A stretch of DNA of 64,000 bases, taken from NCBI GenBank assembly GCA_903884235.1, contig CAISEB010000030.1, positions 1 to 64,000 of the forward strand, given 5' to 3'. Below the pieces are notes generated by a model. The model ran no database searches, was not told the origin of the DNA, and worked only from the letters and a program-made list of their open reading frames with translations. Below are positions 1 to 64,000 of the stretch, in pieces; the first letter of the stretch is position 1; each line of letters starts with the position of its first letter. The position numbers and the translations under genes are program-made. The DNA comes from an uncultured Pseudomonadota bacterium (GTDB taxonomy: Bacteria > Pseudomonadota > Gammaproteobacteria > Steroidobacterales > Steroidobacteraceae).

Positions 1-24
1 GGCGGCGGCGGCGGCGGCGGCGGC
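1..24. repeat. GGC trinucleotide tract (8 copies)
   Basis: Eight perfect GGC units open the window. On the plus strand they can be the end of a coding sequence cut by the window edge. The frame beginning at base 2 reads poly-Ala, then a basic tail, and stops at 86-88, ten bases before the terminator at 98. The other two frames stop at 39 and 73. The gene cannot be identified from so short a piece. Confidence 0.7.
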
Positions 25-97
25 CCGCGTCGCTGGTAAGCGACCGGGCGACGTGCGCGGCTTTCGAGCTGTGAAACGACGTCGTTGAGAATAGGAA

Positions 98-128
98 GGG
101 GCCGCCCATGGCGGCCCTTTTCTTTTTT
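98..128 (+). terminator. Rho-independent terminator of the gene entering from the left
   Basis: An 8-bp perfect GC stem (GGGCCGCC at 99-106, GGCGGCCC at 110-117) with a CAT loop is followed by a T-rich run (TTTTCTTTTTT, 118-128). This is a textbook intrinsic terminator on the plus strand. It shows that a plus-strand transcript enters the window from the left and ends here. Confidence 0.9.
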
Positions 129-325
129 CCGGGTCTGCGTGGACGGATCCACGAGTGTGCCGGCATGAGCCGGGCGCCGTGGCTGCGGTCGTGCCAGAAG
201 ACCCCTCGATCAGGCCAGAGCCAGTTGCGGCAGGGCCTTGCGGGCCGGTTTGCCACCGGATCCGTCGATCCGCTCCCCGGTGCGTCCGGCGAGCGCGATC
301 CGCGCCGGCGTGCGCGGAAATCAAA
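129..325. other. Non-coding stretch, nothing recognised
   Basis: Between the terminator and the small ORF behind modC I find no frame with a recognisable protein, no RNA gene and no clear promoter. Together with the neighbouring 326-429 segment this is the space between two convergent transcripts. Confidence 0.5.
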
Positions 326-433
326 TCACTTTCCCAGGGCATCTTCCGCGACGGCGGCGGCTGCTGAGGCGTCGGCGTCCACGGGCGTCACGCGATATCC
401 GCACGACGCCGGCCGGCCGTCGTCGACGGTCAT
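326..433 (-). CDS. Possible 35-residue ORF coupled to modC
   Basis: The ATG (431-433, minus strand) overlaps the modC stop as ATGA, the usual sign of translational coupling, and the frame runs 35 codons to TGA at 326-328. The product is Ala/Asp-rich with one Cys and no motif I recognise. It may be a real small protein, the stub of a decayed gene that once followed modC, or chance. The overlap is the only support. Confidence 0.25.
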   Translation of the reverse strand: MTVDDGRPASCGYRVTPVDADASAAAAVAEDALGK

Positions 434-1566
434 GTCGTGGCCGGTCGGGGCGCCGGGACACCGTCGTCATCGCGCCCGCCTGCGTAGGCGTGCCCGCGCA
501 GCGATGCCGCCTTCACGAGAGCCCACACGTCCATGCCAGGGGCGAGCCCGAGTTCGCGCACGGCCGCGCGCGTGATTCGGGCCATGAGCATCTCGCTGCC
601 GACCGCGAGCATCGCCAGCACGTCCTCGTCGGACTCGTCTTCGAGCGCCGCGACCACGGCCGGCAGCGCATTGCGGACCGACAGCGACCGCGGTTCCTCG
701 GTCGCGACGATCACGTCGCGAGCCAGGATGTGCAGGCGCAGGCGGTCGCCGACACGCGCGCCCGGCTGCGACAGCCGCAGGTGACCCGCGCCGAGGGGCA
801 GCGCGATGAGTCCGGTGGCGGCATCCACTTCACCGACGCGGGACTCGAGCACGGCACCGACGCCATCCGGCCCGATCAGGCGCCTCAGCGTCGCATCCAT
901 GAACAGCCCCGACGGGGCGCCTTCGGCGGCGACCTGGCCGCGGTCGACGAGCACGAGGTGTGTCGCGAGCCTGAGCACCTCGTCGTACTGGTGGCTGACG
1001 TGCAGCATCGGTACGCGGGCCGCGTCCCGCAGTCGCAGCAGGTAGGGCAGTACCTCCTCGCGGCGCGCGGCGTCGATCGACGCGAGCGGCTCGTCGAGCA
1101 ACAGCAAGCGGGGCTGCGCCAGCAGCGCTCGCCCCAGGGCGACGCGCTGGCGCTCGCCGCCGGACAGCCGATGTACCCGCCGGTCGAGCAGCGGGGCGAG
1201 GCCGAGCAGGTCGATGACCTCGCCAGCAGTCGCGACGCCACTGCGGCTGCCCGCGCGGCGTTCGCCGTACGCGAGGTTGCCGGCGACGTCGAGGTGCGGG
1301 AAGAGCCGAGCGTCCTGGAACACGTAGCCGATGCCGCGCTGGTGCGCCGGCACGTCGATCGATGCCGCGCTGTCCAGCCAGGTCTCGCCATCCACGCGAA
1401 TCGTCCCCGTCGCGGCGACGAGCCCGGCGAGCGCATTCACGATCGTGCTCTTGCCGGCGCCCGACGGCCCGTAGAGCGACACGACCCCCGGGGTCGGCGC
1501 GTGGAATCGGGCCTCGAGGCGGAACGCACCGCGCGACGCGCGGATGTCGACCTCGATGCTGTTCAC
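430..1566 (-). CDS. modC: Molybdate ABC transporter ATP-binding protein ModC
   Basis: ATPase subunit of the high-affinity molybdate importer, on the cytoplasmic face of the inner membrane. 378 aa, the usual ModC length. Walker A GPSGAGKST lies near residue 35, followed by the ABC signature LSGGERQRVALG, Walker B LLLLDEP and the H-loop histidine (HVSHQ). The C-terminal third is the Mop/TOBE oxyanion-binding region typical of ModC. Start is GTG at 1566, overlapping the modB stop by 4 bases (GTGA), so the two are translationally coupled. Molybdenum supplied here would feed molybdoenzymes; xdhC at 47-48 kb hints that the cell has a xanthine dehydrogenase-type enzyme. Confidence 0.93.
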   Translation of the reverse strand: MNSIEVDIRASRGAFRLEARFHAPTPGVVSLYGPSGAGKSTIVNALAGLVAATGTIRVDGETWLDSAASIDVPAHQRGIGYVFQDARLFPHLDVAGNLAYGERRAGSRSGVATAGEVIDLLGLAPLLDRRVHRLSGGERQRVALGRALLAQPRLLLLDEPLASIDAARREEVLPYLLRLRDAARVPMLHVSHQYDEVLRLATHLVLVDRGQVAAEGAPSGLFMDATLRRLIGPDGVGAVLESRVGEVDAATGLIALPLGAGHLRLSQPGARVGDRLRLHILARDVIVATEEPRSLSVRNALPAVVAALEDESDEDVLAMLAVGSEMLMARITRAAVRELGLAPGMDVWALVKAASLRGHAYAGGRDDDGVPAPRPATT

Positions 1567-2249
1567 GGGCCGAGCCGTGCGCGCAGTCGGCGCGACAGCG
1601 CCTCGGCGGCGATCAGGCCCGCGAAGCCGAGCGTGAGCGACAACGTGGCGAACCGCATCGCAGCGGCATCGCCGTCTGGCGACTGGATGGCCGTGTACAG
1701 GGCGAGCGGCAGCGTGCGCGTCTCGCCGGGGATGTTGCTGGCGAAGGTGATGACCGCCCCGAACTCGCCCAGGCCGGCGGCGAAGGCCGTCACGGCGCCG
1801 GCCAGGATGCCGGGCGCCATCAGCGGCAGGGTCACGCTGAAGAAGCGGTCGAGCGGGCCCGCGCCGAGCGTGCGTGCAGCCTCCTCGAGGCCAGGTGGGA
1901 TGCCCTCGAGCGTGAGCCGCATCGCCCGCACCATGAGCGGGAAGCTCATCACCGCCGTGGCGAGGGCGGCGCCGGTCGTCGTGAACGCGAGCCGTACGCC
2001 GAAGTGCGCGTACAGCCAGCCGCCGAGCGGGCCGCGCACGCCGAACACGACCAGCAGCAGGTAGCCGACGACGACCGGGGGCAGCACGAGCGGCAGGTGC
2101 ACGGCCGCATCCAGCAATGCGCGGCCGGCAAACCGGCCGCGCACCAAGAGCCAGGCCGCGAGCACCGCGAACGGCAGGCTCGCGGCGACGCTCTCGGTGG
2201 CGACGATCACGCTGAGCCGCAGCGCCTCGAGCTCGGCGTCGGTCAGCAC
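1563..2249 (-). CDS. modB: Molybdate ABC transporter permease ModB
   Basis: Inner-membrane channel of the molybdate importer, 228 aa with about five hydrophobic helices. The loop contacting ModC is visible as EEAARTLGAGPLDRF, the EAA motif of binding-protein-dependent permeases. The frame is open further upstream, but that extension is Arg/Ser-rich and not protein-like. The GTG at 2249 (VLTDAELEALRLS) gives the standard ModB N-terminus and length. No modA lies upstream; the next gene is an unrelated small protein, so the periplasmic molybdate-binding protein must be encoded elsewhere or be absent. Confidence 0.9.
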   Translation of the reverse strand: MLTDAELEALRLSVIVATESVAASLPFAVLAAWLLVRGRFAGRALLDAAVHLPLVLPPVVVGYLLLVVFGVRGPLGGWLYAHFGVRLAFTTTGAALATAVMSFPLMVRAMRLTLEGIPPGLEEAARTLGAGPLDRFFSVTLPLMAPGILAGAVTAFAAGLGEFGAVITFASNIPGETRTLPLALYTAIQSPDGDAAAMRFATLSLTLGFAGLIAAEALSRRLRARLGP

Positions 2250-2304
2250 GGCAGTGTTCCCGCGGACTGGCTCGGCACGCGACGGGGTCCGCGGCCGGCG
2301 CCGC

Positions 2305-2679
2305 TCAGGGCATCCGCAGCCGGCCGCCGCCTGGCAGGCCACCGCCCGGCTCGGGGATGACGAGCGACGAAGCCTGTTCGCGACGCATCTGCTGGAGTTC
2401 GCGCATCGTCTCCTCGATGCCGATCTTCGCGCCCTCGCCGAAGCCCGCGATGGCTTCCGCGAGCGTCGTGGCACCCGGCACCTCGAAGGTGATCGGGAGT
2501 GCGCCCATGGGCGTCATCACGGAGACCTGGCCGACGAAGAGCGTCGGACGGGCGGGATCCGCGGTGCCGTCGGTCTTGACCGGCACCATGACCCGCAGGG
2601 TCCCGACGCGGCGGTCGGTGTAGCTCTCCTCGCGATAGAGGTTCTCGGTGTCGAATTGGGCTTCGGTCGGGGCGTTCAT
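2305..2679 (-). CDS. Conserved protein of unknown function, 124 aa
   Basis: Start ATG at 2679 is preceded by GGAGA at good spacing; the open frame continues upstream but that part is low-complexity Arg/Ala. The product has no signal peptide or membrane segment, so it is probably cytoplasmic. Its N-terminal half is polar and acidic, a predicted beta-rich core contains V-rich strands (TLRVMVPVKTDG, then LFVGQVSV), and it ends in a Gly/Pro-rich tail. I cannot name a family. It lies 55 bases upstream of modB on the same strand and divergent from alr; a role in molybdate uptake is not indicated. Confidence 0.7.
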   Translation of the reverse strand: MNAPTEAQFDTENLYREESYTDRRVGTLRVMVPVKTDGTADPARPTLFVGQVSVMTPMGALPITFEVPGATTLAEAIAGFGEGAKIGIEETMRELQQMRREQASSLVIPEPGGGLPGGGRLRMP

Positions 2680-2809
2680 CGGGCTCTCCGGGGCTCCTCG
2701 GGTAGACGCGCAACGTAGCAGACGGCGGGGCTGTGCAGAAGCCAGCGTCCCCCGTGGCGGCCCCGGACCCCGTAGACTTGCGGCCTCCTGCCCGGCCGCG
2801 AGCCGACGA

Positions 2810-3916
2810 GTGAACGACCTGCACCGTGCGGCCGAGGCCGCACCGCCCGCCGAACTGCACATCGACCTCGATGCACTGGTCGCGAACTACCGTGCCCTGT
2901 GCGAACTGGCGCGGCCGGCGCAGGTGTCCGCGGTCGTCAAGGCGAACGCCTACGGGCTCGGCATCGGTCCGGTCGCGGCGGCGCTGGTGGGTGCGGGCTG
3001 CGAGGTGTTCTTCGTTTCGTCGCTGGCCGAGGGCTTCGAACTGCGCGCGATGCAGCCGGATGTCCGGGTGCTGGTGCTGGAGGGCGCCGGCGGGGCCATC
3101 GACGCCTGTCGTGCCGCGCGCCTCGTGCCGGTGCTGAATACGGTGGCCGAAGTGCGCGAGTGGGTTGGTCGGGCGGGCGGGGAGCCCGCGGTTCTCCAGC
3201 TCGACACCGGCATGAACCGGGCTGGCCTCGATGCGACCGACGTCGCCGAACTCGCCGCCGACACGCCACTCGTCTCGCGCTTGCGCCTCGACCTCGTGAT
3301 GACGCATCTGGCCTGTGCCGACGAGCCGGGTCATCCGCTGAACCGGCAGCAGGTCGATCGGTTCCGAGCTCTGCGCGCGCGATTGCCCGCGGCTCCGACC
3401 AGCATCGGCAATTCGGCCGGCACGTGGCTGGGGTCGGACTACCGCGGTGACCTCGTCCGGCCCGGGCTTGCGCTGTACGGCGGCCGTCCGCTGGCGAGCG
3501 GACCGAATCCGATGCGCCCGGTCGTGCGCCTCTGCGCGCGGGTACTCCAGCTGCGGACGCTCGGTGAAGCCGCGAGCGTGGGTTACGGGGCGAGCGCGCG
3601 GCTCTCGCCGGCCGCCCGCATCGCGACCGTGGGCGCGGGCTACGCGGATGGCTACCCGCGGGCGCTCGGCAACCGCGGCTACGCGGTGGTGGGCGGTGCC
3701 CGGGTGCCGGTGGTCGGCCGTGTCTCGATGGACCTGACGACGCTCGATGTCACCGGGCTCGACCCCGGGGCGATCTCGGTCGGGGACAGCGTCGACCTGC
3801 TCGGTGGCGGCGTGTCACTCGAGGACGCCGCGGAACTCGCCGGCACCGTCGCCTACGAGCTGCTCACCCGCCTGTCGACCCGCCTCGTCCGCCGCTACCG
3901 GGGCGGCACGGCCTGA
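2810..3916 (+). CDS. alr: Alanine racemase
   Basis: PLP enzyme interconverting L- and D-alanine, supplying D-Ala for peptidoglycan. 368 aa with a GTG start at 2810. The PLP lysine is K44 in the signature VVKANAYGLG. The second-half signatures VGYGA (catalytic Tyr region) and VGRVSMD are intact. Choosing GTG 2810 removes an Arg-rich upstream extension and puts the PLP Lys at the family's usual distance from the N-terminus. A GGTTCC-GCC-GGAACC hairpin follows the stop. With alanine dehydrogenase at 10.8 kb this suggests active D-/L-alanine turnover, but the genes are not in one operon. Confidence 0.95.
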   Translation: MNDLHRAAEAAPPAELHIDLDALVANYRALCELARPAQVSAVVKANAYGLGIGPVAAALVGAGCEVFFVSSLAEGFELRAMQPDVRVLVLEGAGGAIDACRAARLVPVLNTVAEVREWVGRAGGEPAVLQLDTGMNRAGLDATDVAELAADTPLVSRLRLDLVMTHLACADEPGHPLNRQQVDRFRALRARLPAAPTSIGNSAGTWLGSDYRGDLVRPGLALYGGRPLASGPNPMRPVVRLCARVLQLRTLGEAASVGYGASARLSPAARIATVGAGYADGYPRALGNRGYAVVGGARVPVVGRVSMDLTTLDVTGLDPGAISVGDSVDLLGGGVSLEDAAELAGTVAYELLTRLSTRLVRRYRGGTA

Positions 3917-3927
3917 CCCGGCGCGCT

Positions 3928-3942
3928 GGTTCCGCCGGAACC
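3928..3942 (+). terminator. Hairpin after alr, possible weak terminator
   Basis: GGTTCC (3928-3933), loop GCC, GGAACC (3937-3942). A perfect 6-bp stem 11 bases after the alr stop, with no T-run behind it, so intrinsic termination is uncertain. Confidence 0.35.
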
Positions 3943-4034
3943 GTGACGCACATCACTACTTTCGAACGAGGTCCTCTCGGAATGGACGTACGCCATGTGC
4001 GTCACATATTGGTAGCGCTCCGATGCGTCATATT
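3943..4034 (+). promoter_or_regulatory. Inverted and direct TGCGTCA repeats before the sensor kinase operon
   Basis: A perfect 11-bp inverted repeat, GTGACGCACAT (3943-3953) and ATGTGCGTCAC (3995-4005), has its arms 41 bases apart. A third, degenerate copy in the same orientation as the second arm lies at 4023-4034 (ATGCGTCATATT against GTGCGTCACATATT). All lie in the only non-coding gap in front of the kinase/diguanylate cyclase operon. Arm centres are about 52 bases apart, close to five helical turns, which suits a looped or multi-site operator. The protein that binds is unknown. Confidence 0.5.
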
Positions 4035-4069
4035 CCATCCCATCCTGGGACGGAGCCCGCGACGTCACC

Positions 4070-5968
4070 GTGAATATCCGCGCGAAGGTCATCATCCTGC
4101 TGCTGTCCGTGTTCGCCACGCTCGCCCTGGTCGAGTGGGGGGTCGAGCGCGCGTTGCTGCTGCCGCGGTTCGAGCAGATCGAGACCGATTCGGCGCGCAC
4201 CGCCATGCGGCGGGTCAGCTTCGGCGTGGGCCAGGCCCTCGCGGGCCTGCAGGTCTCGGCGAACGACTGGGGTAACTGGGCCGATACCTACCGGTTCATG
4301 CAGGATCGCAATGGCGCCTTCGTACACGAAAACCTCGCGCCGGTGGCGTTGCGGCAGCTGCACCTGACCGCGCTCGCGTTCATCGACCTGGACGGTCGGG
4401 TCGTGATTTCCCGCGCACTCGATGGCGTCGCACTCGAATCGCTGGGCGAGGACCTGTTTCCCGGCGGGGAGATGCCAAAGACCGCCCAATGGCGGCGCAA
4501 CCTTGCGGAAGGCCGCCCGGCACAGGGGCTGATCGCGACTCGCAACGGCGCGATGCTCGCGGCGTTGTCGCCCGTGCTCGATGGTTTCGGTCGCGGGCCA
4601 GCGCGCGGCATGGTGTTCATGGGCCGGCTGCTGACGCCCACCGAGATCGCCGACATCGGTGCGCGCTCGCAGACCGACGTTGTGTTGGACGCCGTCCGCC
4701 GCCACGGGGAACCACCGATCGCTGCGGCCAGCGGTGGCCCAGGCACCATGGGCGATCCCGTGAGCGAGTCGGACGCAACGACGTCGGTGAGGCACACGTT
4801 TGCCGACGTCGACGGCGAACCGGTGCTCACGCTGCGCGTGGATGTCCCCCGGCAGATCACCACGGGTGCCGCCGCCACGGTCGCCTATGCCCGGCTGTTC
4901 ACGTTCGGCGCCGCGCTGCTCGTGCTGATCATCGTGCTCCTCGTTCTGGACCGGGAGGTGCTGGCACCGTTGTCGCGCGTCACGCGCCATGCGAGCGCGA
5001 TCGGCTCCGGGGACGACCTCACGCCACGACTCGGGCTCACGCGGGCGGATGAAATCGGCACGCTGGCCTCGGAGCTCGATCGCATGGTGGATCGGCTGGC
5101 CGAGTCGCGGCGTCGCCTCATCGACAACAGTTTCGAGTCCGGGCGCGCCGAGCTCGCGCGCGGCATCCTGCACAACATCGGCAACGCGATGACGCCGCTC
5201 GGCGTGCGCGTCGCCAAGCTCCAGGCCCGGCTGCGCGACGCGCCGGTCGCCGACCTCGAACGCGCACTTGCCGCGCGCGCCAGCGAACCGGAGGGCACCG
5301 AGCGGCAGGCCGACCTCGATGCCTTCGTGCGGCTCGTCGCCACGGAGCTCGCGGAGTCGGTTCGCCTCGGCGAAGCGGATGCCGAGGTCATCGCGCGCCA
5401 GTCGGGTGCCGTGCAGGCCGCGCTGACCGACCAGATGCGCTCGTCCCGCGGCGGTACGGTGATCGAGCCGGTCGACCTGCGTGCGCTCGTCGACCAGACG
5501 CTCGAGATCGTCCCGGATACGTGTCGCGACGAGATCCAGCTCGTGCTCGACCCGTCGCTGGCCGCGACCGGCACGGTGCGAGTCCCGCGCACCGTGCTGC
5601 GACTGGTGCTGCAGAACCTCGTGATCAACGCCGCCGAGGCGACGAGGGCTGCCGGCCGTGGCCGCGGCCGCGTCCACCTCAACGCGGCGCTCGTGCCGGC
5701 TGACGGCGGAACCCAGTTGCACATCACCTGCGCCGACGAGGGCGTCGGCATCGATTCGACGCATCTCGATCGTGTCTTCGAGCGCGGCTTCTCCACCAAG
5801 GGCGACACCGGCAATCGCGGCATCGGCCTGCACTGGTGCGCGACCGCGGTGGCCAGCCTCGGCGGCCGCATCTGGGCCGCGAGCGATGGCCACGGCCGCG
5901 GTGCCCGGTTCCATGTCTCCCTGCCCGTCCCCGATTCCACCCCCGTGCCCGCCACCCGGGCCGCGTGA
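4070..5968 (+). CDS. CHASE4-type membrane sensor histidine kinase
   Basis: 632 aa, GTG start. One N-terminal membrane helix (residues about 5-25), a periplasmic region of about 240 residues that reads like a CHASE4 sensor (WGNWADTY near residue 65), a second helix near 280, then a HAMP segment. The phosphoacceptor is H368 in LHNIGNAMTP, an H-box variant. The C-terminal ATPase has N-box NAAEAT, DEGVGID, FERGFSTK and the G2 box RGIGLHWC. It probably phosphorylates the response regulator encoded 8 bases downstream. The ligand is unknown. The repeats at 3943-4034 probably control the pair. Confidence 0.85.
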   Translation: MNIRAKVIILLLSVFATLALVEWGVERALLLPRFEQIETDSARTAMRRVSFGVGQALAGLQVSANDWGNWADTYRFMQDRNGAFVHENLAPVALRQLHLTALAFIDLDGRVVISRALDGVALESLGEDLFPGGEMPKTAQWRRNLAEGRPAQGLIATRNGAMLAALSPVLDGFGRGPARGMVFMGRLLTPTEIADIGARSQTDVVLDAVRRHGEPPIAAASGGPGTMGDPVSESDATTSVRHTFADVDGEPVLTLRVDVPRQITTGAAATVAYARLFTFGAALLVLIIVLLVLDREVLAPLSRVTRHASAIGSGDDLTPRLGLTRADEIGTLASELDRMVDRLAESRRRLIDNSFESGRAELARGILHNIGNAMTPLGVRVAKLQARLRDAPVADLERALAARASEPEGTERQADLDAFVRLVATELAESVRLGEADAEVIARQSGAVQAALTDQMRSSRGGTVIEPVDLRALVDQTLEIVPDTCRDEIQLVLDPSLAATGTVRVPRTVLRLVLQNLVINAAEATRAAGRGRGRVHLNAALVPADGGTQLHITCADEGVGIDSTHLDRVFERGFSTKGDTGNRGIGLHWCATAVASLGGRIWAASDGHGRGARFHVSLPVPDSTPVPATRAA

Positions 5969-5976
5969 GGTATCCC

Positions 5977-7887
5977 GTGTCGACCCAAACCCGTGCCCCG
6001 ATCCGCATCCTGGTCGCCGACGACGAGCCGGAGATCCTCGCGGCATACCGCGAGATCTTCACCAGCGTCGACGAGGCCACGAGTGCGACGCAGCGTCGCC
6101 AGCTCGCTGCGCGGCTCTTCGACGGTGCCGCTACGGCGCCGGCGCCGGCAGTCGCGCGGTTCCCGCCACGTGCATCCTTCGAGGCGGACTACTGCAGCAG
6201 TGCCGAGGCGGCGGTGGCTGCCGTGCAGGCGGCGCTCGATGCGGGCAGCCCCTATGCCATCGTGTTCCTCGACATGCGCATGCCCCCCGGACGGGACGGT
6301 ATCTGGGCGGCCACCGAGATCCGGCGCCTCGACCCGGTCGCCGAGATCGCGGTGTGCACGGCCTACTCCGACGTCGATCCTGGCGATATCGGCGGGCGCG
6401 TGCCGCCGGAGGACAAGCTGTCCTACCTGCAGAAGCCCTTCCATCCGCACGAGGTGCGGCAGATGGTCATCGCGCTCGCCTCCAAGTGGCGCGCCGAACG
6501 GCACATCACGAGGCTCGCCTACTTCGACTCGCTGACCGGCCTGCCGAACCGAGAGCAGGTGCACAACCGCCTGCGCTCCGCCCTGCTCGGGATGGGCGAG
6601 GGTCGAGGCAGTGTCGGGCTGCTGTACATCGACCTCGACAATTTCAAGCGCATCAACGACACGCTCGGGCATGGCGTCGGCGACGAGGTGCTCACGGTCG
6701 TCGCCGGGCGACTGCGCGAGACGCTGCGGCTCGGTACCGGCGTGATGCCGGATCCGGAGCCGACCGACCGACCCGGCGACATCGGACGGCTCGGTGGAGA
6801 CGAGTTCATGGTGGTGCTGCCCGAGATCGGCGCCTCGGAGGATGCCGGGCGGGTCGCGGACCGCATCATCGGCGCCCTGCAGGTGCCCATGCAGCTGACG
6901 CGCCACACGGTCGTCGTGACGCCGAGCATCGGCATCGCGGTCGCGCCGACCGACGGCGCCGACGCCGAGACGCTGCTGCGGCACGCGGACCTCGCGATGT
7001 ATTTCGCGAAGCGTCGCTGGCCCGGCACGTTCGCCTACTTCGACGTGTCGATGAACGAAGGTGCGCTGCAGCGCTATACGCTCGAGGAGAAGCTGCGCGG
7101 CGCCCTGGAGCGCGGCGAGCTGAGTCTCCACTACCAGCCGCAGATCGACATGAAGTCGGGCGAGATCGCCGGCATGGAGGCGTTGCTGCGCTGGACCAAC
7201 GAAGAACTGGGCGTCGTGCCGCCCAACGATTTCATCCCGATCGCGGAGAGTGCGGGCCTCATCGTGCCGATCGGCGACTGGGTGCTGCGGAGCGCGTGCG
7301 CGCAGGCGCGCAAGTGGTGCGACGAGGGCCTGGACCTCAAGCGCATCGCCGTCAACGTCGCCGCGCAGCAGTTCGCGATGCAGTCCTTCCCGCTGCTGGT
7401 GGCCGAGGTCCTCAAGGAGACGGGGTTGCCGCCGGCCATGCTCGAGCTCGAGATCACAGAATCCATGGTCATGACCGACGAGAGCCGCGCCGGGCGCGTC
7501 CTGTCGTCCCTGCATGCGCTCGGCGTCACGGTCGCGATCGACGACTTCGGCACCGGCTACTCGAACTTCCAGCGCCTGCGGCGCCTGAACATCGATCGAC
7601 TGAAGATGGACCGGTCGTTCGTGCGCGAACTCGGTGGCGACAGCGACGACCGGGCGATCGCCGCGGCCATCATCGCGATGGCGAAGTCCCTCAAGGTCGA
7701 CGTGGTCGCGGAGGGCGTCGAGTCCTATCCGCAGCTGCGGTTCCTGCAGGACCACATGTGTGCCGAGGCGCAGGGGTTCCTGCTCAGCCGCGCGTTGCCG
7801 GCCGGCGAGGCGCGCTTGCTGCTCGAGCGCGCATCGACCCAGTTCGATGGCAGCCGCACCCAGAAGATCAGGCGCCTGGTCGTCTGA
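5977..7887 (+). CDS. Response regulator with GGDEF and EAL domains
   Basis: 636 aa; GTG at 5977 with GAGG eight bases upstream. The receiver domain has the acidic pair DDE near residue 15, phosphoacceptor D99 (FLDMRMP) and Lys in LQKPF. Next is a GGDEF domain with intact LGGDEF (G273) and an EAL domain with EAL at E401, followed by NVAAQQF, ELEITES and DDFGTGYSN, so both cyclic-di-GMP synthesis and breakdown look possible. The receiver is unusual: about 50 extra residues, Ala-rich, separate the first helix from the phosphoacceptor strand. It is the cognate output of the kinase just upstream. The stop lies 9 bases from the end of the convergent receptor gene. Confidence 0.9.
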   Translation: MSTQTRAPIRILVADDEPEILAAYREIFTSVDEATSATQRRQLAARLFDGAATAPAPAVARFPPRASFEADYCSSAEAAVAAVQAALDAGSPYAIVFLDMRMPPGRDGIWAATEIRRLDPVAEIAVCTAYSDVDPGDIGGRVPPEDKLSYLQKPFHPHEVRQMVIALASKWRAERHITRLAYFDSLTGLPNREQVHNRLRSALLGMGEGRGSVGLLYIDLDNFKRINDTLGHGVGDEVLTVVAGRLRETLRLGTGVMPDPEPTDRPGDIGRLGGDEFMVVLPEIGASEDAGRVADRIIGALQVPMQLTRHTVVVTPSIGIAVAPTDGADAETLLRHADLAMYFAKRRWPGTFAYFDVSMNEGALQRYTLEEKLRGALERGELSLHYQPQIDMKSGEIAGMEALLRWTNEELGVVPPNDFIPIAESAGLIVPIGDWVLRSACAQARKWCDEGLDLKRIAVNVAAQQFAMQSFPLLVAEVLKETGLPPAMLELEITESMVMTDESRAGRVLSSLHALGVTVAIDDFGTGYSNFQRLRRLNIDRLKMDRSFVRELGGDSDDRAIAAAIIAMAKSLKVDVVAEGVESYPQLRFLQDHMCAEAQGFLLSRALPAGEARLLLERASTQFDGSRTQKIRRLVV

Positions 7888-7896
7888 GCGAGACGG

Positions 7897-10068
7897 TCAG
7901 CGAGCCTCGCCACCGAATCGCGCGGTGAGCTTCGCCCCGAATGTGCGCGGATCGCCCAGCTGGACGTACAGCCGATTCGGATAGTCCGGCGGCTCGAGTC
8001 CGAAGTAGAAGCCGCGCACCGGGTAGGTCTTGTTCGCCAGGTTGCGACCGTAGATCGATACGCTGAAGCGCGGCGTATCCCAGCCGACCCGCGCGTGCAC
8101 CAGCGCGTACGCCGAGGATCGCGTCTCGTTCGGCGGCAGGTCGAAGTAGTAGCCGCCCATGCCCGTGATGTCGAGGCGCGCGTACAGGCCCGCGGGACTG
8201 CGGTAGGTGGCATTCAGCGCTCCTTGCCATCGCGGTGCGTTCGCCAGTTCGCGCGACACGGTGAGCGAGCCCGCATCGGCGACCCGCACGAAGTCCGTGA
8301 ACCTCGTCCGCTGCAGGCCGAGGCTCGCTCCGAGTTCCAGGCGTGGCGTCGCGGCCAGCCGCGCCGTCGCCTCCAGGCCGTGGTTGCGGCCACTCGCTGC
8401 GTTTCCGGTATAGAGGATGAACGTGTTCGGATTCGTCGGGTCCGTCTGCACGCTGCTGCGGACCTGCGCGTCGTGGCGCTCGAGCAGGTACACATCGACA
8501 TCGATGCTCGCGCGCCGATTCGCCGACGCCGCCTTGTAGCCGAACTCGAGGTTCCAGTCGGATTCCGGCCGATAGCTGATCTCGTCGGGCCCGAGCCCCT
8601 GGCTCAGGTTGAATCCACCGGCCTTGTAGCCTCGCGCGAGCAGCGCGTACGCCGTCGCGGATGGCGTGACGTCGAAGTCCAGCGTCGCATGCCCGCCCCA
8701 CAGCCGCTCCGTCGGCCCGAATGCGTGCGAGTCCGAGCCGCCGTAGGCCCGGTCCTGCACGAGATCGGAGTACGACGCGCCCTGGTGCTCGCCGCGCAGG
8801 CCCAGCGACCACCGCAGGCGGTGCGCGAGACGCCCGTCGAGCACGCCGAACAGCGCCAGGCGATCGTTGCGGTAGCCGCTCGTGACGACGGTGTCCTGCT
8901 GGTAGGTGCCATTCAGCGGGTCGATGGAGATCCCGGCGCTCGTATCCCGCAGCGATTCGTGCAGGCGCATCGCGTACGCGCCCACGAGCCACGAGAGCGG
9001 GGCGTCGCCGCGACTGGCCACGCGAAGCTCGGCGCTCGAGGTCTGCCGATGGCGCAGCTGGAGTTCCGTGAAGTCGTAGGTGAAGGGCGCCCAGTAGGAG
9101 GGGTTGCCCCAGTCGCCGTCGTAGCCGTAGGTCACGCGGGTATCGGCATGGGAGGCGATCGCGGTGATTTCGGCGCCCGGCAGGCCGGTGTAGGTCAGGT
9201 GCGCCGAGGCGCCGGTCGAATGCTGTGCGTCGACGCTCGGGTGGTCGGAGTGCGTCGTGCGGCCGTTCTCGGGGGCGAACGCGTCATAGCCGTCGTCGAG
9301 CCTGACCTGGAGCACGGCGAGGTCGATGCGGGTGTCGTCCCGTGGCTGGTAGCGCCAGCGGCCGCGCAGCGTCGACTCGTCGCGGGCATTCGTGTCGTGC
9401 CGGTGGAGGTAGTCGTTGTAGTAGAACCCGTCGCTCGTGTAGTGCTGTGCCGCGACCCGGAACGTCGAGTCGAGCGCGGTGACGGGACCAGTCGCGACCG
9501 CGCCGATGCTGTGCATGCCGTAGTCGCCGCCGTCGAGTTCGACGCGACCGCCGAACGTCGGCTCGGGCGTCGCGCTGGACACGTAGATCAGGCCGGCGAG
9601 CGCGTTGGCGCCATAGCGCGTTCCCTGTGGGCCGCGCAGCACCTCGACGCGGTCGACGTCGAACAGCGTCGCCGCGCCGCCGAGTCCGCTGAAGTCGATG
9701 TCGTCGATCAGGAAGCCGACCGACGGATTGGGTGCGCCCTCGTACTGCTCGAGCTCGCCGATGCCGCGCAGCTGGAAGTAGCGTGGGCGCGCGCTGTCGC
9801 CGGCCCAGTTCAGGTTCGGGACGAGGCCAAGCACGTCCTCCAGCTGCTGCTGGCCCGACTGGTGCAGGGTCGTGCTGTCGAGCACGGAGACGCTGCCCGC
9901 GACCTGGATGCCCGGCATCGGCCGCAGGGTGGCGGTCACCACGACCTCGCTCAGTTCGCCGGCCACTTCGGTCGCCTGCGGGCTCGCGGCCACGAGCCAT
10001 GCGGCAGCGGGCAGAACGATGCGGAGGAGGCGGGACACGAGGTCCCGCGGACGAGTCGTCGCGGACAT
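7897..10068 (-). CDS. TonB-dependent outer-membrane receptor, TPP-riboswitch controlled
   Basis: 723 aa. Signal peptide (residues about 1-35), a TonB-box-like EVVVTAT, a plug domain with VDRVEVLRGPQG and YGANALAGLI, then a 22-strand-type barrel ending in a C-terminal aromatic/charged strand. Start ATG 10068 is fixed by the riboswitch immediately upstream, whose conserved GTAGGGAG supplies the Shine-Dalgarno. The TPP aptamer is the evidence for substrate: the receptor probably takes up thiamine, its phosphates or pyrimidine/thiazole precursors, as proposed for other TPP-regulated TonB receptors. The inner-membrane transporter is not in the window. Confidence 0.9.
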   Translation of the reverse strand: MSATTRPRDLVSRLLRIVLPAAAWLVAASPQATEVAGELSEVVVTATLRPMPGIQVAGSVSVLDSTTLHQSGQQQLEDVLGLVPNLNWAGDSARPRYFQLRGIGELEQYEGAPNPSVGFLIDDIDFSGLGGAATLFDVDRVEVLRGPQGTRYGANALAGLIYVSSATPEPTFGGRVELDGGDYGMHSIGAVATGPVTALDSTFRVAAQHYTSDGFYYNDYLHRHDTNARDESTLRGRWRYQPRDDTRIDLAVLQVRLDDGYDAFAPENGRTTHSDHPSVDAQHSTGASAHLTYTGLPGAEITAIASHADTRVTYGYDGDWGNPSYWAPFTYDFTELQLRHRQTSSAELRVASRGDAPLSWLVGAYAMRLHESLRDTSAGISIDPLNGTYQQDTVVTSGYRNDRLALFGVLDGRLAHRLRWSLGLRGEHQGASYSDLVQDRAYGGSDSHAFGPTERLWGGHATLDFDVTPSATAYALLARGYKAGGFNLSQGLGPDEISYRPESDWNLEFGYKAASANRRASIDVDVYLLERHDAQVRSSVQTDPTNPNTFILYTGNAASGRNHGLEATARLAATPRLELGASLGLQRTRFTDFVRVADAGSLTVSRELANAPRWQGALNATYRSPAGLYARLDITGMGGYYFDLPPNETRSSAYALVHARVGWDTPRFSVSIYGRNLANKTYPVRGFYFGLEPPDYPNRLYVQLGDPRTFGAKLTARFGGEAR

Positions 10069-10159
10069 TGCGCTCCCTACGCCGGTACTAACCGGATCAG
10101 GTTCAACGGGTTTGCGGGCCAATCCCGCATCTCAGGCCCACGACGGGCCACCCCAGCAA
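10069..10159 (-). promoter_or_regulatory. TPP (THI-box) riboswitch
   Basis: On the minus strand the RNA carries the hallmarks of the TPP aptamer in order: GGGGTGG, CCTGAGAT, ACCCGTTGAACCTGATC, a variable CCGGTTAGTACCGG hairpin, and GCGTAGGGAG. P1 can form from TTGC (10158-10155 side) with GCAA, whose last A is the A of the receptor's ATG. The 3' conserved GGGAG is at Shine-Dalgarno distance from that ATG. I infer direct translational control: when TPP is bound, the ribosome site is inside the folded aptamer. No separate expression platform fits in the space. Confidence 0.95.
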
Positions 10160-10167
10160 GGCCACGG

Positions 10168-10196
10168 AGGATACACGCCGCACGCAACGGCGGGAA
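10168..10196 (-). promoter_or_regulatory. Candidate promoter of the TPP-controlled receptor
   Basis: On the minus strand TTCCCG (10196-10191) and TATCCT (10173-10168) are separated by 17 bases, and the predicted start falls just before the aptamer. The -35 match is weak; position is the main support. Confidence 0.4.
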
Positions 10197-10228
10197 GGCG
10201 AGTGAGGGGCGCGCTCAGGCGGTCCGCG

Positions 10229-10690
10229 TCAGCGCACCGGAAGTTCGCGGGACTTCTGCACCGTCCGAAGTGCGAAGCTCGAATGGACGCGGGCGACGTG
10301 CGGCAGGCTCGTCAGGTGCCGGCTGTGGACCCGCTCGAAATCCGCGGTGTCGGCGACGACGACCCGCAGCAGGTAGTCGTAGTCGCCCGACATCAGGTAG
10401 CACTCCATGACCTCGGGCACCTTGCGAACGGCCTGCTCGAATGCCGCGAGGTCCGCACGCTCCTGGCGCTCGAGCGTGATCGAGACGAACACGTTGACGC
10501 CCAGTCCCGCCTTCTGCTCGTTCAGGACCGCGGCGTATCCCTCGATCAGTCCCGACGCCTCGAGCGCGCGGATCCGGCGCAGGCACGCCGATTCGGAGAG
10601 GTTCACGCGGGCCGCGAGTTCGCTGTTCGGCAGGCGGCCTTCGCGCTGCAACGCCTGCAGGATCGTGCGGTCGTAGCGGTCGAGTTCCAT
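10229..10690 (-). CDS. Lrp/AsnC-family transcriptional regulator
   Basis: 153 aa. N-terminal helix-turn-helix (LDRYDRTILQALQREGRL to LIEGYAA) followed by the AsnC/RAM ligand domain (VFVSITLERQ, then VMECYLMSGDYDYLL), the full layout of Lrp proteins. It is transcribed divergently from alanine dehydrogenase across a 133-base gap, a pairing in which the Lrp-type protein usually senses alanine or leucine and activates ald. The regulatory target is inferred from position. Confidence 0.9.
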   Translation of the reverse strand: MELDRYDRTILQALQREGRLPNSELAARVNLSESACLRRIRALEASGLIEGYAAVLNEQKAGLGVNVFVSITLERQERADLAAFEQAVRKVPEVMECYLMSGDYDYLLRVVVADTADFERVHSRHLTSLPHVARVHSSFALRTVQKSRELPVR

Positions 10691-10823
10691 CGGCAGATTC
10701 TTGCGTAAAAGTAACCATAGGTAAAGGATTCATGTGCAAAAGGCCGATCTTGTGCAGTGCGTTTGCAAGAGCCTGCGCGAAGAGCGGCTCTACAGTGGAG
10801 CCTTCCACTTCAGGAGAGTCGCG
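10691..10823. promoter_or_regulatory. Divergent lrp/ald control region
   Basis: The 133 bases between the two divergent starts are more AT-rich near the lrp end (GTAAAAGTAACCATAGGTAAAGG) than the surrounding coding DNA. They also contain short palindromes close to ald (AGAGC-GGCTCT; GTGGA-N4-TCCAC). A ribosome site (AGGAGAG) precedes ald. I could not assign -35/-10 boxes or Lrp sites with confidence. Confidence 0.45.
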
Positions 10824-11939
10824 ATGCGCATCGGTGTTCCCAAGGAAATCAAGGTTCACGAGTACCGCGTCGGCCTGACGCCTGCCGGCGTGCGCGAACT
10901 CGTCGCCGCCGGTCACGAAGTCGCGGTCGAGACGCACGCCGGTGTCGGCATCGGCATGGATGATCGCGAGTACCAGGCCGCCGGTGCGCGCATCCTCGCG
11001 ACCGCCAAGGAAGTCTTCGACTCCGCCGAGCTGGTCGTGAAGGTCAAGGAGCCGCAGGCCGTCGAGTGCCAGATGCTGCGCACGGGCCAGGTGCTGTTCA
11101 CGTACCTGCACCTCGCCGCCGACAAGGCCCAGACCGAGGCGCTGATGGCGTCCGGTGCGACCGCGATTGCCTACGAGACCGTGACCTGGCCAGACGGCAG
11201 CCTGCCGCTGCTGACGCCGATGAGCGAAGTCGCCGGTCGCATGTCCGTGCAGGTCGGCGCGACCTCGCTGCAGAAGGCCAATGGCGGCTTCGGCGTCCTG
11301 CTCGGTGGCGTGCCGGGCGTCGCGCCCGCCAAGGTCGTGATCCTCGGTGGTGGCGTGTCGGGCACGCACGCGGCCGAGATGGCAGCCGGCATGCGCGCCG
11401 ACGTCACGGTGGTCGACCGTTCTAACAAGCGACTCCGCGAACTGTCGACGCAGTTCGCTGGCGCCGTGAAGACCGTCTACTCGACCGCCGACGCGATCGA
11501 GAAGCTCGTGCTCGACGCGGATCTCGTCATCGGGGCCGTGCTGGTCGCCGGCGCCGCCGCGCCGAAGCTCGTCACGCACGACATGGTCAAGCGCATGAAG
11601 CCAGGCGCCGTGATGGTCGACATCGCGATCGACCAGGGTGGTTGCTTCGAGACCAGCCGTCCGACGACGCACGCGCAGCCCACCTACGTGCTCGACGGTG
11701 TCGTCCACTACTGCGTGACGAACATGCCGGGCGCCGTGCCGCGCACCTCCACGTTCGCGCTGACCAACGCGACGCTGCCGTACGTGCGCGCGATCGCCGA
11801 TCTCGGCTGGGAAAAGGCGCTGGCGCGCGATCCGGGCTTCGCGAAGGGCCTCAACGTGCACGCCGGCAAGCTGACGTTCGAGGCGGTCGCCCGCGACCTC
11901 GGCCTGCCGTACACGGCGCACAGCTTCGGTCGAGGCTGA
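10824..11939 (+). CDS. ald: Alanine dehydrogenase
   Basis: NAD-dependent oxidative deamination of L-alanine to pyruvate and ammonia, or the reverse. 371 aa, the usual size. It begins [20 protein letters not shown], the family N-terminal signature. The Rossmann nucleotide motif is visible as [15 protein letters not shown] near residue 170. Start ATG 10824 has AGGAGAG upstream; the open frame before it is not needed. It is regulated, by position, by the divergent Lrp-type protein. Confidence 0.96.
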
Positions 11940-11949
11940 TCCCCGGACG

Positions 11950-11971
11950 GGGGCTGCCACGGGGCAGCCCC
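11950..11971 (+). terminator. Strong GC hairpin after ald
   Basis: GGGGCTGCC (11950-11958), loop ACGG, GGCAGCCCC (11963-11971). Nine perfect pairs directly after ald, without a T-run. It probably separates the ald transcript from the hydrogenase operon. Confidence 0.5.
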
Positions 11972-11972
11972 T

Positions 11973-11989
11973 GTAACGGGGTCCGTTAC
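11973..11989. promoter_or_regulatory. Palindromic site 1 (GTAACG-N5-CGTTAC) before hupS
   Basis: GTAACG at 11973-11978 and CGTTAC at 11984-11989; here the arms extend to 7 bp (GTAACGG-GGT-CCGTTAC). The same 6-bp arms with the same 5-base spacing recur at 16113-16129, in front of hupD. I noticed no third copy in the window. The site is about 120 bases upstream of the hupS start. A protein-binding site shared by the two hydrogenase transcription units is the natural reading. Confidence 0.6.
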
Positions 11990-12108
11990 GGTCATCCGCA
12001 GGCCCCCGGGGTTCTGCGGTCGCTACGTATTCGCCCAGCCGTTCCCGCGGCGCCTGATCGGACCCTGCAAGCACGGGCGCACACCTACGCGCCATGCGGG
12101 GGGTCGGG

Positions 12109-13200
12109 ATGGAGACGTTCTACGACGTACTGCGCCGCCAGGGCATCACGCGCCGCAGCTTTCTCAAGTTCTGCAGCCTGACGGCGACGTCGCTGGGGCT
12201 CGGATCCTACTTCGCACCGCGTATCGCGCACGCGCTCGAGACCAAGCCCCGAACGCCGGTCCTCTGGCTGCACGGGCTCGAGTGCACCTGTTGTTCCGAG
12301 TCCTTCATCCGGTCCGCGCATCCGCTCGCCAAGGACGTCGTCCTGTCGATGCTGTCGCTGGACTATGACGACACGCTGATGGCCTCGGCCGGGTTCCAGG
12401 CGCAGGCCTGCCTCGACGAGGTGATGGCGAAGTACAAGGGCAACTACATCCTCGCGGTCGAGGGCAACCCGCCGCTCAACGAGGATGGGATGTACTGCAT
12501 CACGGGCGGCAAGCCGTTCGTGGAGGAGCTGAAGCGGGTCGCCGCAGACGCCAAGGCGGTCATCGCCTGGGGCGCCTGCGCCTCCTGGGGCTGCGTGCAG
12601 GCCGCGAAGCCGAATCCGACGCACGCGGTGCCGATCGACAAAGTCATTCGCGACAAGCCGATCATCAAGGTCCCGGGCTGTCCGCCCATCGCCGAGGTGA
12701 TGACGGCGGTCGTGACCTACATGCTGACCTTCGATCGCCTGCCTGAACTCGACCGGCAGGGCCGGCCGAAGATGTTCTACGGCCAGCGGATCCACGACAA
12801 GTGCTACCGCCGCCCGCATTTCGACGCGGGCCAGTTCGTCGAGAGCTGGGACGACGAGGGCGCCCGCAAGGGCTACTGCCTCTACAAGATGGGCTGCAAG
12901 GGCCCGACCACGTACAACGCCTGCTCCACGACTCGGTGGAACGACGGCGTCTCGTTCCCCATCGGCTCGGGCCACGGCTGCATCGGATGCTCCGAGGACG
13001 GGTTCTGGGACAAGGGTTCGTTCTACGACCGGGTCACGGGCATCAAGCAGTTTGGCATCGAGGCCAATGCCGACAAGGTCGGTGGGACTCTCGCGGCGGT
13101 CACGGGCGCAGCGGTCGCCGTGCACGCGGGAATCACGGCGCTGACCCGCGCCAAGCTGAACCACGGCAAGGGGTTCGGCAAAGACGGTTCGGGCGAGTGA
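12109..13200 (+). CDS. hupS: [NiFe]-hydrogenase small subunit, oxygen-tolerant type
   Basis: Electron-transfer subunit of a periplasm-facing, membrane-bound uptake hydrogenase; 363 aa. The Tat signal RRSFLK is at residues 15-20, and a C-terminal membrane anchor is at about 322-340. Cluster ligands include C59, C62 and C157. Extra cysteines C61 (ECTCC) and C162 (SWGC) are at the positions that give the proximal 4Fe-3S cluster in oxygen-tolerant group 1d enzymes such as E. coli Hyd-1 and Ralstonia MBH. Start ATG 12109 gives the conserved N-terminus [12 protein letters not shown]. First gene of the cluster, 12 bases before hupL. Confidence 0.97.
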
Positions 13201-13212
13201 GGGGGCACGGCC

Positions 13213-15003
13213 ATGACAGCTTATGAAACGCAGGGCTTCAAGATCGACGACTCCGGCAAGCGCGTCGTCGTCGATCCGGTCACCCGAATCGAGGGCCATC
13301 TCCGCGTCGAGGTGAATCTCGACAAGGACAACGTCATCCGCAACGCCGTCTCCACGGGGACGATGTGGCGCGGCCTCGAGGTCATCCTCAAGGGCCGCGA
13401 TCCGCGCGACGCCTGGGCGTTCACGGAGCGCATCTGCGGAGTGTGCACCGGCACCCATGCGCTGACCTCCGTGCGTGCGGTCGAGGACGCGCTCAAGATC
13501 GATATTCCCGAGAACGCGAACACGATCCGCAACATCATGCAGCTGACGCTGCAGGTGCACGATCACCTCGTCCATTTCTACCACCTGCACGCGCTCGACT
13601 GGGTCGACGTCGTCTCCGCGCTGAAGGCCGATCCGAAGGCGACCGCGGAGCTCGCGCAGTCCATCTCGCCGTGGCCGATGGCCTCGCGCGGCTACTACGC
13701 CGACCTGCAGAACCGGATCAAGAAGTTCGTCGAGTCGGGCCAGCTCGGCCCGTTCATGAATGGCTACTGGGGCAATCCCGCCTACAAGCTGCCGCCCGAG
13801 GCCAACCTGATGGCGGTCGGCCACTACCTCCAGGCGCTCGATTTCCAGAAGGAGATCGTAAAGATCCACACGATCTTCGGTGGCAAGAACCCGCACCCGA
13901 ACTGGCTGGTCGGCGGCATGCCCTGCGCGATCAACGTCAACGACACCGGTGCCGTCGGCGCGATCAACATGGAGCGCCTCAACATGGTCTCGTCGATCAT
14001 CGACCAGGCCGTGGACTTCATCGAGCAGGTGTACATCCCGGACCTGCTGGCGATCGCCGGGTTCTACAAGGGCTGGCTGTACGGTGGCGGGCTGTCGAGC
14101 CACAACGTCATGTCGTACGGCGACATTCCCGAGCATGCGAACGACTACAGCGCCAAGAACCTGCTGCTGCCGCGTGGTGCGATCATCAACGGCGACCTGA
14201 CCAAGATCCACGAGGTCGATCTCAAGGACCCGGAGCAGATCCAGGAGAGCGTCGACCACTCCTGGTACACGTACCCGGACGGTACGAAGTCGCTGCATCC
14301 GTGGGACGGCATCACCAGCCCGAAATTCGAGCTGGGACCCCGGACCAAGGGTACGAAGACCAACGTCGAATCCTTCGACGAGGGCGCGAAGTACTCGTGG
14401 ATCAAGGCGCCACGCTGGCGCGGCAACGCGATGGAAGTCGGTCCGCTCGCGCGATACATCATCGGCTACGCGCAGAACAACCCCGAGTTCAAGGAGCCGG
14501 TCGAGGCCGTCCTCAAGAAGCTCGACGTGCCGGTCACGGCGCTGTTCTCGACGCTGGGCCGCACCGCCGCGCGCGGCCTCGAGTGCCAGTGGGCCGTGCA
14601 CAAGCTGAAGTACTTCCAGAACAAGCTGATCGCGTCGATCAAGGCCGGCGACACGGCTACGGCCAACACGACCAACTGGGATCCGGCGACCTGGCCGAAG
14701 GAGGCCAAGGGCGCCGGGTTCACCGAGGCACCGCGCGGCGCGCTCGGTCACTGGATCGTCATCAAGGACGGCAAGATCGACAACTACCAGGCGGTCGTGC
14801 CGACCACCTGGAACGGCAGTCCGCGTGATGGCAAGGGCCAGATCGGCGCGTTCGAGGCGGCACTGATGAACACGCCGGTCGCGAAGGCCGATCAGCCGCT
14901 GGAGATCCTGCGCACGCTGCACTCCTTCGATCCATGCCTCGCGTGCTCGACGCACGTGATGTCGCCCGACGGGGCCGAGATGACCAAGGTCAAGGTTCGC
15001 TAG
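13213..15003 (+). CDS. hupL: [NiFe]-hydrogenase large subunit
   Basis: Catalytic subunit holding the Ni-Fe(CN)2CO centre; splits H2 on the periplasmic side after Tat export with HupS. 596 aa. Nickel ligands are in the N-terminal RICGVC (C75, C78) and C-terminal DPCLACSTH (C575, C578). The 15 residues after H581 ([15 protein letters not shown]) are the maturation peptide removed by HupD after metal insertion. The sequence looks complete with no frame disruption. Confidence 0.98.
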
Positions 15004-15026
15004 GCCGGGACTGACAGGAGGCGCTC

Positions 15027-15728
15027 ATGTTGCTCCACAATTCAGTCGACACGGTTCCTGGCAACAAGGACCTGAAGTCGATCTACATCTACGAGGCCCC
15101 GGTGCGGTTGTGGCACTGGGTGATGTTCCTCGCCGTATCGGTGCTCATCGTCACGGGACTGCTGATCGCGTACCCGCCGCCGTCGACGAACGGCGAGGCC
15201 TCGGCGCACTTCCTCTTCGGTTACATCCGCTTCGCGCACTTCGCCGCGGGCTACACGCTCGCGGTGTCGTGGTTGCTGCGCATCTACTGGTCCTTCGTCG
15301 GCAACGACTACGCGCGCCAGCTGTTCCTCGTGCCGATCCGCAACCGCATCTGGTGGCGGGAGTTCCTGTACGACATCAAGTCGTATGCGTTCATGCACGT
15401 GCGCGAGATCAAGTACAGCGGCCACAACCCGATGGCGCAGGCGGCGATGGCGTTCATCCTTGTACCGGTGAGCGTCTTCATGATGGTCACCGGATTTGCG
15501 CTCTACTCCGAGGGAGCCGGCAAGGGCTCCTGGGCGGACCACCTCTTCGGGTGGGTCATCCCGCTGTTCGGCCAGAGCCAGACGGTGCACACCTGGCACC
15601 ACCTTGGGATGTGGCTCATGGTGACGTTCGTGATCGTCCACTTTTACATGGTGATCCGTCAGGACATCACGACACGCGAGAGCATCCTGAGCACGATGAT
15701 CAGCGGTTACCGCACGTTCAAGGACTAG
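15027..15728 (+). CDS. hupC: Hydrogenase cytochrome b subunit
   Basis: Di-heme membrane cytochrome b that anchors HupSL and passes electrons to quinone. 233 aa with four hydrophobic helices and heme-ligand histidines in conserved positions (VRLWHW near residue 28, FAHFAAGY, HTWHHLGMW near 190). A good ribosome site (CAGGAGG) precedes ATG 15027. It is the HyaC/HoxZ-type partner expected for an oxygen-tolerant respiratory hydrogenase. The next gene starts 1 base after its stop. Confidence 0.95.
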   Translation: MLLHNSVDTVPGNKDLKSIYIYEAPVRLWHWVMFLAVSVLIVTGLLIAYPPPSTNGEASAHFLFGYIRFAHFAAGYTLAVSWLLRIYWSFVGNDYARQLFLVPIRNRIWWREFLYDIKSYAFMHVREIKYSGHNPMAQAAMAFILVPVSVFMMVTGFALYSEGAGKGSWADHLFGWVIPLFGQSQTVHTWHHLGMWLMVTFVIVHFYMVIRQDITTRESILSTMISGYRTFKD

Positions 15729-15729
15729 G

Positions 15730-16050
15730 GTGAGCGGCCTGGTGAGGGTGGGGAGCGGGAACGATGCGGGACGCCGGCCGCTGAAACGCGGTCGGCGTCC
15801 GCAGCATCCTGGACAGTTCCTCGACTCGCGGTTCCTCCAGCCGCTCGCGCTGTCGCAGGACGCGCTGGCGACGGCGCTCGGCATCTCCCGCCGGCGCGTC
15901 AATGAAATAGTCAACGGCCGTCGTGGGTTGACCGCGGACACCGCCCTTCGGCTCGCCCGCTACTTCGGGACCGGTCCCGAGCTCTGGCTGCACCTGCAGG
16001 CGGCCTGGGACCTGCATATCGCACGACAGCAATTCGACGGGCGGACCTGA
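15730..16050 (+). CDS. HigA-type XRE DNA-binding protein, no partner toxin
   Basis: 106 aa, GTG start one base after the hupC stop; GTG codons at 15742 and 15748 are alternatives. Residues about 25-100 match the HigA antitoxin fold: RPQHPGQFL, the helix-turn-helix SQDALATALGISRRRVNEIVNGRRGLTADTA (given in parts here), then YFGTGPELWLHLQ. No HigB-like toxin is encoded beside it. It is locked into the hydrogenase operon between hupC and hupD, where rhizobial hup clusters have no such gene. The palindrome at 16113-16129 lies 63 bases behind its stop, so I infer a local transcription regulator rather than an antitoxin. Confidence 0.85.
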   Translation: MSGLVRVGSGNDAGRRPLKRGRRPQHPGQFLDSRFLQPLALSQDALATALGISRRRVNEIVNGRRGLTADTALRLARYFGTGPELWLHLQAAWDLHIARQQFDGRT

Positions 16051-16076
16051 TCGATCGCACCAGCGTGGTGCGCGGT

Positions 16077-16106
16077 TTCCCGATCGCGGTGGGCATCCCT
16101 TATAGG
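16077..16106 (+). promoter_or_regulatory. Candidate promoter for hupD onward
   Basis: TTCCCG (16077-16082) and TATAGG (16101-16106) are 18 bases apart in the 102-base gap before hupD. The palindrome at 16113-16129 would then cover the transcription start, as repressor operators often do. The box matches are modest. Confidence 0.35.
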
Positions 16107-16112
16107 TCGCGA

Positions 16113-16129
16113 GTAACGCCTGTCGTTAC
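16113..16129. promoter_or_regulatory. Palindromic site 2 (GTAACG-N5-CGTTAC) before hupD
   Basis: GTAACG (16113-16118), spacer CCTGT, CGTTAC (16124-16129). Arms and spacing are identical to the site before hupS, but the spacer sequence differs, which favours a protein dimer site over shared ancestry of the flanks. Confidence 0.6.
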
Positions 16130-16152
16130 AGTCCACCCCTGCTCTTCTGGGG

Positions 16153-16758
16153 GTGGCCGTGGACGACGCGCTGGTGCTGGGGATCGGCAACGTGCTCTGG
16201 GCCGATGAAGGCTTCGGGGTCCGCTGCGTCGAGGCTTTCGATGAAGCCTGGACGCTTCCTGCTGCCGCGAAATCGCTCGACGGCGGAACGCAGGGTCTCT
16301 ACCTCCTGCCGTTCGTGCAGGCGACACGTCGCCTGATCATCTTCGATGCGATCGACTTCGCGCTCGAGCCGGGCACGCTGCGCGTCCTCGAGGGCGACGC
16401 GGTGCCTCGCTACCTCGGTGCCCGCAAGACAAGCCTGCACCAGACCGGATTCCAGGAGGTGCTCGCACTCGCGGCATTGACCGGGACGCTGCCCGATCCC
16501 ATCGTGCTGATCGGCGTCCAGCCCGTCGAGTTCGAGGACTACGGCGGCAGCCTGCGGCCGCTCGTCGCGTCACGGATTCCGCTGGCCATCGACCTGGCCC
16601 TCGCGCGCCTCGTGGAATGGGGGCTCGCCCCGGTGCGCCGCGAGGCGCCTTGCCCACTCGCATCCCCACTGAGCCTCGCGCGCTACGAATCGGAGCGACC
16701 GTCCGCGGCCAGCGCCTGTCGCGTCGGCGATGCGCGCTTCCTGCCTGTCGGGGACTGA
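16153..16758 (+). CDS. hupD: Hydrogenase maturation endopeptidase HupD
   Basis: Cleaves the C-terminal peptide of HupL after nickel is in place. 201 aa. Metal-sensing residues of the HyaD/HybD family are present: Glu in ADEGFG (near residue 18), Asp in FDAIDF and His in SLHQTGF. The start is taken as GTG 16153; GTG 16159 in the same frame is equally possible. It heads the second block of hydrogenase genes, behind a 102-base gap carrying a candidate promoter and palindrome. Confidence 0.94.
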   Translation: MAVDDALVLGIGNVLWADEGFGVRCVEAFDEAWTLPAAAKSLDGGTQGLYLLPFVQATRRLIIFDAIDFALEPGTLRVLEGDAVPRYLGARKTSLHQTGFQEVLALAALTGTLPDPIVLIGVQPVEFEDYGGSLRPLVASRIPLAIDLALARLVEWGLAPVRREAPCPLASPLSLARYESERPSAASACRVGDARFLPVGD

Positions 16759-16762
16759 TCCG

Positions 16763-17068
16763 ATGTGCCTCGGCGTGCCAGTCCAGGTGGTGTCCGTGAG
16801 CGGGACCTTTGCCCGCTGTGACGGCCCTGAGGGTGCGCTCGATGTCGACGTGGCGCTCGTCGGGCCCGTCCTGCCTGGCGAATGGCTGCTGACCTTCCTC
16901 GGCGCGGCGCGCGGCAGGCTGGAGCCGGACGAGGCCGCGCGCATCGCGCGCGCGCTCGGTGCACTCGGGGCGATCGAGCGGGGCGAAACCATCGACGTCG
17001 CGGCGTATTTCCCGGATCTCGTCGATCGCGAGCCCGAACTGCCTGAATTCCTGAGGCCGAAGCCATGA
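16763..17068 (+). CDS. hupF: HupF, HypC-family chaperone
   Basis: 101 aa starting MCLGVP; the N-terminal Cys-2 of HypC-family proteins binds the Fe(CN)2CO unit and the large-subunit precursor. It is longer than the HypC encoded at 23.5 kb, and its place between hupD and hupG identifies it as HupF, the paralogue that in rhizobia protects HupL during maturation in oxygen. It ends overlapping hupG by 4 bases. Confidence 0.92.
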   Translation: MCLGVPVQVVSVSGTFARCDGPEGALDVDVALVGPVLPGEWLLTFLGAARGRLEPDEAARIARALGALGAIERGETIDVAAYFPDLVDREPELPEFLRPKP

Positions 17069-17517
17069 ACTATGCAGAGCAGCGCGCCGTCGCCTTCGAG
17101 GCGCTGCTGGCGCGACTCGCGGCCGAGTGCGGCATCGCCCGCCCGACCGCCGCGACACTCGACGAATCCGCCCGTGGTCACGAGTTGCTCGCCGTGCTCT
17201 ACACGGGCGAAGCGGCACGTTCGCCAGAGAGCTGGGATGTCTGCGTGGTGCTGCCCGATCTGCTCGGCAGTTTCGCCGGCATCGCCGGGGCGATCCTCGA
17301 TCCTGCCGAGAGCGCGCTCGCCGCCGCCCGGTTCGGCGTCGACAAGTTGCCGGCGCTCGTGCTGCTGCGCCGCGGCGAGTACGTGGGCGTGGTCGAGGGC
17401 ATGCGCGACTGGCGGCCCTTCGTCGAGGAATTTGGCGCGCTACTGAGCTCGCCGACCCAGCCCCCGCCTGTCGCGGGCCAGTACCCGGCCCAGCGCATTG
17501 CCACGAGGTCTGCATGA
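17065..17517 (+). CDS. hupG: HupG/HyaE thioredoxin-like chaperone
   Basis: 150 aa. It has a thioredoxin-like fold without a CxxC (LAVLYTGEA, then KLPALVLLRRGEYVGVVEGMRDW), as in HyaE/HupG. Family members bind the Tat signal of the hydrogenase small subunit as a quality check before export. ATG 17065 overlaps the hupF stop, and its own stop overlaps hupH. Confidence 0.88.
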   Translation: MNYAEQRAVAFEALLARLAAECGIARPTAATLDESARGHELLAVLYTGEAARSPESWDVCVVLPDLLGSFAGIAGAILDPAESALAAARFGVDKLPALVLLRRGEYVGVVEGMRDWRPFVEEFGALLSSPTQPPPVAGQYPAQRIATRSA

Positions 17518-18362
17518 AAGCGTTCCCGATTCCCGTCGTCAGCATCGGTCCCGGATCCCAGCCCGTCGACGCGGACCTCGACTTCGTCCGCCTGCCGGAA
17601 ATGCTCGCGACGTTTCACATGCCGCCACGCCCGCACGACGTCAGTCCCGCGGCATTGGCCGAGGCGCGCGCCTTCCTCGCCGAACTGCATGCCGCCGCCG
17701 CGGCCAGCACGTTCGGCGGGCCGCAGCTGCTCACGCGCGACGTGCTCGCGCTGAGTCCGGCCGCCACGGCGCTCGTCAACGAGTCGCTGGGCGAGGGCGA
17801 GGTGGGCGCGATCATCGACGAGCCTGCAGTGCGATTGCAGGAGACTGGCTTCCCCGGCTTCTGGCGCGTGCGGGGATTCGACGAGGACGGGGCCCTCGCC
17901 AGCGATGTGGTCGAAGTCGCGCCGGTGCCCTCCGTCGTCCGCGAGGCAGCGCTCCTCGGCTCGCGCTGCCGGATGCCGAAGCGGGAGGCCGTGCCTGGGT
18001 TGATGAATGCCCCGGCGCTCCTCACGGAACTCCTGAACGCGAGTGCCCGCGGCGAGGGCGCGCCGACGCATGTCATCAACCTCACGCTGCTGCCCGTCTC
18101 TGCGCAGGACATCGCGTGGCTGGTCGGGGCGCTGGAGATCGGCCCGGTCACGCTCCTCTCGCGCGGCTACGGCAACTGCCGCATCACCAGCACGCGCCTG
18201 CGCCACACGTGGTGGGTGCAGTACTTCAACGCGATGAACAATCTGATCCTCAACACGATTGAGGTCACGCCCGTGCCCGAGGTCGCGCTCGCGGCACCCG
18301 AGGACTACGCGGACTCGCTCGAGCGGCTGGGCGAGTGGTTGCAGACGCTGGGTGATTCGTGA
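17514..18362 (+). CDS. hupH: HupH/HyaF hydrogenase assembly protein
   Basis: 282 aa, ATG 17514 overlapping the hupG stop as ATGA. The C-terminal half shows the HupH signature: INLTLLP, LLSRGYGNCRI and the tract WWVQYFNAMNNLILNT. HupH/HyaF is needed for small-subunit maturation of group 1 hydrogenases expressed in air; the biochemical role is not settled. It is coupled to hupI by overlap. Confidence 0.93.
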   Translation: MKAFPIPVVSIGPGSQPVDADLDFVRLPEMLATFHMPPRPHDVSPAALAEARAFLAELHAAAAASTFGGPQLLTRDVLALSPAATALVNESLGEGEVGAIIDEPAVRLQETGFPGFWRVRGFDEDGALASDVVEVAPVPSVVREAALLGSRCRMPKREAVPGLMNAPALLTELLNASARGEGAPTHVINLTLLPVSAQDIAWLVGALEIGPVTLLSRGYGNCRITSTRLRHTWWVQYFNAMNNLILNTIEVTPVPEVALAAPEDYADSLERLGEWLQTLGDS

Positions 18363-18559
18363 ACGATCCTGTGGCCGCGCCTGCGACGCCGGACAGCCCG
18401 AGCTACGAGTGCGGCGTGTGCTGGAGCGTCTACGACCCGGCGGAGGGCGACCTTGATGCGGGCATCCGCCCCGGCACGCCGTTCGCCGAGCTGCCACCGT
18501 ACTGGGTGTGCCCGCATTGCGAGGCGCCGCGGACGCGCTTCATGGTGGCGGTCGCGTGA
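18359..18559 (+). CDS. hupI: Rubredoxin HupI
   Basis: 66 aa, GTG start overlapping the hupH stop. Iron ligands are CGVC (near residue 18) and CPHC (near residue 51), with the rubredoxin core VYDPAEGD and PPYWVCP. In Rhizobium HupI is required for an active hydrogenase in air and is thought to supply electrons for FeS assembly of the small subunit. Confidence 0.95.
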   Translation: MNDPVAAPATPDSPSYECGVCWSVYDPAEGDLDAGIRPGTPFAELPPYWVCPHCEAPRTRFMVAVA

Positions 18560-19038
18560 ACGCCGCCCTCGGCGCCAGCGCCCGCGCGGACGACGAGGTG
18601 GCGTTCGAGAACGCATTCCGGATGATCCACGCGACGCGCATGGCCGACCTGCCGTTCCTCAATCCCGCGCTGCGTGTCGAGGCGCTCGGATTCCGCGACT
18701 GGTCGGGGCTGCGACTCGGCGTGCTGGTGACGCCCTGGTCCATCAACCTCGTGTTGCTGCCTGGCGCATCGAGTGCGCTGCCCGCCGTGCGCGCCGGCGA
18801 CGAGAGGCTCCATGCGTTCCCGTCTGGCGTCTATGGGTTCCACGCGCACGACGATCCTGCGGCCGGCCCTTACCAGCAGTGTTCGCTGTTCTCGCCGGTG
18901 GAGGAGTTCGGCTCGCACGACGATGCCGTCGCGGCCGCCCGCGCGGCCCTCGAGGCGCTGTTGACGCCGGAGCCGCCGCCGGCGGCGGCGCAGCCGCCTG
19001 CCCCCGTGTCCCGGCGCGACCTGTTCAGAGGATCCTGA
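18556..19038 (+). CDS. hupJ: HupJ/HybE-type assembly chaperone
   Basis: 160 aa, GTG 18556 overlapping the hupI stop. Recognisable HybE-family tracts are MADLPFLNPALRVEALGFR and WSINLVLLPG. Such proteins help assemble the hydrogenase before Tat export. The last 30 residues are Pro/Ala-rich. Its place between hupI and hupK follows the rhizobial order. Confidence 0.9.
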   Translation: MNAALGASARADDEVAFENAFRMIHATRMADLPFLNPALRVEALGFRDWSGLRLGVLVTPWSINLVLLPGASSALPAVRAGDERLHAFPSGVYGFHAHDDPAAGPYQQCSLFSPVEEFGSHDDAVAAARAALEALLTPEPPPAAAQPPAPVSRRDLFRGS

Positions 19039-19040
19039 CG

Positions 19041-20039
19041 ATGGCGATCATCGACATTGGCATCGACTGCGCGGCGGGGAGCATCAGCGCCGTGCGCATC
19101 CGGGCGCGCACGCCGAATCCGGCGCCCATCCTCGTCGGGCTCGCCCCGACCGCCGTGGCCGGTGTGCTCGGCCGGCTCTATGCCGTCTGTGGTGCGGCGC
19201 AACGGGCCTGCGCCGAGCTCGCTCTGGCGGCCGCGACCGGCCACCCACTCGCGCCCGGCCGCGATGCACGACTGGCGACCGAGGTGGCATCCGAGGCGAT
19301 CCAGGAGCACCTGTGGAGGTTGTGGCTGGATTGGCCCCGGGCGCTCGGGCTCCCGTCTCGCGGCGTCGACTTCGCGCGCTGGTACGGAACGATCCAGGCC
19401 GGTTCGCGCGACTGGCCGGTGCTGCTCGGGGCGACCTTCGAGGACGACTGGCTCGGGCTCGAGCCGGGCCGGCTCGCGTCGTTCGCGCTCCTCGACACGT
19501 TCGACTACTGGATCGACACCGACCCGTCGGCGGCCGCGATCCTGTTCCGCGCGCTGCGTGCGGAGCCGGCGGCCGCGCCGCGCAGTGCCCCGGTCAACGC
19601 GGGGACGCTCGACTCGCCGCTTGCCGCCACCACGGCACACCAGTGGGTCGCGGCACTCGAGGACGCGGGACGCACGCTCGAGGCGCTGCTCGCCGGACGG
19701 GTGGTGGTGCTCGCCGCGCTGCTCGGGGCGCTTGCGTCCGATCCGCCATCCCTGCTGGATCTCGCGGCAACGTCCGCCGGCCCAGGCCGCGGTCTCGGGT
19801 CGGTGTCCACCGCCCGCGGCTGGCTCGAGCACGACGTCACCGTCGCGGATGGCCGTGTCCGCGAGTACTCGATCCGCACGCCGACAGAACGGCATTTCGC
19901 CACCGACGGGCCATTCGCGGCCCATCTGCTCGGACGCCCGGCTGCCGACCGGGCCGCGGCCGCCCGCGCCGCGGCACTGTGGGCGCTGGCATTCGATCCG
20001 TGCGTGTCCTATGCGGTCGACGGGGACGATCATGCATGA
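19041..20039 (+). CDS. hupK: HupK, large-subunit-like scaffold
   Basis: 332 aa, a diverged HupL-related protein without the nickel-binding CxxC pairs. It retains only weak resemblance, including a C-terminal FDPCVSYAVD where HupL has DPCLACSTH. HupK is proposed to act as scaffold for the Fe(CN)2CO unit in oxygen-exposed cells. It starts 2 bases after hupJ; its end overlaps the hypA start by 8 bases. Confidence 0.85.
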   Translation: MAIIDIGIDCAAGSISAVRIRARTPNPAPILVGLAPTAVAGVLGRLYAVCGAAQRACAELALAAATGHPLAPGRDARLATEVASEAIQEHLWRLWLDWPRALGLPSRGVDFARWYGTIQAGSRDWPVLLGATFEDDWLGLEPGRLASFALLDTFDYWIDTDPSAAAILFRALRAEPAAAPRSAPVNAGTLDSPLAATTAHQWVAALEDAGRTLEALLAGRVVVLAALLGALASDPPSLLDLAATSAGPGRGLGSVSTARGWLEHDVTVADGRVREYSIRTPTERHFATDGPFAAHLLGRPAADRAAAARAAALWALAFDPCVSYAVDGDDHA

Positions 20040-20400
20040 GATGTCGCTGATGGAGAGCGTCCGGGACATCGTCGAGGACGCGGCGCGTGCCCACGGCGCG
20101 CGACGGGTCACGACGGTGCGGTTGCGCATCGGTGCGCTCTCGACGGTCGATGCCGGGGCGCTGCGCTTCTGCTTCGACGTCGTGATGCACGACGGCGTTG
20201 CCGAGGGCGCCGCCCTCGAGATCGAGACGGAGCCCGGCGCGGCGTGGTGCTGGGACTGCCAGGTGGCCGTCGCCGTGCTCGCCGAGGGTGCGGGCTGCCC
20301 GACGTGCGGCGGGCACCGGCTGCAGGTCACCGGCGGCACGGACATGCGCGTCAAGGACATCGACCTTGCAACCGAACCGGAGCTGCCGACATGTGCGTAA
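20032..20400 (+). CDS. hypA: HypA nickel-insertion zinc protein
   Basis: 122 aa, beginning MHEMSLMESV; His2 is the nickel ligand of the family. The zinc site is two CxxC pairs, CWDC and CPTC, about 35 residues from the C-terminus. It works with HypB to put nickel into HupL. The ATG at 20032 lies inside the end of hupK. Confidence 0.95.
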   Translation: MHEMSLMESVRDIVEDAARAHGARRVTTVRLRIGALSTVDAGALRFCFDVVMHDGVAEGAALEIETEPGAAWCWDCQVAVAVLAEGAGCPTCGGHRLQVTGGTDMRVKDIDLATEPELPTCA

Positions 20401-21224
20401 CCTGCGGATGCGAGAGTGGCACCGTCGCCCACGACCACGACCACGACCACGATCACGACCACGATCACGACCACGGTGCCGCGACGACGCCCGGGGAGCG
20501 TGGCTTCGGGGTGCTGCGGCCCGCGGTGACGAGGACCGTCAGCCTGGAGCAGGACCTGCTGGCGAAGAACGACCGGTATGCGGCTGGCAACCGGGCCCGC
20601 TTCGCCGAGTCATCGGTGCTCGCGCTCAACCTCGTCTCCAGCCCGGGCTCCGGCAAGACGACGCTGCTGGTCGAGACGTTGCGCGCGCTCACCGGCCGGC
20701 ACCCGGTCGCCGTCATCGAAGGCGACCAGCAGACGCGCCTCGACGCCGACCGCATCGCCGCGACGGGTGCGCCGGTCGTGCAGTTGAATACCGGCAAGGG
20801 CTGCCACCTGGATGCGCACCAGGTCGGCCACGCGCTCGCCTCGCTCGCCATGCCGGCGGGTGGCGTGCTGTTCATCGAGAATGTCGGCAATCTCGTCTGC
20901 CCCGCGTCCTTCGACCTGGGGGAGGCGCACAAGGTGGTCGTGCTCTCGGTGACCGAGGGCGACGACAAGCCGCTCAAGTATCCGGACATGTTCCGGGCCG
21001 CGGACCTCTGCCTGATCACGAAATCCGACCTGCTGCCGTACGTGCCGTTCGACGCCGCACGGGCTGCCGACAACGCGCGGCTCGTGCACCCGGGCCTCGA
21101 GTGCCTGACGCTGTCCTCGACGACGCATCAGGGCTTCGACGCCTGGCTCGCCTGGCTCGAGCGCGAGCTGCACGCCTGTACGGCGCGCGCGGCGCCATTC
21201 GCGGCTCACGAGGCGCGTGCGTGA
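20391..21224 (+). CDS. hypB: HypB GTPase with nickel-storing histidine tract
   Basis: 277 aa. The N-terminus MCVTCGCESG carries the CxxCGC high-affinity nickel motif, followed by seven His-Asp repeats that can store nickel. The GTPase part has P-loop SSPGSGKTT (near residue 84), the G2/G3 region EGDQQT, and TKSD for guanine recognition. GTP hydrolysis drives nickel delivery via HypA. ATG 20391 overlaps the hypA end by 10 bases. Confidence 0.96.
   Translation: MCVTCGCESGTVAHDHDHDHDHDHDHDHGAATTPGERGFGVLRPAVTRTVSLEQDLLAKNDRYAAGNRARFAESSVLALNLVSSPGSGKTTLLVETLRALTGRHPVAVIEGDQQTRLDADRIAATGAPVVQLNTGKGCHLDAHQVGHALASLAMPAGGVLFIENVGNLVCPASFDLGEAHKVVVLSVTEGDDKPLKYPDMFRAADLCLITKSDLLPYVPFDAARAADNARLVHPGLECLTLSSTTHQGFDAWLAWLERELHACTARAAPFAAHEARA
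20430..20471 (+). repeat. Hexanucleotide repeat coding for (His-Asp)7 in hypB
   Basis: Seven tandem CACGAC/CACGAT units. Because the unit is 6 bases, slippage would change the number of His-Asp pairs without breaking the frame, so length may vary between strains. Confidence 0.9.
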
Positions 21225-23518
21225 ACGCCGACGCCGCCCGGCTGCGCATTCGCGTCCGCGGCGTCGTGCAGGGCGTCGGTTTCCGCCCGTTCGTCTGGCG
21301 AACGGCGACCGCCCTCGGGCTCGCGGGGACGGTTCGCAATGATGGCGCCGGGGTCGCGATCGACGTCCAGGGAACGCGTGCGGCACTCGGCGCGTTGCGC
21401 AGCAGCCTCGGCACCGATCCGCCGCCGCGCGCCCGCGTCGACGCGATCGAGTGCGAGGAGTGCGTACCGGACCCGGCGCTCACGGGCTTCGCCGTGGTGG
21501 CAAGCCGTGCGGCGGGTGCCGGTGCGGCCATCGGCCACGACACCGCGCCGTGCGGTGCGTGCCTCGCGGAACTGTTCGATCCAGGGGATCGGCGCTACCG
21601 TTACGCGCTGACCAACTGTACGGACTGCGGGCCGCGTTACACCGTCACCGCATCGCTGCCCTACGACCGCGAGCGCACGAGCCTCGCGCCGTTTCCGCTA
21701 TGCACGGCCTGCGGCGACGAGTACCGGAGTCCGCGGGATCGGCGCTTCCATGCCGAGGCCACCGCATGCCCCGCCTGCGGTCCGAGGCTCGCCCTGGAGG
21801 GCGGCGAGCCCGGCGAGGACCCGATCGCCGGGACGCTGCGCCTGCTGCGCGCAGGCGCGATCGTCGCGATCAAGGGCCTCGGCGGGTACCACCTGGCCTG
21901 CGACGCGACGAACGCCGCGGCGGTGCGGCGCCTGCGCGAGCGCAAGCATCGCGAGGAGCAGCCGTTCGCAATCATGGTCGCGAACGCGGCCTCGCTGGCA
22001 AGCCATGTGGGCGCCGATGACGGGGAGAGGGCCCTGCTCGAGTCTCCGGAGCGACCGATCGTGCTGGTCGGGCGCCGGCCGGGCCCGATGGCGCTGCCCG
22101 GGGTCGCCGATGGCGTCGATCGCCTCGGCGTCATGCTGCCCTACACGCCGCTGCAGTACCTGCTGTTTCACGAGGCGGCGGGTCGGCCACGGGGCACCGC
22201 CTGGCTGGGTACGCCGCAGCCGCTCGTGCTCGTGATGACGAGCGCCAACATCCATGACGAGCCGCTGGTCATCGACGACGACGAGGCGCGCAGTGCGTTG
22301 GCAGGCATCGCGCAGGCGTGGCTCTGGCACGACCGGCGCATCGTGACGCGCTGCGACGATTCACTGATGCGGGTGCGCGATGGCACGCCGCGGATGCTGC
22401 GCCGCGCCCGTGGTGCGGCACCGAAGGCCTTGCGCCTCGGGCGGGCCGGCCCGGTCGTGCTCGGACTCGGTGGCCACTACAAGGCGACGGCCTGCGTGAC
22501 CCGCGCCGACGAGGCCTTCCTCACCCCGCATGTCGGCGATCTCGACCTCGCCCCGACCCGACGCGCATTCGACGCGGCGGTCCGGCACCTGCTGGCGCTC
22601 ACCGAGGTGCGGCCGGTCGCGGTTGCTCACGACCTGCACCCGGACTTCCACGGCTCGCGTCTCGCGGTCCGGCTCGCGGACGAATGGCAGGTGCGGCTCG
22701 TCCCCGTCCAGCACCATCATGCGCATGTCGCCGCGGTGCTCGCCGAGCATCGCGCCGAGGAGCCCGTCCTCGGCCTCGCGCTCGACGGCATCGGTCACGG
22801 GATGGATGGCGGCGCATGGGGCGGCGAGCTGCTGCTCGTCGATGGGCCGCGGTGCGAGCGGCTGGGCCATCTGGGGACATTGCCGCTCGTGGGCGGCGAC
22901 CGCGCGGCGCGTGAGCCGTGGCGACCCGCCGCGGCCGCGCTCGCGGCCCTCGGCCGCGGCGACGAGATCGCCGCGCGCTTCGCGGCGGAGCCGGCCGCAT
23001 CCACGGTCGCGCGCATCCTCGCCCGTGGCTCGGCGCCACGCACTTCGAGCCTCGGCCGCTGGTTCGATGCGGCGGCAGGCCTGCTTGGGCTCGTGCCGGT
23101 GGCGTCATTCGAGGGCCAGGCGGCGATGCTGCTCGAGTCGCTTGCCGTCGCCGGCGGACCCGCGCGCGCCGCAGTCGCCGTCGCTCCCACGGAGGATGGC
23201 GTGCTCGACCTGCTGCCGCTGCTCGCCGTGCTTGCCGATCCCGCGTCGTCGACCGCGCCCGCCGCAGCGAGTGCCGCCTTCCATGCGGGGCTCGCGACCT
23301 CGCTCGCCGACTGGGTCGCGTGGGCCTCGCGTCGCAGCGGCCTTGCGACAGTGGCCTGCGGCGGCGGCTGCCTGCAGAACGACGTGCTGGCTCGCGCGCT
23401 GCGCAGCGGCCTCGCCGCGCGAGGCGTGAAGATGCTCGAGGCGGCCCTAGTCCCGTCGAACGACGGTGCGATCAGTCTTGGACAGTGCTGGATCGCGCAG
23501 CGATCCGGGAGGACATGA
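21221..23518 (+). CDS. hypF: HypF carbamoyltransferase
   Basis: Makes carbamoyl-AMP from carbamoyl phosphate and transfers it to HypE, the first step to the CN ligands. 765 aa; GTG 21221 overlaps the hypB stop. Domain order: acylphosphatase (VRGVVQGVGFRPFVW, residues about 8-25), two zinc fingers (CGAC...CTDC and CTAC...CPAC), the YrdC-like domain (AIVAIKGLGGYHLACDA), and the Kae1-like C-terminus with metal motif HHHAH. Confidence 0.97.
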   Translation: MNADAARLRIRVRGVVQGVGFRPFVWRTATALGLAGTVRNDGAGVAIDVQGTRAALGALRSSLGTDPPPRARVDAIECEECVPDPALTGFAVVASRAAGAGAAIGHDTAPCGACLAELFDPGDRRYRYALTNCTDCGPRYTVTASLPYDRERTSLAPFPLCTACGDEYRSPRDRRFHAEATACPACGPRLALEGGEPGEDPIAGTLRLLRAGAIVAIKGLGGYHLACDATNAAAVRRLRERKHREEQPFAIMVANAASLASHVGADDGERALLESPERPIVLVGRRPGPMALPGVADGVDRLGVMLPYTPLQYLLFHEAAGRPRGTAWLGTPQPLVLVMTSANIHDEPLVIDDDEARSALAGIAQAWLWHDRRIVTRCDDSLMRVRDGTPRMLRRARGAAPKALRLGRAGPVVLGLGGHYKATACVTRADEAFLTPHVGDLDLAPTRRAFDAAVRHLLALTEVRPVAVAHDLHPDFHGSRLAVRLADEWQVRLVPVQHHHAHVAAVLAEHRAEEPVLGLALDGIGHGMDGGAWGGELLLVDGPRCERLGHLGTLPLVGGDRAAREPWRPAAAALAALGRGDEIAARFAAEPAASTVARILARGSAPRTSSLGRWFDAAAGLLGLVPVASFEGQAAMLLESLAVAGGPARAAVAVAPTEDGVLDLLPLLAVLADPASSTAPAAASAAFHAGLATSLADWVAWASRRSGLATVACGGGCLQNDVLARALRSGLAARGVKMLEAALVPSNDGAISLGQCWIAQRSGRT

Positions 23519-23519
23519 C

Positions 23520-23753
23520 ATGTGCCTAGCAGTACCGGCTCGGATCGAGAGCCTCGAGGCGGGTGAACAGGCCGTTATCGACGTCGGCGGGATCCGCAAG
23601 CGCGTGTCGGTGGCGCTCGTCGAGGGCGTGGCGCCCGGCGACTGGGTCATCGTACACGTCGGCTACGCGCTCGCGCGCCTCGACCCCGAGGCCGCGGCGG
23701 AGACGCTCGCGGCGATGGCGGCCGCGGGGCTCGAGCCGGGTACGCTCGCATGA
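23520..23753 (+). CDS. hypC: HypC chaperone
   Basis: 77 aa, MCLAVPARIE. Cys2 holds the Fe(CN)2CO unit in complex with HypD and then with the HupL precursor. A strong ribosome site (GGGAGGACATGAC) precedes ATG 23520. This is the second HypC-family gene in the cluster, after hupF. The stop overlaps hypD as ATGA. Confidence 0.96.
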   Translation: MCLAVPARIESLEAGEQAVIDVGGIRKRVSVALVEGVAPGDWVIVHVGYALARLDPEAAAETLAAMAAAGLEPGTLA

Positions 23754-24898
23754 AGTTCGTCGATGAGTTCCGCGACCGGGATCTCGGCCAGGGACTCGCC
23801 GCGGCGATCGCGCGTGAGGCGAAGCCGGAGCGGCTCTACCAGTTCATGGAGTTCTGCGGCGGGCATACGCACGCGATCTCACGCTACGGCGTCACCGACC
23901 TGCTGCCCGCGAACGTGCGCATGGTGCACGGACCCGGCTGCCCCGTGTGCGTGCTGCCGATCGGCCGCGTCGACCTGGCCATCGACCTCGCGCTCGGTCG
24001 CGGCGTCATTCTCTGCAGCTACGGTGATACGCTGCGAGTGCCGGCCTCGGCAGGACGCTCGCTGCTGAAGGCCAAGGCCGCGGGCGGGGATGTGCGGATG
24101 GTGTATTCGGCCGCGGACGCGCTGCGGATCGCCCGCGACAACCCGCAGCGCGAGGTCGTGTTCCTCGCCATCGGCTTCGAGACGACCACCCCGCCGACGG
24201 CACTGGTGATCCGCGAGGCGCACGCGACGGGCGTCGCGAACTTCAGCGTCCTGTGCAACCACGTCCTCACGCCCGCCGCGATCGTCAACATCCTGCAGTC
24301 GCCGGAGGTGCGCGATCTCGGGACGGTGCCGCTTGACGGGTTCGTGGGTCCCGCCCATGTCAGCAGCATCATCGGCACGCGCCCGTACGAATTCTTCGCC
24401 GAGGAGTTCAGGAAGCCGGTCGTCGTCGCCGGCTTCGAGCCGCTCGACGTGATGCAGGCGATCCTCATGCTGGTGCGGCAGGTCAACGAGGGCCGTGCCG
24501 AGGTCGAGAACCAGTTCAGCCGCGTCGTCGACCGCGACGGCAACCGCCGCGCCCAGGCCATCGTCGCGGAGGTCTTCGAGCTGCGCCGCGAGTTCGAGTG
24601 GCGCGGCCTCGGCACCGTGCCCTACAGCGCGCTCGCGATCCGTGCGACCTTCGCCGCACATGATGCCGAACGCCGTTTCGGGCTCGAGTACCGCGCGGTG
24701 CCCGACAACAAGGCGTGCGAGTGCGGCGCGATCCTGCGCGGGGTGAAGCGGCCGGTCGAGTGCAAGCTGTTCGGCGGCGCCTGCACCCCGGAAACGCCGA
24801 TGGGCTCGTGCATGGTGTCCTCCGAGGGTGCGTGCGCCGCACACTACTCTTACGGGCGGTTCCGCGACCGCGTGCCGGCCACGCCGGTGGTCGCATGA
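23750..24898 (+). CDS. hypD: HypD iron-sulfur scaffold
   Basis: 382 aa. Builds Fe(CN)2CO with HypC and HypE. Key tracts are present: EFCGGHTHAI (near residue 35), GPGCPVCV (near 70), GFETTTP and the C-terminal cluster ligands CECG, CKLFGGACTPE. It overlaps its neighbours hypC and hypE at both ends. Confidence 0.97.
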   Translation: MKFVDEFRDRDLGQGLAAAIAREAKPERLYQFMEFCGGHTHAISRYGVTDLLPANVRMVHGPGCPVCVLPIGRVDLAIDLALGRGVILCSYGDTLRVPASAGRSLLKAKAAGGDVRMVYSAADALRIARDNPQREVVFLAIGFETTTPPTALVIREAHATGVANFSVLCNHVLTPAAIVNILQSPEVRDLGTVPLDGFVGPAHVSSIIGTRPYEFFAEEFRKPVVVAGFEPLDVMQAILMLVRQVNEGRAEVENQFSRVVDRDGNRRAQAIVAEVFELRREFEWRGLGTVPYSALAIRATFAAHDAERRFGLEYRAVPDNKACECGAILRGVKRPVECKLFGGACTPETPMGSCMVSSEGACAAHYSYGRFRDRVPATPVVA

Positions 24899-25947
24899 GC
24901 GCCACCCGCAGGCCCCTCTACCAGCGCCCGCTCGACCTGAAGCGCGGCTGCGTCGAGCTCGCGCATGGGGCCGGTGGCCGCGCGACCGCGCAGCTCGTCG
25001 AGGAGCTGTTCGTCGAGGCATTCGACAACCAGTGGCTGCGCGCCGGCAACGACGGCGCATCGCTGCCGATGCCGGCGGGCCGGCTCGTGATGGCGACCGA
25101 CAGCCACGTCGTCTCGCCGCTCTTCTTCCCGGGCGGCGACATCGGTTCCCTGGCCGTGCACGGCACGATCAATGACGTGGCGATGTCGGGCGGTCGGCCG
25201 CTGTACCTTGCCGCCGGATTCGTGCTGGAGGAGGGCTTTCCGCTAGCGGATCTCGCACGCATCGTGCGCTCGATGGCGGCCGCCGCGAAGGCGGCCGGCG
25301 TGCCGATCGTCACCGGCGACACGAAGGTCGTCGAGCGCGGCAAGGGCGACGGCGTGTATGTCACGACCACCGGGGTGGGGGTCGTGCCGCCGGGGATCGA
25401 GCTTGACGGTGCCGCCGCGCGCGAGGGCGATGCGATCCTGGTGTCGGGGACGATGGGCGATCACGGGGTCGCGATCATGTCCAAGCGCGAGAATCTGGAA
25501 TTCGACACGGAGATCCTTTCCGACAGCGCGGCGCTGCACGGACTGGCGGAGGCCTTGCTCGCCGCCTGCCCACGGACGCGCGTGCTGCGTGACCCGACGC
25601 GCGGCGGCCTCGCGACGACGCTCAACGAGATCGCCCGGCAGTCCGGCGTCGGCATGCTCCTCGACGAGCGCGCGGTGCCGGTGAAGCCTGCGGTCGCCGC
25701 GGCCTGCGAGTTCCTCGGGCTCGATCCGCTGTACGTGGCGAACGAGGGCAAGCTGGTGGCGATCGTCGCCGAGGCCGATGCGGAGGCGGCGCTCGCCGCG
25801 CTGCGCGGCCACGAGCTTGGCCGTGATGCCGCGCGAGTCGGTACTGTCGTCGCGGATCCCGACCACTTCGTGCAGATGACGACGACGCTTGGCGGCTGTC
25901 GCGTGGTCGACTGGCTGACCGGCGACCAGCTGCCGCGGATCTGCTGA
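24895..25947 (+). CDS. hypE: HypE cyanide-ligand dehydratase
   Basis: 350 aa. Takes carbamoyl from HypF onto its C-terminal cysteine and dehydrates it to thiocyanate with ATP. The PurM-like ATP fold is evident (ELAHGAGGRA, NDVAMSGGRPLYL, VTGDTKVVERGKGDG). The protein ends PRIC, so the essential terminal Cys is intact. ATG 24895 overlaps the hypD stop. Confidence 0.97.
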   Translation: MSATRRPLYQRPLDLKRGCVELAHGAGGRATAQLVEELFVEAFDNQWLRAGNDGASLPMPAGRLVMATDSHVVSPLFFPGGDIGSLAVHGTINDVAMSGGRPLYLAAGFVLEEGFPLADLARIVRSMAAAAKAAGVPIVTGDTKVVERGKGDGVYVTTTGVGVVPPGIELDGAAAREGDAILVSGTMGDHGVAIMSKRENLEFDTEILSDSAALHGLAEALLAACPRTRVLRDPTRGGLATTLNEIARQSGVGMLLDERAVPVKPAVAAACEFLGLDPLYVANEGKLVAIVAEADAEAALAALRGHELGRDAARVGTVVADPDHFVQMTTTLGGCRVVDWLTGDQLPRIC

Positions 25948-25953
25948 CGGCCG

Positions 25954-27645
25954 ATGCGGATCCTGCTGCTCGCGCACGCGTTCAACGGCCTCACGCAGCG
26001 GCTGTGGTGCGCGCTCGGCGAGCGCGGCCACGAGCTCAGCCTCGAGCTCGACATCGGCGACGAGGTCACGCGCGAGGCGGTCGCCCTGTTCGCTCCGGAT
26101 CTGGTCATCGCGCCGTACCTGCGGCGCGCCTTGCCCGAGGATGTCTGGCGGCGCGTGCCCTGTCTCGTCGTGCATCCGGGCCCGCCGGGCGACCGCGGGC
26201 CGGCGGCGCTCGACTGGGCGATCCTCGAGCGGCGGGCATGCTGGGGCGTCACGGTGCTGCAGGCGGACGGGCAGTTCGACGCCGGGCCGGTGCATGCGAG
26301 CGCGACGTTCCCCATGCGGGAGGCCAGCAAGGCGAGCCTCTACCGCGACGAAGTCGCCACGTCCGCCGTCCGGGCGGTCCTCGAGGCCGTTGCGCGGCTC
26401 GAGACGCGCCAGCCGCCGCCGGCCGCGGGGCCGGCGCCGGCGCCGGGCGTCGGCTGGCGGGGCGTGCTGGCGAAGCGGGACCGCGCCGTGGACTGGGCGC
26501 GGCACGGCACCGACGAAGTGCTGCGGCGCCTGCGCTCGGGTGATTCCGCACCGGGCGTCCTCGACAGCATCCTCGGCATCCCGGCCTTTCTCTACGACGC
26601 GCACGCAGGCCCGCGCCTCGAGCGCGCCCGCCCCGGGGAGTGGATCTGTCGCTCGCCCGGCGCGTTGCTGCGGGCGACCGTCGATGGCAGCGTGTGGATC
26701 GGCCATGCGCGGCGGGACGAGGCAGGCGCGTTCAAGCTGCCGGTGCCGCTCGCGTGCCCCGAATCCGCTGCGCTCGCCGAATTGTCGTCGCAGCCGGTCG
26801 CGGTCCGCTCGAGCGTGCCCGATCCGATTGCATACCGCGAGGAGGGGGCAGTCGGCTTCCTGCGGTTCGCGTTCTACAACGGCGCGATGTCCACCGGCGA
26901 CTGCCGCGGACTCGCCGCGGCCCTTGGCGCGGCGGCGGCCCGGCCGACCCGCGTGCTGGTGCTCGAGGGTGGACGCGAGTTCTGGTCCAACGGCATCCAT
27001 CTCAATGTCATCGAGGCGGCGGCGAGCCCGGCGGACGAGTCGTGGCGCAACATCGAGGCGATCGACGACGTCGCCGAGGCCATCGTGCGCATGAGCGGCA
27101 AGCTGACGGTCGCTGCGGTGGGCGGCAACGCCGGCGCCGGTGGCGCGTTCCTCGCGCTCGCGGCCGACCGCGTGTGGGTGCGTCCGGGCGTCGTACTCAA
27201 TCTCCACTACCGCAACATGGGCAACCTGTACGGCTCGGAGCTCTGGACGTACACGTTGCCGCGGCGCGTCGGGACGGGCGCCGACGCGCTCATGCGGGCG
27301 CGCCAGCCGCTGCTCGGCAGCCAGGCGCTCGCGCGCGGCCTCGCGGACGCGGCGTTCGGGAGTTCGTTCGAGGAGTTCAGCGCGGAGGTTGCCTCGCGCG
27401 CCCATGCCATCGCCAGCTCAGCGGACTTCGAGCGACGGCTCGCGGAGCGCGATGCGCGCCGTGCGGCGGATGAACGCGTGCGGCCGTTGTCGGCCTATCG
27501 CGCCGCGGAACTGGCCGAGATGCGTCGCAGCTTCTACGGCTTCGACACGAGCTACCACGTCGCGCGCCACCGCTTCGTGCACAAGGCGCCGCACTCCTGG
27601 ACGCCGCGGCATCTCGCACGGCACCGCGGCACAGCGCCGGGCTGA
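25954..27645 (+). CDS. hypX: HypX/HoxX, CO-ligand synthase
   Basis: 563 aa. The N-terminal domain resembles formyl-THF hydrolases/formyltransferases and carries the HoxX tract HPGPPGDRGPAALDW near residue 70. The C-terminal domain is enoyl-CoA-hydratase-like, with GNAGAGGAFLALAAD near residue 390. Family studies show HypX converts formyl-THF to CO for the active site under oxic conditions. Its presence here, 6 bases after hypE, supports hydrogenase assembly in air. It ends 3 bases from the convergent slyD-like gene. Confidence 0.95.
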   Translation: MRILLLAHAFNGLTQRLWCALGERGHELSLELDIGDEVTREAVALFAPDLVIAPYLRRALPEDVWRRVPCLVVHPGPPGDRGPAALDWAILERRACWGVTVLQADGQFDAGPVHASATFPMREASKASLYRDEVATSAVRAVLEAVARLETRQPPPAAGPAPAPGVGWRGVLAKRDRAVDWARHGTDEVLRRLRSGDSAPGVLDSILGIPAFLYDAHAGPRLERARPGEWICRSPGALLRATVDGSVWIGHARRDEAGAFKLPVPLACPESAALAELSSQPVAVRSSVPDPIAYREEGAVGFLRFAFYNGAMSTGDCRGLAAALGAAAARPTRVLVLEGGREFWSNGIHLNVIEAAASPADESWRNIEAIDDVAEAIVRMSGKLTVAAVGGNAGAGGAFLALAADRVWVRPGVVLNLHYRNMGNLYGSELWTYTLPRRVGTGADALMRARQPLLGSQALARGLADAAFGSSFEEFSAEVASRAHAIASSADFERRLAERDARRAADERVRPLSAYRAAELAEMRRSFYGFDTSYHVARHRFVHKAPHSWTPRHLARHRGTAPG

Positions 27646-27648
27646 GGC

Positions 27649-28128
27649 TCAGTGGTGGTGGCCGCCCGGGCCGTGCACGTGGCCGTGCGCCAGCTCTTCC
27701 TCGGTCGCGGTGCGCACCTCGGTGATCTCGACCGCGAAGTGCAGCGCCTGCCCGGCGAGCGGGTGGTTGCCATCGACGGTGACCATGTCGCCGGCCACGC
27801 GCGTGACCACGACCTGGCGCTGGCCCTGCTCGGTCTGCGCGGTGAAGCGCATGCCGGGCTTCACGTCGGTGCCGCCGAAGTGGCGGCGCGGGACCTGCTG
27901 GATCAGCCCCGGCTCATGGGCGCCATAGGCCTTCTCCGCCGGGATCGACACGTCGAGCTTGTCGCCCACTCCGCGCCCTTCGAGGGCCTCCTCGAGGCCG
28001 GGGATGATGTTGCCACCGCCCTGGATGTAGGCGAGCGGTTCCCCGCCGTCCGAACTGTCCAGCACCTCACCAGCGTCGTTCTTCAGCGTGTAGTGGATTG
28101 CGACGACGGCATCACGGACGACTTGCAT
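27649..28128 (-). CDS. slyD: SlyD-like FKBP prolyl isomerase with His tail
   Basis: 159 aa. An FKBP domain (VAIHYTLKNDAGEVLDSS, IPGLEEALEGRGVGDK) with the insert-in-flap domain (PRRHFGG to QVVVTRVAGDMVTVDGNHPLAG), then a short His-rich end HGHVHGPGGHHH. E. coli SlyD binds nickel through such a tail and works with HypB. Convergent placement 3 bases from hypX fits a nickel-supply role, though SlyD also acts as a general folding helper. Confidence 0.9.
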   Translation of the reverse strand: MQVVRDAVVAIHYTLKNDAGEVLDSSDGGEPLAYIQGGGNIIPGLEEALEGRGVGDKLDVSIPAEKAYGAHEPGLIQQVPRRHFGGTDVKPGMRFTAQTEQGQRQVVVTRVAGDMVTVDGNHPLAGQALHFAVEITEVRTATEEELAHGHVHGPGGHHH

Positions 28129-28238
28129 GGCGGGGCCTCAGGACGGGGATGGCGCATTGTACCGCGTTGCCAGAGCGCTGGTGGCACCCGGTGGTGGACC
28201 CGGTACCCCCCGAGGCACAATGCCCCCCGGAGGACCCC

Positions 28239-28715
28239 GTGACCCACCAAACCGCCGACTTGCTCGATGCCCATCCTTCGCTCGAGGCCTGCGACGCGGG
28301 CCTAGCGCACTACGGCGGGCTGCGCCGCTTCGCCGGGCGGGCCGTGACCGTGCGCACATTCGAGGACAACAGCCTCGTCCGGGAGATCGTCCGCACGCCG
28401 GGGGAGGGCCGGGTGCTCGTGGTCGCAGGCGGCGGCTCGCGCCGCTGCGCGCTGCTCGGCGACCTGCTCGCCGCGAGCGCGGTGGCCAACGGCTGGTCCG
28501 GCGTCATCGTGGACGGCTGCATCCGGGACTGCGCGGCAATCGCCGCCCTGCCGCTCGGCGTCATGGCGCTCGGCGTCCAGCCGCGGCGCAGCGACCGGCA
28601 CGGCCAGGGCGTCCGCGACGTGGCCATCGAGATCCTCGGTGCCCGCGTCGCGCCCGGCGACCACGTCTATGCCGACGAGGACGGCGTCGTGTTCGCGAAG
28701 GGTCCGGTGCCCTGA
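28239..28715 (+). CDS. RraA-family protein, possible oxo-acid aldolase
   Basis: 158 aa; GTG 28239 with GGAGG upstream. Signatures are VLVVAGGGSRRCALLGDLLA and VDGCIRDCAAI. E. coli RraA, an RNase E inhibitor, has Gln where this protein has the Arg-Asp pair of metal-dependent 4-hydroxy-4-methyl-2-oxoglutarate/CHA aldolases. Catalytic activity is therefore possible and the RNase E role is not certain. It is divergent from slyD and convergent with acs (26 bases). Confidence 0.85.
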   Translation: MTHQTADLLDAHPSLEACDAGLAHYGGLRRFAGRAVTVRTFEDNSLVREIVRTPGEGRVLVVAGGGSRRCALLGDLLAASAVANGWSGVIVDGCIRDCAAIAALPLGVMALGVQPRRSDRHGQGVRDVAIEILGARVAPGDHVYADEDGVVFAKGPVP

Positions 28716-28741
28716 TCCGCCGCGCCGGCCTCGCCGCGCGC

Positions 28742-30685
<1,944 letters not shown>

Positions 30686-30868
30686 CGGACTTCCCCCAAG
30701 ATCGGGCCGCGTTGACCCATGCCCCGCTGGCGCCATCCTCGCTCTGCCAGAGGCAGCCGGCGCCGGACCTTCGACGTTGGTCGTCGGCGCTCTCCGTGAC
30801 GACCACGGTCTAAGTTACATGCGTTGGCGGTCGCGCGCAGCATCTGGCCACCATCCTGGCAATTGGTT

Positions 30869-32017
30869 ATGAAAAATGCCGAGATCTCAAGACGCATTAT
30901 CCGCGGTGGCGCCACGCCGGCGATCGCGATAGGGATTGCCGCCGTCGTTCCGGCGCAGCTCGTCGACGCCCCAGGGCCGGTGCGCCAGGGGCGGATGGCT
31001 GATCTCGAAAGGCAGGTGCAGCCGTTGCCTGGCGAGCGCCAGGCTGCACCGTCGTTGGCCCCGCACCTGGGCGCCGTCCGCATCCCCGGCAGGCGAGCGT
31101 CACGGCCAGCACGGCACCCGGCCTGCGCTTCGTCGCATCGCGGTTCATCGGGACCGAGAGGAAGTCCAAGGAGACCCGGGGCCGGAGCGTGGTCGTATGG
31201 CCTTCCGGACGCGTCGCCGCACGGTGCCGATCAGGACTCGAGCCGATTCGAGTTCGACCTCTGCGGCCCCGGGATGACCGACGCGCGCCGCGGGCATGCG
31301 CACGGCGTGCCGCGGCGCCACGTCCCGGATGGACCGCTCCATCGGGACGACAGAGGGCTCCGTGCGCGTGTGTCCGCCGCCGTCGAGTTGCAATCACCAG
31401 TGCCCATTCTCGCTTGAGAACCGCCAGGCGGCGCCGACGACGCACGGCGACGGCACTCGCGCCCGGGGCACCGGCGGACCGATGCCGGACGTCACGGGCC
31501 GCGACACCCGGATCCGGCCTGGGGCTGCCGCTCGGTCGTCCCGAAGGTCCTGCGCCTGCGGCGCAGCCGGGTCGGTCCCCTGGCCGAGGGCGCGACGCTG
31601 GTGCTCGCGGCGATGTTTCTCGGAGAGATCCCGTTGGGTTCCGACGACTTCACCTCGCGCGGAACCGAGTTGATCTCAATTGTTGCAGGAGCTGGATTTC
31701 GCCAACGAACCCGTCGTGGATGCATCGGGCAGGGGAAGGCCATCAACGCCACGACGGCGTTCCTCCAGTACCGACAGGTCCGGACCAGCCTGCTGCGCGG
31801 GACGTTCGGACATTCCGCCGCGCGCGACTCGAACGCACCGTCCCGGACCGCCAGCGCCGCCATCGGGGAGAGTTCCAGCTGGACGGCAAATCTGTTCTAC
31901 TCGGCACTCGCGAAGCTCGATATCCGTGCCGAATACCAGCATGCGTCGCGCAGGTTCGTAAGCGGGGTGAGCACGGACCTGTCGCGACTCGGGTTGACCG
32001 TCGAGAACTCGTTCTGA
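30869..32017 (+). pseudogene. Degenerate DcaP-like outer-membrane porin
   Basis: Pieces of a DcaP-type porin lie in the right order but in different frames. They are a start with signal-like sequence and DLERQVQ (from 30869), RIPG near 31080, SSRFEFDLCGPG near 31240, a RRGHAHG piece near 31290, SLENRQAAPTT near 31415, PDVTGR near 31485, DPAWG..VVPKVLRLRR near 31510, and an intact C-terminal stretch of about 130 codons (31601-32017) with SSWTANLFYSALAKLDI and final strand LGLTVENSF. At least several frameshifts and one in-frame stop are required. It lies between acs and the acetate-uptake operon. Confidence 0.7.
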
Positions 32018-32054
32018 ACTGAAATATGAGAGCTGATGCGCGAGGGGGACCGAC

Positions 32055-32381
32055 ATGACGACTTCAGGATCGAATGTGTGGGCGGACGTAATCGCCGATC
32101 CGCGATTCCAGGCGCTCCATCGCAGGAAGACGACCTTCCTGTGGGGGCTGATGGCCGTCTCGGTCATCTACTACTTCCTGCTTCCGATTGGCGCCGCGTA
32201 CTACCAGGACCTGTTCAAGATCCGCGTCTGGGGCGTGATCAACGTCGGCCTGCTGTTCGCGCTCAGCGAGTTCGTGGTCGCGTGGGCGATCGCCCTCTAT
32301 TACTCGCGAGTCGCGAGCAACGAGTTCGACCGCCTTGCGCGGGAGATCGCGGCCGACTACGCCGATCGGGCGGGGGTCTGA
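32055..32381 (+). CDS. DUF485 (YjcH-type) membrane protein
   Basis: 108 aa with two hydrophobic helices (about residues 30-50 and 60-85) and the DUF485 tract FQALHRRKTTF. YjcH-type proteins are encoded just upstream of actP in many proteobacteria; here 4 bases separate them. Exact function is unknown; it is presumed to be a partner of the symporter. GGGGGACC precedes ATG 32055. Confidence 0.93.
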   Translation: MTTSGSNVWADVIADPRFQALHRRKTTFLWGLMAVSVIYYFLLPIGAAYYQDLFKIRVWGVINVGLLFALSEFVVAWAIALYYSRVASNEFDRLAREIAADYADRAGV

Positions 32382-32385
32382 TCCC

Positions 32386-34296
<1,911 letters not shown>

Positions 34297-34314
34297 CGTC
34301 CTGCCGGCCGGGCG

Positions 34315-36195
34315 ATGACCGCGCCGACGCTGATCGTGGAGGCCACGATCCGCTTCCTGCGCGGGCATGAGCCTTTCGTACGGATGGCGCGCGCCGCGCT
34401 CGAGACGCTCGCGGCACGCGCCGAACTGACGTATCACCCGGCCGGCAGCGCGATCGCGGGCCCGGACTCCACGGACGGGGCGTTCTACATCCTGCAGCAG
34501 GGGCACGCCGCCGCGCGCAGCGGCGGCGACGGCGAGTCGATCGCGCTACTCGGACCCGGTGAATGCTTCCCGCTGGCGACGGATCCCACATCGCCGCCAG
34601 TGGCCACCTACACCGCGACCGAGGACGCCTTCTGCTACCGACTCGCGGCGGTCGATGCGGCGGGGCTGCGCGCGCAGTCGCCACCGTTCGCGGAGTTCTG
34701 CACGCAGTCTCGGGTGGCGCTGCTGCGGCAGTCGCTCGGCAGGGCGCGCGGCGAATTCGGGTCCCGCATCCTCGAGCAGCAGGCACTCCTGCAGCCCGTC
34801 GGCTCCTTCGTGCGCCGGGCTCCGGTGGCTTGCGGAAGTTCGACGCCGCTGCGCGAGGCGCTGCAGTCGATGGCGGAGGCCGGCATCGGCACGATCGCGA
34901 TCACCGGCCCTACGGGCGCGCCGATCGGGATCTTCACGCTGACGGATCTGATGGAGCGCGTCGTGGTGCGCGACCTGTCGCTCGCGACTGCGATCGGCGA
35001 GGTGATGACGCCGCGGCCGGGGGTCATCGCCAGCGATGCCAGCGCCGAGGAGGCGCTGGCGATGATGGTCGAAAACGGCTATCACCAACTCCTGCTGGTC
35101 GACGGCGGGCGGCTCACCGGAGTCGTGAGCGAGCGCGACCTGTTCGCTCTGCAGCGCGTGTCGACGCGCCACGTACTGAGCGCGGTTCGGCGTGCTGGCG
35201 ACCGGAACGCACTGCGCCGCGCAGCGGCGGACACGGCGTCGCTCGGCGACAACCTGGTTGCACAGGGACTGTCCGCCGAGTCGCTGACCCGGACGATCGC
35301 GGCCCTGCGCGACGCGATCACCGCGCGCACGCTGGCGCTCGTCGCCTCGTCGCACCAGCTCGACGGCGTCGCCTGGTGCTGGCTTGCGCTCGGCAGCGAG
35401 GGACGTGCGGAGCAGACCATCGTGTCCGACCAGGACAACGCGCTGCTGTTCGACCCGCAGCACTATCCCGCGGTCGAGGCGCGTCACCGGCTGCTCGGGT
35501 TTGCCGGGGAGGTCAACGATGCGCTGGCGGAGGTGGGCTTCCCGCCATGCCCGGGTGGGGTGATGGCGGGCAACCCGGACTACTGCCTGACCGCAGGCGA
35601 ATGGCGCGAGCGCTTCGGGGGCTGGCTGCGGGAGCCGACGGCCGAGGCGCTCCTCGGCGCAACCATCCTGTTCGACTTCCGGGCGATCGGTGGCGACGCG
35701 TCGCTCGCGCTGGCGCTGCGCGACTGGCTCGGTGGCATGACGCCGGCGAGTCCCCTGTTCCTGCGCCTGCTGACCGCGAACGCGCTGTCGGTCGCGCCGC
35801 CGCTCGGCGTCGTGCGCACCTTCGTGACGGCGGATGGACCAGGCCGTGATCAGATCGACCTCAAGACCCGCGGCACGCGCCTGTTTGTCGATGCGGCCCG
35901 CGTTCTTGCGCTGGGTGCCGGGATCGCCGAGACCGGGACGGCGGCGCGGATCAGGATCGCCGGTCGCCGGCTCGGTCTCGAGGAACGCGATACGGCTGCG
36001 TTCGTCGACTCCTTCCAGTACCTGCAGCTGCTGCGCCTGCGCACGCAGCGCGGCGGGTTCGACGGCACGACCGCCGGGTTCGTGAACGTGGTCGATCCGG
36101 CGCAGCTGAACGAGCTCGACCGCAGAATGCTGCAGGAGGCGCTCCGTCAGGCCCGCGCGCTACAGGGGATCTGCGCTCGGTCCTACGCGCCGTGA
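34315..36195 (+). CDS. Cyclic-nucleotide/CBS/DUF294 nucleotidyltransferase-like protein
   Basis: 626 aa, cytoplasmic. Order: cNMP-binding-like domain (about 10-135), two CBS domains (about 165-285), DUF294 with GSEGRAEQTIVSDQDNAL (near 360) matching a GlnD-like nucleotidyltransferase motif, and a C-terminal DUF294 helical domain. Such proteins commonly accompany actP and a DnaQ-like gene, as here, and probably couple nucleotide signals to acetate uptake. The modified substrate is unknown. Confidence 0.88.
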   Translation: MTAPTLIVEATIRFLRGHEPFVRMARAALETLAARAELTYHPAGSAIAGPDSTDGAFYILQQGHAAARSGGDGESIALLGPGECFPLATDPTSPPVATYTATEDAFCYRLAAVDAAGLRAQSPPFAEFCTQSRVALLRQSLGRARGEFGSRILEQQALLQPVGSFVRRAPVACGSSTPLREALQSMAEAGIGTIAITGPTGAPIGIFTLTDLMERVVVRDLSLATAIGEVMTPRPGVIASDASAEEALAMMVENGYHQLLLVDGGRLTGVVSERDLFALQRVSTRHVLSAVRRAGDRNALRRAAADTASLGDNLVAQGLSAESLTRTIAALRDAITARTLALVASSHQLDGVAWCWLALGSEGRAEQTIVSDQDNALLFDPQHYPAVEARHRLLGFAGEVNDALAEVGFPPCPGGVMAGNPDYCLTAGEWRERFGGWLREPTAEALLGATILFDFRAIGGDASLALALRDWLGGMTPASPLFLRLLTANALSVAPPLGVVRTFVTADGPGRDQIDLKTRGTRLFVDAARVLALGAGIAETGTAARIRIAGRRLGLEERDTAAFVDSFQYLQLLRLRTQRGGFDGTTAGFVNVVDPAQLNELDRRMLQEALRQARALQGICARSYAP

Positions 36196-36890
36196 CGCGC
36201 GTGAACCGCGTGCCGCTCGGCCCCGCAGAGCGCGATCGCCTCGCCCGCCTCGGACCGCTTCCCGGACTGTTTGCGCGGCGGCGTGCCGCGCGTGAATCCC
36301 TGAGTCAGGCGCGGATGGTGGTGCTGGATCTCGAAACCACCGGACCGCGCCGCGACCGCGACCGCGTCGTCGCGATCGGCGCTGTCGCGGTCGTGGGGCG
36401 CGCGCTCGCGCATCGCGACGCCTACTCGTCGGTGCTTCGGCAAACGGTCGCGAGTACGCCCGAGAATATCCTCGTGCATCGCATCGGTGCGCAACGCCAG
36501 CTCGGCGGCGACGATCCCGCCGATGCGCTGCTGTCCTGGCTGGAATACCAGGACGGCGCGATCACCTTTGCGTTTCGTGCGGAGTTCGACGGCGCCGTTC
36601 TCGAGCGCGAGCTGGAGTTGGTGCTCGGCGCGCGGCGCGCCGTGCCGCTGCTCGACCTCGCGGCCCTGCTGCCCGAGCTGTTCCCCGGGACTTCGCACGA
36701 CACGCTCGACGCGTGGTCGGCGCATTTTCGGATCACGCCGGTCGCCCGCCACGATGCGCTCGGCGATGCCTATGCGACCGCGCAATTGCTGCTGATCGTG
36801 ATCGCCGCCGCGGAGCGGGCCGGCGCGCGCACGGTCGCCGATCTTGCGGCACTCGAGCACACTCAGCGCTGGATGGGACGGCACCGGTAG
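36192..36890 (+). CDS. DnaQ-like 3'-5' exonuclease
   Basis: 232 aa, GTG 36192 overlapping the previous stop. DEDDh-type motifs: DLETTG (exo I, near residue 45), the central DLAALLPELF region with HDTLDAW, and HDALGDAYATAQLL (exo III). It is similar to DNA polymerase III epsilon but encoded in the actP operon; members with this context are not the replicative proofreader. Substrate unknown. Confidence 0.85.
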   Translation: MTRVNRVPLGPAERDRLARLGPLPGLFARRRAARESLSQARMVVLDLETTGPRRDRDRVVAIGAVAVVGRALAHRDAYSSVLRQTVASTPENILVHRIGAQRQLGGDDPADALLSWLEYQDGAITFAFRAEFDGAVLERELELVLGARRAVPLLDLAALLPELFPGTSHDTLDAWSAHFRITPVARHDALGDAYATAQLLLIVIAAAERAGARTVADLAALEHTQRWMGRHR

Positions 36891-36975
36891 GACGGGTGTC
36901 GCCGGCGGCCGGCACGGATCCGGGCGGGCCGATCGGTTCGTCGCGATCATCGCGCCGGCCGGTGCTGACGGGGCT

Positions 36976-37617
36976 TCACGGCTGCGCCGCGTCCGGGGTC
37001 TCCGGTACGGAGCTGCGCGGACGATCGGGATTGCCGCGATCATCGAATAGGTGGCCGTTGGCCTCCGGCAGCGTGCCGACCGCGCAGGCGAAGAAGCCGA
37101 GCCCGAGCACGCAGCGCTTGCCGAGCCGCACGAAGGGCAGGCCTCCCGAGAACTCCACCGCGCGTGGTTCACGCCCCCACCCGAACCCGGGTCGGCGTGG
37201 CGTGCAGCGTGGCCTCATTGCGCCGGGCCGGTCCGTGTCCTCGCAGTCGGTGCGCGGTGCGGCCTCGGTGCGCGGCGCCGCACGCGCGACCCGCTCGGCC
37301 TCCCGCGCCCAGTCGACCGGCGACGGCGATTCGGGCGGCGCTGCGATCGCGGCTGGCGCGCCTGGCGCACCGGGGGGTGCGAGCGCAAGCCGGCGCGCCG
37401 GCGGCGGCGACACCGGCGTGCGGAGCCGCTGCGGCGGCGGGGCGCGGGTCACTGCGGGCAGCCAGAGGATCTCGAGGCGCTCGTCGGCGGCGATCGGTGC
37501 GACGTCGCGCGGGACGACCTGCTCCCGAAGTACGGCGGCGAGCAGCAGCGCGTGCAGCGTCACCACCGTCGCCCGGGCCGTCCCGATCCGACGCGCCTGT
37601 CTCCTCGTCGCTGGCAT
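36976..37617 (-). CDS. TonB-like hypothetical membrane protein
   Basis: 213 aa. One N-terminal membrane helix (about 16-30), a Pro/Ala-rich middle of about 80 residues as in TonB-like spacers, then a compact end with FGWGREPRAVEF, GKRCVLGLGFFACAVG and NGHLF. This resembles uncharacterised single-pass proteins seen in xanthomonad relatives; I recall the pattern but cannot name the family. Function unknown. It lies between convergent dnaQ-like and co-directional dacB genes. Confidence 0.65.
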   Translation of the reverse strand: MPATRRQARRIGTARATVVTLHALLLAAVLREQVVPRDVAPIAADERLEILWLPAVTRAPPPQRLRTPVSPPPARRLALAPPGAPGAPAAIAAPPESPSPVDWAREAERVARAAPRTEAAPRTDCEDTDRPGAMRPRCTPRRPGFGWGREPRAVEFSGGLPFVRLGKRCVLGLGFFACAVGTLPEANGHLFDDRGNPDRPRSSVPETPDAAQP

Positions 37618-37774
37618 GCATCCCCGCGCGGTGGGCCCGTCCCGATGAGACCGGGGCTCCGCCGTGGGGTTCCGTCGTCCGGCGCTTGTGCCGCGTGCGC
37701 GGTGCGAAACCCTGCGGCGGCGAAAGGCGCCCGGGGTTCACCATCCTGTGCCGCGAGGCGGCATCCGCACGGGC

Positions 37775-39190
37775 CTAGCGGTCGACCGCCCAGCGAACGA
37801 TGGTGTCGATGACCGCCTCGCCGCCGCCGAATTCGGCACCCGGGTGGTTGATCATCACGACGACGCTGAGCTGGCGGCCGGAGCGCGCCGTCACCCAGCC
37901 GGCGATCGCGCCCGCCTCTGCGAGGTGGCCGGTCTTCATGCGGATCCGGCCTTCGCCGGCGAGGTCGACGAAGCGATGGTGCAGCGTGCCGTCCACGCCG
38001 CCGATCGGCACGGAGGCGGCGAGTTCCGGCCACCAGGGGCTCAGGCGTGCGTCATCGAGCACCGCTGCCATGCCGCCGGCCGAGATCCGGGCGCGGCGTG
38101 ACAGCCCCGAGCCATTGTCGAGCACGAGGCCCGGAACCCGGATGCCCTGCGAGGCGAGCCAGTCGGCGAGCGCGCGCTCGCCACCGGCAACCGTCGCGGG
38201 GGACTCGCCCCGTGCGGCCGCCAGCGTCAGCAGCAACGTCCGCGCCATCGCGTTGCTGCTGTGCTTGTTCACCAGCCGGATGACCTCGGCGAGTGGCAGG
38301 GATTCGAACTCGGCATACAGGTGCGCGTCGGTGGGCCGGCGCGCCTGGCGCAGCGTGCCGGTGATTTCGCCACCGAGCTCGCGCCAGTAGGTCAGGAACG
38401 TCCCGTAGGCGAAGTCCGGCGCGCGCATCAGCACCCGTTGCGCGTCTGCCGGGCAACCCGGTGCGACGCGTCCCTCGATCCGGATCCGGTCCGGGTCGCC
38501 GGACGGCGTGCTGAACCGCAGCGGCCGCAGCGCCTGCGCGCACGGGCCGGTGCCGACCTGCACCGCGTTGTCGACGACGAGATTGGCGAGTTCCGGATCG
38601 ACCCGCACCCGTGCGCGGCCGTGCTCGGCGACGACGTGGAATTCGGCGGTCTGCAGATTGACGAGCAGCGCATCCGGCAGGACGTTGTAGGTTCGCCAGC
38701 CGCGCCCGTCGAACTCGTCCGGGTCGGCGTCCTGCGACTCGTACAGCGACCGGTCGAGCACCAGATCGCCGTCGATGCGGCGCAGGCCCCGGTCGCGGAG
38801 TTCCTGGGCGAAGCGCCACCAGCGCTCGGCGCTCATCGCCGGGTCCCCGCCGCCCTCGATGACGAGGTCGCCCTGGAGCGTGCCGTCGACGACGGCAGCC
38901 GAGGTCCAGGCCCGGGTCCGCCACGTGAAAGCGGGCCCCAGGCGCGACAAGGCCGCGTAGGTCGTCAGCACCTTGATCGTCGAGGCGGGGGCGCGCGGGA
39001 CGTCCGGGTTGAGCTCCAGCAATGTCTCGCCCTTCGCCGGGTCGCGGACGACGATGCTGACGGCGCTGGCCGGGAAACCCTGGCTGTGCAGCACCTGCGC
39101 GATGCGGGGGGGCAGGTCGGCTCCATGGGCCGGCAGGCCCCCGGCGAGGAGCGCGATCAGTGCGAGAGTCGGGGCCCGGGGCGGTATCAT
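37775..39190 (-). CDS. dacB: D-Ala-D-Ala carboxypeptidase/endopeptidase (PBP4)
   Basis: Periplasmic peptidoglycan hydrolase of the S13 family. 471 aa with a signal peptide (about 1-22). The catalytic set is complete: ASTIK with the nucleophile Ser (near residue 67), SSN and KTGHLAEAG near the end. ATG 39190 is chosen because upstream residues are not signal-like. It is divergent from the DegP-like gene across 130 bases. Confidence 0.94.
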   Translation of the reverse strand: MIPPRAPTLALIALLAGGLPAHGADLPPRIAQVLHSQGFPASAVSIVVRDPAKGETLLELNPDVPRAPASTIKVLTTYAALSRLGPAFTWRTRAWTSAAVVDGTLQGDLVIEGGGDPAMSAERWWRFAQELRDRGLRRIDGDLVLDRSLYESQDADPDEFDGRGWRTYNVLPDALLVNLQTAEFHVVAEHGRARVRVDPELANLVVDNAVQVGTGPCAQALRPLRFSTPSGDPDRIRIEGRVAPGCPADAQRVLMRAPDFAYGTFLTYWRELGGEITGTLRQARRPTDAHLYAEFESLPLAEVIRLVNKHSSNAMARTLLLTLAAARGESPATVAGGERALADWLASQGIRVPGLVLDNGSGLSRRARISAGGMAAVLDDARLSPWWPELAASVPIGGVDGTLHHRFVDLAGEGRIRMKTGHLAEAGAIAGWVTARSGRQLSVVVMINHPGAEFGGGEAVIDTIVRWAVDR

Positions 39191-39252
39191 GCGCGACCAG
39201 TGTAGCGGTGGCCCGGGGAGGGCGGCTACCGGGCCGGAAGCGAACCGGCCGC

Positions 39253-39281
39253 GCAACTTTCGGTCGGCCCCGGCTGTCTAT
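39253..39281 (+). promoter_or_regulatory. Candidate RpoE/AlgU-type promoter of the DegP-like gene
   Basis: GCAACTT (39253-39259), 17-base spacer, TCTAT (39277-39281). This is close to the envelope-stress sigma consensus GAACTT-N16/17-TCTRA, 40 bases before the start of a periplasmic protease gene of the kind that sigma controls. Confidence 0.4.
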
Positions 39282-39320
39282 GCAACGACCCCGGATGCCC
39301 TCATGAGGAGCCAGAGTCCG

Positions 39321-40790
39321 ATGATGAAGAGCTTGTCCCCGTCCCCCATTCGCGCCGCCGGCGCCCTCGTCGCCGCTGCGCTCGTCATCGGCGCCTGTGG
39401 CCGCCCGGCCGACCCCTCCCACCCGGTCGCCACGGCGCCCGCGCAACAGACCCTGCCGCCGAGCCCCGGCACGACCGCGGCTGCGGTCCGCGGCCTGCCG
39501 GACTTCACGGAGCTGGTCGCGAGCTACGGGCCCGCGGTTGTCAACATCACGGTCGTCGAGAAGTCGCGCCCGGCGGAGTCCGACACGCCGGACGATCCGC
39601 TGCACGATTTCCTGCGGCGCTTCGGCGCGCAGCCGCACGGTGGTGCCGAGCCGCCGGCGCGGGGCGAGGGATCCGGCTTCATCGTCTCGCCCGACGGCAC
39701 GATCCTCACCAACGCCCACGTGGTTGCCGACGCGAGCGAAGTCACGGTGCGCCTGACCGATCGGCGCGAGTTCACCGCGAAGGTCGTCGGCGTCGACCAG
39801 CGCACCGACGTCGCGGTCATCAAGATCGACGGCAAGGACCTGCCGACGGTGCGCTTCGGCGACGCCTCGAAGCTGCGCCCTGGCGAGTGGGTCATCGCGA
39901 TCGGCTCGCCGTTCGGCTTCGACAACAGCGTCACCGCCGGCATCGTCAGCGCGACCTCGCGCTCGCTGCCCGATGGCCAGTACACGCCTTTCATCCAGAC
40001 CGATGCCGCGGTGAATCCCGGCAATTCCGGTGGCCCGCTCTTCAACATGGCGGGCGAGGTGGTCGGCATCAATTCGCAGATCTACAGCCGTACCGGCGGG
40101 TTCATGGGCATCTCGTTCGCGATCCCGATCGACATCGCGATCAACGTCAAGGACCAGCTCGTCAAGACCGGGCGCGTGCAGCGCGGACGCATCGGCGTGC
40201 TGATCCAGGACGTCGGCCAGCAGTTGGCGGATTCGTTCGGCCTCGACCGGCCGCGCGGCGCGCTCGTCAGCCAGGTCGAGAATGCGGGGCCCGCGGCCAA
40301 GGCCGGCATCAAGGCCGGCGACGTGATCCTCGGAGTCAACGGCACGCCGATCGAGCGCTCGGGCCAGCTGTCGAGCGTCATTTCGCAGGTGAAGCCCGGT
40401 GGCAAGGTGGAACTGGAAGTCTGGCGCGACCGCGCGAGCCGCAAGATCCAGGTCGACGTGGCCGAACTGAAGGAAGGGCGCGTCACGCGCACCGGTGGCG
40501 ACGAGCCGCAGCGCGGCGGCGCGAAGCTCGGGCTCTCGCTCCGGCCGCTGACGCCCGCCGAGCGGCGCGCTGCCGGGGTCGATGCCGGGCTCGTCGTCGA
40601 GGAGGTCTCCGGCGTCGCGGCGAGCGCCGACGTGCGTGCCGGTGACATCGTGATCGGCGCGAACGGGCAGAAGGTGTCGAGCGTCGAGGAATTCGACGCA
40701 CAGGTCGACAAGTCGAAGCGCTCGATCGCGCTCCTGGTCAGCCGCGGCGGCACGACGATCTTCATTCCCGTCCGGATCGGTGGAGGCTGA
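39321..40790 (+). CDS. degP: DegP/MucD-like periplasmic serine protease
   Basis: 489 aa. Start at ATG 39321, with GAGGAG upstream; ATG 39303 and 39324 are alternatives. The N-terminal signal ends LVIGAC, which can be read as a lipobox, so the protease may be lipid-anchored. The catalytic triad is intact: His in TNAHVV, Asp in RTDVAVIKI, Ser in GNSGGPL. Two PDZ domains follow (about 285-375 and 400-485). It degrades or refolds damaged envelope proteins. It is followed 2 bases later by two SUMF1-domain genes. Confidence 0.93.
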   Translation: MMKSLSPSPIRAAGALVAAALVIGACGRPADPSHPVATAPAQQTLPPSPGTTAAAVRGLPDFTELVASYGPAVVNITVVEKSRPAESDTPDDPLHDFLRRFGAQPHGGAEPPARGEGSGFIVSPDGTILTNAHVVADASEVTVRLTDRREFTAKVVGVDQRTDVAVIKIDGKDLPTVRFGDASKLRPGEWVIAIGSPFGFDNSVTAGIVSATSRSLPDGQYTPFIQTDAAVNPGNSGGPLFNMAGEVVGINSQIYSRTGGFMGISFAIPIDIAINVKDQLVKTGRVQRGRIGVLIQDVGQQLADSFGLDRPRGALVSQVENAGPAAKAGIKAGDVILGVNGTPIERSGQLSSVISQVKPGGKVELEVWRDRASRKIQVDVAELKEGRVTRTGGDEPQRGGAKLGLSLRPLTPAERRAAGVDAGLVVEEVSGVAASADVRAGDIVIGANGQKVSSVEEFDAQVDKSKRSIALLVSRGGTTIFIPVRIGGG

Positions 40791-40792
40791 CG

Positions 40793-41752
40793 ATGCAGGC
40801 GTTGCTCGTGCGGGGGGTCTCGGTGGCCCTCGTCGTCCTGGCCGCGGCCGCCGCCCCGACGGTCCGCGCGGCCGACCCGCTGGCGCCGTTCAAGGACTGC
40901 CCGGACTGCCCGGAGCTGCAGCGCGTGCTGCCCGGCACGTTCGTCATGGGAACGCCGACTGCGGACCCGCACGTCGCGGAGACGCGTGCCGAGTCGCAGG
41001 CCGTGATCGTGCGTATCGCGCGCCCGTTCGCGCTCGGGCGCACGGAGGTGACGCGGCGCGAGTACCACGCGTTCCTCGCCGACTCCGGCTACGACGCCAA
41101 GGCGCCCTGCATCGCCTGGGACGACAACCTGCTGCGCTTCAGCTCCGATCGGGCCCGCGGGCCCGAGAACCCGGGCCGCCCGCGCGAGGTGCGGGATGAC
41201 CAACCCGTCTCCTGCGTCAGCTGGCTGGATGCCAAGGCCTACGTGCAGTGGCTCTCGCACCGGACGGGCAAGGCCTACCGGTTGCCGTCCGAGGCGGAAT
41301 GGGAGTACGCGGCGCGTGCCGGTGGCGTCTCGCGCTGGCCGTGGGGAGACTCGCCTGCGGACGGCTGCGACTTCGCGAACCTGTACGACCTGACGAGCCG
41401 CGAGCAGTTCGGGTTCGGCTGGGATCCCGTGCGCTGCCGCGACCGCTATCCGGATGTCGCGCCGGCGGGCGCGCTGCGCGCCAATGCGTTCGGCCTCTAC
41501 GACATGATCGGCAACGTCGCCGAGTGGGTCGAGGACTGCTACACCGACAGCTACGTGGGGCGGCCGCGCGATGGCCGCGCCTGGGTCTGGGCGGGTGGCT
41601 GCCAGCGCCGCGTGCAGCGCGGCGGCAGCTGGGCGAGTCCCGCCGACCGCGCCCGCAGCGCCTCGCGCGAGGCGGCGGACCCCGGCGTGCGTGCCGACAC
41701 GGTCGGATTCCGTGTCGCGCTGGATCTCGATGGCAAGGCGGAGGCGCGCTGA
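40793..41752 (+). CDS. Exported SUMF1-domain protein 1
   Basis: 319 aa; signal peptide (about 1-27), then a CxxC-containing lead (KDCPDCPEL) and a formylglycine-generating-like fold: PGTFVMGTP, LPSEAEWEYAARAG, MIGNVAEWVEDCY, RGGSWAS, VGFRVA. True FGE enzymes have Cys where this has Ser after RGGSW, so sulfatase activation is unlikely. It probably acts as a binding or structural periplasmic protein. It is in an operon with the DegP-like gene and a second copy. Confidence 0.88.
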   Translation: MQALLVRGVSVALVVLAAAAAPTVRAADPLAPFKDCPDCPELQRVLPGTFVMGTPTADPHVAETRAESQAVIVRIARPFALGRTEVTRREYHAFLADSGYDAKAPCIAWDDNLLRFSSDRARGPENPGRPREVRDDQPVSCVSWLDAKAYVQWLSHRTGKAYRLPSEAEWEYAARAGGVSRWPWGDSPADGCDFANLYDLTSREQFGFGWDPVRCRDRYPDVAPAGALRANAFGLYDMIGNVAEWVEDCYTDSYVGRPRDGRAWVWAGGCQRRVQRGGSWASPADRARSASREAADPGVRADTVGFRVALDLDGKAEAR

Positions 41753-42768
41753 TGAAGATCGTACCGATGCTCTCGGCGCTGCTGCTCGCCTCGATCGCGA
41801 TGGCGCAGCCGCAGGGGGGCGGGACGAAGACCACGGCGCCGGCGGGAACCGCGAGGGCCGCGGCCGCTGCGGCGGCGGCAGCCACTGCGAGTGCCGCGAC
41901 GACCGGCGTGATCCGCGACTGCCCGGCTTGTCCCGAGATGGTGGTCGTGCCGGCCGGTACGTTCACGCTCGGCACCAGCGCGTCGGCGACCGAAGTCGAC
42001 CTCGAGCGTGGCGAGGCGCCGCCGCAGCCGGTGACGATTGCGCGGGCCTTTGCGCTCGGGCGCTACGAAGTCTCGGTCGCCGAGTTCCGCGCGTTCGTCG
42101 ATGCGACGCAATACGCGGCGACGGGCGACTGCCGGGTCGCGAGCGGCGGGGGCTGGATCAGGCTGCCCGACCACGGCTGGCAGGATCCGGGGTTCGCCGG
42201 CCCGCCCGCGGAGAACGAGCCGGTCGTCTGCACCAGCTGGGACGACGCGAAGGCCTACGCCGACTGGCTCGCGAAGACGACCGGCCAGCACTACCGCCTG
42301 CCGTCCGAGACGGAGTGGGAATACGCCGCGCGCGGTGGCACGACGACGCCACGCTACTTCGGCGATCGCGACTCCGACGAAGCAACGCTGCTGTCGGTCG
42401 CGTGCGACTACGCCAATGTCTATGACGCGTCGGCCGTGCTCGAGCTCGGCTTCCAGGAACCGAACGCGCGCTGCAGCGACGGACACACGTACGTCGCGCC
42501 GGTCGGATCGTTCAAGCCGAATGCGTTCGATCTGTACGACATGATCGGCAACGCCCGCGAGTGGGTGCAGGACTGCTACACGGCGACCTACACGGGCCGC
42601 CCGCTCGATGGACGGGCCTGGGAGTGGGCGGGCGGCTGCGAGCTGCGTGGCGTGCGCGGTGGCAGCTGGGCCTCGCGGCCATCGGCGGCGCGGGCGGCGG
42701 CCCGCGGCGGTGAGCTGCAGAACCTGCGGCAGTCCGACCTCGGGTTCCGGGTCGCGCGCGACCTCTAG
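41752..42768 (+). CDS. Exported SUMF1-domain protein 2
   Basis: 338 aa, ATG 41752 overlapping the previous stop (TGATG). Signal peptide, an Ala-rich linker (about residues 35-55), RDCPACPEMVVVPAGTF, LPSETEWEYAARGG, MIGNAREWVQDCY, RGGSWAS, LGFRVARDL. It is a tandem paralogue of the preceding gene, sharing the same CxxC lead and the same Ser in place of the FGE catalytic Cys. Function unknown. Confidence 0.88.
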   Translation: MKIVPMLSALLLASIAMAQPQGGGTKTTAPAGTARAAAAAAAAATASAATTGVIRDCPACPEMVVVPAGTFTLGTSASATEVDLERGEAPPQPVTIARAFALGRYEVSVAEFRAFVDATQYAATGDCRVASGGGWIRLPDHGWQDPGFAGPPAENEPVVCTSWDDAKAYADWLAKTTGQHYRLPSETEWEYAARGGTTTPRYFGDRDSDEATLLSVACDYANVYDASAVLELGFQEPNARCSDGHTYVAPVGSFKPNAFDLYDMIGNAREWVQDCYTATYTGRPLDGRAWEWAGGCELRGVRGGSWASRPSAARAAARGGELQNLRQSDLGFRVARDL

Positions 42769-42839
42769 CCGGGCCGCGGGCAGCCAGCGCCGACCGGGCC
42801 ATCCTCGGCGGCGGCACCCCGCAGGCAAGGTCGTCGACC

Positions 42840-42869
42840 GCGTCGACTGCGCCGCGGCGCAGTCGACGC
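42840..42869. terminator. 30-base perfect palindrome between convergent genes
   Basis: GCGTCGACTGCGCC (42840-42853), GC, GGCGCAGTCGACGC (42856-42869): every base pairs. It lies between the ends of the SUMF1 gene and the second receptor, where a shared terminator is expected. No T-run flanks it on either side, so it may act as a transcript-end stabiliser or rho-assisted stop. Confidence 0.55.
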
Positions 42870-42876
42870 GCGAGCA

Positions 42877-45321
42877 TCAGAACTTGCGGCCGATCGTCAG
42901 GCCGACCATGCGCGGACGGATCGGGATCACGTTGACCAGCGAGCAGGTCGCCGGCGCGCAGGACGTGTAGCGGGTCACCTCGCCACGCTTGTCGGTCAGG
43001 TTCTCGACGAACGCCTCGTAGTTCCAGTCGCCGTGCTTCGCCCCGCCGGACAGGTCGAAGCTCCCGTAGCCGGGCTGCTTGCCGAGGATTGCCGCGTCCG
43101 ACACGGTGAGCGCCGGGGTCGCGTCGGTCTGGAACACGCCCGCCAGTTGCACGTGCGCGTCATAATCGCCCACGGCCCATTCGTAGCGGGCGATCGCGTT
43201 CCCCTTGAACTTGGACGAGACCGGCAGGCGCGTGCCCGGCGGGGCCAGGATCGTGTTGCCGGGTTCGCTGCAGCTGAGGTCGCTGCTGGCGTAGTTGCAG
43301 GCGTTGCTGGTGAGCTTGGCGTCGAGGAAGGTCGCCGACGCCGACAGCGTCAGGCCCGCCGTCGCCCTCCAGTGCACCTCGCCCTCGACGCCGCGGATCT
43401 CCGAGCGGCCGGCGTTGGTGATCTCGGTGATGCCATTGAGACCCGAGATCGCGAACTGCGCATCCTTCCAGCGCTCGAGGAACACCGCGCCGTTAAAGCG
43501 CAGTCGATGCTCGAACCACGTCGTCTTCCAGCCCGCCTCGATGTTGGTCAGGTAGTCCGGCGTGTAGGGAGGACGCGTCGAGACGCGGTTGACGCCGCCG
43601 GGTCGGAACCCGGTCGACCAGGTCGAGTACAGCATCCGGTCCTCGTCGAACTTATAGGTGACGTTGAACCGGTAGGTCGACCCGCTGCGCTTCGTGTGCG
43701 GGGGATTGATGTTCACGCACGGCCGCAGCGGGTTGGTCGGGTCGGGCGGGGTCAGGCACTGCACCTCGCCGCTCGCGCGCGGGTCGCCGCCCGGGTTGCC
43801 GCCCGGCGCGTTGCCGTTGTAGCCGAAGAACCCGAAGACGGAGTTGTCGTAGCGGAACAGGCGGATGCCGCCGGTCAGCGTGAGCTTCGGCGCGACGTCC
43901 CAGGACAGATCCGTGAACACGGCCGAGTCACGGTCGACGCGCGATTGCGCGTTGAGGTAGAGCACGCCCGGTTCGCCGGTGATCGACAGCGACGGCGCGA
44001 GGTTCGCGACCCGGTACTCGTCGCGCGTGTCGTTCGTCTGCCGTTGCAAGAACACGCCGAGGACGCCGCGGACCCGCCAGTCCTGCGGCGTCGACAACCT
44101 GAGCTCGTGCGACAGCTTCGAGAACTCGTTGTGCGAAATCGTCGTCTGCGACGGGTCGATGACGTTGCCGTTGGCGTCCTGGAAGTTGTTGCCGAAGTAC
44201 GCCGCCGAAGCGGCATAGGCGACGTCGTAGAAGAACGAGTAGTCCGAGTAGTCCGAGACCGAGTCGATCTTGCGCTTCAGGTAGCCGCCGGCGTAGATCG
44301 CGTCGAGGTTGCCGATCTTGCCCTGCACGGTCAGCGTCGCCTGCGTCCAGGTGTCGTCGTTGCGCTCCGGATAGAAGCGCGAGACATTGAGGTCGCCCGA
44401 CGGCGGTATGACGATCGAGGCGTTGTTGACGCCGAAGGGCGTGTAGCCGAACTGGCCGTTCGCGACCTGGTGCTGGGTCTGCAGGGTCGGCGTGATCGAC
44501 CAGGTGTCGTTGAGGTTGACTTTGAGCGCCGCCCGCCCGCCGGTCGTGTCGACCCAGTTGTAGTTCTTCTTGACGAGGCCGGCGTTCGAGCGCGGCACGC
44601 CGGACGTCGGATAGGTCTCGGGTGGGTTCGCGACGTTGTTGATGTAACCGCCGTCCTCCTCGTGCCAGGCAACGAGGCGAACGGCGGCGCGTTCGCCGAC
44701 GGGCAGGTTCACGAAGCCCTCGACCTTGCCGCCGGGCGCGCCCTTGGTGATCGTATTGAGCGTGAGGTCAAAGCCGCCCTCGGTCTTCGACGGATCCGGC
44801 TTGTTGGTGATGATGCGCAGGGTGCCGGCCATCGAACTCGAGCCGAACAGCGTCCCCTGCGGACCCGACAGCGCCTCGACGCGCTCGATGTCGTACACGT
44901 GGATGTCGAGGTTGTTGCCGATGGTCGTGACCGGCATCTCATCGAGGTAGACGCCCACCAGCGGCTGCGAGCCGACCTTGAGGCCGTCGCCGCCGTTGGT
45001 CACGCCACGCACGTACAGCTGCGCCTGGCCGGGGCCGTAGCTCTGCACCGACAGGCTCGGCATGTACTTCGAGTAGTCGTCGAAGCTCGCGACCTGCAGT
45101 TCCTCGAGCTTCTTCGAGTCGAACGCCTGGATGCTGATCGGCACCGACTGCAGGTTCTCGCTGCGCTTCTGCGCCGTCACGATGACCTCGTCGAGCCCGC
45201 CTATCGCGCCGGGTGCTTCCTCGGCGCGCGCTGCGGCGGCGCTGGCGAGGATCGCCGACGTCAGTGCGACGATCGGACGCAGGTTGAGCGAGGAGGGGTG
45301 GTGCGACTTCCGATGCTGCAT
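42877..45321 (-). CDS. TonB-dependent outer-membrane receptor, substrate unknown
   Basis: 814 aa. Signal peptide (about 1-33), TonB-box DEVIVTAQKR, plug with DIERVEALSGPQGTLFGSSS, and a large barrel ending in the aromatic strand MVGLTIGRKF. ATG 45321 has GGAG nine bases upstream and leaves a proper signal peptide. This is the large family used for siderophores, glycans and many other compounds; no regulatory element or neighbour indicates the ligand. It is convergent with the SUMF1 operon. Confidence 0.93.
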   Translation of the reverse strand: MQHRKSHHPSSLNLRPIVALTSAILASAAAARAEEAPGAIGGLDEVIVTAQKRSENLQSVPISIQAFDSKKLEELQVASFDDYSKYMPSLSVQSYGPGQAQLYVRGVTNGGDGLKVGSQPLVGVYLDEMPVTTIGNNLDIHVYDIERVEALSGPQGTLFGSSSMAGTLRIITNKPDPSKTEGGFDLTLNTITKGAPGGKVEGFVNLPVGERAAVRLVAWHEEDGGYINNVANPPETYPTSGVPRSNAGLVKKNYNWVDTTGGRAALKVNLNDTWSITPTLQTQHQVANGQFGYTPFGVNNASIVIPPSGDLNVSRFYPERNDDTWTQATLTVQGKIGNLDAIYAGGYLKRKIDSVSDYSDYSFFYDVAYAASAAYFGNNFQDANGNVIDPSQTTISHNEFSKLSHELRLSTPQDWRVRGVLGVFLQRQTNDTRDEYRVANLAPSLSITGEPGVLYLNAQSRVDRDSAVFTDLSWDVAPKLTLTGGIRLFRYDNSVFGFFGYNGNAPGGNPGGDPRASGEVQCLTPPDPTNPLRPCVNINPPHTKRSGSTYRFNVTYKFDEDRMLYSTWSTGFRPGGVNRVSTRPPYTPDYLTNIEAGWKTTWFEHRLRFNGAVFLERWKDAQFAISGLNGITEITNAGRSEIRGVEGEVHWRATAGLTLSASATFLDAKLTSNACNYASSDLSCSEPGNTILAPPGTRLPVSSKFKGNAIARYEWAVGDYDAHVQLAGVFQTDATPALTVSDAAILGKQPGYGSFDLSGGAKHGDWNYEAFVENLTDKRGEVTRYTSCAPATCSLVNVIPIRPRMVGLTIGRKF

Positions 45322-45433
45322 GGCGGCTCCGAGGGCACGCGACGGCGTGCCCGGCGGGCTGCCGCTTCTGCGCGTGGCATTTCCGCGAATCATACCGCGA
45401 ACCCCGGCCGTGATCCCACGGCCGCGCGACGGC

Positions 45434-46840
45434 CTACAGGCGGATTCGGCGCCAGGCCCCGGAATGCCAGCGCAGCGCCAGCATGCTGCCGAGGGCGACG
45501 ACGTAGCCGACCGACACGCACCAGCCACCGACCGCGCCATAGCCGAGGTGCGGCAGCGCCGAGGTCCAGCCGGTGCCCGGTGCGAAGGTGACGATGTGCG
45601 TCAGGGGAACCCACAACCCCCAGGACAATACCGCGACCATCAGCGCCGGGATGCGGGCATCGCCCGCGCCGCGCAGGCAGAAGCCGGCGCCGATGTTGAG
45701 GCCGTCGAAGGCCTGGTAGCAGGCTGCGAGCCAGATGATGCGCGCGGCGAGCGCGACGACCTCGGCGGCATGCGGATCGGCCGAATTGACGAAGCGCGGC
45801 ACCAGCCAGGCGCTCGCAAGCCCGATGCCGATGCCGACCAGGCCCATGAATCCCGTGGTCAGGCCGATCACGGCATCGCCGACGCGGCGCGCCCAGTCGC
45901 GATCGCCCGCGCCGATCGACTGACCGACCAGCGTCGTTCCGGCGAGCGCGATGCCGACGCCCGGCATGTAGGCGATCGATGTCAGCATCATGACGATCTG
46001 GGTCGCCGCGCCGGCGACGAGGCTGACCGTCACGAGCATCAGCTGGAACAGCGCGAGTCCGGCGAGGTCGGCCGTGAGCGCGAAGCCCATCGGCAGCCCG
46101 ACCTTGAACTGCCTCGCGACGGGCGACCGCCGCCAGGTCAGGTGCGAGCGGTAGTGTCGTCGCACCGACGGGGCGAGGAACAGGGCCAGCGCGAGGACGA
46201 GCCCGACGAACTCCGCTGCAATGGTGCCCCACGCGGATCCGGCGATGCCCATGCCGAGCGTGAAGATGCACAGCTGGTTGAACGGCACGTTGATCAGCGC
46301 CATCAGCAGCGTGACGACCAGCGTCAGCCGGACCCGGCCGATGCCGTTGAAGAAACCGGTCAGCGACCAGACGAGCAGCCCGAGCGGGCCGCCGATCACG
46401 AGCCGCGGCCACCAGTAGGCGATCGCGAGTCGACGGACCTCGGGGTCGACGTGCAGCGCGCCGAGCAGCGGGTCGCCCAGCAGGCCGACGAGGAGGAACA
46501 GCGGCACGGTCAGGAACGACGCCCACACGCCGGCCCACGCGGCCTGCGAGGCGCGCGCCCGGCGCCCGGCACCGAAGGCCTGTGCGGCGAAGGTCTGGAC
46601 GGCCATGCCGACGCCGCCGAGCAGCACGATGGCGCACAGGATCACCCAGTAGATCGCCGCCATCGCGTCGGTCGCGGTGGTCGACAGCCGGCCGACGAAC
46701 CAGGTGTCGGTCAGGTTGAGCACGGCCTGGATGGCGCTGTTGGCCATCAGCGGCGCGGCCAGTCCGATGATCGCGGTGTAGTCCACGTGCGAGCGCCCGT
46801 CCGCATCGCGGCGCTCGGCCGGGCGCAGTTCTGCGCTCAC
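45434..46840 (-). CDS. MATE-family multidrug/cation efflux protein
   Basis: 468 aa, about 12 membrane helices. Recognisable tracts: APLMANSAIQAVLNLTDTWFVGRLS, NVPFNQLCIFTLGMGIAGSAWGT, and the second-half equivalents. GTG 46840 overlaps the acetyltransferase stop by 4 bases (GTGA). Last gene of an xdhC-GNAT-MATE operon. Substrate unknown. Confidence 0.92.
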   Translation of the reverse strand: MSAELRPAERRDADGRSHVDYTAIIGLAAPLMANSAIQAVLNLTDTWFVGRLSTTATDAMAAIYWVILCAIVLLGGVGMAVQTFAAQAFGAGRRARASQAAWAGVWASFLTVPLFLLVGLLGDPLLGALHVDPEVRRLAIAYWWPRLVIGGPLGLLVWSLTGFFNGIGRVRLTLVVTLLMALINVPFNQLCIFTLGMGIAGSAWGTIAAEFVGLVLALALFLAPSVRRHYRSHLTWRRSPVARQFKVGLPMGFALTADLAGLALFQLMLVTVSLVAGAATQIVMMLTSIAYMPGVGIALAGTTLVGQSIGAGDRDWARRVGDAVIGLTTGFMGLVGIGIGLASAWLVPRFVNSADPHAAEVVALAARIIWLAACYQAFDGLNIGAGFCLRGAGDARIPALMVAVLSWGLWVPLTHIVTFAPGTGWTSALPHLGYGAVGGWCVSVGYVVALGSMLALRWHSGAWRRIRL

Positions 46841-47385
46841 GGATGCAGCGCGCGCGACACGATCGTGACGGACGGGTCGCGTGGGTCCGAGTGCACGCGG
46901 AACCGGGCCCGGCGCGCCACCGTCAGCATCGCCGTGTTCACCGACAGCACCAGGCCTTCGACGTGGTGGTAGTCGAGCGCGCGGCCGAGCCGGACCACCT
47001 CGCGCAGCAGGATGCCGCCGACGCCGCGGCCCTGCCAGCGATCGACGATCGAGACCGCGAATTCGCACACGCCATGGCGGTCGGTGGGGACGATGCGTGC
47101 GCCGCCAATGAGTTCCTGCGAATGGCCGTGGTCGCGATCGACGACCGCGACGGTGATCGCGGCCCCGGTCTCGTGCAGCGTGGAGGCGACGGCGGCGAGC
47201 GTCTCCGTGCTCAGCGCGGGCATCGGCATCATGAAGCGCAGGTAGCGGCTCTGTTCCGACAGGGCCGCGAAGTACTCCTGCGCGTGGCCGAGGTCGGTCT
47301 CGCGCAGCGGGCGCAGGAAGACGCGCGTCCCGTCGGGCAGTCGCCCGGAGCGGGCATGGTCGGCGATGCGCTGGCGCAGGTTCAT
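46837..47385 (-). CDS. GNAT-family N-acetyltransferase
   Basis: 182 aa. The acetyl-CoA-binding tract WQGRGVGGILLREVVRLGR is at residues about 115-133. The N-terminus GTRVFLRPLRETD and SRYLRFMMPM match the GNAT domain of the PatZ/acetate-regulator type, but here as a stand-alone enzyme. Acceptor unknown. It overlaps both neighbours (xdhC and MATE) by 4 bases. Confidence 0.88.
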   Translation of the reverse strand: MNLRQRIADHARSGRLPDGTRVFLRPLRETDLGHAQEYFAALSEQSRYLRFMMPMPALSTETLAAVASTLHETGAAITVAVVDRDHGHSQELIGGARIVPTDRHGVCEFAVSIVDRWQGRGVGGILLREVVRLGRALDYHHVEGLVLSVNTAMLTVARRARFRVHSDPRDPSVTIVSRALHP

Positions 47386-48431
47386 GCGGCGCGGCCCGGG
47401 CCGCCGCCACGCCCGGCGGCGAGCGCGTGCAGTTCGGCGGCGATCGCAAGCGCGATCGCCTCCGGCGTCACGGCGCCGATGTCGAGGCCGACCGGGCCGC
47501 GCAGTCGCGGGCGCAGCTGCGCCGCCGCATCGCCGAGCGCGTCGAGCAGCTTCTCGCGACGCGGGCGTGGACCGAGCAGGCCCACGTGCGCGACCGGTGC
47601 ATCGGCCAGCACCCGCAGGTACGCCTCGTCCGAGGCGAGGTGGTGGCTCATGACCACGGCCGCGAAGCAGCCGTCGAGCGCGACCCGTTCGCGCAGCGAG
47701 GCGGCAGGGCCGAGCAGCGTGGTCGCGCCCGGGAACCGGTCCGGCCCGGCGTAGGCCGGGCGATGGTCGGTGACGGTCGTGCGCAGGCGCAGGCCGGTCA
47801 GCTGCGCGACGAGGGGCTCGGCATCCGGCCCGGCGCCGCAGACGAGCACGTGCGGGACGGGGGCGAGTGCCTGCACCCATGCCGCATGGTCGCCCGCGCC
47901 GTCCTGCCAGGCGACGGCGCGGGACTCCCCCGTGGCGGCCGCCTGCCGGCACGCGTCCGCCAGGCCTTCGCGCGCGAGCTCCGGCCACGGGCGCGTCCCG
48001 AGCACGGGTCCGCCATGGACCACGGCGATCGACGCCGCGGCCCCGCCCGCGAGGCGGGCCCCGGTGGCGGCGAGCGCGCGTGCCAGCGGCGATTCGGGCA
48101 CGAGCGGTTCGATGAGGATCCGCATCGCCCCCTCGCATCCGGCGCCGAGCCCGAAGACGAGATCATCGGGCGTGCGCAGGTCGTACTCGACGATCCGCGC
48201 GGTGCCGCTCGAGATGGCCTCGCTGGCATAGCCGCGCAGGTCATGTTCCAGGCATCCGCCGCTCAGCAGGCCGGTCAGTCGCCCGTCCAACTCGATCAGC
48301 ATGCGGGCCCCGGCCTTGCGATAGGTCGAGCCGGCGGTCGAGACCACGGTCGCGAGGGCGGCGGGTGCATCGAGGGCCTGCAGCCGCTCGAGCAGGGCTT
48401 CGAGGCTGGTGTCGAGTCGCAGGGAAAGCAT
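47382..48431 (-). CDS. xdhC: XdhC-family molybdenum-cofactor chaperone
   Basis: 349 aa. N-terminal XdhC/CoxI domain (LATVVSTAGSTYRKAGARMLI, LSGGCLEHDL, VFGLGAGCEG) and C-terminal Rossmann domain (VLVCGAGPDAEPL, MSHHLASD, GLLGPRPRRE). XdhC proteins bind molybdenum cofactor and insert it, with the sulfur ligand, into xanthine dehydrogenase-type enzymes. No such enzyme is encoded nearby, so this copy is detached from its target. It is the first gene of the operon, divergent from the FNR gene. Confidence 0.92.
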   Translation of the reverse strand: MLSLRLDTSLEALLERLQALDAPAALATVVSTAGSTYRKAGARMLIELDGRLTGLLSGGCLEHDLRGYASEAISSGTARIVEYDLRTPDDLVFGLGAGCEGAMRILIEPLVPESPLARALAATGARLAGGAAASIAVVHGGPVLGTRPWPELAREGLADACRQAAATGESRAVAWQDGAGDHAAWVQALAPVPHVLVCGAGPDAEPLVAQLTGLRLRTTVTDHRPAYAGPDRFPGATTLLGPAASLRERVALDGCFAAVVMSHHLASDEAYLRVLADAPVAHVGLLGPRPRREKLLDALGDAAAQLRPRLRGPVGLDIGAVTPEAIALAIAAELHALAAGRGGGPGRAA

Positions 48432-48536
48432 GGAGAAATCCTACCATCCGGGGGTCCCCGACGGACCGGGGCATGCCACCGCGTGTAAAATCGGAGGATT
48501 GCGCCTGCTCGTCGTGCCAGGTCGCGGAGAACCGCC

Positions 48537-49583
48537 GTGTCAGAGTCGATTGCCGCCCCGTCCCCGATCGCAACCGAGGTCGTCATCATCGGAGCGGGCC
48601 CCTGCGGGCTGTTCCAGGTCTTCGAGCTCGGGCTGCTCGGCATCAAGGCGCACCTGGTCGATTCGCTGAAGGCACCGGGTGGGCAGTGCACGGAGCTCTA
48701 TCCCGACAAGCCCATCTACGACATCCCGGCGCTGCCCATCTGCGGTGCCCAGGAGCTCGTCGACCGGTTGCAGGAGCAGATCCGCCCGTTCGGTGCCGTG
48801 CAGCACCTCGGCGAGGAGGTGCTCGAACTGGCGCGCAGCGAGGGCGGACGCCGGTTCCGGGTCGGCACCTCCGCCGGGACGGTGTTCGATGCCGGCGCCG
48901 TGGTCATTGCCGGCGGCGTCGGCTCGTTCCAGCCGCGGCGGCTCGTCGCCGACGGCGCCGAACCCTACGAGGGCCGGTCGATCCACTACCGCGTGCGCAA
49001 GGCCGAGGATTTCCACGGCCAGCGCCTCGTGATCTGCGGCGGCGGCGATTCCGCGCTCGACTGGGCGCTCGCGCTCGCGGAGCGGGCGACGGTCACGCTC
49101 GTGCATCGCCGCGCGGATTTCCGTGCCGCGCCGGCTTCGGTCGCGCGCATGCGCGAGCTCGAGGCGGCCGGCCGCCTCGTGTTCCACGAGGCGCTGGTGC
49201 AGCGCGTCCTCGGGGACGGATCGACGCTGCAGGGCCTGGAGCTCAAGGGCGGCGATGGATCCTTGCTCGAAGTCGCCTGCGACCAGGTGCTCGCGTTCTA
49301 CGGCCTGCACCCGAAGCTCGGTCCGATCGCCGAATGGGGGCTCGAGCTCGAGCGCAAGGCGCTCAAGGTCGACACCGAGAAGTTCCAGACCAGCGAACCG
49401 GGCATCTTCGCCGTGGGCGACATCAATACCTACCCCGGCAAGAAGAAGCTGATCCTCTCGGGCTTCCACGAGGCTGCGCTCGCCGCGTTCGGCGTGCAGG
49501 CGTGGCTGTATCCGGAGAAGAAGCAGTTCCTGCAGTACACTACGACCAGCCCGGTGATGCAGAAGCGCCTCGGCGTCTCCTGA
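48537..49583 (+). CDS. Ferredoxin-NADP+ reductase, thioredoxin-reductase-like
   Basis: 348 aa, GTG start. FAD motif IIGAGPCGLFQVFELGLLG (near residue 17), NADP motif ICGGGDSALDWALALAE (near 165), and GDINTYPGKKKLILSGFHEA near the C-terminus. The redox CxxC of thioredoxin reductases is absent (GGQCTELYPDKPIYDIP instead), which is the mark of the TrxR-like FNR group (YumC type). It shuttles electrons between NADPH and ferredoxin or flavodoxin. Confidence 0.93.
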   Translation: MSESIAAPSPIATEVVIIGAGPCGLFQVFELGLLGIKAHLVDSLKAPGGQCTELYPDKPIYDIPALPICGAQELVDRLQEQIRPFGAVQHLGEEVLELARSEGGRRFRVGTSAGTVFDAGAVVIAGGVGSFQPRRLVADGAEPYEGRSIHYRVRKAEDFHGQRLVICGGGDSALDWALALAERATVTLVHRRADFRAAPASVARMRELEAAGRLVFHEALVQRVLGDGSTLQGLELKGGDGSLLEVACDQVLAFYGLHPKLGPIAEWGLELERKALKVDTEKFQTSEPGIFAVGDINTYPGKKKLILSGFHEAALAAFGVQAWLYPEKKQFLQYTTTSPVMQKRLGVS

Positions 49584-49597
49584 TCTCGCCCGACCAC

Positions 49598-49615
49598 GGC
49601 CGGCCCCTTCCGGCC
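49598..49615 (+). terminator. Short hairpin between FNR and tesB
   Basis: GGCCGG, loop CCCCTT, CCGGCC. A 6-bp stem in the 42-base gap between two co-directional genes; no T-run. It could be an attenuating or processing hairpin. Confidence 0.25.
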
Positions 49616-49625
49616 AGGAAAGCGC

Positions 49626-50528
49626 ATGGACCAACGCCTCGCAGACGTGCTTTCGGTGCTCGAGCTCGAGCAGCTCGAAGTCAACCTGTTTCGCGGCGAG
49701 AGCCGCGACATCGGCAGTCCACAGGTGTACGGCGGCCAGGTTCTCGGCCAGGCGCTGAGCGCGGCGTACCGCACCATCGACGGGCGTGAATGCCATTCAC
49801 TGCATGCGTACTTCCTGCGGCGCGGCGACTTCAATGCGCCGATCATCTACCAGGTCGACCGCAGCCGCGACGGTCACGGTTTCTCGAGCCGGCGCGTCGT
49901 CGCCATCCAGCACGGCGAGCAGATCTTCCACATGTCCTGCTCGTTCCAGGTCCCGGAGCCCGGGCTCGATCACGAGGCGCCCATGCCGGATGCGCCACCG
50001 CCGGAGTCGCTCGGCAACTTCGAGTCGTACGCCGACGAGATCCTGATGGACCTGCCCGAGAAGGTGCGGCCGTTCTTCCAGCATCGTCGGCCGTTCGAGA
50101 TGCGCCCGGTCCAGCTGCGCAACTACGTGAACCCCGTCCAGGAACAGCCGTACCGCCAGGTCTGGTTCCGCGCGGTCGACCGGATCCCGTCCGACGACCA
50201 GCGCCTGCACCGCTGCCTGCTCGCGTACGTCTCCGACTACAACATCCTCGAGACGTCGACCCTGCCGCACGGGCGATCATTCCTGCACGTGCAGATGGCG
50301 AGCATCGACCACGCGATGTGGTTCCATCGCCCGTTCCGCGCCGATGAATGGCTGCTGTACGTCGTCGACAGCCCGTCGGCGTCCGGCGCGCGCGGCTTTG
50401 CGCGCGGCAGCATCTATACGCGCGACGGGCGACTCGTGGCGAGCGCGGCCCAGGAAGGCCTGATCCGGCCGCGCGGGCCGGGCCCGGTGGTCGTGCCACC
50501 GGTGCCACCGGCGACGCCGGCGGGCTGA
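49626..50528 (+). CDS. tesB: Acyl-CoA thioesterase II
   Basis: Hydrolyses medium- and long-chain acyl-CoA. 300 aa, double hot-dog fold. Recognisable tracts: QVYGGQVLGQALSAAYRT, SLHAYFLRRGD, the catalytic-region SIDHAMWFHRPFRADEWLLY and SAAQEGLIR near the end. An AGGAAAG site precedes ATG 49626. It is convergent with the DUF748 gene (90 bases). Confidence 0.95.
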   Translation: MDQRLADVLSVLELEQLEVNLFRGESRDIGSPQVYGGQVLGQALSAAYRTIDGRECHSLHAYFLRRGDFNAPIIYQVDRSRDGHGFSSRRVVAIQHGEQIFHMSCSFQVPEPGLDHEAPMPDAPPPESLGNFESYADEILMDLPEKVRPFFQHRRPFEMRPVQLRNYVNPVQEQPYRQVWFRAVDRIPSDDQRLHRCLLAYVSDYNILETSTLPHGRSFLHVQMASIDHAMWFHRPFRADEWLLYVVDSPSASGARGFARGSIYTRDGRLVASAAQEGLIRPRGPGPVVVPPVPPATPAG

Positions 50529-50618
50529 GCCGACGCCCTCAGGGCGCCCGGGCTCGCCGTTCGAATCGCCCGAACTCGACCCGCTGTTCGCGCGGCGTCA
50601 CCCACGGCCGGGCGTGCA

Positions 50619-53498
50619 TCAGTGCAGCGCGAGCTTCAGCTTGACGTGCGCGCCATCGACCTGCTGCTGCGGCGCCTTGACCATGAAGACGCGGGCCGGG
50701 TCGATGCCGGTGCCTTCCAGCAGCGCGGACTGGATCGCCGCTGCCCGCGCTGCGGCGAGCTCGTCGAGCTCGCGCGGGCCGACCGTGACCCGGGCCCGCA
50801 GTTCGGATTCGAGCCAGCCGATCGCGCTCGCGGTCGCGGCGTCTGCCGGCGTTCCCTTGGGTGGTACAGGGACCGCCGCCTTGTGGCCGAAGCTCGCGGC
50901 ATAGGCGTCCTCGAGCAGCGCGCGATAGGATGCCGGCGCCGCGCGCACCCGGGCGAGCGCGCCTGAGTCCGCGGTGTCGGGCTTGACGCGCTCGGCGGCG
51001 CGCGTCGCGAGGTCGGCCTCGAACTTCGCATTCGCGAGCGCCGGCGTGTCGAAGTCCGCGGCGACGCCCATCGGCACGTCCACGCTGAGGCCCGGACGCG
51101 CCTCCAGCGCCTTGACGAGCGCGGCGACGCGGGTGCGCGTCGCCGCGTCGAGCGTGGCATCGCCGGCGGGGAATTCGACGTACTCCATCTCCGCGCCACC
51201 GCCGAACAGCGAGCCGAGCAGCCGGAACGGGGAGGTCACCGCCTTCTCGAGCAGGTTCACGACCACCTTCCAGACCACCTTGCCGATGCGGAAGTCCGGA
51301 TCGTCGAGGCTTCCCTGCAACGGCAGGTCGAGGTCGATCACGCCGTCCTTGTCCTTCAGCAGCGCGATCGCAAGCTTCACCGGGAGGTGGGTCGCGTCCG
51401 TGCTGTCGACGTGCTGCCCGAGCGTCAGCTGGTCGACCACGATGTGGTGATTGGCGTCGATCTTGCGATTGACGACGTGGTAGTCGAGATCGGCGGACAT
51501 CTTCCCCTTGTCGATCCAGTAGCCGGCGAACTTGCCCAAGTACGGCGACATGCCCGTGAGCTCGAGGTTCTTGAAGCTCATCTGGACGTTGGCATAGCTG
51601 GTGGCCGCGAGCGCATTGATCTCTCCGGCGATGTGCACCGGCGCGTAGCGGTCGACCTTGCCGTCGAGGGCGATGGTCGCGCGGCTGCCCGGCTTCGAGG
51701 ACACGCCGCTGATCGTGCCGCGCAGGTCGAGGATGCCGGTGGCGAACCGCGGCGTCACCGAGTAGTCCGCGAAGTTCATCGAGCCGCCCTCGACGCGCAC
51801 CACACCGACCTGCGCCGGCACCACTGGCGTGGCGGGAGGCTCCGCGCCGGCGACCGGCGTCACGGCCGGATCCGGGCCCGCCCCGTGCAGCACGACGCTG
51901 AGGTTGGTCTTGCCGTTCGAGCCGATGATCACGCGTGCGTAGGGCTGCCGCGCCACGATCTCGCGGATGCGCACGGAGGTCGGATTGGCGGTCGCGTGCA
52001 GGCCGGCGAACTGCAGGCTCGACCACTTCACGAAGTCTTCCTCGAGCGCGTCGTCAGTCGTGCGCAGGGCATCGATCGCGCCATCGCCGTCGACGACGAC
52101 GCTGCCATTCGCGCCGAGGTCGGTCGTTCCCTTGAAGCTCATGCTGCCGCTGCGCAGCTTCAGCGCGGCCTTGCCCTCGATGTACGGCTGCAGTGCCAGG
52201 AGCGGCAGCGTCGTGACGCCGAGGTCGAGGTGGCCTGTCAGCGGCTGCAGCGCGAGCTTGCCGTCGATGGCGAGGTGCCCGGAGTCATTGACCGTGGCGG
52301 TGGCGGCGACCGAGAAGGGCGCCGGCGCCGGGATCGCGAAGCCGCCCACGGTCACGTCCAGCGGGGCGAGGTGCAGCGTTGCCGGGTGGCGCGGGCCGCG
52401 GTCCGCGAGCGAGATGTCCGCGCCCGCGACCTCGACCTGCGGCAGCGCCACCTGCCACGCCTTCGGTTGCGGCGCCGTCGGGTCGGCCGGGTCCTCCGGC
52501 AGCGGCACGTACAGGCGTGCGAGGTTCACGGTGCCATTGCGCTCGAGCCAGGCGTTGACCCGGGCGCCTTCGATCCGCAGCTTGCCGACCTGGGTCCGGG
52601 CCGCGAGGAAGTCGACGTGCGCGTCGAGCACCTGGACCTGCGGGATTTCCACCCACGTGTCCTTCTCGCCGGGCGCGCGCAGGCCGAGGTCGTGCAGCGT
52701 CAGGTCCGCGAAGTCGAGCGTGAGGCCGGGCGTGTCGCCCCGCAGCGCGTAGTCGTAGCGACCGTTCACGTCGAGCGTGCCGTGCGGCACGTCGAGCGGC
52801 AGCAGGTTCGGTCCCGCGTCGGCGATGGATTGCGCCCGGAAGTTGCCGATGTGCAACTCCCCGGCCGACACCACCGGGTCGAGCCCGAACGTGCCGCTGA
52901 AGGCGAACGTCGCGTCGAGCTTCGAGCGGGCGGTCACGCGATACACGTTCGCCGGGCTGCGCGTGTAGAAGTCGTCGAGCTCGAGGTTGAAGGCGGTGAC
53001 CGAGACCTGCAATGGATTCAGGCGATTGAGGTCGGCGAATTCGGCATCGCCGCGGGTGACGCGCAGCGAGTCGATCCACAGCTTCGGCATCGGCGAGTTC
53101 GGATCGCTCGGCGGAACGAGGTCCATGACGTTGAGGCCGCCGCCACGGCGCTCGATGAGCCGCACGTGCGGATCCTCGAGCGTGATGTAGGCGAATTCGA
53201 CGCCACCGCGCAGCGCCGATCGCGCCCGCACGTCGGCCACGAGCCGGGCAAAGCCGAACAGCCTCTGGCCGTCGGCATCGGCGACCGCGAAGCCATCGGC
53301 CTCGAGGTGCAGCGTGAATGGATTGAAGTGCACCGCGCCGATCTCGACGTGGCGCCGATGCTTGACCTCGAGGTACTCGTGCAGTCCCCGGATCACGAGC
53401 TTCGGCACCAGCCAGAACCCGGCGAGCGCATACAGCGCCGCGAGCGCGCCAAGGGCGATCCAGAGCTTGCGCGACAGGAATCGGTTCGGCATCGGCAT
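50619..53498 (-). CDS. DUF748/AsmA-like envelope protein
   Basis: 959 aa. A single N-terminal membrane helix (about 10-32), then a very long periplasmic beta-rich region with repeated short strands typical of AsmA-like/DUF748 proteins (for example HVEIGAVHFNPFTLHLEADG near residue 50 and GVIDLDLPLQGSLDDPDF near 720). Such proteins are thought to bridge the periplasm and help lipid transport. GGAGG sits 7 bases before ATG 53498, which overlaps the GNAT stop. The C-terminal 200 residues are helical and charged. Confidence 0.85.
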   Translation of the reverse strand: MPMPNRFLSRKLWIALGALAALYALAGFWLVPKLVIRGLHEYLEVKHRRHVEIGAVHFNPFTLHLEADGFAVADADGQRLFGFARLVADVRARSALRGGVEFAYITLEDPHVRLIERRGGGLNVMDLVPPSDPNSPMPKLWIDSLRVTRGDAEFADLNRLNPLQVSVTAFNLELDDFYTRSPANVYRVTARSKLDATFAFSGTFGLDPVVSAGELHIGNFRAQSIADAGPNLLPLDVPHGTLDVNGRYDYALRGDTPGLTLDFADLTLHDLGLRAPGEKDTWVEIPQVQVLDAHVDFLAARTQVGKLRIEGARVNAWLERNGTVNLARLYVPLPEDPADPTAPQPKAWQVALPQVEVAGADISLADRGPRHPATLHLAPLDVTVGGFAIPAPAPFSVAATATVNDSGHLAIDGKLALQPLTGHLDLGVTTLPLLALQPYIEGKAALKLRSGSMSFKGTTDLGANGSVVVDGDGAIDALRTTDDALEEDFVKWSSLQFAGLHATANPTSVRIREIVARQPYARVIIGSNGKTNLSVVLHGAGPDPAVTPVAGAEPPATPVVPAQVGVVRVEGGSMNFADYSVTPRFATGILDLRGTISGVSSKPGSRATIALDGKVDRYAPVHIAGEINALAATSYANVQMSFKNLELTGMSPYLGKFAGYWIDKGKMSADLDYHVVNRKIDANHHIVVDQLTLGQHVDSTDATHLPVKLAIALLKDKDGVIDLDLPLQGSLDDPDFRIGKVVWKVVVNLLEKAVTSPFRLLGSLFGGGAEMEYVEFPAGDATLDAATRTRVAALVKALEARPGLSVDVPMGVAADFDTPALANAKFEADLATRAAERVKPDTADSGALARVRAAPASYRALLEDAYAASFGHKAAVPVPPKGTPADAATASAIGWLESELRARVTVGPRELDELAAARAAAIQSALLEGTGIDPARVFMVKAPQQQVDGAHVKLKLALH

Positions 53499-54100
53499 CA
53501 CTCGTCCTCCCCGCGCATGATCGTGCGCCGCGCGCCACGGCGCAAGGCGGGCAGCCGCAGCCAGCCCGCGCGCTCGATCGCATAGCGGTGGCAGTCCCAG
53601 CTGCGGCCGAGGGCGCGGACGTGCCGGCGCGTCAGGCCCTCCCAGCGCAGACCGGCATTTTCCAGCACCCGCCGCGACCGCTCGTTCTCGATCGCGACGA
53701 TGGCGGAGATCCGTCGCAGCCTGAGCGAGCCGAAGCCGAGCTCGACCAGGGCGCGCGCAACCTCCGTCCCGTAGCCGTGCCCCCAGTGGCGCCGCGCGAG
53801 CATGTAGCCGAGGTCGGCGTCTCGCGGGCCGGTGAGGGCGAGATCGCACGCGCCGATCAGCCGCCCGCTGCGGCGCACGACGACGGCGAGTTCCCAGGTG
53901 CGCCGCGGGTTGCGCGGCGCACGCCCGGCGCGGCGTGCCGCATCGAGCGCACGCGACTCGAGGGGCGCATGCTCGCGCACCCGCGGGTCCGCCACGAGCG
54001 CCTCGAGCGCGGGCACGTCCTCGACGAGGAATTCGCGAACCAGCAGACGCGGGGTCAGGATCGGCAGCATGGGCGTGGCCCGAACGGATGCCCGTGCCAT
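53498..54100 (-). CDS. RimJ/RimL-type GNAT acetyltransferase
   Basis: 200 aa. LTPRLLVREFLVEDVPAL and RRHWGHGYGTEVARALVELGF (acetyl-CoA loop) followed by ENERSRRVLENAGLRWEG are classic for the RimJ/L group, which acetylates N-terminal amines of ribosomal or other proteins. Start taken as ATG 54100, 2 bases after the upstream stop; ATG 54070 is an alternative. It overlaps the DUF748 start. Target unknown. Confidence 0.88.
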   Translation of the reverse strand: MARASVRATPMLPILTPRLLVREFLVEDVPALEALVADPRVREHAPLESRALDAARRAGRAPRNPRRTWELAVVVRRSGRLIGACDLALTGPRDADLGYMLARRHWGHGYGTEVARALVELGFGSLRLRRISAIVAIENERSRRVLENAGLRWEGLTRRHVRALGRSWDCHRYAIERAGWLRLPALRRGARRTIMRGEDE

Positions 54101-54102
54101 GT

Positions 54103-55542
54103 TCAGCGCAGGACCTTGCCGGGATTCATGGTGCCGGCCGGGTCGATGGCCGCCTTGATGCGGCGCATCAGCGCGAGCGCGACCGGATCCTCGTAACGCT
54201 CGAGTTCCGCGACCTTGAGCCGGCCGACGCCGTGCTCGGCGCTGAAGCTGCCGCCCAGCTCCGCGACCAGGTCGTGGATCGCCCGGGTCACGGTGTCCTT
54301 CAGGCCGAGGAAGGCCGCTTCCTCGGCCGATCCCTTGGTCACGCCCGCCGGTGGGCTCAGGTTGTAGTGCAGGTTGCCGTCGCCCACGTGTCCGTAGCCG
54401 ATGATGCGCGCGCCGGGCGCGATGCGATCGAGGAGCGCGGTGCTGCGCGTGACGAATTCCGACAGTCGCGCGACGGGCAGCGACACGTCGTGCTTGATCG
54501 AGGCGCCGGCGCGGGTCTGCGCCTCGGGTACGTGTTCGCGCAGGAACCAGAACGTATCGCGCTGCAGGCCCGACTGCGCTACCGCGGCGTCGCGGATACG
54601 GCCCGCCTCCGCCTCGGCCTGCAGGAAGCTCGAGAACCGCTCGCCCAGGTCGCCGATCGCCGCCGGCATGGCGAGCTCGACGAGCGCGAGCGCAGGTTCC
54701 GAGGCCGCGAGCGGCGAGGTGGCACCCGGCACGTGCTCGAGCGCGAGTCGCACGGCGACACCAGGAAGGTACTCGAAGCCCTCGACGAGGTCCCCGAACG
54801 CATCGCGCACCCGTCCGAGCAGCGCGACGGCGGCAGCGATGTCCTCGAGCGCGACGATCGCCGTGGCGTAGTCGGCCGGTTGCGGGAAGACCTTGAGCGC
54901 GCAGGCGGTGATCACGCCGAGCGTGCCTTCGGCGCCGAGGAACAGCTGCTTCACGTCATAGCCGGTGTTGTCCTTGCGCAGCACGCGCAGCTGGTCGAGC
55001 ACCTGCCCGTCCGGCAGCACCACCTCGAGGCCGAGCACGAGGTCGCGCATCATCCCGTAGCGGAGCACCGAGGTGCCCCCGGCGTTGGTCGAGAGATTGC
55101 CGCCCACCTGGCAGGTGCCTTCCGAGCCGAGCGACAGCGGGAACCGGCGTCCGTGCGCCTGGGCCGCCGCGTGCACCGCCGCGAGCGTGCAGCCGGCCTC
55201 GGCGATCAGCGTGCCGCCCGCCGGGTCGACCGCGCGGATCCGCGCCAGGCGCTCGAGGCTGAGCACGACCTGGTTGCCGCTCTCGTCCGGCACGGCCCCG
55301 CCGCAGTAGCTCGTGTTGCCTCCATGGGGCACGACGCCGATGCCCGCGAGGGCGCACTGGCGCAGGACCCGCGCGACCTCGCCGACGGTCGCGGGGCGCG
55401 CGACCAGCGCGGTGCGGCCCACGTACAGCCGGCGATGGTCGGTCAGGTAGCGTGCGATGTCGGCCGGATCGGTGTGCGCGCCGGCGGGGCCCAGCTCGGC
55501 GACGAGCCCGGCGAGGGCGGCGGGGAGGGGTGCGGCGCTCAC
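54103..55542 (-). CDS. FAD-linked D-2-hydroxyacid dehydrogenase
   Basis: 479 aa. FAD_binding_4 domain with PHGGNTSYCGGAVP and GSEGTCQVGGNLSTNAGGT, then the FAD-oxidase C domain with metal-binding YGHVGDGNLHYN and EHGVGRLK. Close in design to GlcD, D-lactate dehydrogenase and D-2-hydroxyglutarate dehydrogenase; the exact substrate cannot be read from motifs. GTG 55542 is the only sensible start, although no clear ribosome site precedes it; 130 bases separate it from the photolyase gene. Confidence 0.88.
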   Translation of the reverse strand: MSAAPLPAALAGLVAELGPAGAHTDPADIARYLTDHRRLYVGRTALVARPATVGEVARVLRQCALAGIGVVPHGGNTSYCGGAVPDESGNQVVLSLERLARIRAVDPAGGTLIAEAGCTLAAVHAAAQAHGRRFPLSLGSEGTCQVGGNLSTNAGGTSVLRYGMMRDLVLGLEVVLPDGQVLDQLRVLRKDNTGYDVKQLFLGAEGTLGVITACALKVFPQPADYATAIVALEDIAAAVALLGRVRDAFGDLVEGFEYLPGVAVRLALEHVPGATSPLAASEPALALVELAMPAAIGDLGERFSSFLQAEAEAGRIRDAAVAQSGLQRDTFWFLREHVPEAQTRAGASIKHDVSLPVARLSEFVTRSTALLDRIAPGARIIGYGHVGDGNLHYNLSPPAGVTKGSAEEAAFLGLKDTVTRAIHDLVAELGGSFSAEHGVGRLKVAELERYEDPVALALMRRIKAAIDPAGTMNPGKVLR

Positions 55543-55672
55543 GGACGCGATCGCGGTCGGCGGGTGGGCTGGCTTTCGCGCGGCATCGGCAGGCCTCTTG
55601 AGGTCACGGGACGGTGCGGCGGCGAGGGTACCACCCCGGCGCGGGCGACGCGGCGCCGGGGCTGAGGCGGGC

Positions 55673-57193
55673 TCAGCGCGGCGCCGGCCGCCGGCGCGGG
55701 GCGTTGCCGGCCGGGGCAGGGGCATCGCCGCGCAGCCGCTGCCATGCCTCGAGGGCGCGCACGCGGCTGCCCGCCAGGTCCACGACCGGATCCGGGTACT
55801 CGCGCCCGAGCACGACACCGGCCGCCGCGAGCACCGGCGGCGGGGCGGCGTACGGCCGGTGCAGCCACTCGTCCGGCAGCCGCGCGAGTTCGGGCAGCCA
55901 GCGGCGCAGGTAGGCCCGGGCCGGATCGAAGCGCTCGCTCTGCAGCACCGGGTTGAACACCCGGTAGTAAGGCGCCGCGTCGGCGCCGCAGCCGGCGACC
56001 CACTGCCAGCCCATCGTGTTGCTGGCGAGGTCGGCGTCCACGAGCGTGTCGTGGAACCAGCGTGCGCCGTCAAGCCACGGCTGCTGCAGGTTCTTGACCA
56101 GGAACGATGCCGCGATCATCCGCACGCGGTTGTGCATCCAGCCCGTGTGCCACAGCTCGCGCATGCCCGCATCGACGATCGGAATGCCTGTCCGCGCGTG
56201 CTGCCAGGCGCCGAGCAGCGCCGGATCCGGGCGCCAATCGAAGCGTTCGTAGCGCGGATCCATCGGCCGCTCGGTCGTGTGCGGGAAGGCGTACAGCAGG
56301 TGGTGGCCGAACTCGCGCCAGCCGACCTCGCGCAGGAAGCTCTCCGTGCCGCGGCGCGCACCTTCGCGTTCGAGCACCGCGTGGCTCGCGACGAGCGCCT
56401 GGCGAGGCGATACCTCGCCGAAGTGCAGGTGGGGCGAGAGCCTGGACGTGCCGGTCAGGTCCGGACGGTCGCGCTGGTCGGCGTAGCCGGCGGCGTCCGC
56501 GTCGAGGAAATCGGCGAGCCGCGCGAGCGCGCCCGCCTCGCCCGGCGTCCACTGCGCCGCGAACCCGGCGTCCCAGCGGATGCGGGGCAGGAGGCCGAGT
56601 GCGTCGAGCGGCACTCCCTGCGCCTTGCGGGTTGCCGCCGGCACGGCGGACGGTGCCGGCAGTGGCGCGGCCACCTCCGCGAGGCGCCCCGCAAGGGCGC
56701 GCCAGAACGGCGTGAACACCCTGAACGGCTCGCCCGAACCGTTGCGGACCGTCCACGGCTCGAACAGCAGGTTGCCGGCGTGGCTCGTGGCCTCGAGGCC
56801 CGCCTCTCGCAGCGCCGCCTTGATCGCGGTGTCGCGTGCGGTCAGTGCCGGCTCGTACGTTCGGTTCCAGTGCACCGCGCGGGCGCCGGTCGCGCGCGCG
56901 ACGTCCAGCAGCGCGGCGAGCGTCGGGCCGCGGGCGAGCACGAGCTCCCCGCCGCGCTCCTTCAGCGCGGCATCGAGCGTGGCGAGACTGTGGTGCAGCC
57001 ACCATCGGCTGGCGCCGCCCGGCTGCCACGGCGCCTCCTCGTCGGGGGCGTGGACGTACAGCGCGACCACGCGCCCGCCGCCCGCGAGCGCGGCGACGAG
57101 CGCCGGATGATCGGCCAGGCGCAGGTCCCGTCGGAACCAGACGATCGAGGTGTGCAGGGGCGTCTCCGGTCGGCGCACCGCGGGGCGCGCCAC
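55673..57193 (-). CDS. phrB: Deoxyribodipyrimidine photolyase
   Basis: Light-driven repair of cyclobutane pyrimidine dimers; about 506 aa. N-terminal antenna domain (VWFRRDLRLADHPAL), FAD-binding region with TSRLSPHLHFGEVSPRQ, WMHNRVRMIAASFLVK and NTMGWQWVAGCGADAAPYYR. The C-terminus is Pro/Arg-rich. No ATG lies in frame near the start: GTG 57193 (8 bases behind the htpX stop) is my choice, GTG 57178 the alternative, and a CTG at about 57154 has the better GGAG spacing. Confidence 0.92.
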   Translation of the reverse strand: MARPAVRRPETPLHTSIVWFRRDLRLADHPALVAALAGGGRVVALYVHAPDEEAPWQPGGASRWWLHHSLATLDAALKERGGELVLARGPTLAALLDVARATGARAVHWNRTYEPALTARDTAIKAALREAGLEATSHAGNLLFEPWTVRNGSGEPFRVFTPFWRALAGRLAEVAAPLPAPSAVPAATRKAQGVPLDALGLLPRIRWDAGFAAQWTPGEAGALARLADFLDADAAGYADQRDRPDLTGTSRLSPHLHFGEVSPRQALVASHAVLEREGARRGTESFLREVGWREFGHHLLYAFPHTTERPMDPRYERFDWRPDPALLGAWQHARTGIPIVDAGMRELWHTGWMHNRVRMIAASFLVKNLQQPWLDGARWFHDTLVDADLASNTMGWQWVAGCGADAAPYYRVFNPVLQSERFDPARAYLRRWLPELARLPDEWLHRPYAAPPPVLAAAGVVLGREYPDPVVDLAGSRVRALEAWQRLRGDAPAPAGNAPRRRPAPR

Positions 57194-57201
57194 CGTCGTG
57201 G

Positions 57202-58092
57202 TCAGGTGATCGCGCGCAGCGCCGCGATGCGCTCGTCGAGCGGCGGGTGGCTCATGAACAGCCGGCGCAGGCCGCCGGCGCGATCGCCGCCGGCGATGCC
57301 GAAGGCCGCCATGCTCTGCGGCAGCTCGCCGGTCTCGATGCGCTTCAGCTCCTCGAGCGCCGCGATCATCGAGCCGCGGCCCGCGAGGTGCGCGCCGCCG
57401 GCGTCCGCGCGGAACTCGCGACGTCGCGAGAACCACATGACGATCATCGAGCCGAGCAGGGTCAGGACGAGTTCCGCGATCCACGTCGTGACCCAGTAGC
57501 CGATGCCGGGGCCGCGATATTCCTGGTCGTCGCTGCGCAGCACGTAGCGGTCGACGAGGTTGCCGACGATGCGCGACAGCACGAACACGAACGCGTTGAT
57601 GACGCCCTGCAGCAGGGTCATGGTGATCATGTCGCCATTGGCGACGTGGGTGACCTCGTGGCCGAGCACAGCCTCGACCTGACTGCGATTCATCTGCGCG
57701 AGCAGGCCCGTGCTCACCGCGACGAGCGCATGGTCGCGCCGCGCGCCGGTGGCGAAGGCGTTCGGCGCCGGCGAGTCGAAGATGCCGACCTCGGGCATGC
57801 CGATGTTGGCGGTCGTGGCGAGGCGCTGCACGGTGCTCACGAGCCAGGCCTCGCGCTCGTCGCGCGGCGCCTGGATGACCTCGACGCCCATCAGGCGCTT
57901 CGCGCTCCACTTGGAGATCGCCAGCGAGAAGAACGCGCCGGCGAACCCGAACACGAGCCCGAAGGCGATCAGCGAGCCGTACTCGATGCCGGCGCGGCTC
58001 AGCCACGGGCCGACGCCGAGGATGGACAGAGTGATCGAGGCGAGCAGGACCACCGCGAGGTTGGTGGCGATCAGCAGCAGCACGCGAAGCAT
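57202..58092 (-). CDS. htpX: Membrane metalloprotease HtpX
   Basis: 296 aa, like E. coli HtpX. Two N-terminal helices, zinc motif HEVTH (LGHEVTHVANGD, near residue 143), two more helices, and the third-ligand region REFRADAGGAHLAG. Inner-membrane quality-control protease acting with FtsH. GGAGG precedes ATG 58092. First gene of a long minus-strand run. Confidence 0.96.
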   Translation of the reverse strand: MLRVLLLIATNLAVVLLASITLSILGVGPWLSRAGIEYGSLIAFGLVFGFAGAFFSLAISKWSAKRLMGVEVIQAPRDEREAWLVSTVQRLATTANIGMPEVGIFDSPAPNAFATGARRDHALVAVSTGLLAQMNRSQVEAVLGHEVTHVANGDMITMTLLQGVINAFVFVLSRIVGNLVDRYVLRSDDQEYRGPGIGYWVTTWIAELVLTLLGSMIVMWFSRRREFRADAGGAHLAGRGSMIAALEELKRIETGELPQSMAAFGIAGGDRAGGLRRLFMSHPPLDERIAALRAIT

Positions 58093-58236
58093 GGGGGCGG
58101 AACCTCCTCGGGCCGGGGACGGCCGTCGCGGCGGACGTGGGGGTCGGCCGGCGGCAATTCAAGGCGGCGGTTGACGGGCCCCGACGCGCCCCGCAGATTA
58201 TGCCGGAACCCGAGTTCGTGTTTTTGGAGCCAGGCG

Positions 58237-58542
58237 ATGCCCCCGGATGTGCCCGCACCGTCCTGGACGCTGCTCAGCAGCCACGGTCAGGTCCTCGCCT
58301 GCCTCGCCCGCGATCCCGATGCGCGGCTGCGCGACGTGGCGGCCGCCACCGGCCTCACGGAACGGGCCGTGCAGAAGATCGTCGGCGACCTCGAGGGCGC
58401 GGCACTCGTGACGCGCACGCGCGTCGGGCGCCGCAATCGCTACCGGCTGCACTGCGCGCGCACCATCGCCGTGCCGGCAGGCGCTGCCGTCGCGCTCGAC
58501 GCGCTGCTCGGCGTGCTGCTGCCGCCCGTCGGCAGCGCCTGA
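58237..58542 (+). CDS. Small winged-helix DNA-binding protein
   Basis: 101 aa; ATG 58237 with TTGGAG upstream. A single winged helix: LLSSHGQVLACLARDPDARL, recognition helix TERAVQKIVGDLEGAAL, wing TRTRVGRRNRYRL, then a short hydrophobic dimer-like tail. It resembles free-standing MarR/ArsR-like HTH proteins of unknown target. It ends 1 base from the convergent arnD and is divergent from htpX, which are candidate targets. Confidence 0.85.
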   Translation: MPPDVPAPSWTLLSSHGQVLACLARDPDARLRDVAAATGLTERAVQKIVGDLEGAALVTRTRVGRRNRYRLHCARTIAVPAGAAVALDALLGVLLPPVGSA

Positions 58543-58543
58543 C

Positions 58544-59449
58544 TCAGGCCGCCGGGCCCTGCAGGGCGAGCGCCCCGCTGCGGCCTTCGATTTCGGCCAT
58601 GCGCACCTCGTGGCGCGGCAGCCGGGAGCGATCGAGTCCCGCCGCGAGGCGCGCCATCGTCCCCACCTCGACGCCACGCTGGCGCCAGGTGTCGACGAGC
58701 CGCATGAACGGCCCGCGGAACTGCTGTCCCTCGAGTTCGGCATGCAGGGTGTAGACGTGCGCGCCCGACGCGGGCGGCGTCGCCGACAGGTCGAGCACTC
58801 GGTCGATCGCGCCGTCGACGGTCGTGCCGTCCACGCCGACGAGCTCGTCCAGCGTCGGCAGCGTCGTCGGCAGCTGCGGGCACTGCGCCGCGATGCCGCC
58901 CATCACGGGCAGGAACGGGTGGGTGCCGCGCGAGTCGCTCGCGTAGTCGAGCCCGAGCGCATCCTCGAGCGCGAACAGGTGCGGATTGACCTGCCAGCCT
59001 GCCGCGCAGTGCGCACGTGCGGGATGGCCGAAGGCCTCGAGATAGGCGGCCGCGGCGAGGCGGACCTGGCGCTCGGTCCAGGCCCGGTCGCGGGTCGCGA
59101 CGTTGTCCTGCCAGTAGACGTGGTCGTAGCAGTGGATGCCGGTCTCGTGTCCGGCGGCCGCGGTCGCGCGCAGCACGCCGGCGCAGCGGCGCGCGATGTG
59201 CGGCCCCGGCAGGAGCACGCCGTACATCAGGGTCCTGAGCCCGTAGTGGCTGACGACCGAGGTGCGCGCCACCTTGGAGAGGAACCCCGGCCGGAACACG
59301 CGACGCAGCGCCCAGCCGGTGTGGTCGGGACCGAGGCTGAAGTAGAAGCTGGCGGCGACGCCGCGCTGGCCGAGGTCGGCGACGAGCGCGGGCACGCCCT
59401 CGAGCGTGCCGCGGTACGTGTCGACGTCGACCTTGAGCGCGACCTGCAC
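58544..59449 (-). CDS. arnD: ArnD, Ara4FN-phosphoundecaprenol deformylase
   Basis: 301 aa, polysaccharide-deacetylase fold. KVDVDTYRGT near the N-terminus supplies the first metal Asp; AAGHETGIHCYDHVYWQD carries the HxxxH-type site; CAAGWQVNP and YASDSRGTHPF are family tracts. It removes the formyl group from undecaprenyl-phosphate-Ara4FN. GTG 59449 lies 10 bases after the preceding arn gene. Confidence 0.94.
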   Translation of the reverse strand: MQVALKVDVDTYRGTLEGVPALVADLGQRGVAASFYFSLGPDHTGWALRRVFRPGFLSKVARTSVVSHYGLRTLMYGVLLPGPHIARRCAGVLRATAAAGHETGIHCYDHVYWQDNVATRDRAWTERQVRLAAAAYLEAFGHPARAHCAAGWQVNPHLFALEDALGLDYASDSRGTHPFLPVMGGIAAQCPQLPTTLPTLDELVGVDGTTVDGAIDRVLDLSATPPASGAHVYTLHAELEGQQFRGPFMRLVDTWRQRGVEVGTMARLAAGLDRSRLPRHEVRMAEIEGRSGALALQGPAA

Positions 59450-59459
59450 CCGCGGCGCC

Positions 59460-60512
59460 TCAGGCGCCGGTGTCGATCAGCCCGGCGGCCTCGGTGACCT
59501 CGGCGGCGTAGGCGTTGAACACCGACTTCAGGATCGAGTCCATGTCGCCCTTCGGCGTCCAGCCCAGTTCCTGCCGGGTGTTGTCGACCCAGGGCACGCG
59601 CGTCTGCACGTCCTGGTAGCCCTTGCCGTAGAAGTCGTTCGAGCTGACTTCCTTGATCTTCACCTTCGCGGCGTTCCGGGCGTAGGCGGGATGCTGCTTG
59701 CCGATCGCGATCATGCGTTCGGCGAGCTCACGGATCGACAGGTCGTTGGCCGGATTGCCGATGTTGTAGATCTTGCCGCTCGCCACCCCGCCCTCGTTGC
59801 GGATCACGCGCACCAGCGCGTCGATGCCGTCGTCGATGTGCGTGAAGCAGCGGCGCTGCTGGCCGCCATCGACGAGGCTGATGTCCTCGCCGCGGGCGAT
59901 GTGAGCCAGGAACTGCGTCGCGACGCGGCTCGAGCCTTCCTTCGCGGTCGCCAGCGAGTCGAGCCCGCCACCGACCCAGTTGAACGGGCGTATCAGCGTG
60001 AAGTCGAGGCCGTCGCGCTGGCCGTGCGCCCAGATCACTCGATCGAGCAGCTGCTTGCTGCAGGAGTAGATCCAGCGCTGCTTCTCGATCGGTCCGCAGA
60101 CGAGCGGCGAGGTGTGCGGGTTGAACACGCTCTCGGTACTCATGCCGTAGACCTCGGAGGTCGACGGGAACACCACGCGCTTCTTGTACTTCACGCACTG
60201 ACGGATCAGCGGCAGGTTCGCCTCGAAGTCGAGCTCGAACACGCGCAGCGGGTCGCGCACGTACGTCACCGGCGTCGCGATCGCAACCAGCGGCAGGATC
60301 ACGTCGCACTTGCGGATGTGGTACTCCACCCACTCGTGGTTGATCGTGATGTCGCCCTCGAAGAAGTGGAAGCGCGGATCGCCCTTGAGCGGCCTGATCC
60401 GGTCGTCCTGCATGTCCATGCCCCAGATCTGCCAATCGGTATTGGCGAGGATCGTGCGGCTCAGGTGGTGGCCGATGAACCCGTTGACGCCGAGGATCAG
60501 TACTTTCTTCAT
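59460..60512 (-). CDS. arnA: UDP-glucuronic acid decarboxylase (ArnA C-terminal part)
   Basis: 350 aa, equivalent to residues 310-660 of E. coli ArnA. NAD motif VLILGVNGFIGHHLS, catalytic Ser/Tyr region STSEVYGM and WIYSCSKQLLDR, RPFNWVGG. It oxidatively decarboxylates UDP-GlcA to the 4-keto pentose. It is a separate gene here, 11 bases behind the formyltransferase gene, whereas in enterics the two are fused. Confidence 0.94.
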   Translation of the reverse strand: MKKVLILGVNGFIGHHLSRTILANTDWQIWGMDMQDDRIRPLKGDPRFHFFEGDITINHEWVEYHIRKCDVILPLVAIATPVTYVRDPLRVFELDFEANLPLIRQCVKYKKRVVFPSTSEVYGMSTESVFNPHTSPLVCGPIEKQRWIYSCSKQLLDRVIWAHGQRDGLDFTLIRPFNWVGGGLDSLATAKEGSSRVATQFLAHIARGEDISLVDGGQQRRCFTHIDDGIDALVRVIRNEGGVASGKIYNIGNPANDLSIRELAERMIAIGKQHPAYARNAAKVKIKEVSSNDFYGKGYQDVQTRVPWVDNTRQELGWTPKGDMDSILKSVFNAYAAEVTEAAGLIDTGA

Positions 60513-60523
60513 GGCTTTACGCT

Positions 60524-61480
60524 TCAGGTTGGGCCCGCGGCGAGCGGGCGGGCGGGCACGCGGGCGTGCCCGAAGACTTCGGTGAACCGGCCGGCATCGA
60601 GCCGACCCTCCTCCAGCTGGACGTCCGCGAGCTCGAGGCGGGCGCCGTCGCCGCAGGTCGCGACGATCGCGCCATCCTCGATGCCGACCGACGGTCCGCC
60701 GGGCGGGGGCGTGCCCCCGCCGCCGAGCCGGCGCGTGCGGTAGACGCGCAGTATCGCATCCCCGAGCCGGGCGTAGGCGCCCGGAAAGGGTGGCGCGACC
60801 GCCCGGACGAGGTCATGGATGCGCTGGGCCGGCCAGTCGAAGCGGAATTCGCCATCGGCGGGCCTGCGGCCCCCGAAATACGACCCCTGGGACAGGTCGA
60901 GCGGGGTGGCCCGGGCGGTGCCGCCAACGAGCCCGGGGAGGCTGCGGCGCAGCACCGTCACGGCGGCGTCCGCGACCCGGTCGGCGACCTCGATCGCGGT
61001 GTCGTCCGGGCCGATCGGCACGGCCTGCTGGTCGAGGAGGTCGCCGGCGTCGGGCTTGGCGACCATGTAGTGCAGGCTCGCGCCGGTCTCGCGCTCGCCA
61101 TGCAGCACGGCCCAGTTGATCGGTGCGCGACCCCGGTACTTCGGCAGCAGCGAGCCGTGCATGTTGAGTGCGCCGCGGCTCGCGAGCGCGAGCACGCGGG
61201 CCGGCAGCATCTTGCGGTAGTAGAACGAGAAGATGAACTCGGGCGCGATCGCCTCGATCTCGGCCAGCAGCGCCGGGTCCGTCGGCTCCGCCGGCGTGAC
61301 CGCGCGGCAGCCGGCGCCGCGCGCGACCTCGGCGACGGACGCGAACCAGCGCGTCTCGTTCGGGTCGTCCTCGTGCGTGACGACGAGCTTCACGCCGATG
61401 CCGGCCTCGAACAGCGCGCCGAGGCAGCGGGCGCCGACCTCGGAGTACGCGAACACGACGGTGGGGTGCGGCGCGCTCAT
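60524..61480 (-). CDS. arnA: UDP-Ara4N formyltransferase (ArnA N-terminal part)
   Basis: 318 aa, equivalent to residues 1-300 of E. coli ArnA. VVFAYSEVGARCLGAL, catalytic LNMHGSLLPKYRGRAPINW and AVAPPFPGAY are formyl-THF transferase tracts. It formylates UDP-Ara4N. ATG 61480 overlaps the arnC stop. The C-terminus has a short Gly/Pro-rich insertion (RRLGGGGTPPPGGP). Confidence 0.93.
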   Translation of the reverse strand: MSAPHPTVVFAYSEVGARCLGALFEAGIGVKLVVTHEDDPNETRWFASVAEVARGAGCRAVTPAEPTDPALLAEIEAIAPEFIFSFYYRKMLPARVLALASRGALNMHGSLLPKYRGRAPINWAVLHGERETGASLHYMVAKPDAGDLLDQQAVPIGPDDTAIEVADRVADAAVTVLRRSLPGLVGGTARATPLDLSQGSYFGGRRPADGEFRFDWPAQRIHDLVRAVAPPFPGAYARLGDAILRVYRTRRLGGGGTPPPGGPSVGIEDGAIVATCGDGARLELADVQLEEGRLDAGRFTEVFGHARVPARPLAAGPT

Positions 61481-62445
61481 GTTCCGTCGTGGCGGGGGGC
61501 GTCGGGAGTCTGCTCGAGCACGGCACCGATGATGTAGCGCGGCCGCTGGCGCACCTGCACGTAGATGCGGCCGATGTACTCGCCCAGCAGGCCGATCCCG
61601 AACAGCGTGATGCCGAGCAGGAAGAACACGATCGCGAACAGCGTGAACACGCCCTCGGCCTCCGGCCCGACGAAGATGCGCCGCGCGATCAGGTAGATGA
61701 CGAGGAGGCCGGAGATCGCGGACAGCACGAGGCCGACCAGCGAGAACAGCTGCAGCGGCACGGTCGAGAAGCCCGTCATCAGGTCGAACGTCAGGCGGAT
61801 CAGCCGGTAGAGCGAGTACTTGGATTCGCCGGCGCTGCGCTCGTCGTGCTTGACCTCGATCTCGATCGGGTTCGACGAGTAGATCGCCGCGAGCGCCGGG
61901 ATGAACGTGACGTTCTCGCGGGTCGCGTTGATCGTGTCGATCACGCTGCGGCCGTAGCCGCGCAGCATGCAGCCGTGGTCGGCCATCTTGATCGGCGTCG
62001 CGCGGTCGCGGATCGCGTTGACGAACTTCGACGCGGTCTTGCGCCACCACGAGTCCTGGCGCTTGGCGCGCCAGGTGCCCACGTAGTCGTGGCCCTCCTC
62101 GAGCTTGGCCAGCAGCTTGCCGACTTCCTCGGGGGGGTTCTGCAGGTCGGCGTCGAGCGTGATGATGTACTTGCCGCGCGAGCGGGCGAAGCCGGCGAGG
62201 ATCGCGGCGTGCTGGCCGAAGTTGACCTGCAGCAGGATCACGCGCGTCTCTGCCGGGCGGCGCTGGAACTGCTCGCGCAGCATCGCCACCGAGCGATCGC
62301 GGCTGCCATCGTTGACGAACAGCACCTCGTAGGGTCGGTTCAGGGCGTCGAGCGCCGGGTACAGGCGTGCGAACAGCTGCGGCAGCACGTCCTCTTCGTT
62401 GTAGACCGGGATGACGACGGACAGGACGGGAGTGGAGTCGTTCAC
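61477..62445 (-). CDS. arnC: ArnC undecaprenyl-phosphate Ara4FN transferase
   Basis: 322 aa GT2 glycosyltransferase with two C-terminal membrane helices (about 235-260 and 270-295). SVVIPVYNEEDVLPQL, VNDGSRDRS, ITLDADLQNPPEE. It moves Ara4FN from UDP to the lipid carrier. GTG 62445, 9 bases after arnB. Confidence 0.95.
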   Translation of the reverse strand: MNDSTPVLSVVIPVYNEEDVLPQLFARLYPALDALNRPYEVLFVNDGSRDRSVAMLREQFQRRPAETRVILLQVNFGQHAAILAGFARSRGKYIITLDADLQNPPEEVGKLLAKLEEGHDYVGTWRAKRQDSWWRKTASKFVNAIRDRATPIKMADHGCMLRGYGRSVIDTINATRENVTFIPALAAIYSSNPIEIEVKHDERSAGESKYSLYRLIRLTFDLMTGFSTVPLQLFSLVGLVLSAISGLLVIYLIARRIFVGPEAEGVFTLFAIVFFLLGITLFGIGLLGEYIGRIYVQVRQRPRYIIGAVLEQTPDAPRHDGT

Positions 62446-62454
62446 GTTCGGCCT

Positions 62455-63585
62455 CTAGATCTTGACCATCTCGAACAGGGCGTCGCACACCCGGTCGACA
62501 TCGCCGTCGGCCATCGCCGGGAACAAGGGCAGTGTCACGGTCTCGGTCCCGATCCGGTCGGCATTCGGGAACGCCGTCGGGTCCCAGCCCAGCCCCCGAT
62601 AGTAGGTGAGGGCGGGGATCGAGGGGTAGTGGATGCCGAGACCGATGCCGCGTGCGCGCATCCCGGCGACGAACGCGTCGCGGGTGGTGCCGAGCCGGGC
62701 GAACGGCACCAGCACGGCGAACATGTGCCAGCTGTGGCCCTCGCCATCGGCGGGCAGCATGTCGGCCGGCCAGCGTGGCAGCAGCCGCGCGTAGTAGCGG
62801 GCGGCGAGGGCGCGGCGGCGGGCGTTGAACTCCTCGAGGCGGCGCAGCTGGCCGACGCCGACCGCGGCGGCGACATCGGTCAGGTTGTACTTGCCGCCGG
62901 CCGAGTAGACGTCGATGTTGCCGGCGGCGTCCTTGGTGATGCCATGGAAGCGCTCGCGGTCGAGCGGCAGCGTGAGCATAGGGTCCGCGAACGACAGCGC
63001 GCCGCCCTCGATCGTGGTCAGGTTCTTGTTGGCGTGGAAGCTGAAGCTCGCCACGTCGCCGAAGCTGCCGATCAGGCGGCCGCCGTCGCGCGTGCCGATC
63101 GCGTGCGCGGCATCCTCGAGCACCCTGATGCCGCGCGCCGCCGCGAGCTCGTTGATCGGGTCCATGCCGACCGACAGTCCGGAGAAGTGCACCGGCATCA
63201 CGGCGCGCGTGCGCGGCGTGATCGCCGCCGCGACCGCCGCCGCGGTCAGGTTGCGCGAGCGCAGCTCGACGTCGACGAACACGGTGCGCGCGCCAAGCCG
63301 CTCGACGACATTCGCGGACGCCGCGAAGCTCATCGCCGGCACGATCACCTCGTGGCCCGGCCCGACGCCCATCGCCTTCAGCGCCATCTCCATGCCGCCG
63401 GTGGCGGAGGTCATCGAGCGGACGAGGCGCTGCCCGCCGAGGTAGTCGGCCAGGCCCTTTTCGAATTCGGCGACGCGCGGGCCGGAGGTGATCCATCCGG
63501 AGCGCAGCACGGCGACGACGGAGGCGATGGTCTCCTCGTCGATCGTCGGGCGGGTGAACGGCAGGAAGTCGGACATGGCATTCAC
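62455..63585 (-). CDS. arnB: ArnB UDP-Ara4O aminotransferase
   Basis: 376 aa, DegT/DnrJ/EryC1-type PLP enzyme. VRSMTSATGGMEMALKAMGV, EDAAHAIGT and the PLP lysine in SFHANKNLTTIEGG. It transfers amino from glutamate to UDP-Ara4O. GTG 63585 overlaps the arnT stop by 4 bases; ATG 63576 is an alternative start. Confidence 0.95.
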   Translation of the reverse strand: MNAMSDFLPFTRPTIDEETIASVVAVLRSGWITSGPRVAEFEKGLADYLGGQRLVRSMTSATGGMEMALKAMGVGPGHEVIVPAMSFAASANVVERLGARTVFVDVELRSRNLTAAAVAAAITPRTRAVMPVHFSGLSVGMDPINELAAARGIRVLEDAAHAIGTRDGGRLIGSFGDVASFSFHANKNLTTIEGGALSFADPMLTLPLDRERFHGITKDAAGNIDVYSAGGKYNLTDVAAAVGVGQLRRLEEFNARRRALAARYYARLLPRWPADMLPADGEGHSWHMFAVLVPFARLGTTRDAFVAGMRARGIGLGIHYPSIPALTYYRGLGWDPTAFPNADRIGTETVTLPLFPAMADGDVDRVCDALFEMVKI

Positions 63586-64000
63586 CGTCGGCTGACGAAG
63601 ACGTTGTCGAAATCATGCGCGAGCTCGCGCATCGGCAGGCCGTCGCGCGCCAGGCGCGCGGCGGTGGCGTGCGGCAGCAGTGCGTAGCCGCTCGCGGCGG
63701 CGGACCAGCGCGCCTCGAACTCCGGTACCGTGGCGATGCCGGCCTCTGCGGGCGAGGACTTGAGGCCATAGTCGAGTTCGCCGCGGTACACGACCGGGAT
63801 CACGACGCGCCCCGTGTAGAACGGCAACGTCCAGTCGAACGTCTCGACCGTGTAGATCGGGGCCCCGGCGTCCAGCGTGCCCGCGCGCTCCAGCAGCGGC
63901 CGCGCCGAATAGCGGCCGGCGATCGCGGTGCCGCCGCCGGCGAGCAACAGCAGCGGCCCGGCGAAGCCCGCCGCGGCGAGCGCACGGCGCGCGGTGCCGA
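63582..64000 (-). CDS. arnT: ArnT lipid A Ara4N transferase, C-terminal part
   Basis: About 139 codons of the end of a gene that runs off the right edge. TVETFDWTLPFYTGRVVIPV, ELDYGLKSSP and the final DFDNVFVSRR fit the soluble C-terminal domain of ArnT, the GT83 enzyme that puts Ara4N on lipid A at the outer face of the inner membrane. Position at the head of arnBCAAD supports this. Confidence 0.85.
   Translation of the reverse strand, partial: GTARRALAAAGFAGPLLLLAGGGTAIAGRYSARPLLERAGTLDAGAPIYTVETFDWTLPFYTGRVVIPVVYRGELDYGLKSSPAEAGIATVPEFEARWSAAASGYALLPHATAARLARDGLPMRELAHDFDNVFVSRR

Follow-up and report, generated by a model that had tools for sequence, protein, structure and literature searches.

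Riboswitches that control translation directly have been described in the survey of Barrick and Breaker (2007, PMC2258182) as those with at most 15 nt from the aptamer core to the start codon. According to the same survey, TPP riboswitches are among the classes in which sequestration of the ribosome binding site inside the aptamer is commonest, the role of the ribosome binding site is taken by the purine-rich, conserved 3' end of the aptamer, and direct control is most frequent in Actinobacteria and Cyanobacteria. For thiC of E. coli, an anti-P1 structure, a sequestering stem and a Rho-linked pause have been reported, with Rho-dependent termination following the binding of TPP (PMC5234074).

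TPP riboswitches have also been linked to TonB-dependent receptors. The receptor omr1, listed as a potential transporter of vitamin B1, has a TPP riboswitch nearby in two SAR86 and two Flavobacteriales clusters (PMC10881298), and OMthi (BT2390) of Bacteroides thetaiotaomicron is a TPP-riboswitch-linked TonB receptor with a PnuT partner, the deletion of which in a strain lacking biosynthesis led to a higher thiamine requirement (PMC5613172). Thiamine caused no significant change of expression in the transport operons of B. thetaiotaomicron, and the report calls it uncertain at which level control acts (PMC5613172). Because direct attenuation, omr1 and OMthi are thus described in print, both the mechanism and the association of a TPP riboswitch with a TonB receptor are already known, a single riboswitch element of this kind being ordinary by itself, and what is new here is the present element and its compact P1 variant.

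The locus described here belongs to an uncultured bacterium of the Steroidobacteraceae and lies in a stretch of 64,000 nt, hereafter the window, in which a TPP riboswitch stands immediately before the start codon of a gene for a TonB-dependent receptor. We consider it probable, with good though not full confidence, that this riboswitch controls a receptor importing thiamine or thiamine phosphates in an apparent thiamine auxotroph, and that it does so by direct exclusion of the ribosome; that the RNA binds TPP, that ribosome exclusion represses the gene and what the receptor carries are all three points that we infer from sequence comparisons.

The locus resembles the directly attenuated riboswitches of the 2007 survey (PMC2258182) in that the start lies less than 15 nt from the end of the aptamer and the purine-rich 3' end would act as ribosome binding site, but unlike the picture given in the survey, the direct type is here the commoner one (106 of 164 loci) in a receptor family of Steroidobacterales and their kin, and P1 carries a 2-nt bulge and, in 6 of the 15 genus genomes, takes in the A of the AUG. 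It is similar to thiC of E. coli in that a TPP aptamer would govern access to the ribosome binding site and the AUG, and differs from the more elaborate arrangement reported there in that just 5 nt lead from GGGA to the ATG (PMC5234074). With omr1 (PMC10881298) and OMthi (PMC5613172) it shares a TonB receptor linked to a TPP riboswitch, both likenesses being drawn from descriptions and not from sequence, and OMthi comes from another phylum.

The riboswitch and the receptor start

The Rfam model RF00059 matches the minus strand from 10165 to 10057 over its full length (model positions 1-105 of 105) with 75.5 bits and an E-value of 4.5e-13, the gathering score being 54.3 bits. This is the sole Rfam match at the gathering threshold within the window and the only TPP match in the genome to which the window belongs (4.12 Mb, 95% complete). 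The original prediction had placed a TPP riboswitch with THI-box landmarks on the minus strand at 10069-10159, coordinates which correspond to the aptamer core, and had proposed a search with the Rfam TPP model as a check; the outcome of that search confirms the observation of a TPP riboswitch beside the receptor start. The conserved core, that is CUGAGA, ACCUGAUC and GCGUAGGGA together with helices P1 to P5, is present in its entirety in the Rfam alignment. GGGAG, the conserved 3' end of the aptamer (10073-10077, minus strand; recognized by eye, in the Rfam alignment and among the pairs of the energy models), is Shine-Dalgarno-like and precedes the ATG (10068-10066) with a gap of 4 nt, in keeping with the ribosome-site distance that had been predicted. 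Counted from the last base of the conserved GGGA (10074), the ATG begins 5 nt further on, within the 15 nt of direct translation attenuation, and overlaps P1. In the modelled pairs and in the Rfam alignment, the 5' strand of P4, CCU (10099-10101, minus strand), has as its partner AGG at 10078-10076, which overlaps GGGAG.

The receptor gene (7897-10068, minus strand) encodes 723 amino acids with both of the domains of TonB-dependent receptors, Plug (PF07715, 4e-15) and barrel (PF00593, 3.9e-24), and from these domains and a search with the receptor protein its product is a predicted importer of thiamine or thiamine phosphates. Its start codon (10066-10068, minus strand) has a counterpart at a similar position in all 15 loci of the genus. 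Translation could conceivably begin at a GTG at codon 11 instead, in frame and 30 nt downstream, which would leave a signal peptide still possible and make the overlap between the ATG and P1 a matter of chance. We regard this as exceedingly improbable, given that the ATG lies 2-8 nt after GGGA (GGAA in L035) in 15 of 15 genus loci, that it is the only candidate start listed in L011 and L029, that the next one in L019 and L046 is more than 100 nt further on, and that the GTG of the window touches a stable hairpin.

The downstream neighbour (5836-7887, plus strand), with receiver, GGDEF and EAL domains, is convergent with the receptor gene, which therefore has no partner gene behind it. Upstream, a gene for an Lrp/AsnC-family regulator (10229-10690, minus strand) lies on the same strand, 69 nt from the aptamer core; it is kept in L003, L011, L012 and L013 (84-94% identity) and was not found in L019. 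The gene beside it, on the opposite strand, is by eye alanine-dehydrogenase-like. No sigma-70-like promoter was found in 9950-10350, so that read-through transcription from the lrp-like gene into the riboswitch is possible. Elsewhere in the window, a cluster at 12094-16758 (plus strand) resembles by eye a membrane-bound [NiFe] hydrogenase, with small and large subunits, cytochrome b and a maturation protease.

Occurrence in related genomes

Among the 148 genomes that were scanned for TPP sites (the own genome and those of its genus, family and order), such sites are present in 118, in 115 of them above the family cut-off, and number 127 altogether. For most of these (109) the automatic calling placed the same receptor family downstream; 8 adjoin thiC, at places that agree with the ThiC matches, another 5 stand 301-488 nt ahead of a PnuC-family gene, and the last 5 remained uncalled, L005, L029 and L067 being cut by contig ends, L096 having been taken in the wrong frame and L127 having been missed by the pattern. 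When named genomes were searched with the receptor protein, 74 of the best 80 of 84 loci had a TPP riboswitch above threshold. The others among these best 80 are L159, L160, L164 and L180, in which the sequence ahead of the match amounts to no more than 17 to 136 nt, and L203 and L212, which are true exceptions without TPP at the Rfam threshold. Some contigs are common to the TPP-site set and the receptor-protein set. The named relatives include Steroidobacter, Steroidobacteraceae, Povalibacter uvarum and Woeseiaceae, names from which a placement in the Steroidobacterales is probable. Povalibacter uvarum DSM 26723, a cultured relative, has this receptor together with a TPP riboswitch (L189), with a platform of the distant type described below. 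At L201 the TPP match (2454-2561) falls inside a joined receptor match (1501-3939), an arrangement which suggests two receptor copies or a misassembly.

A PnuC-family gene follows on the same strand within 4.5 kb at 91 of the 127 TPP sites, so that the kind of linkage described for omr1 and OMthi is found in the family both at the level of the receptor (74 of the best 80 of 84 loci) and of the transporter. The genus of the window has no such gene within 4.5 kb downstream of the riboswitch in any of its 15 genomes; in 6 of the 15 the riboswitch and a PnuC-family gene share one contig, 52-85 kb apart and on opposite strands, and the riboswitch there therefore governs the receptor alone. Across the 148 genomes, which are not independent, the riboswitch tends to occur together with the PnuC family and apart from ThiC: 113 have both riboswitch and PnuC family, 5 the riboswitch alone, 8 PnuC alone and 22 neither, and the corresponding numbers for riboswitch and ThiC, with the same dependence, are 9, 109, 13 and 17. 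The site coordinates and genome lists behind the PnuC linkage and these presence tables were transferred by hand. Of the 17 genomes that have neither a TPP match nor ThiC, some may be incomplete assemblies and others may have a different thiamine source. At four loci (L036, L071, L103 and L112) the TPP riboswitch is followed by a short frame, which by eye we take to be YkoF-like, and then by a PnuC-family gene.

Thiamine supply and the receptor substrate

Thiamine genes have reportedly been the subject of a comparative study by Rodionov et al. in 2002. The genome of the window yielded no match to the ThiC, ThiG, ThiE/TMP-TENI or TPK families, absences which could be assembly gaps because the genome is 95% complete; the same searches in 14 control genomes found ThiC in 13, ThiG in 14, ThiE/TMP-TENI in 11 and TPK in 7. 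At the level of the genus, neither ThiC nor ThiE was matched in any of the 15 genomes and a PnuC-family gene is present in all 15. ThiL is present in the own genome (335.3 bits), and a PnuC-family transporter gene lies on the same contig as the riboswitch, about 84 kb away, where it overlaps a gene for a ThiK-like kinase by 4 nt (L134:3982-5468; contig C30, about 94-96 kb). No TPP match accompanies this pair. In NCBIfam the PnuC-family protein passes the cut-off for PnuC, a nicotinamide riboside transporter (59.6 against 42.45 bits), and the kinase scores 86.8 bits for the NCBIfam thiamine kinase, far below its cut-off of 299.45, and higher (112.1 bits) for GntI, also below its cut-off of 357; it is from their context that we take the former to be a thiamine transporter (PnuT) and the latter to have a role with thiamine. 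The bacterium is apparently a thiamine auxotroph, and the simplest route of uptake would lead through the receptor, PnuT, the ThiK-like kinase and ThiL.

Because precursors would be unusable by the known pathway where ThiE is missing, thiamine or its phosphates are the likely substrate, and gene content makes their import the most likely function of the receptor. This is consistent with the proposal, made at the outset, of an outer-membrane importer of thiamine compounds, with which the missing biosynthesis genes, the salvage genes and the prevalence of the riboswitch at receptor loci all agree. The receptor might alternatively take up HMP or thiazole, as precursors of thiamine, or some unrelated compound, its connection with thiamine being one of control only, a reading that would suit its no more than generic match to solved receptors (pesticin, pyoverdine and colicin I receptors) and the nicotinamide riboside name given to its PnuC-family partner. 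It is nevertheless very unlikely, as the known route offers no way of joining precursors where ThiE/TMP-TENI has no match, and both the PnuC linkage at 91 of 127 sites and the kinase gene adjacent to PnuC in the own genome fit intact thiamine. An importer of thiamine or its phosphates under such a riboswitch suggests how apparent thiamine auxotrophs, in a lineage known mostly from metagenome-assembled genomes, could tune their uptake of vitamin B1.

P1 and the start codon

At the locus of the window, UUGC (10159-10156, minus strand) and GCAA (10071-10068) can form four P1 pairs, the 3' arm being separated from GGGA by a 2-nt bulge, GC (10073-10072), and the outermost base of P1 being the A of the ATG. 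That this A is able to pair in a TTGC/GCAA helix had been part of the original prediction, and the comparison among relatives speaks for that register. The Rfam-like register would give 3 pairs at this locus, and the Rfam alignment shows two non-standard pairs there. Among 102 unique direct-type loci, the bulged register reaches at least 4 consecutive pairs in 33, whereas 200 partner shuffles gave 13.1 on average and 21 at most, a comparison in which fifteen registers were tried and the shuffles leave the kinship among loci in place. The bulge-free, Rfam-like register reaches at least 4 pairs in 7 of the 102 (shuffled mean 5.2). Relatives have exchanged arms such as ACCU/AGGU and GCCU/AGGC. 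The bulged register falls short of 4 consecutive pairs in 69 of the 102 loci, the single best register per locus is the bulged one in 38 and the Rfam-like one in 34, and at the 56 distant-type loci registers other than that of UUGC/GCAA perform better. The bulged P1 thus appears to have better covariation support across relatives than the Rfam P1, though many loci pair otherwise. Four loci were excluded from this test and retained in the set of 164 loci as well as in the tree described below, namely L125 and L126, which the loose aptamer pattern had placed with 3 mismatches and in which no P1 anchor was found, and L203 and L212, which that pattern had admitted although Rfam found no TPP in them.

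Within the genus, UUGC is combined with GCAAUG, that is with the A of the AUG inside P1, in 6 of the 15 genomes; in L035, L043 and L052 UUGC and GCAA are preserved and the AUG is displaced downstream by 1-2 nt, and the remaining 6 have different P1 arms. Because only 6 of the 15 have the overlap, it is tolerated rather than required, a compact variant and not a conserved requirement.

Mode of control

In the mechanism that we propose, TPP, when plentiful, would bind the nascent leader and lock the aptamer, which would keep GGGAG, as the Shine-Dalgarno sequence, in P4 and the junction (P4 taking AGG of AGGGAG) and, in P1, the A with which the AUG begins; with both sequestered, the 30S subunit would be unable to load and no receptor would be made. 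When TPP is scarce, P1 would open, the ribosome would capture GGGAG and the AUG, and the receptor would be made. The aptamer itself would be the platform, with no separate expression platform, a possibility already raised in the original prediction and one with which the spacing agrees, since the ATG of the window stands 5 nt after GGGA and the start lies at -1 to 14 nt from it in 106 of 164 loci.

In energy models both Shine-Dalgarno guanines are paired in P4 with or without a forced aptamer. The A of the AUG is unpaired with a probability of 0.09-0.53 when the aptamer is left unforced (six transcript lengths) and of 0.00 when it is forced, at most of the lengths tried A and G of the AUG are largely paired without forcing as well, and the unforced minimum-energy fold already contains the UUGC/GCAA P1 at most lengths. 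Because the Shine-Dalgarno guanines and the AUG are already largely paired unforced, the models show no ligand-dependent switch, and the occlusion of both by the ligand is therefore a step that we infer. The stability of a TPP-bound aptamer comes partly from tertiary contacts, which such energy models do not contain. An anti-aptamer pairing with the first codons, suggested by the 151-nt minimum-energy fold of the window, was also considered and set aside: in a duplex test of own against permuted partners (the 15 genus loci and the first 60 of the 106 direct loci, 16 region pairs each) the energies were not clearly beyond permutation, the lowest fraction being 0.234.

The riboswitch may also be mainly transcriptional, in which case TPP would block ribosome loading or lengthen a pause near the start, Rho would terminate early and the drop in translation would be secondary. 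Control of thiC in E. coli is reported to work partly in this way (PMC5234074), and in the receptor gene a GC-rich hairpin, at +21 to +39, might cause such a pause. However, 9950-10350 yielded no terminator-like site, and since 106 of 164 loci have their start no more than 14 nt away from GGGA, regulation would seem to act on initiation; together these observations make a mainly transcriptional switch rather unlikely and favour direct exclusion of the ribosome.

Two types of platform on one receptor gene

The distance from GGGA to the start of the receptor gene in 164 unique loci, which include L203 and L212, unconfirmed by Rfam, is -1 to 14 nt in 106 (direct type), 15-26 nt in none and more than 26 nt in 58 (distant type), a bimodal distribution, the starts having been called automatically as the first start of the longest frame and some of them being doubtful (e.g., L062, L101, L115 and L116). 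Ahead of the ATG of distant-type loci, the mean amount of structure has its maximum between -27 and -4 (a 24-nt window), which is what a sequestering hairpin would produce. By eye, the leaders of L026, L037 and L042, all of the distant type, have CCGGATCTCC-like sequences that are partly complementary to GATCCGG of the aptamer and precede an SD-like AGGAGA, and the receptor gene would there seem to have an anti-aptamer platform of the classical kind.

In a receptor tree of 158 rows the label of direct or distant type changes at least 18 times, 13 of these changes being forced by well-supported branches, and the mean for shuffled labels is about 46; adjacent direct and distant labels (L095/L108 and L079/L094) may reflect doubtful start calls. 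The clade that holds the receptor of the window and its nearest kin has 20 rows, 13 of them from the genus, and all are direct. These loci form a natural series in which one receptor stands under direct and distant platforms, making it possible for the evolution of riboswitch expression platforms to be studied on one gene.

A hairpin in the coding region

The hairpin at +21 to +39 (10030-10048, minus strand; codons 7-13) has 7 bp, GCGGGAC-CTCGT-GTCCCGC. It was noticed by eye first and tested afterwards in related loci, so that the following values overstate the evidence. In nt +10 to +51, 12 of the 15 genus loci have a best hairpin of at most -6 kcal/mol and 3 do not; of 700 control windows from the same genes, 26.7% contain such a hairpin. 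Among the putative gene starts of the window, 16 of 44 reach this value, the receptor included, these genes and starts being unannotated and set by a crude rule. Synonymous recoding gave a Stouffer z of 3.87 for the genus loci, with 5 of 15 individually at p < 0.05 and a next highest z of 2.64 among the 12 offsets tried in the genus genes, and elsewhere -4.80 for 91 other direct loci, the opposite trend, and 0.45 for 58 distant loci. We regard the apparent enrichment of a start-proximal coding hairpin in the genus as a lead and not as a result.

The permuted-duplex test found no conserved pairing of the coding-hairpin region with the aptamer. Competition of the 3' arm for the Shine-Dalgarno sequence was considered and rejected, as by eye the GCGC-type arms of several genus members do not complement GGGA. 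It is unlikely that the hairpin is a second RNA part of the direct TPP switch in the genus. If it were, it might act as a pause hairpin, giving TPP the time to bind ahead of ribosome loading, or as a structure that confines initiation to the AUG in P1, and would then constitute a coding-region expression platform for a riboswitch otherwise without one. Its position about 21 nt after the AUG is, we presume, just beyond the initiation footprint of the ribosome. In L001, L003 and L019 the arms of the hairpin lie within a nucleotide of the same place, and both their sequence and the encoded amino acids differ.
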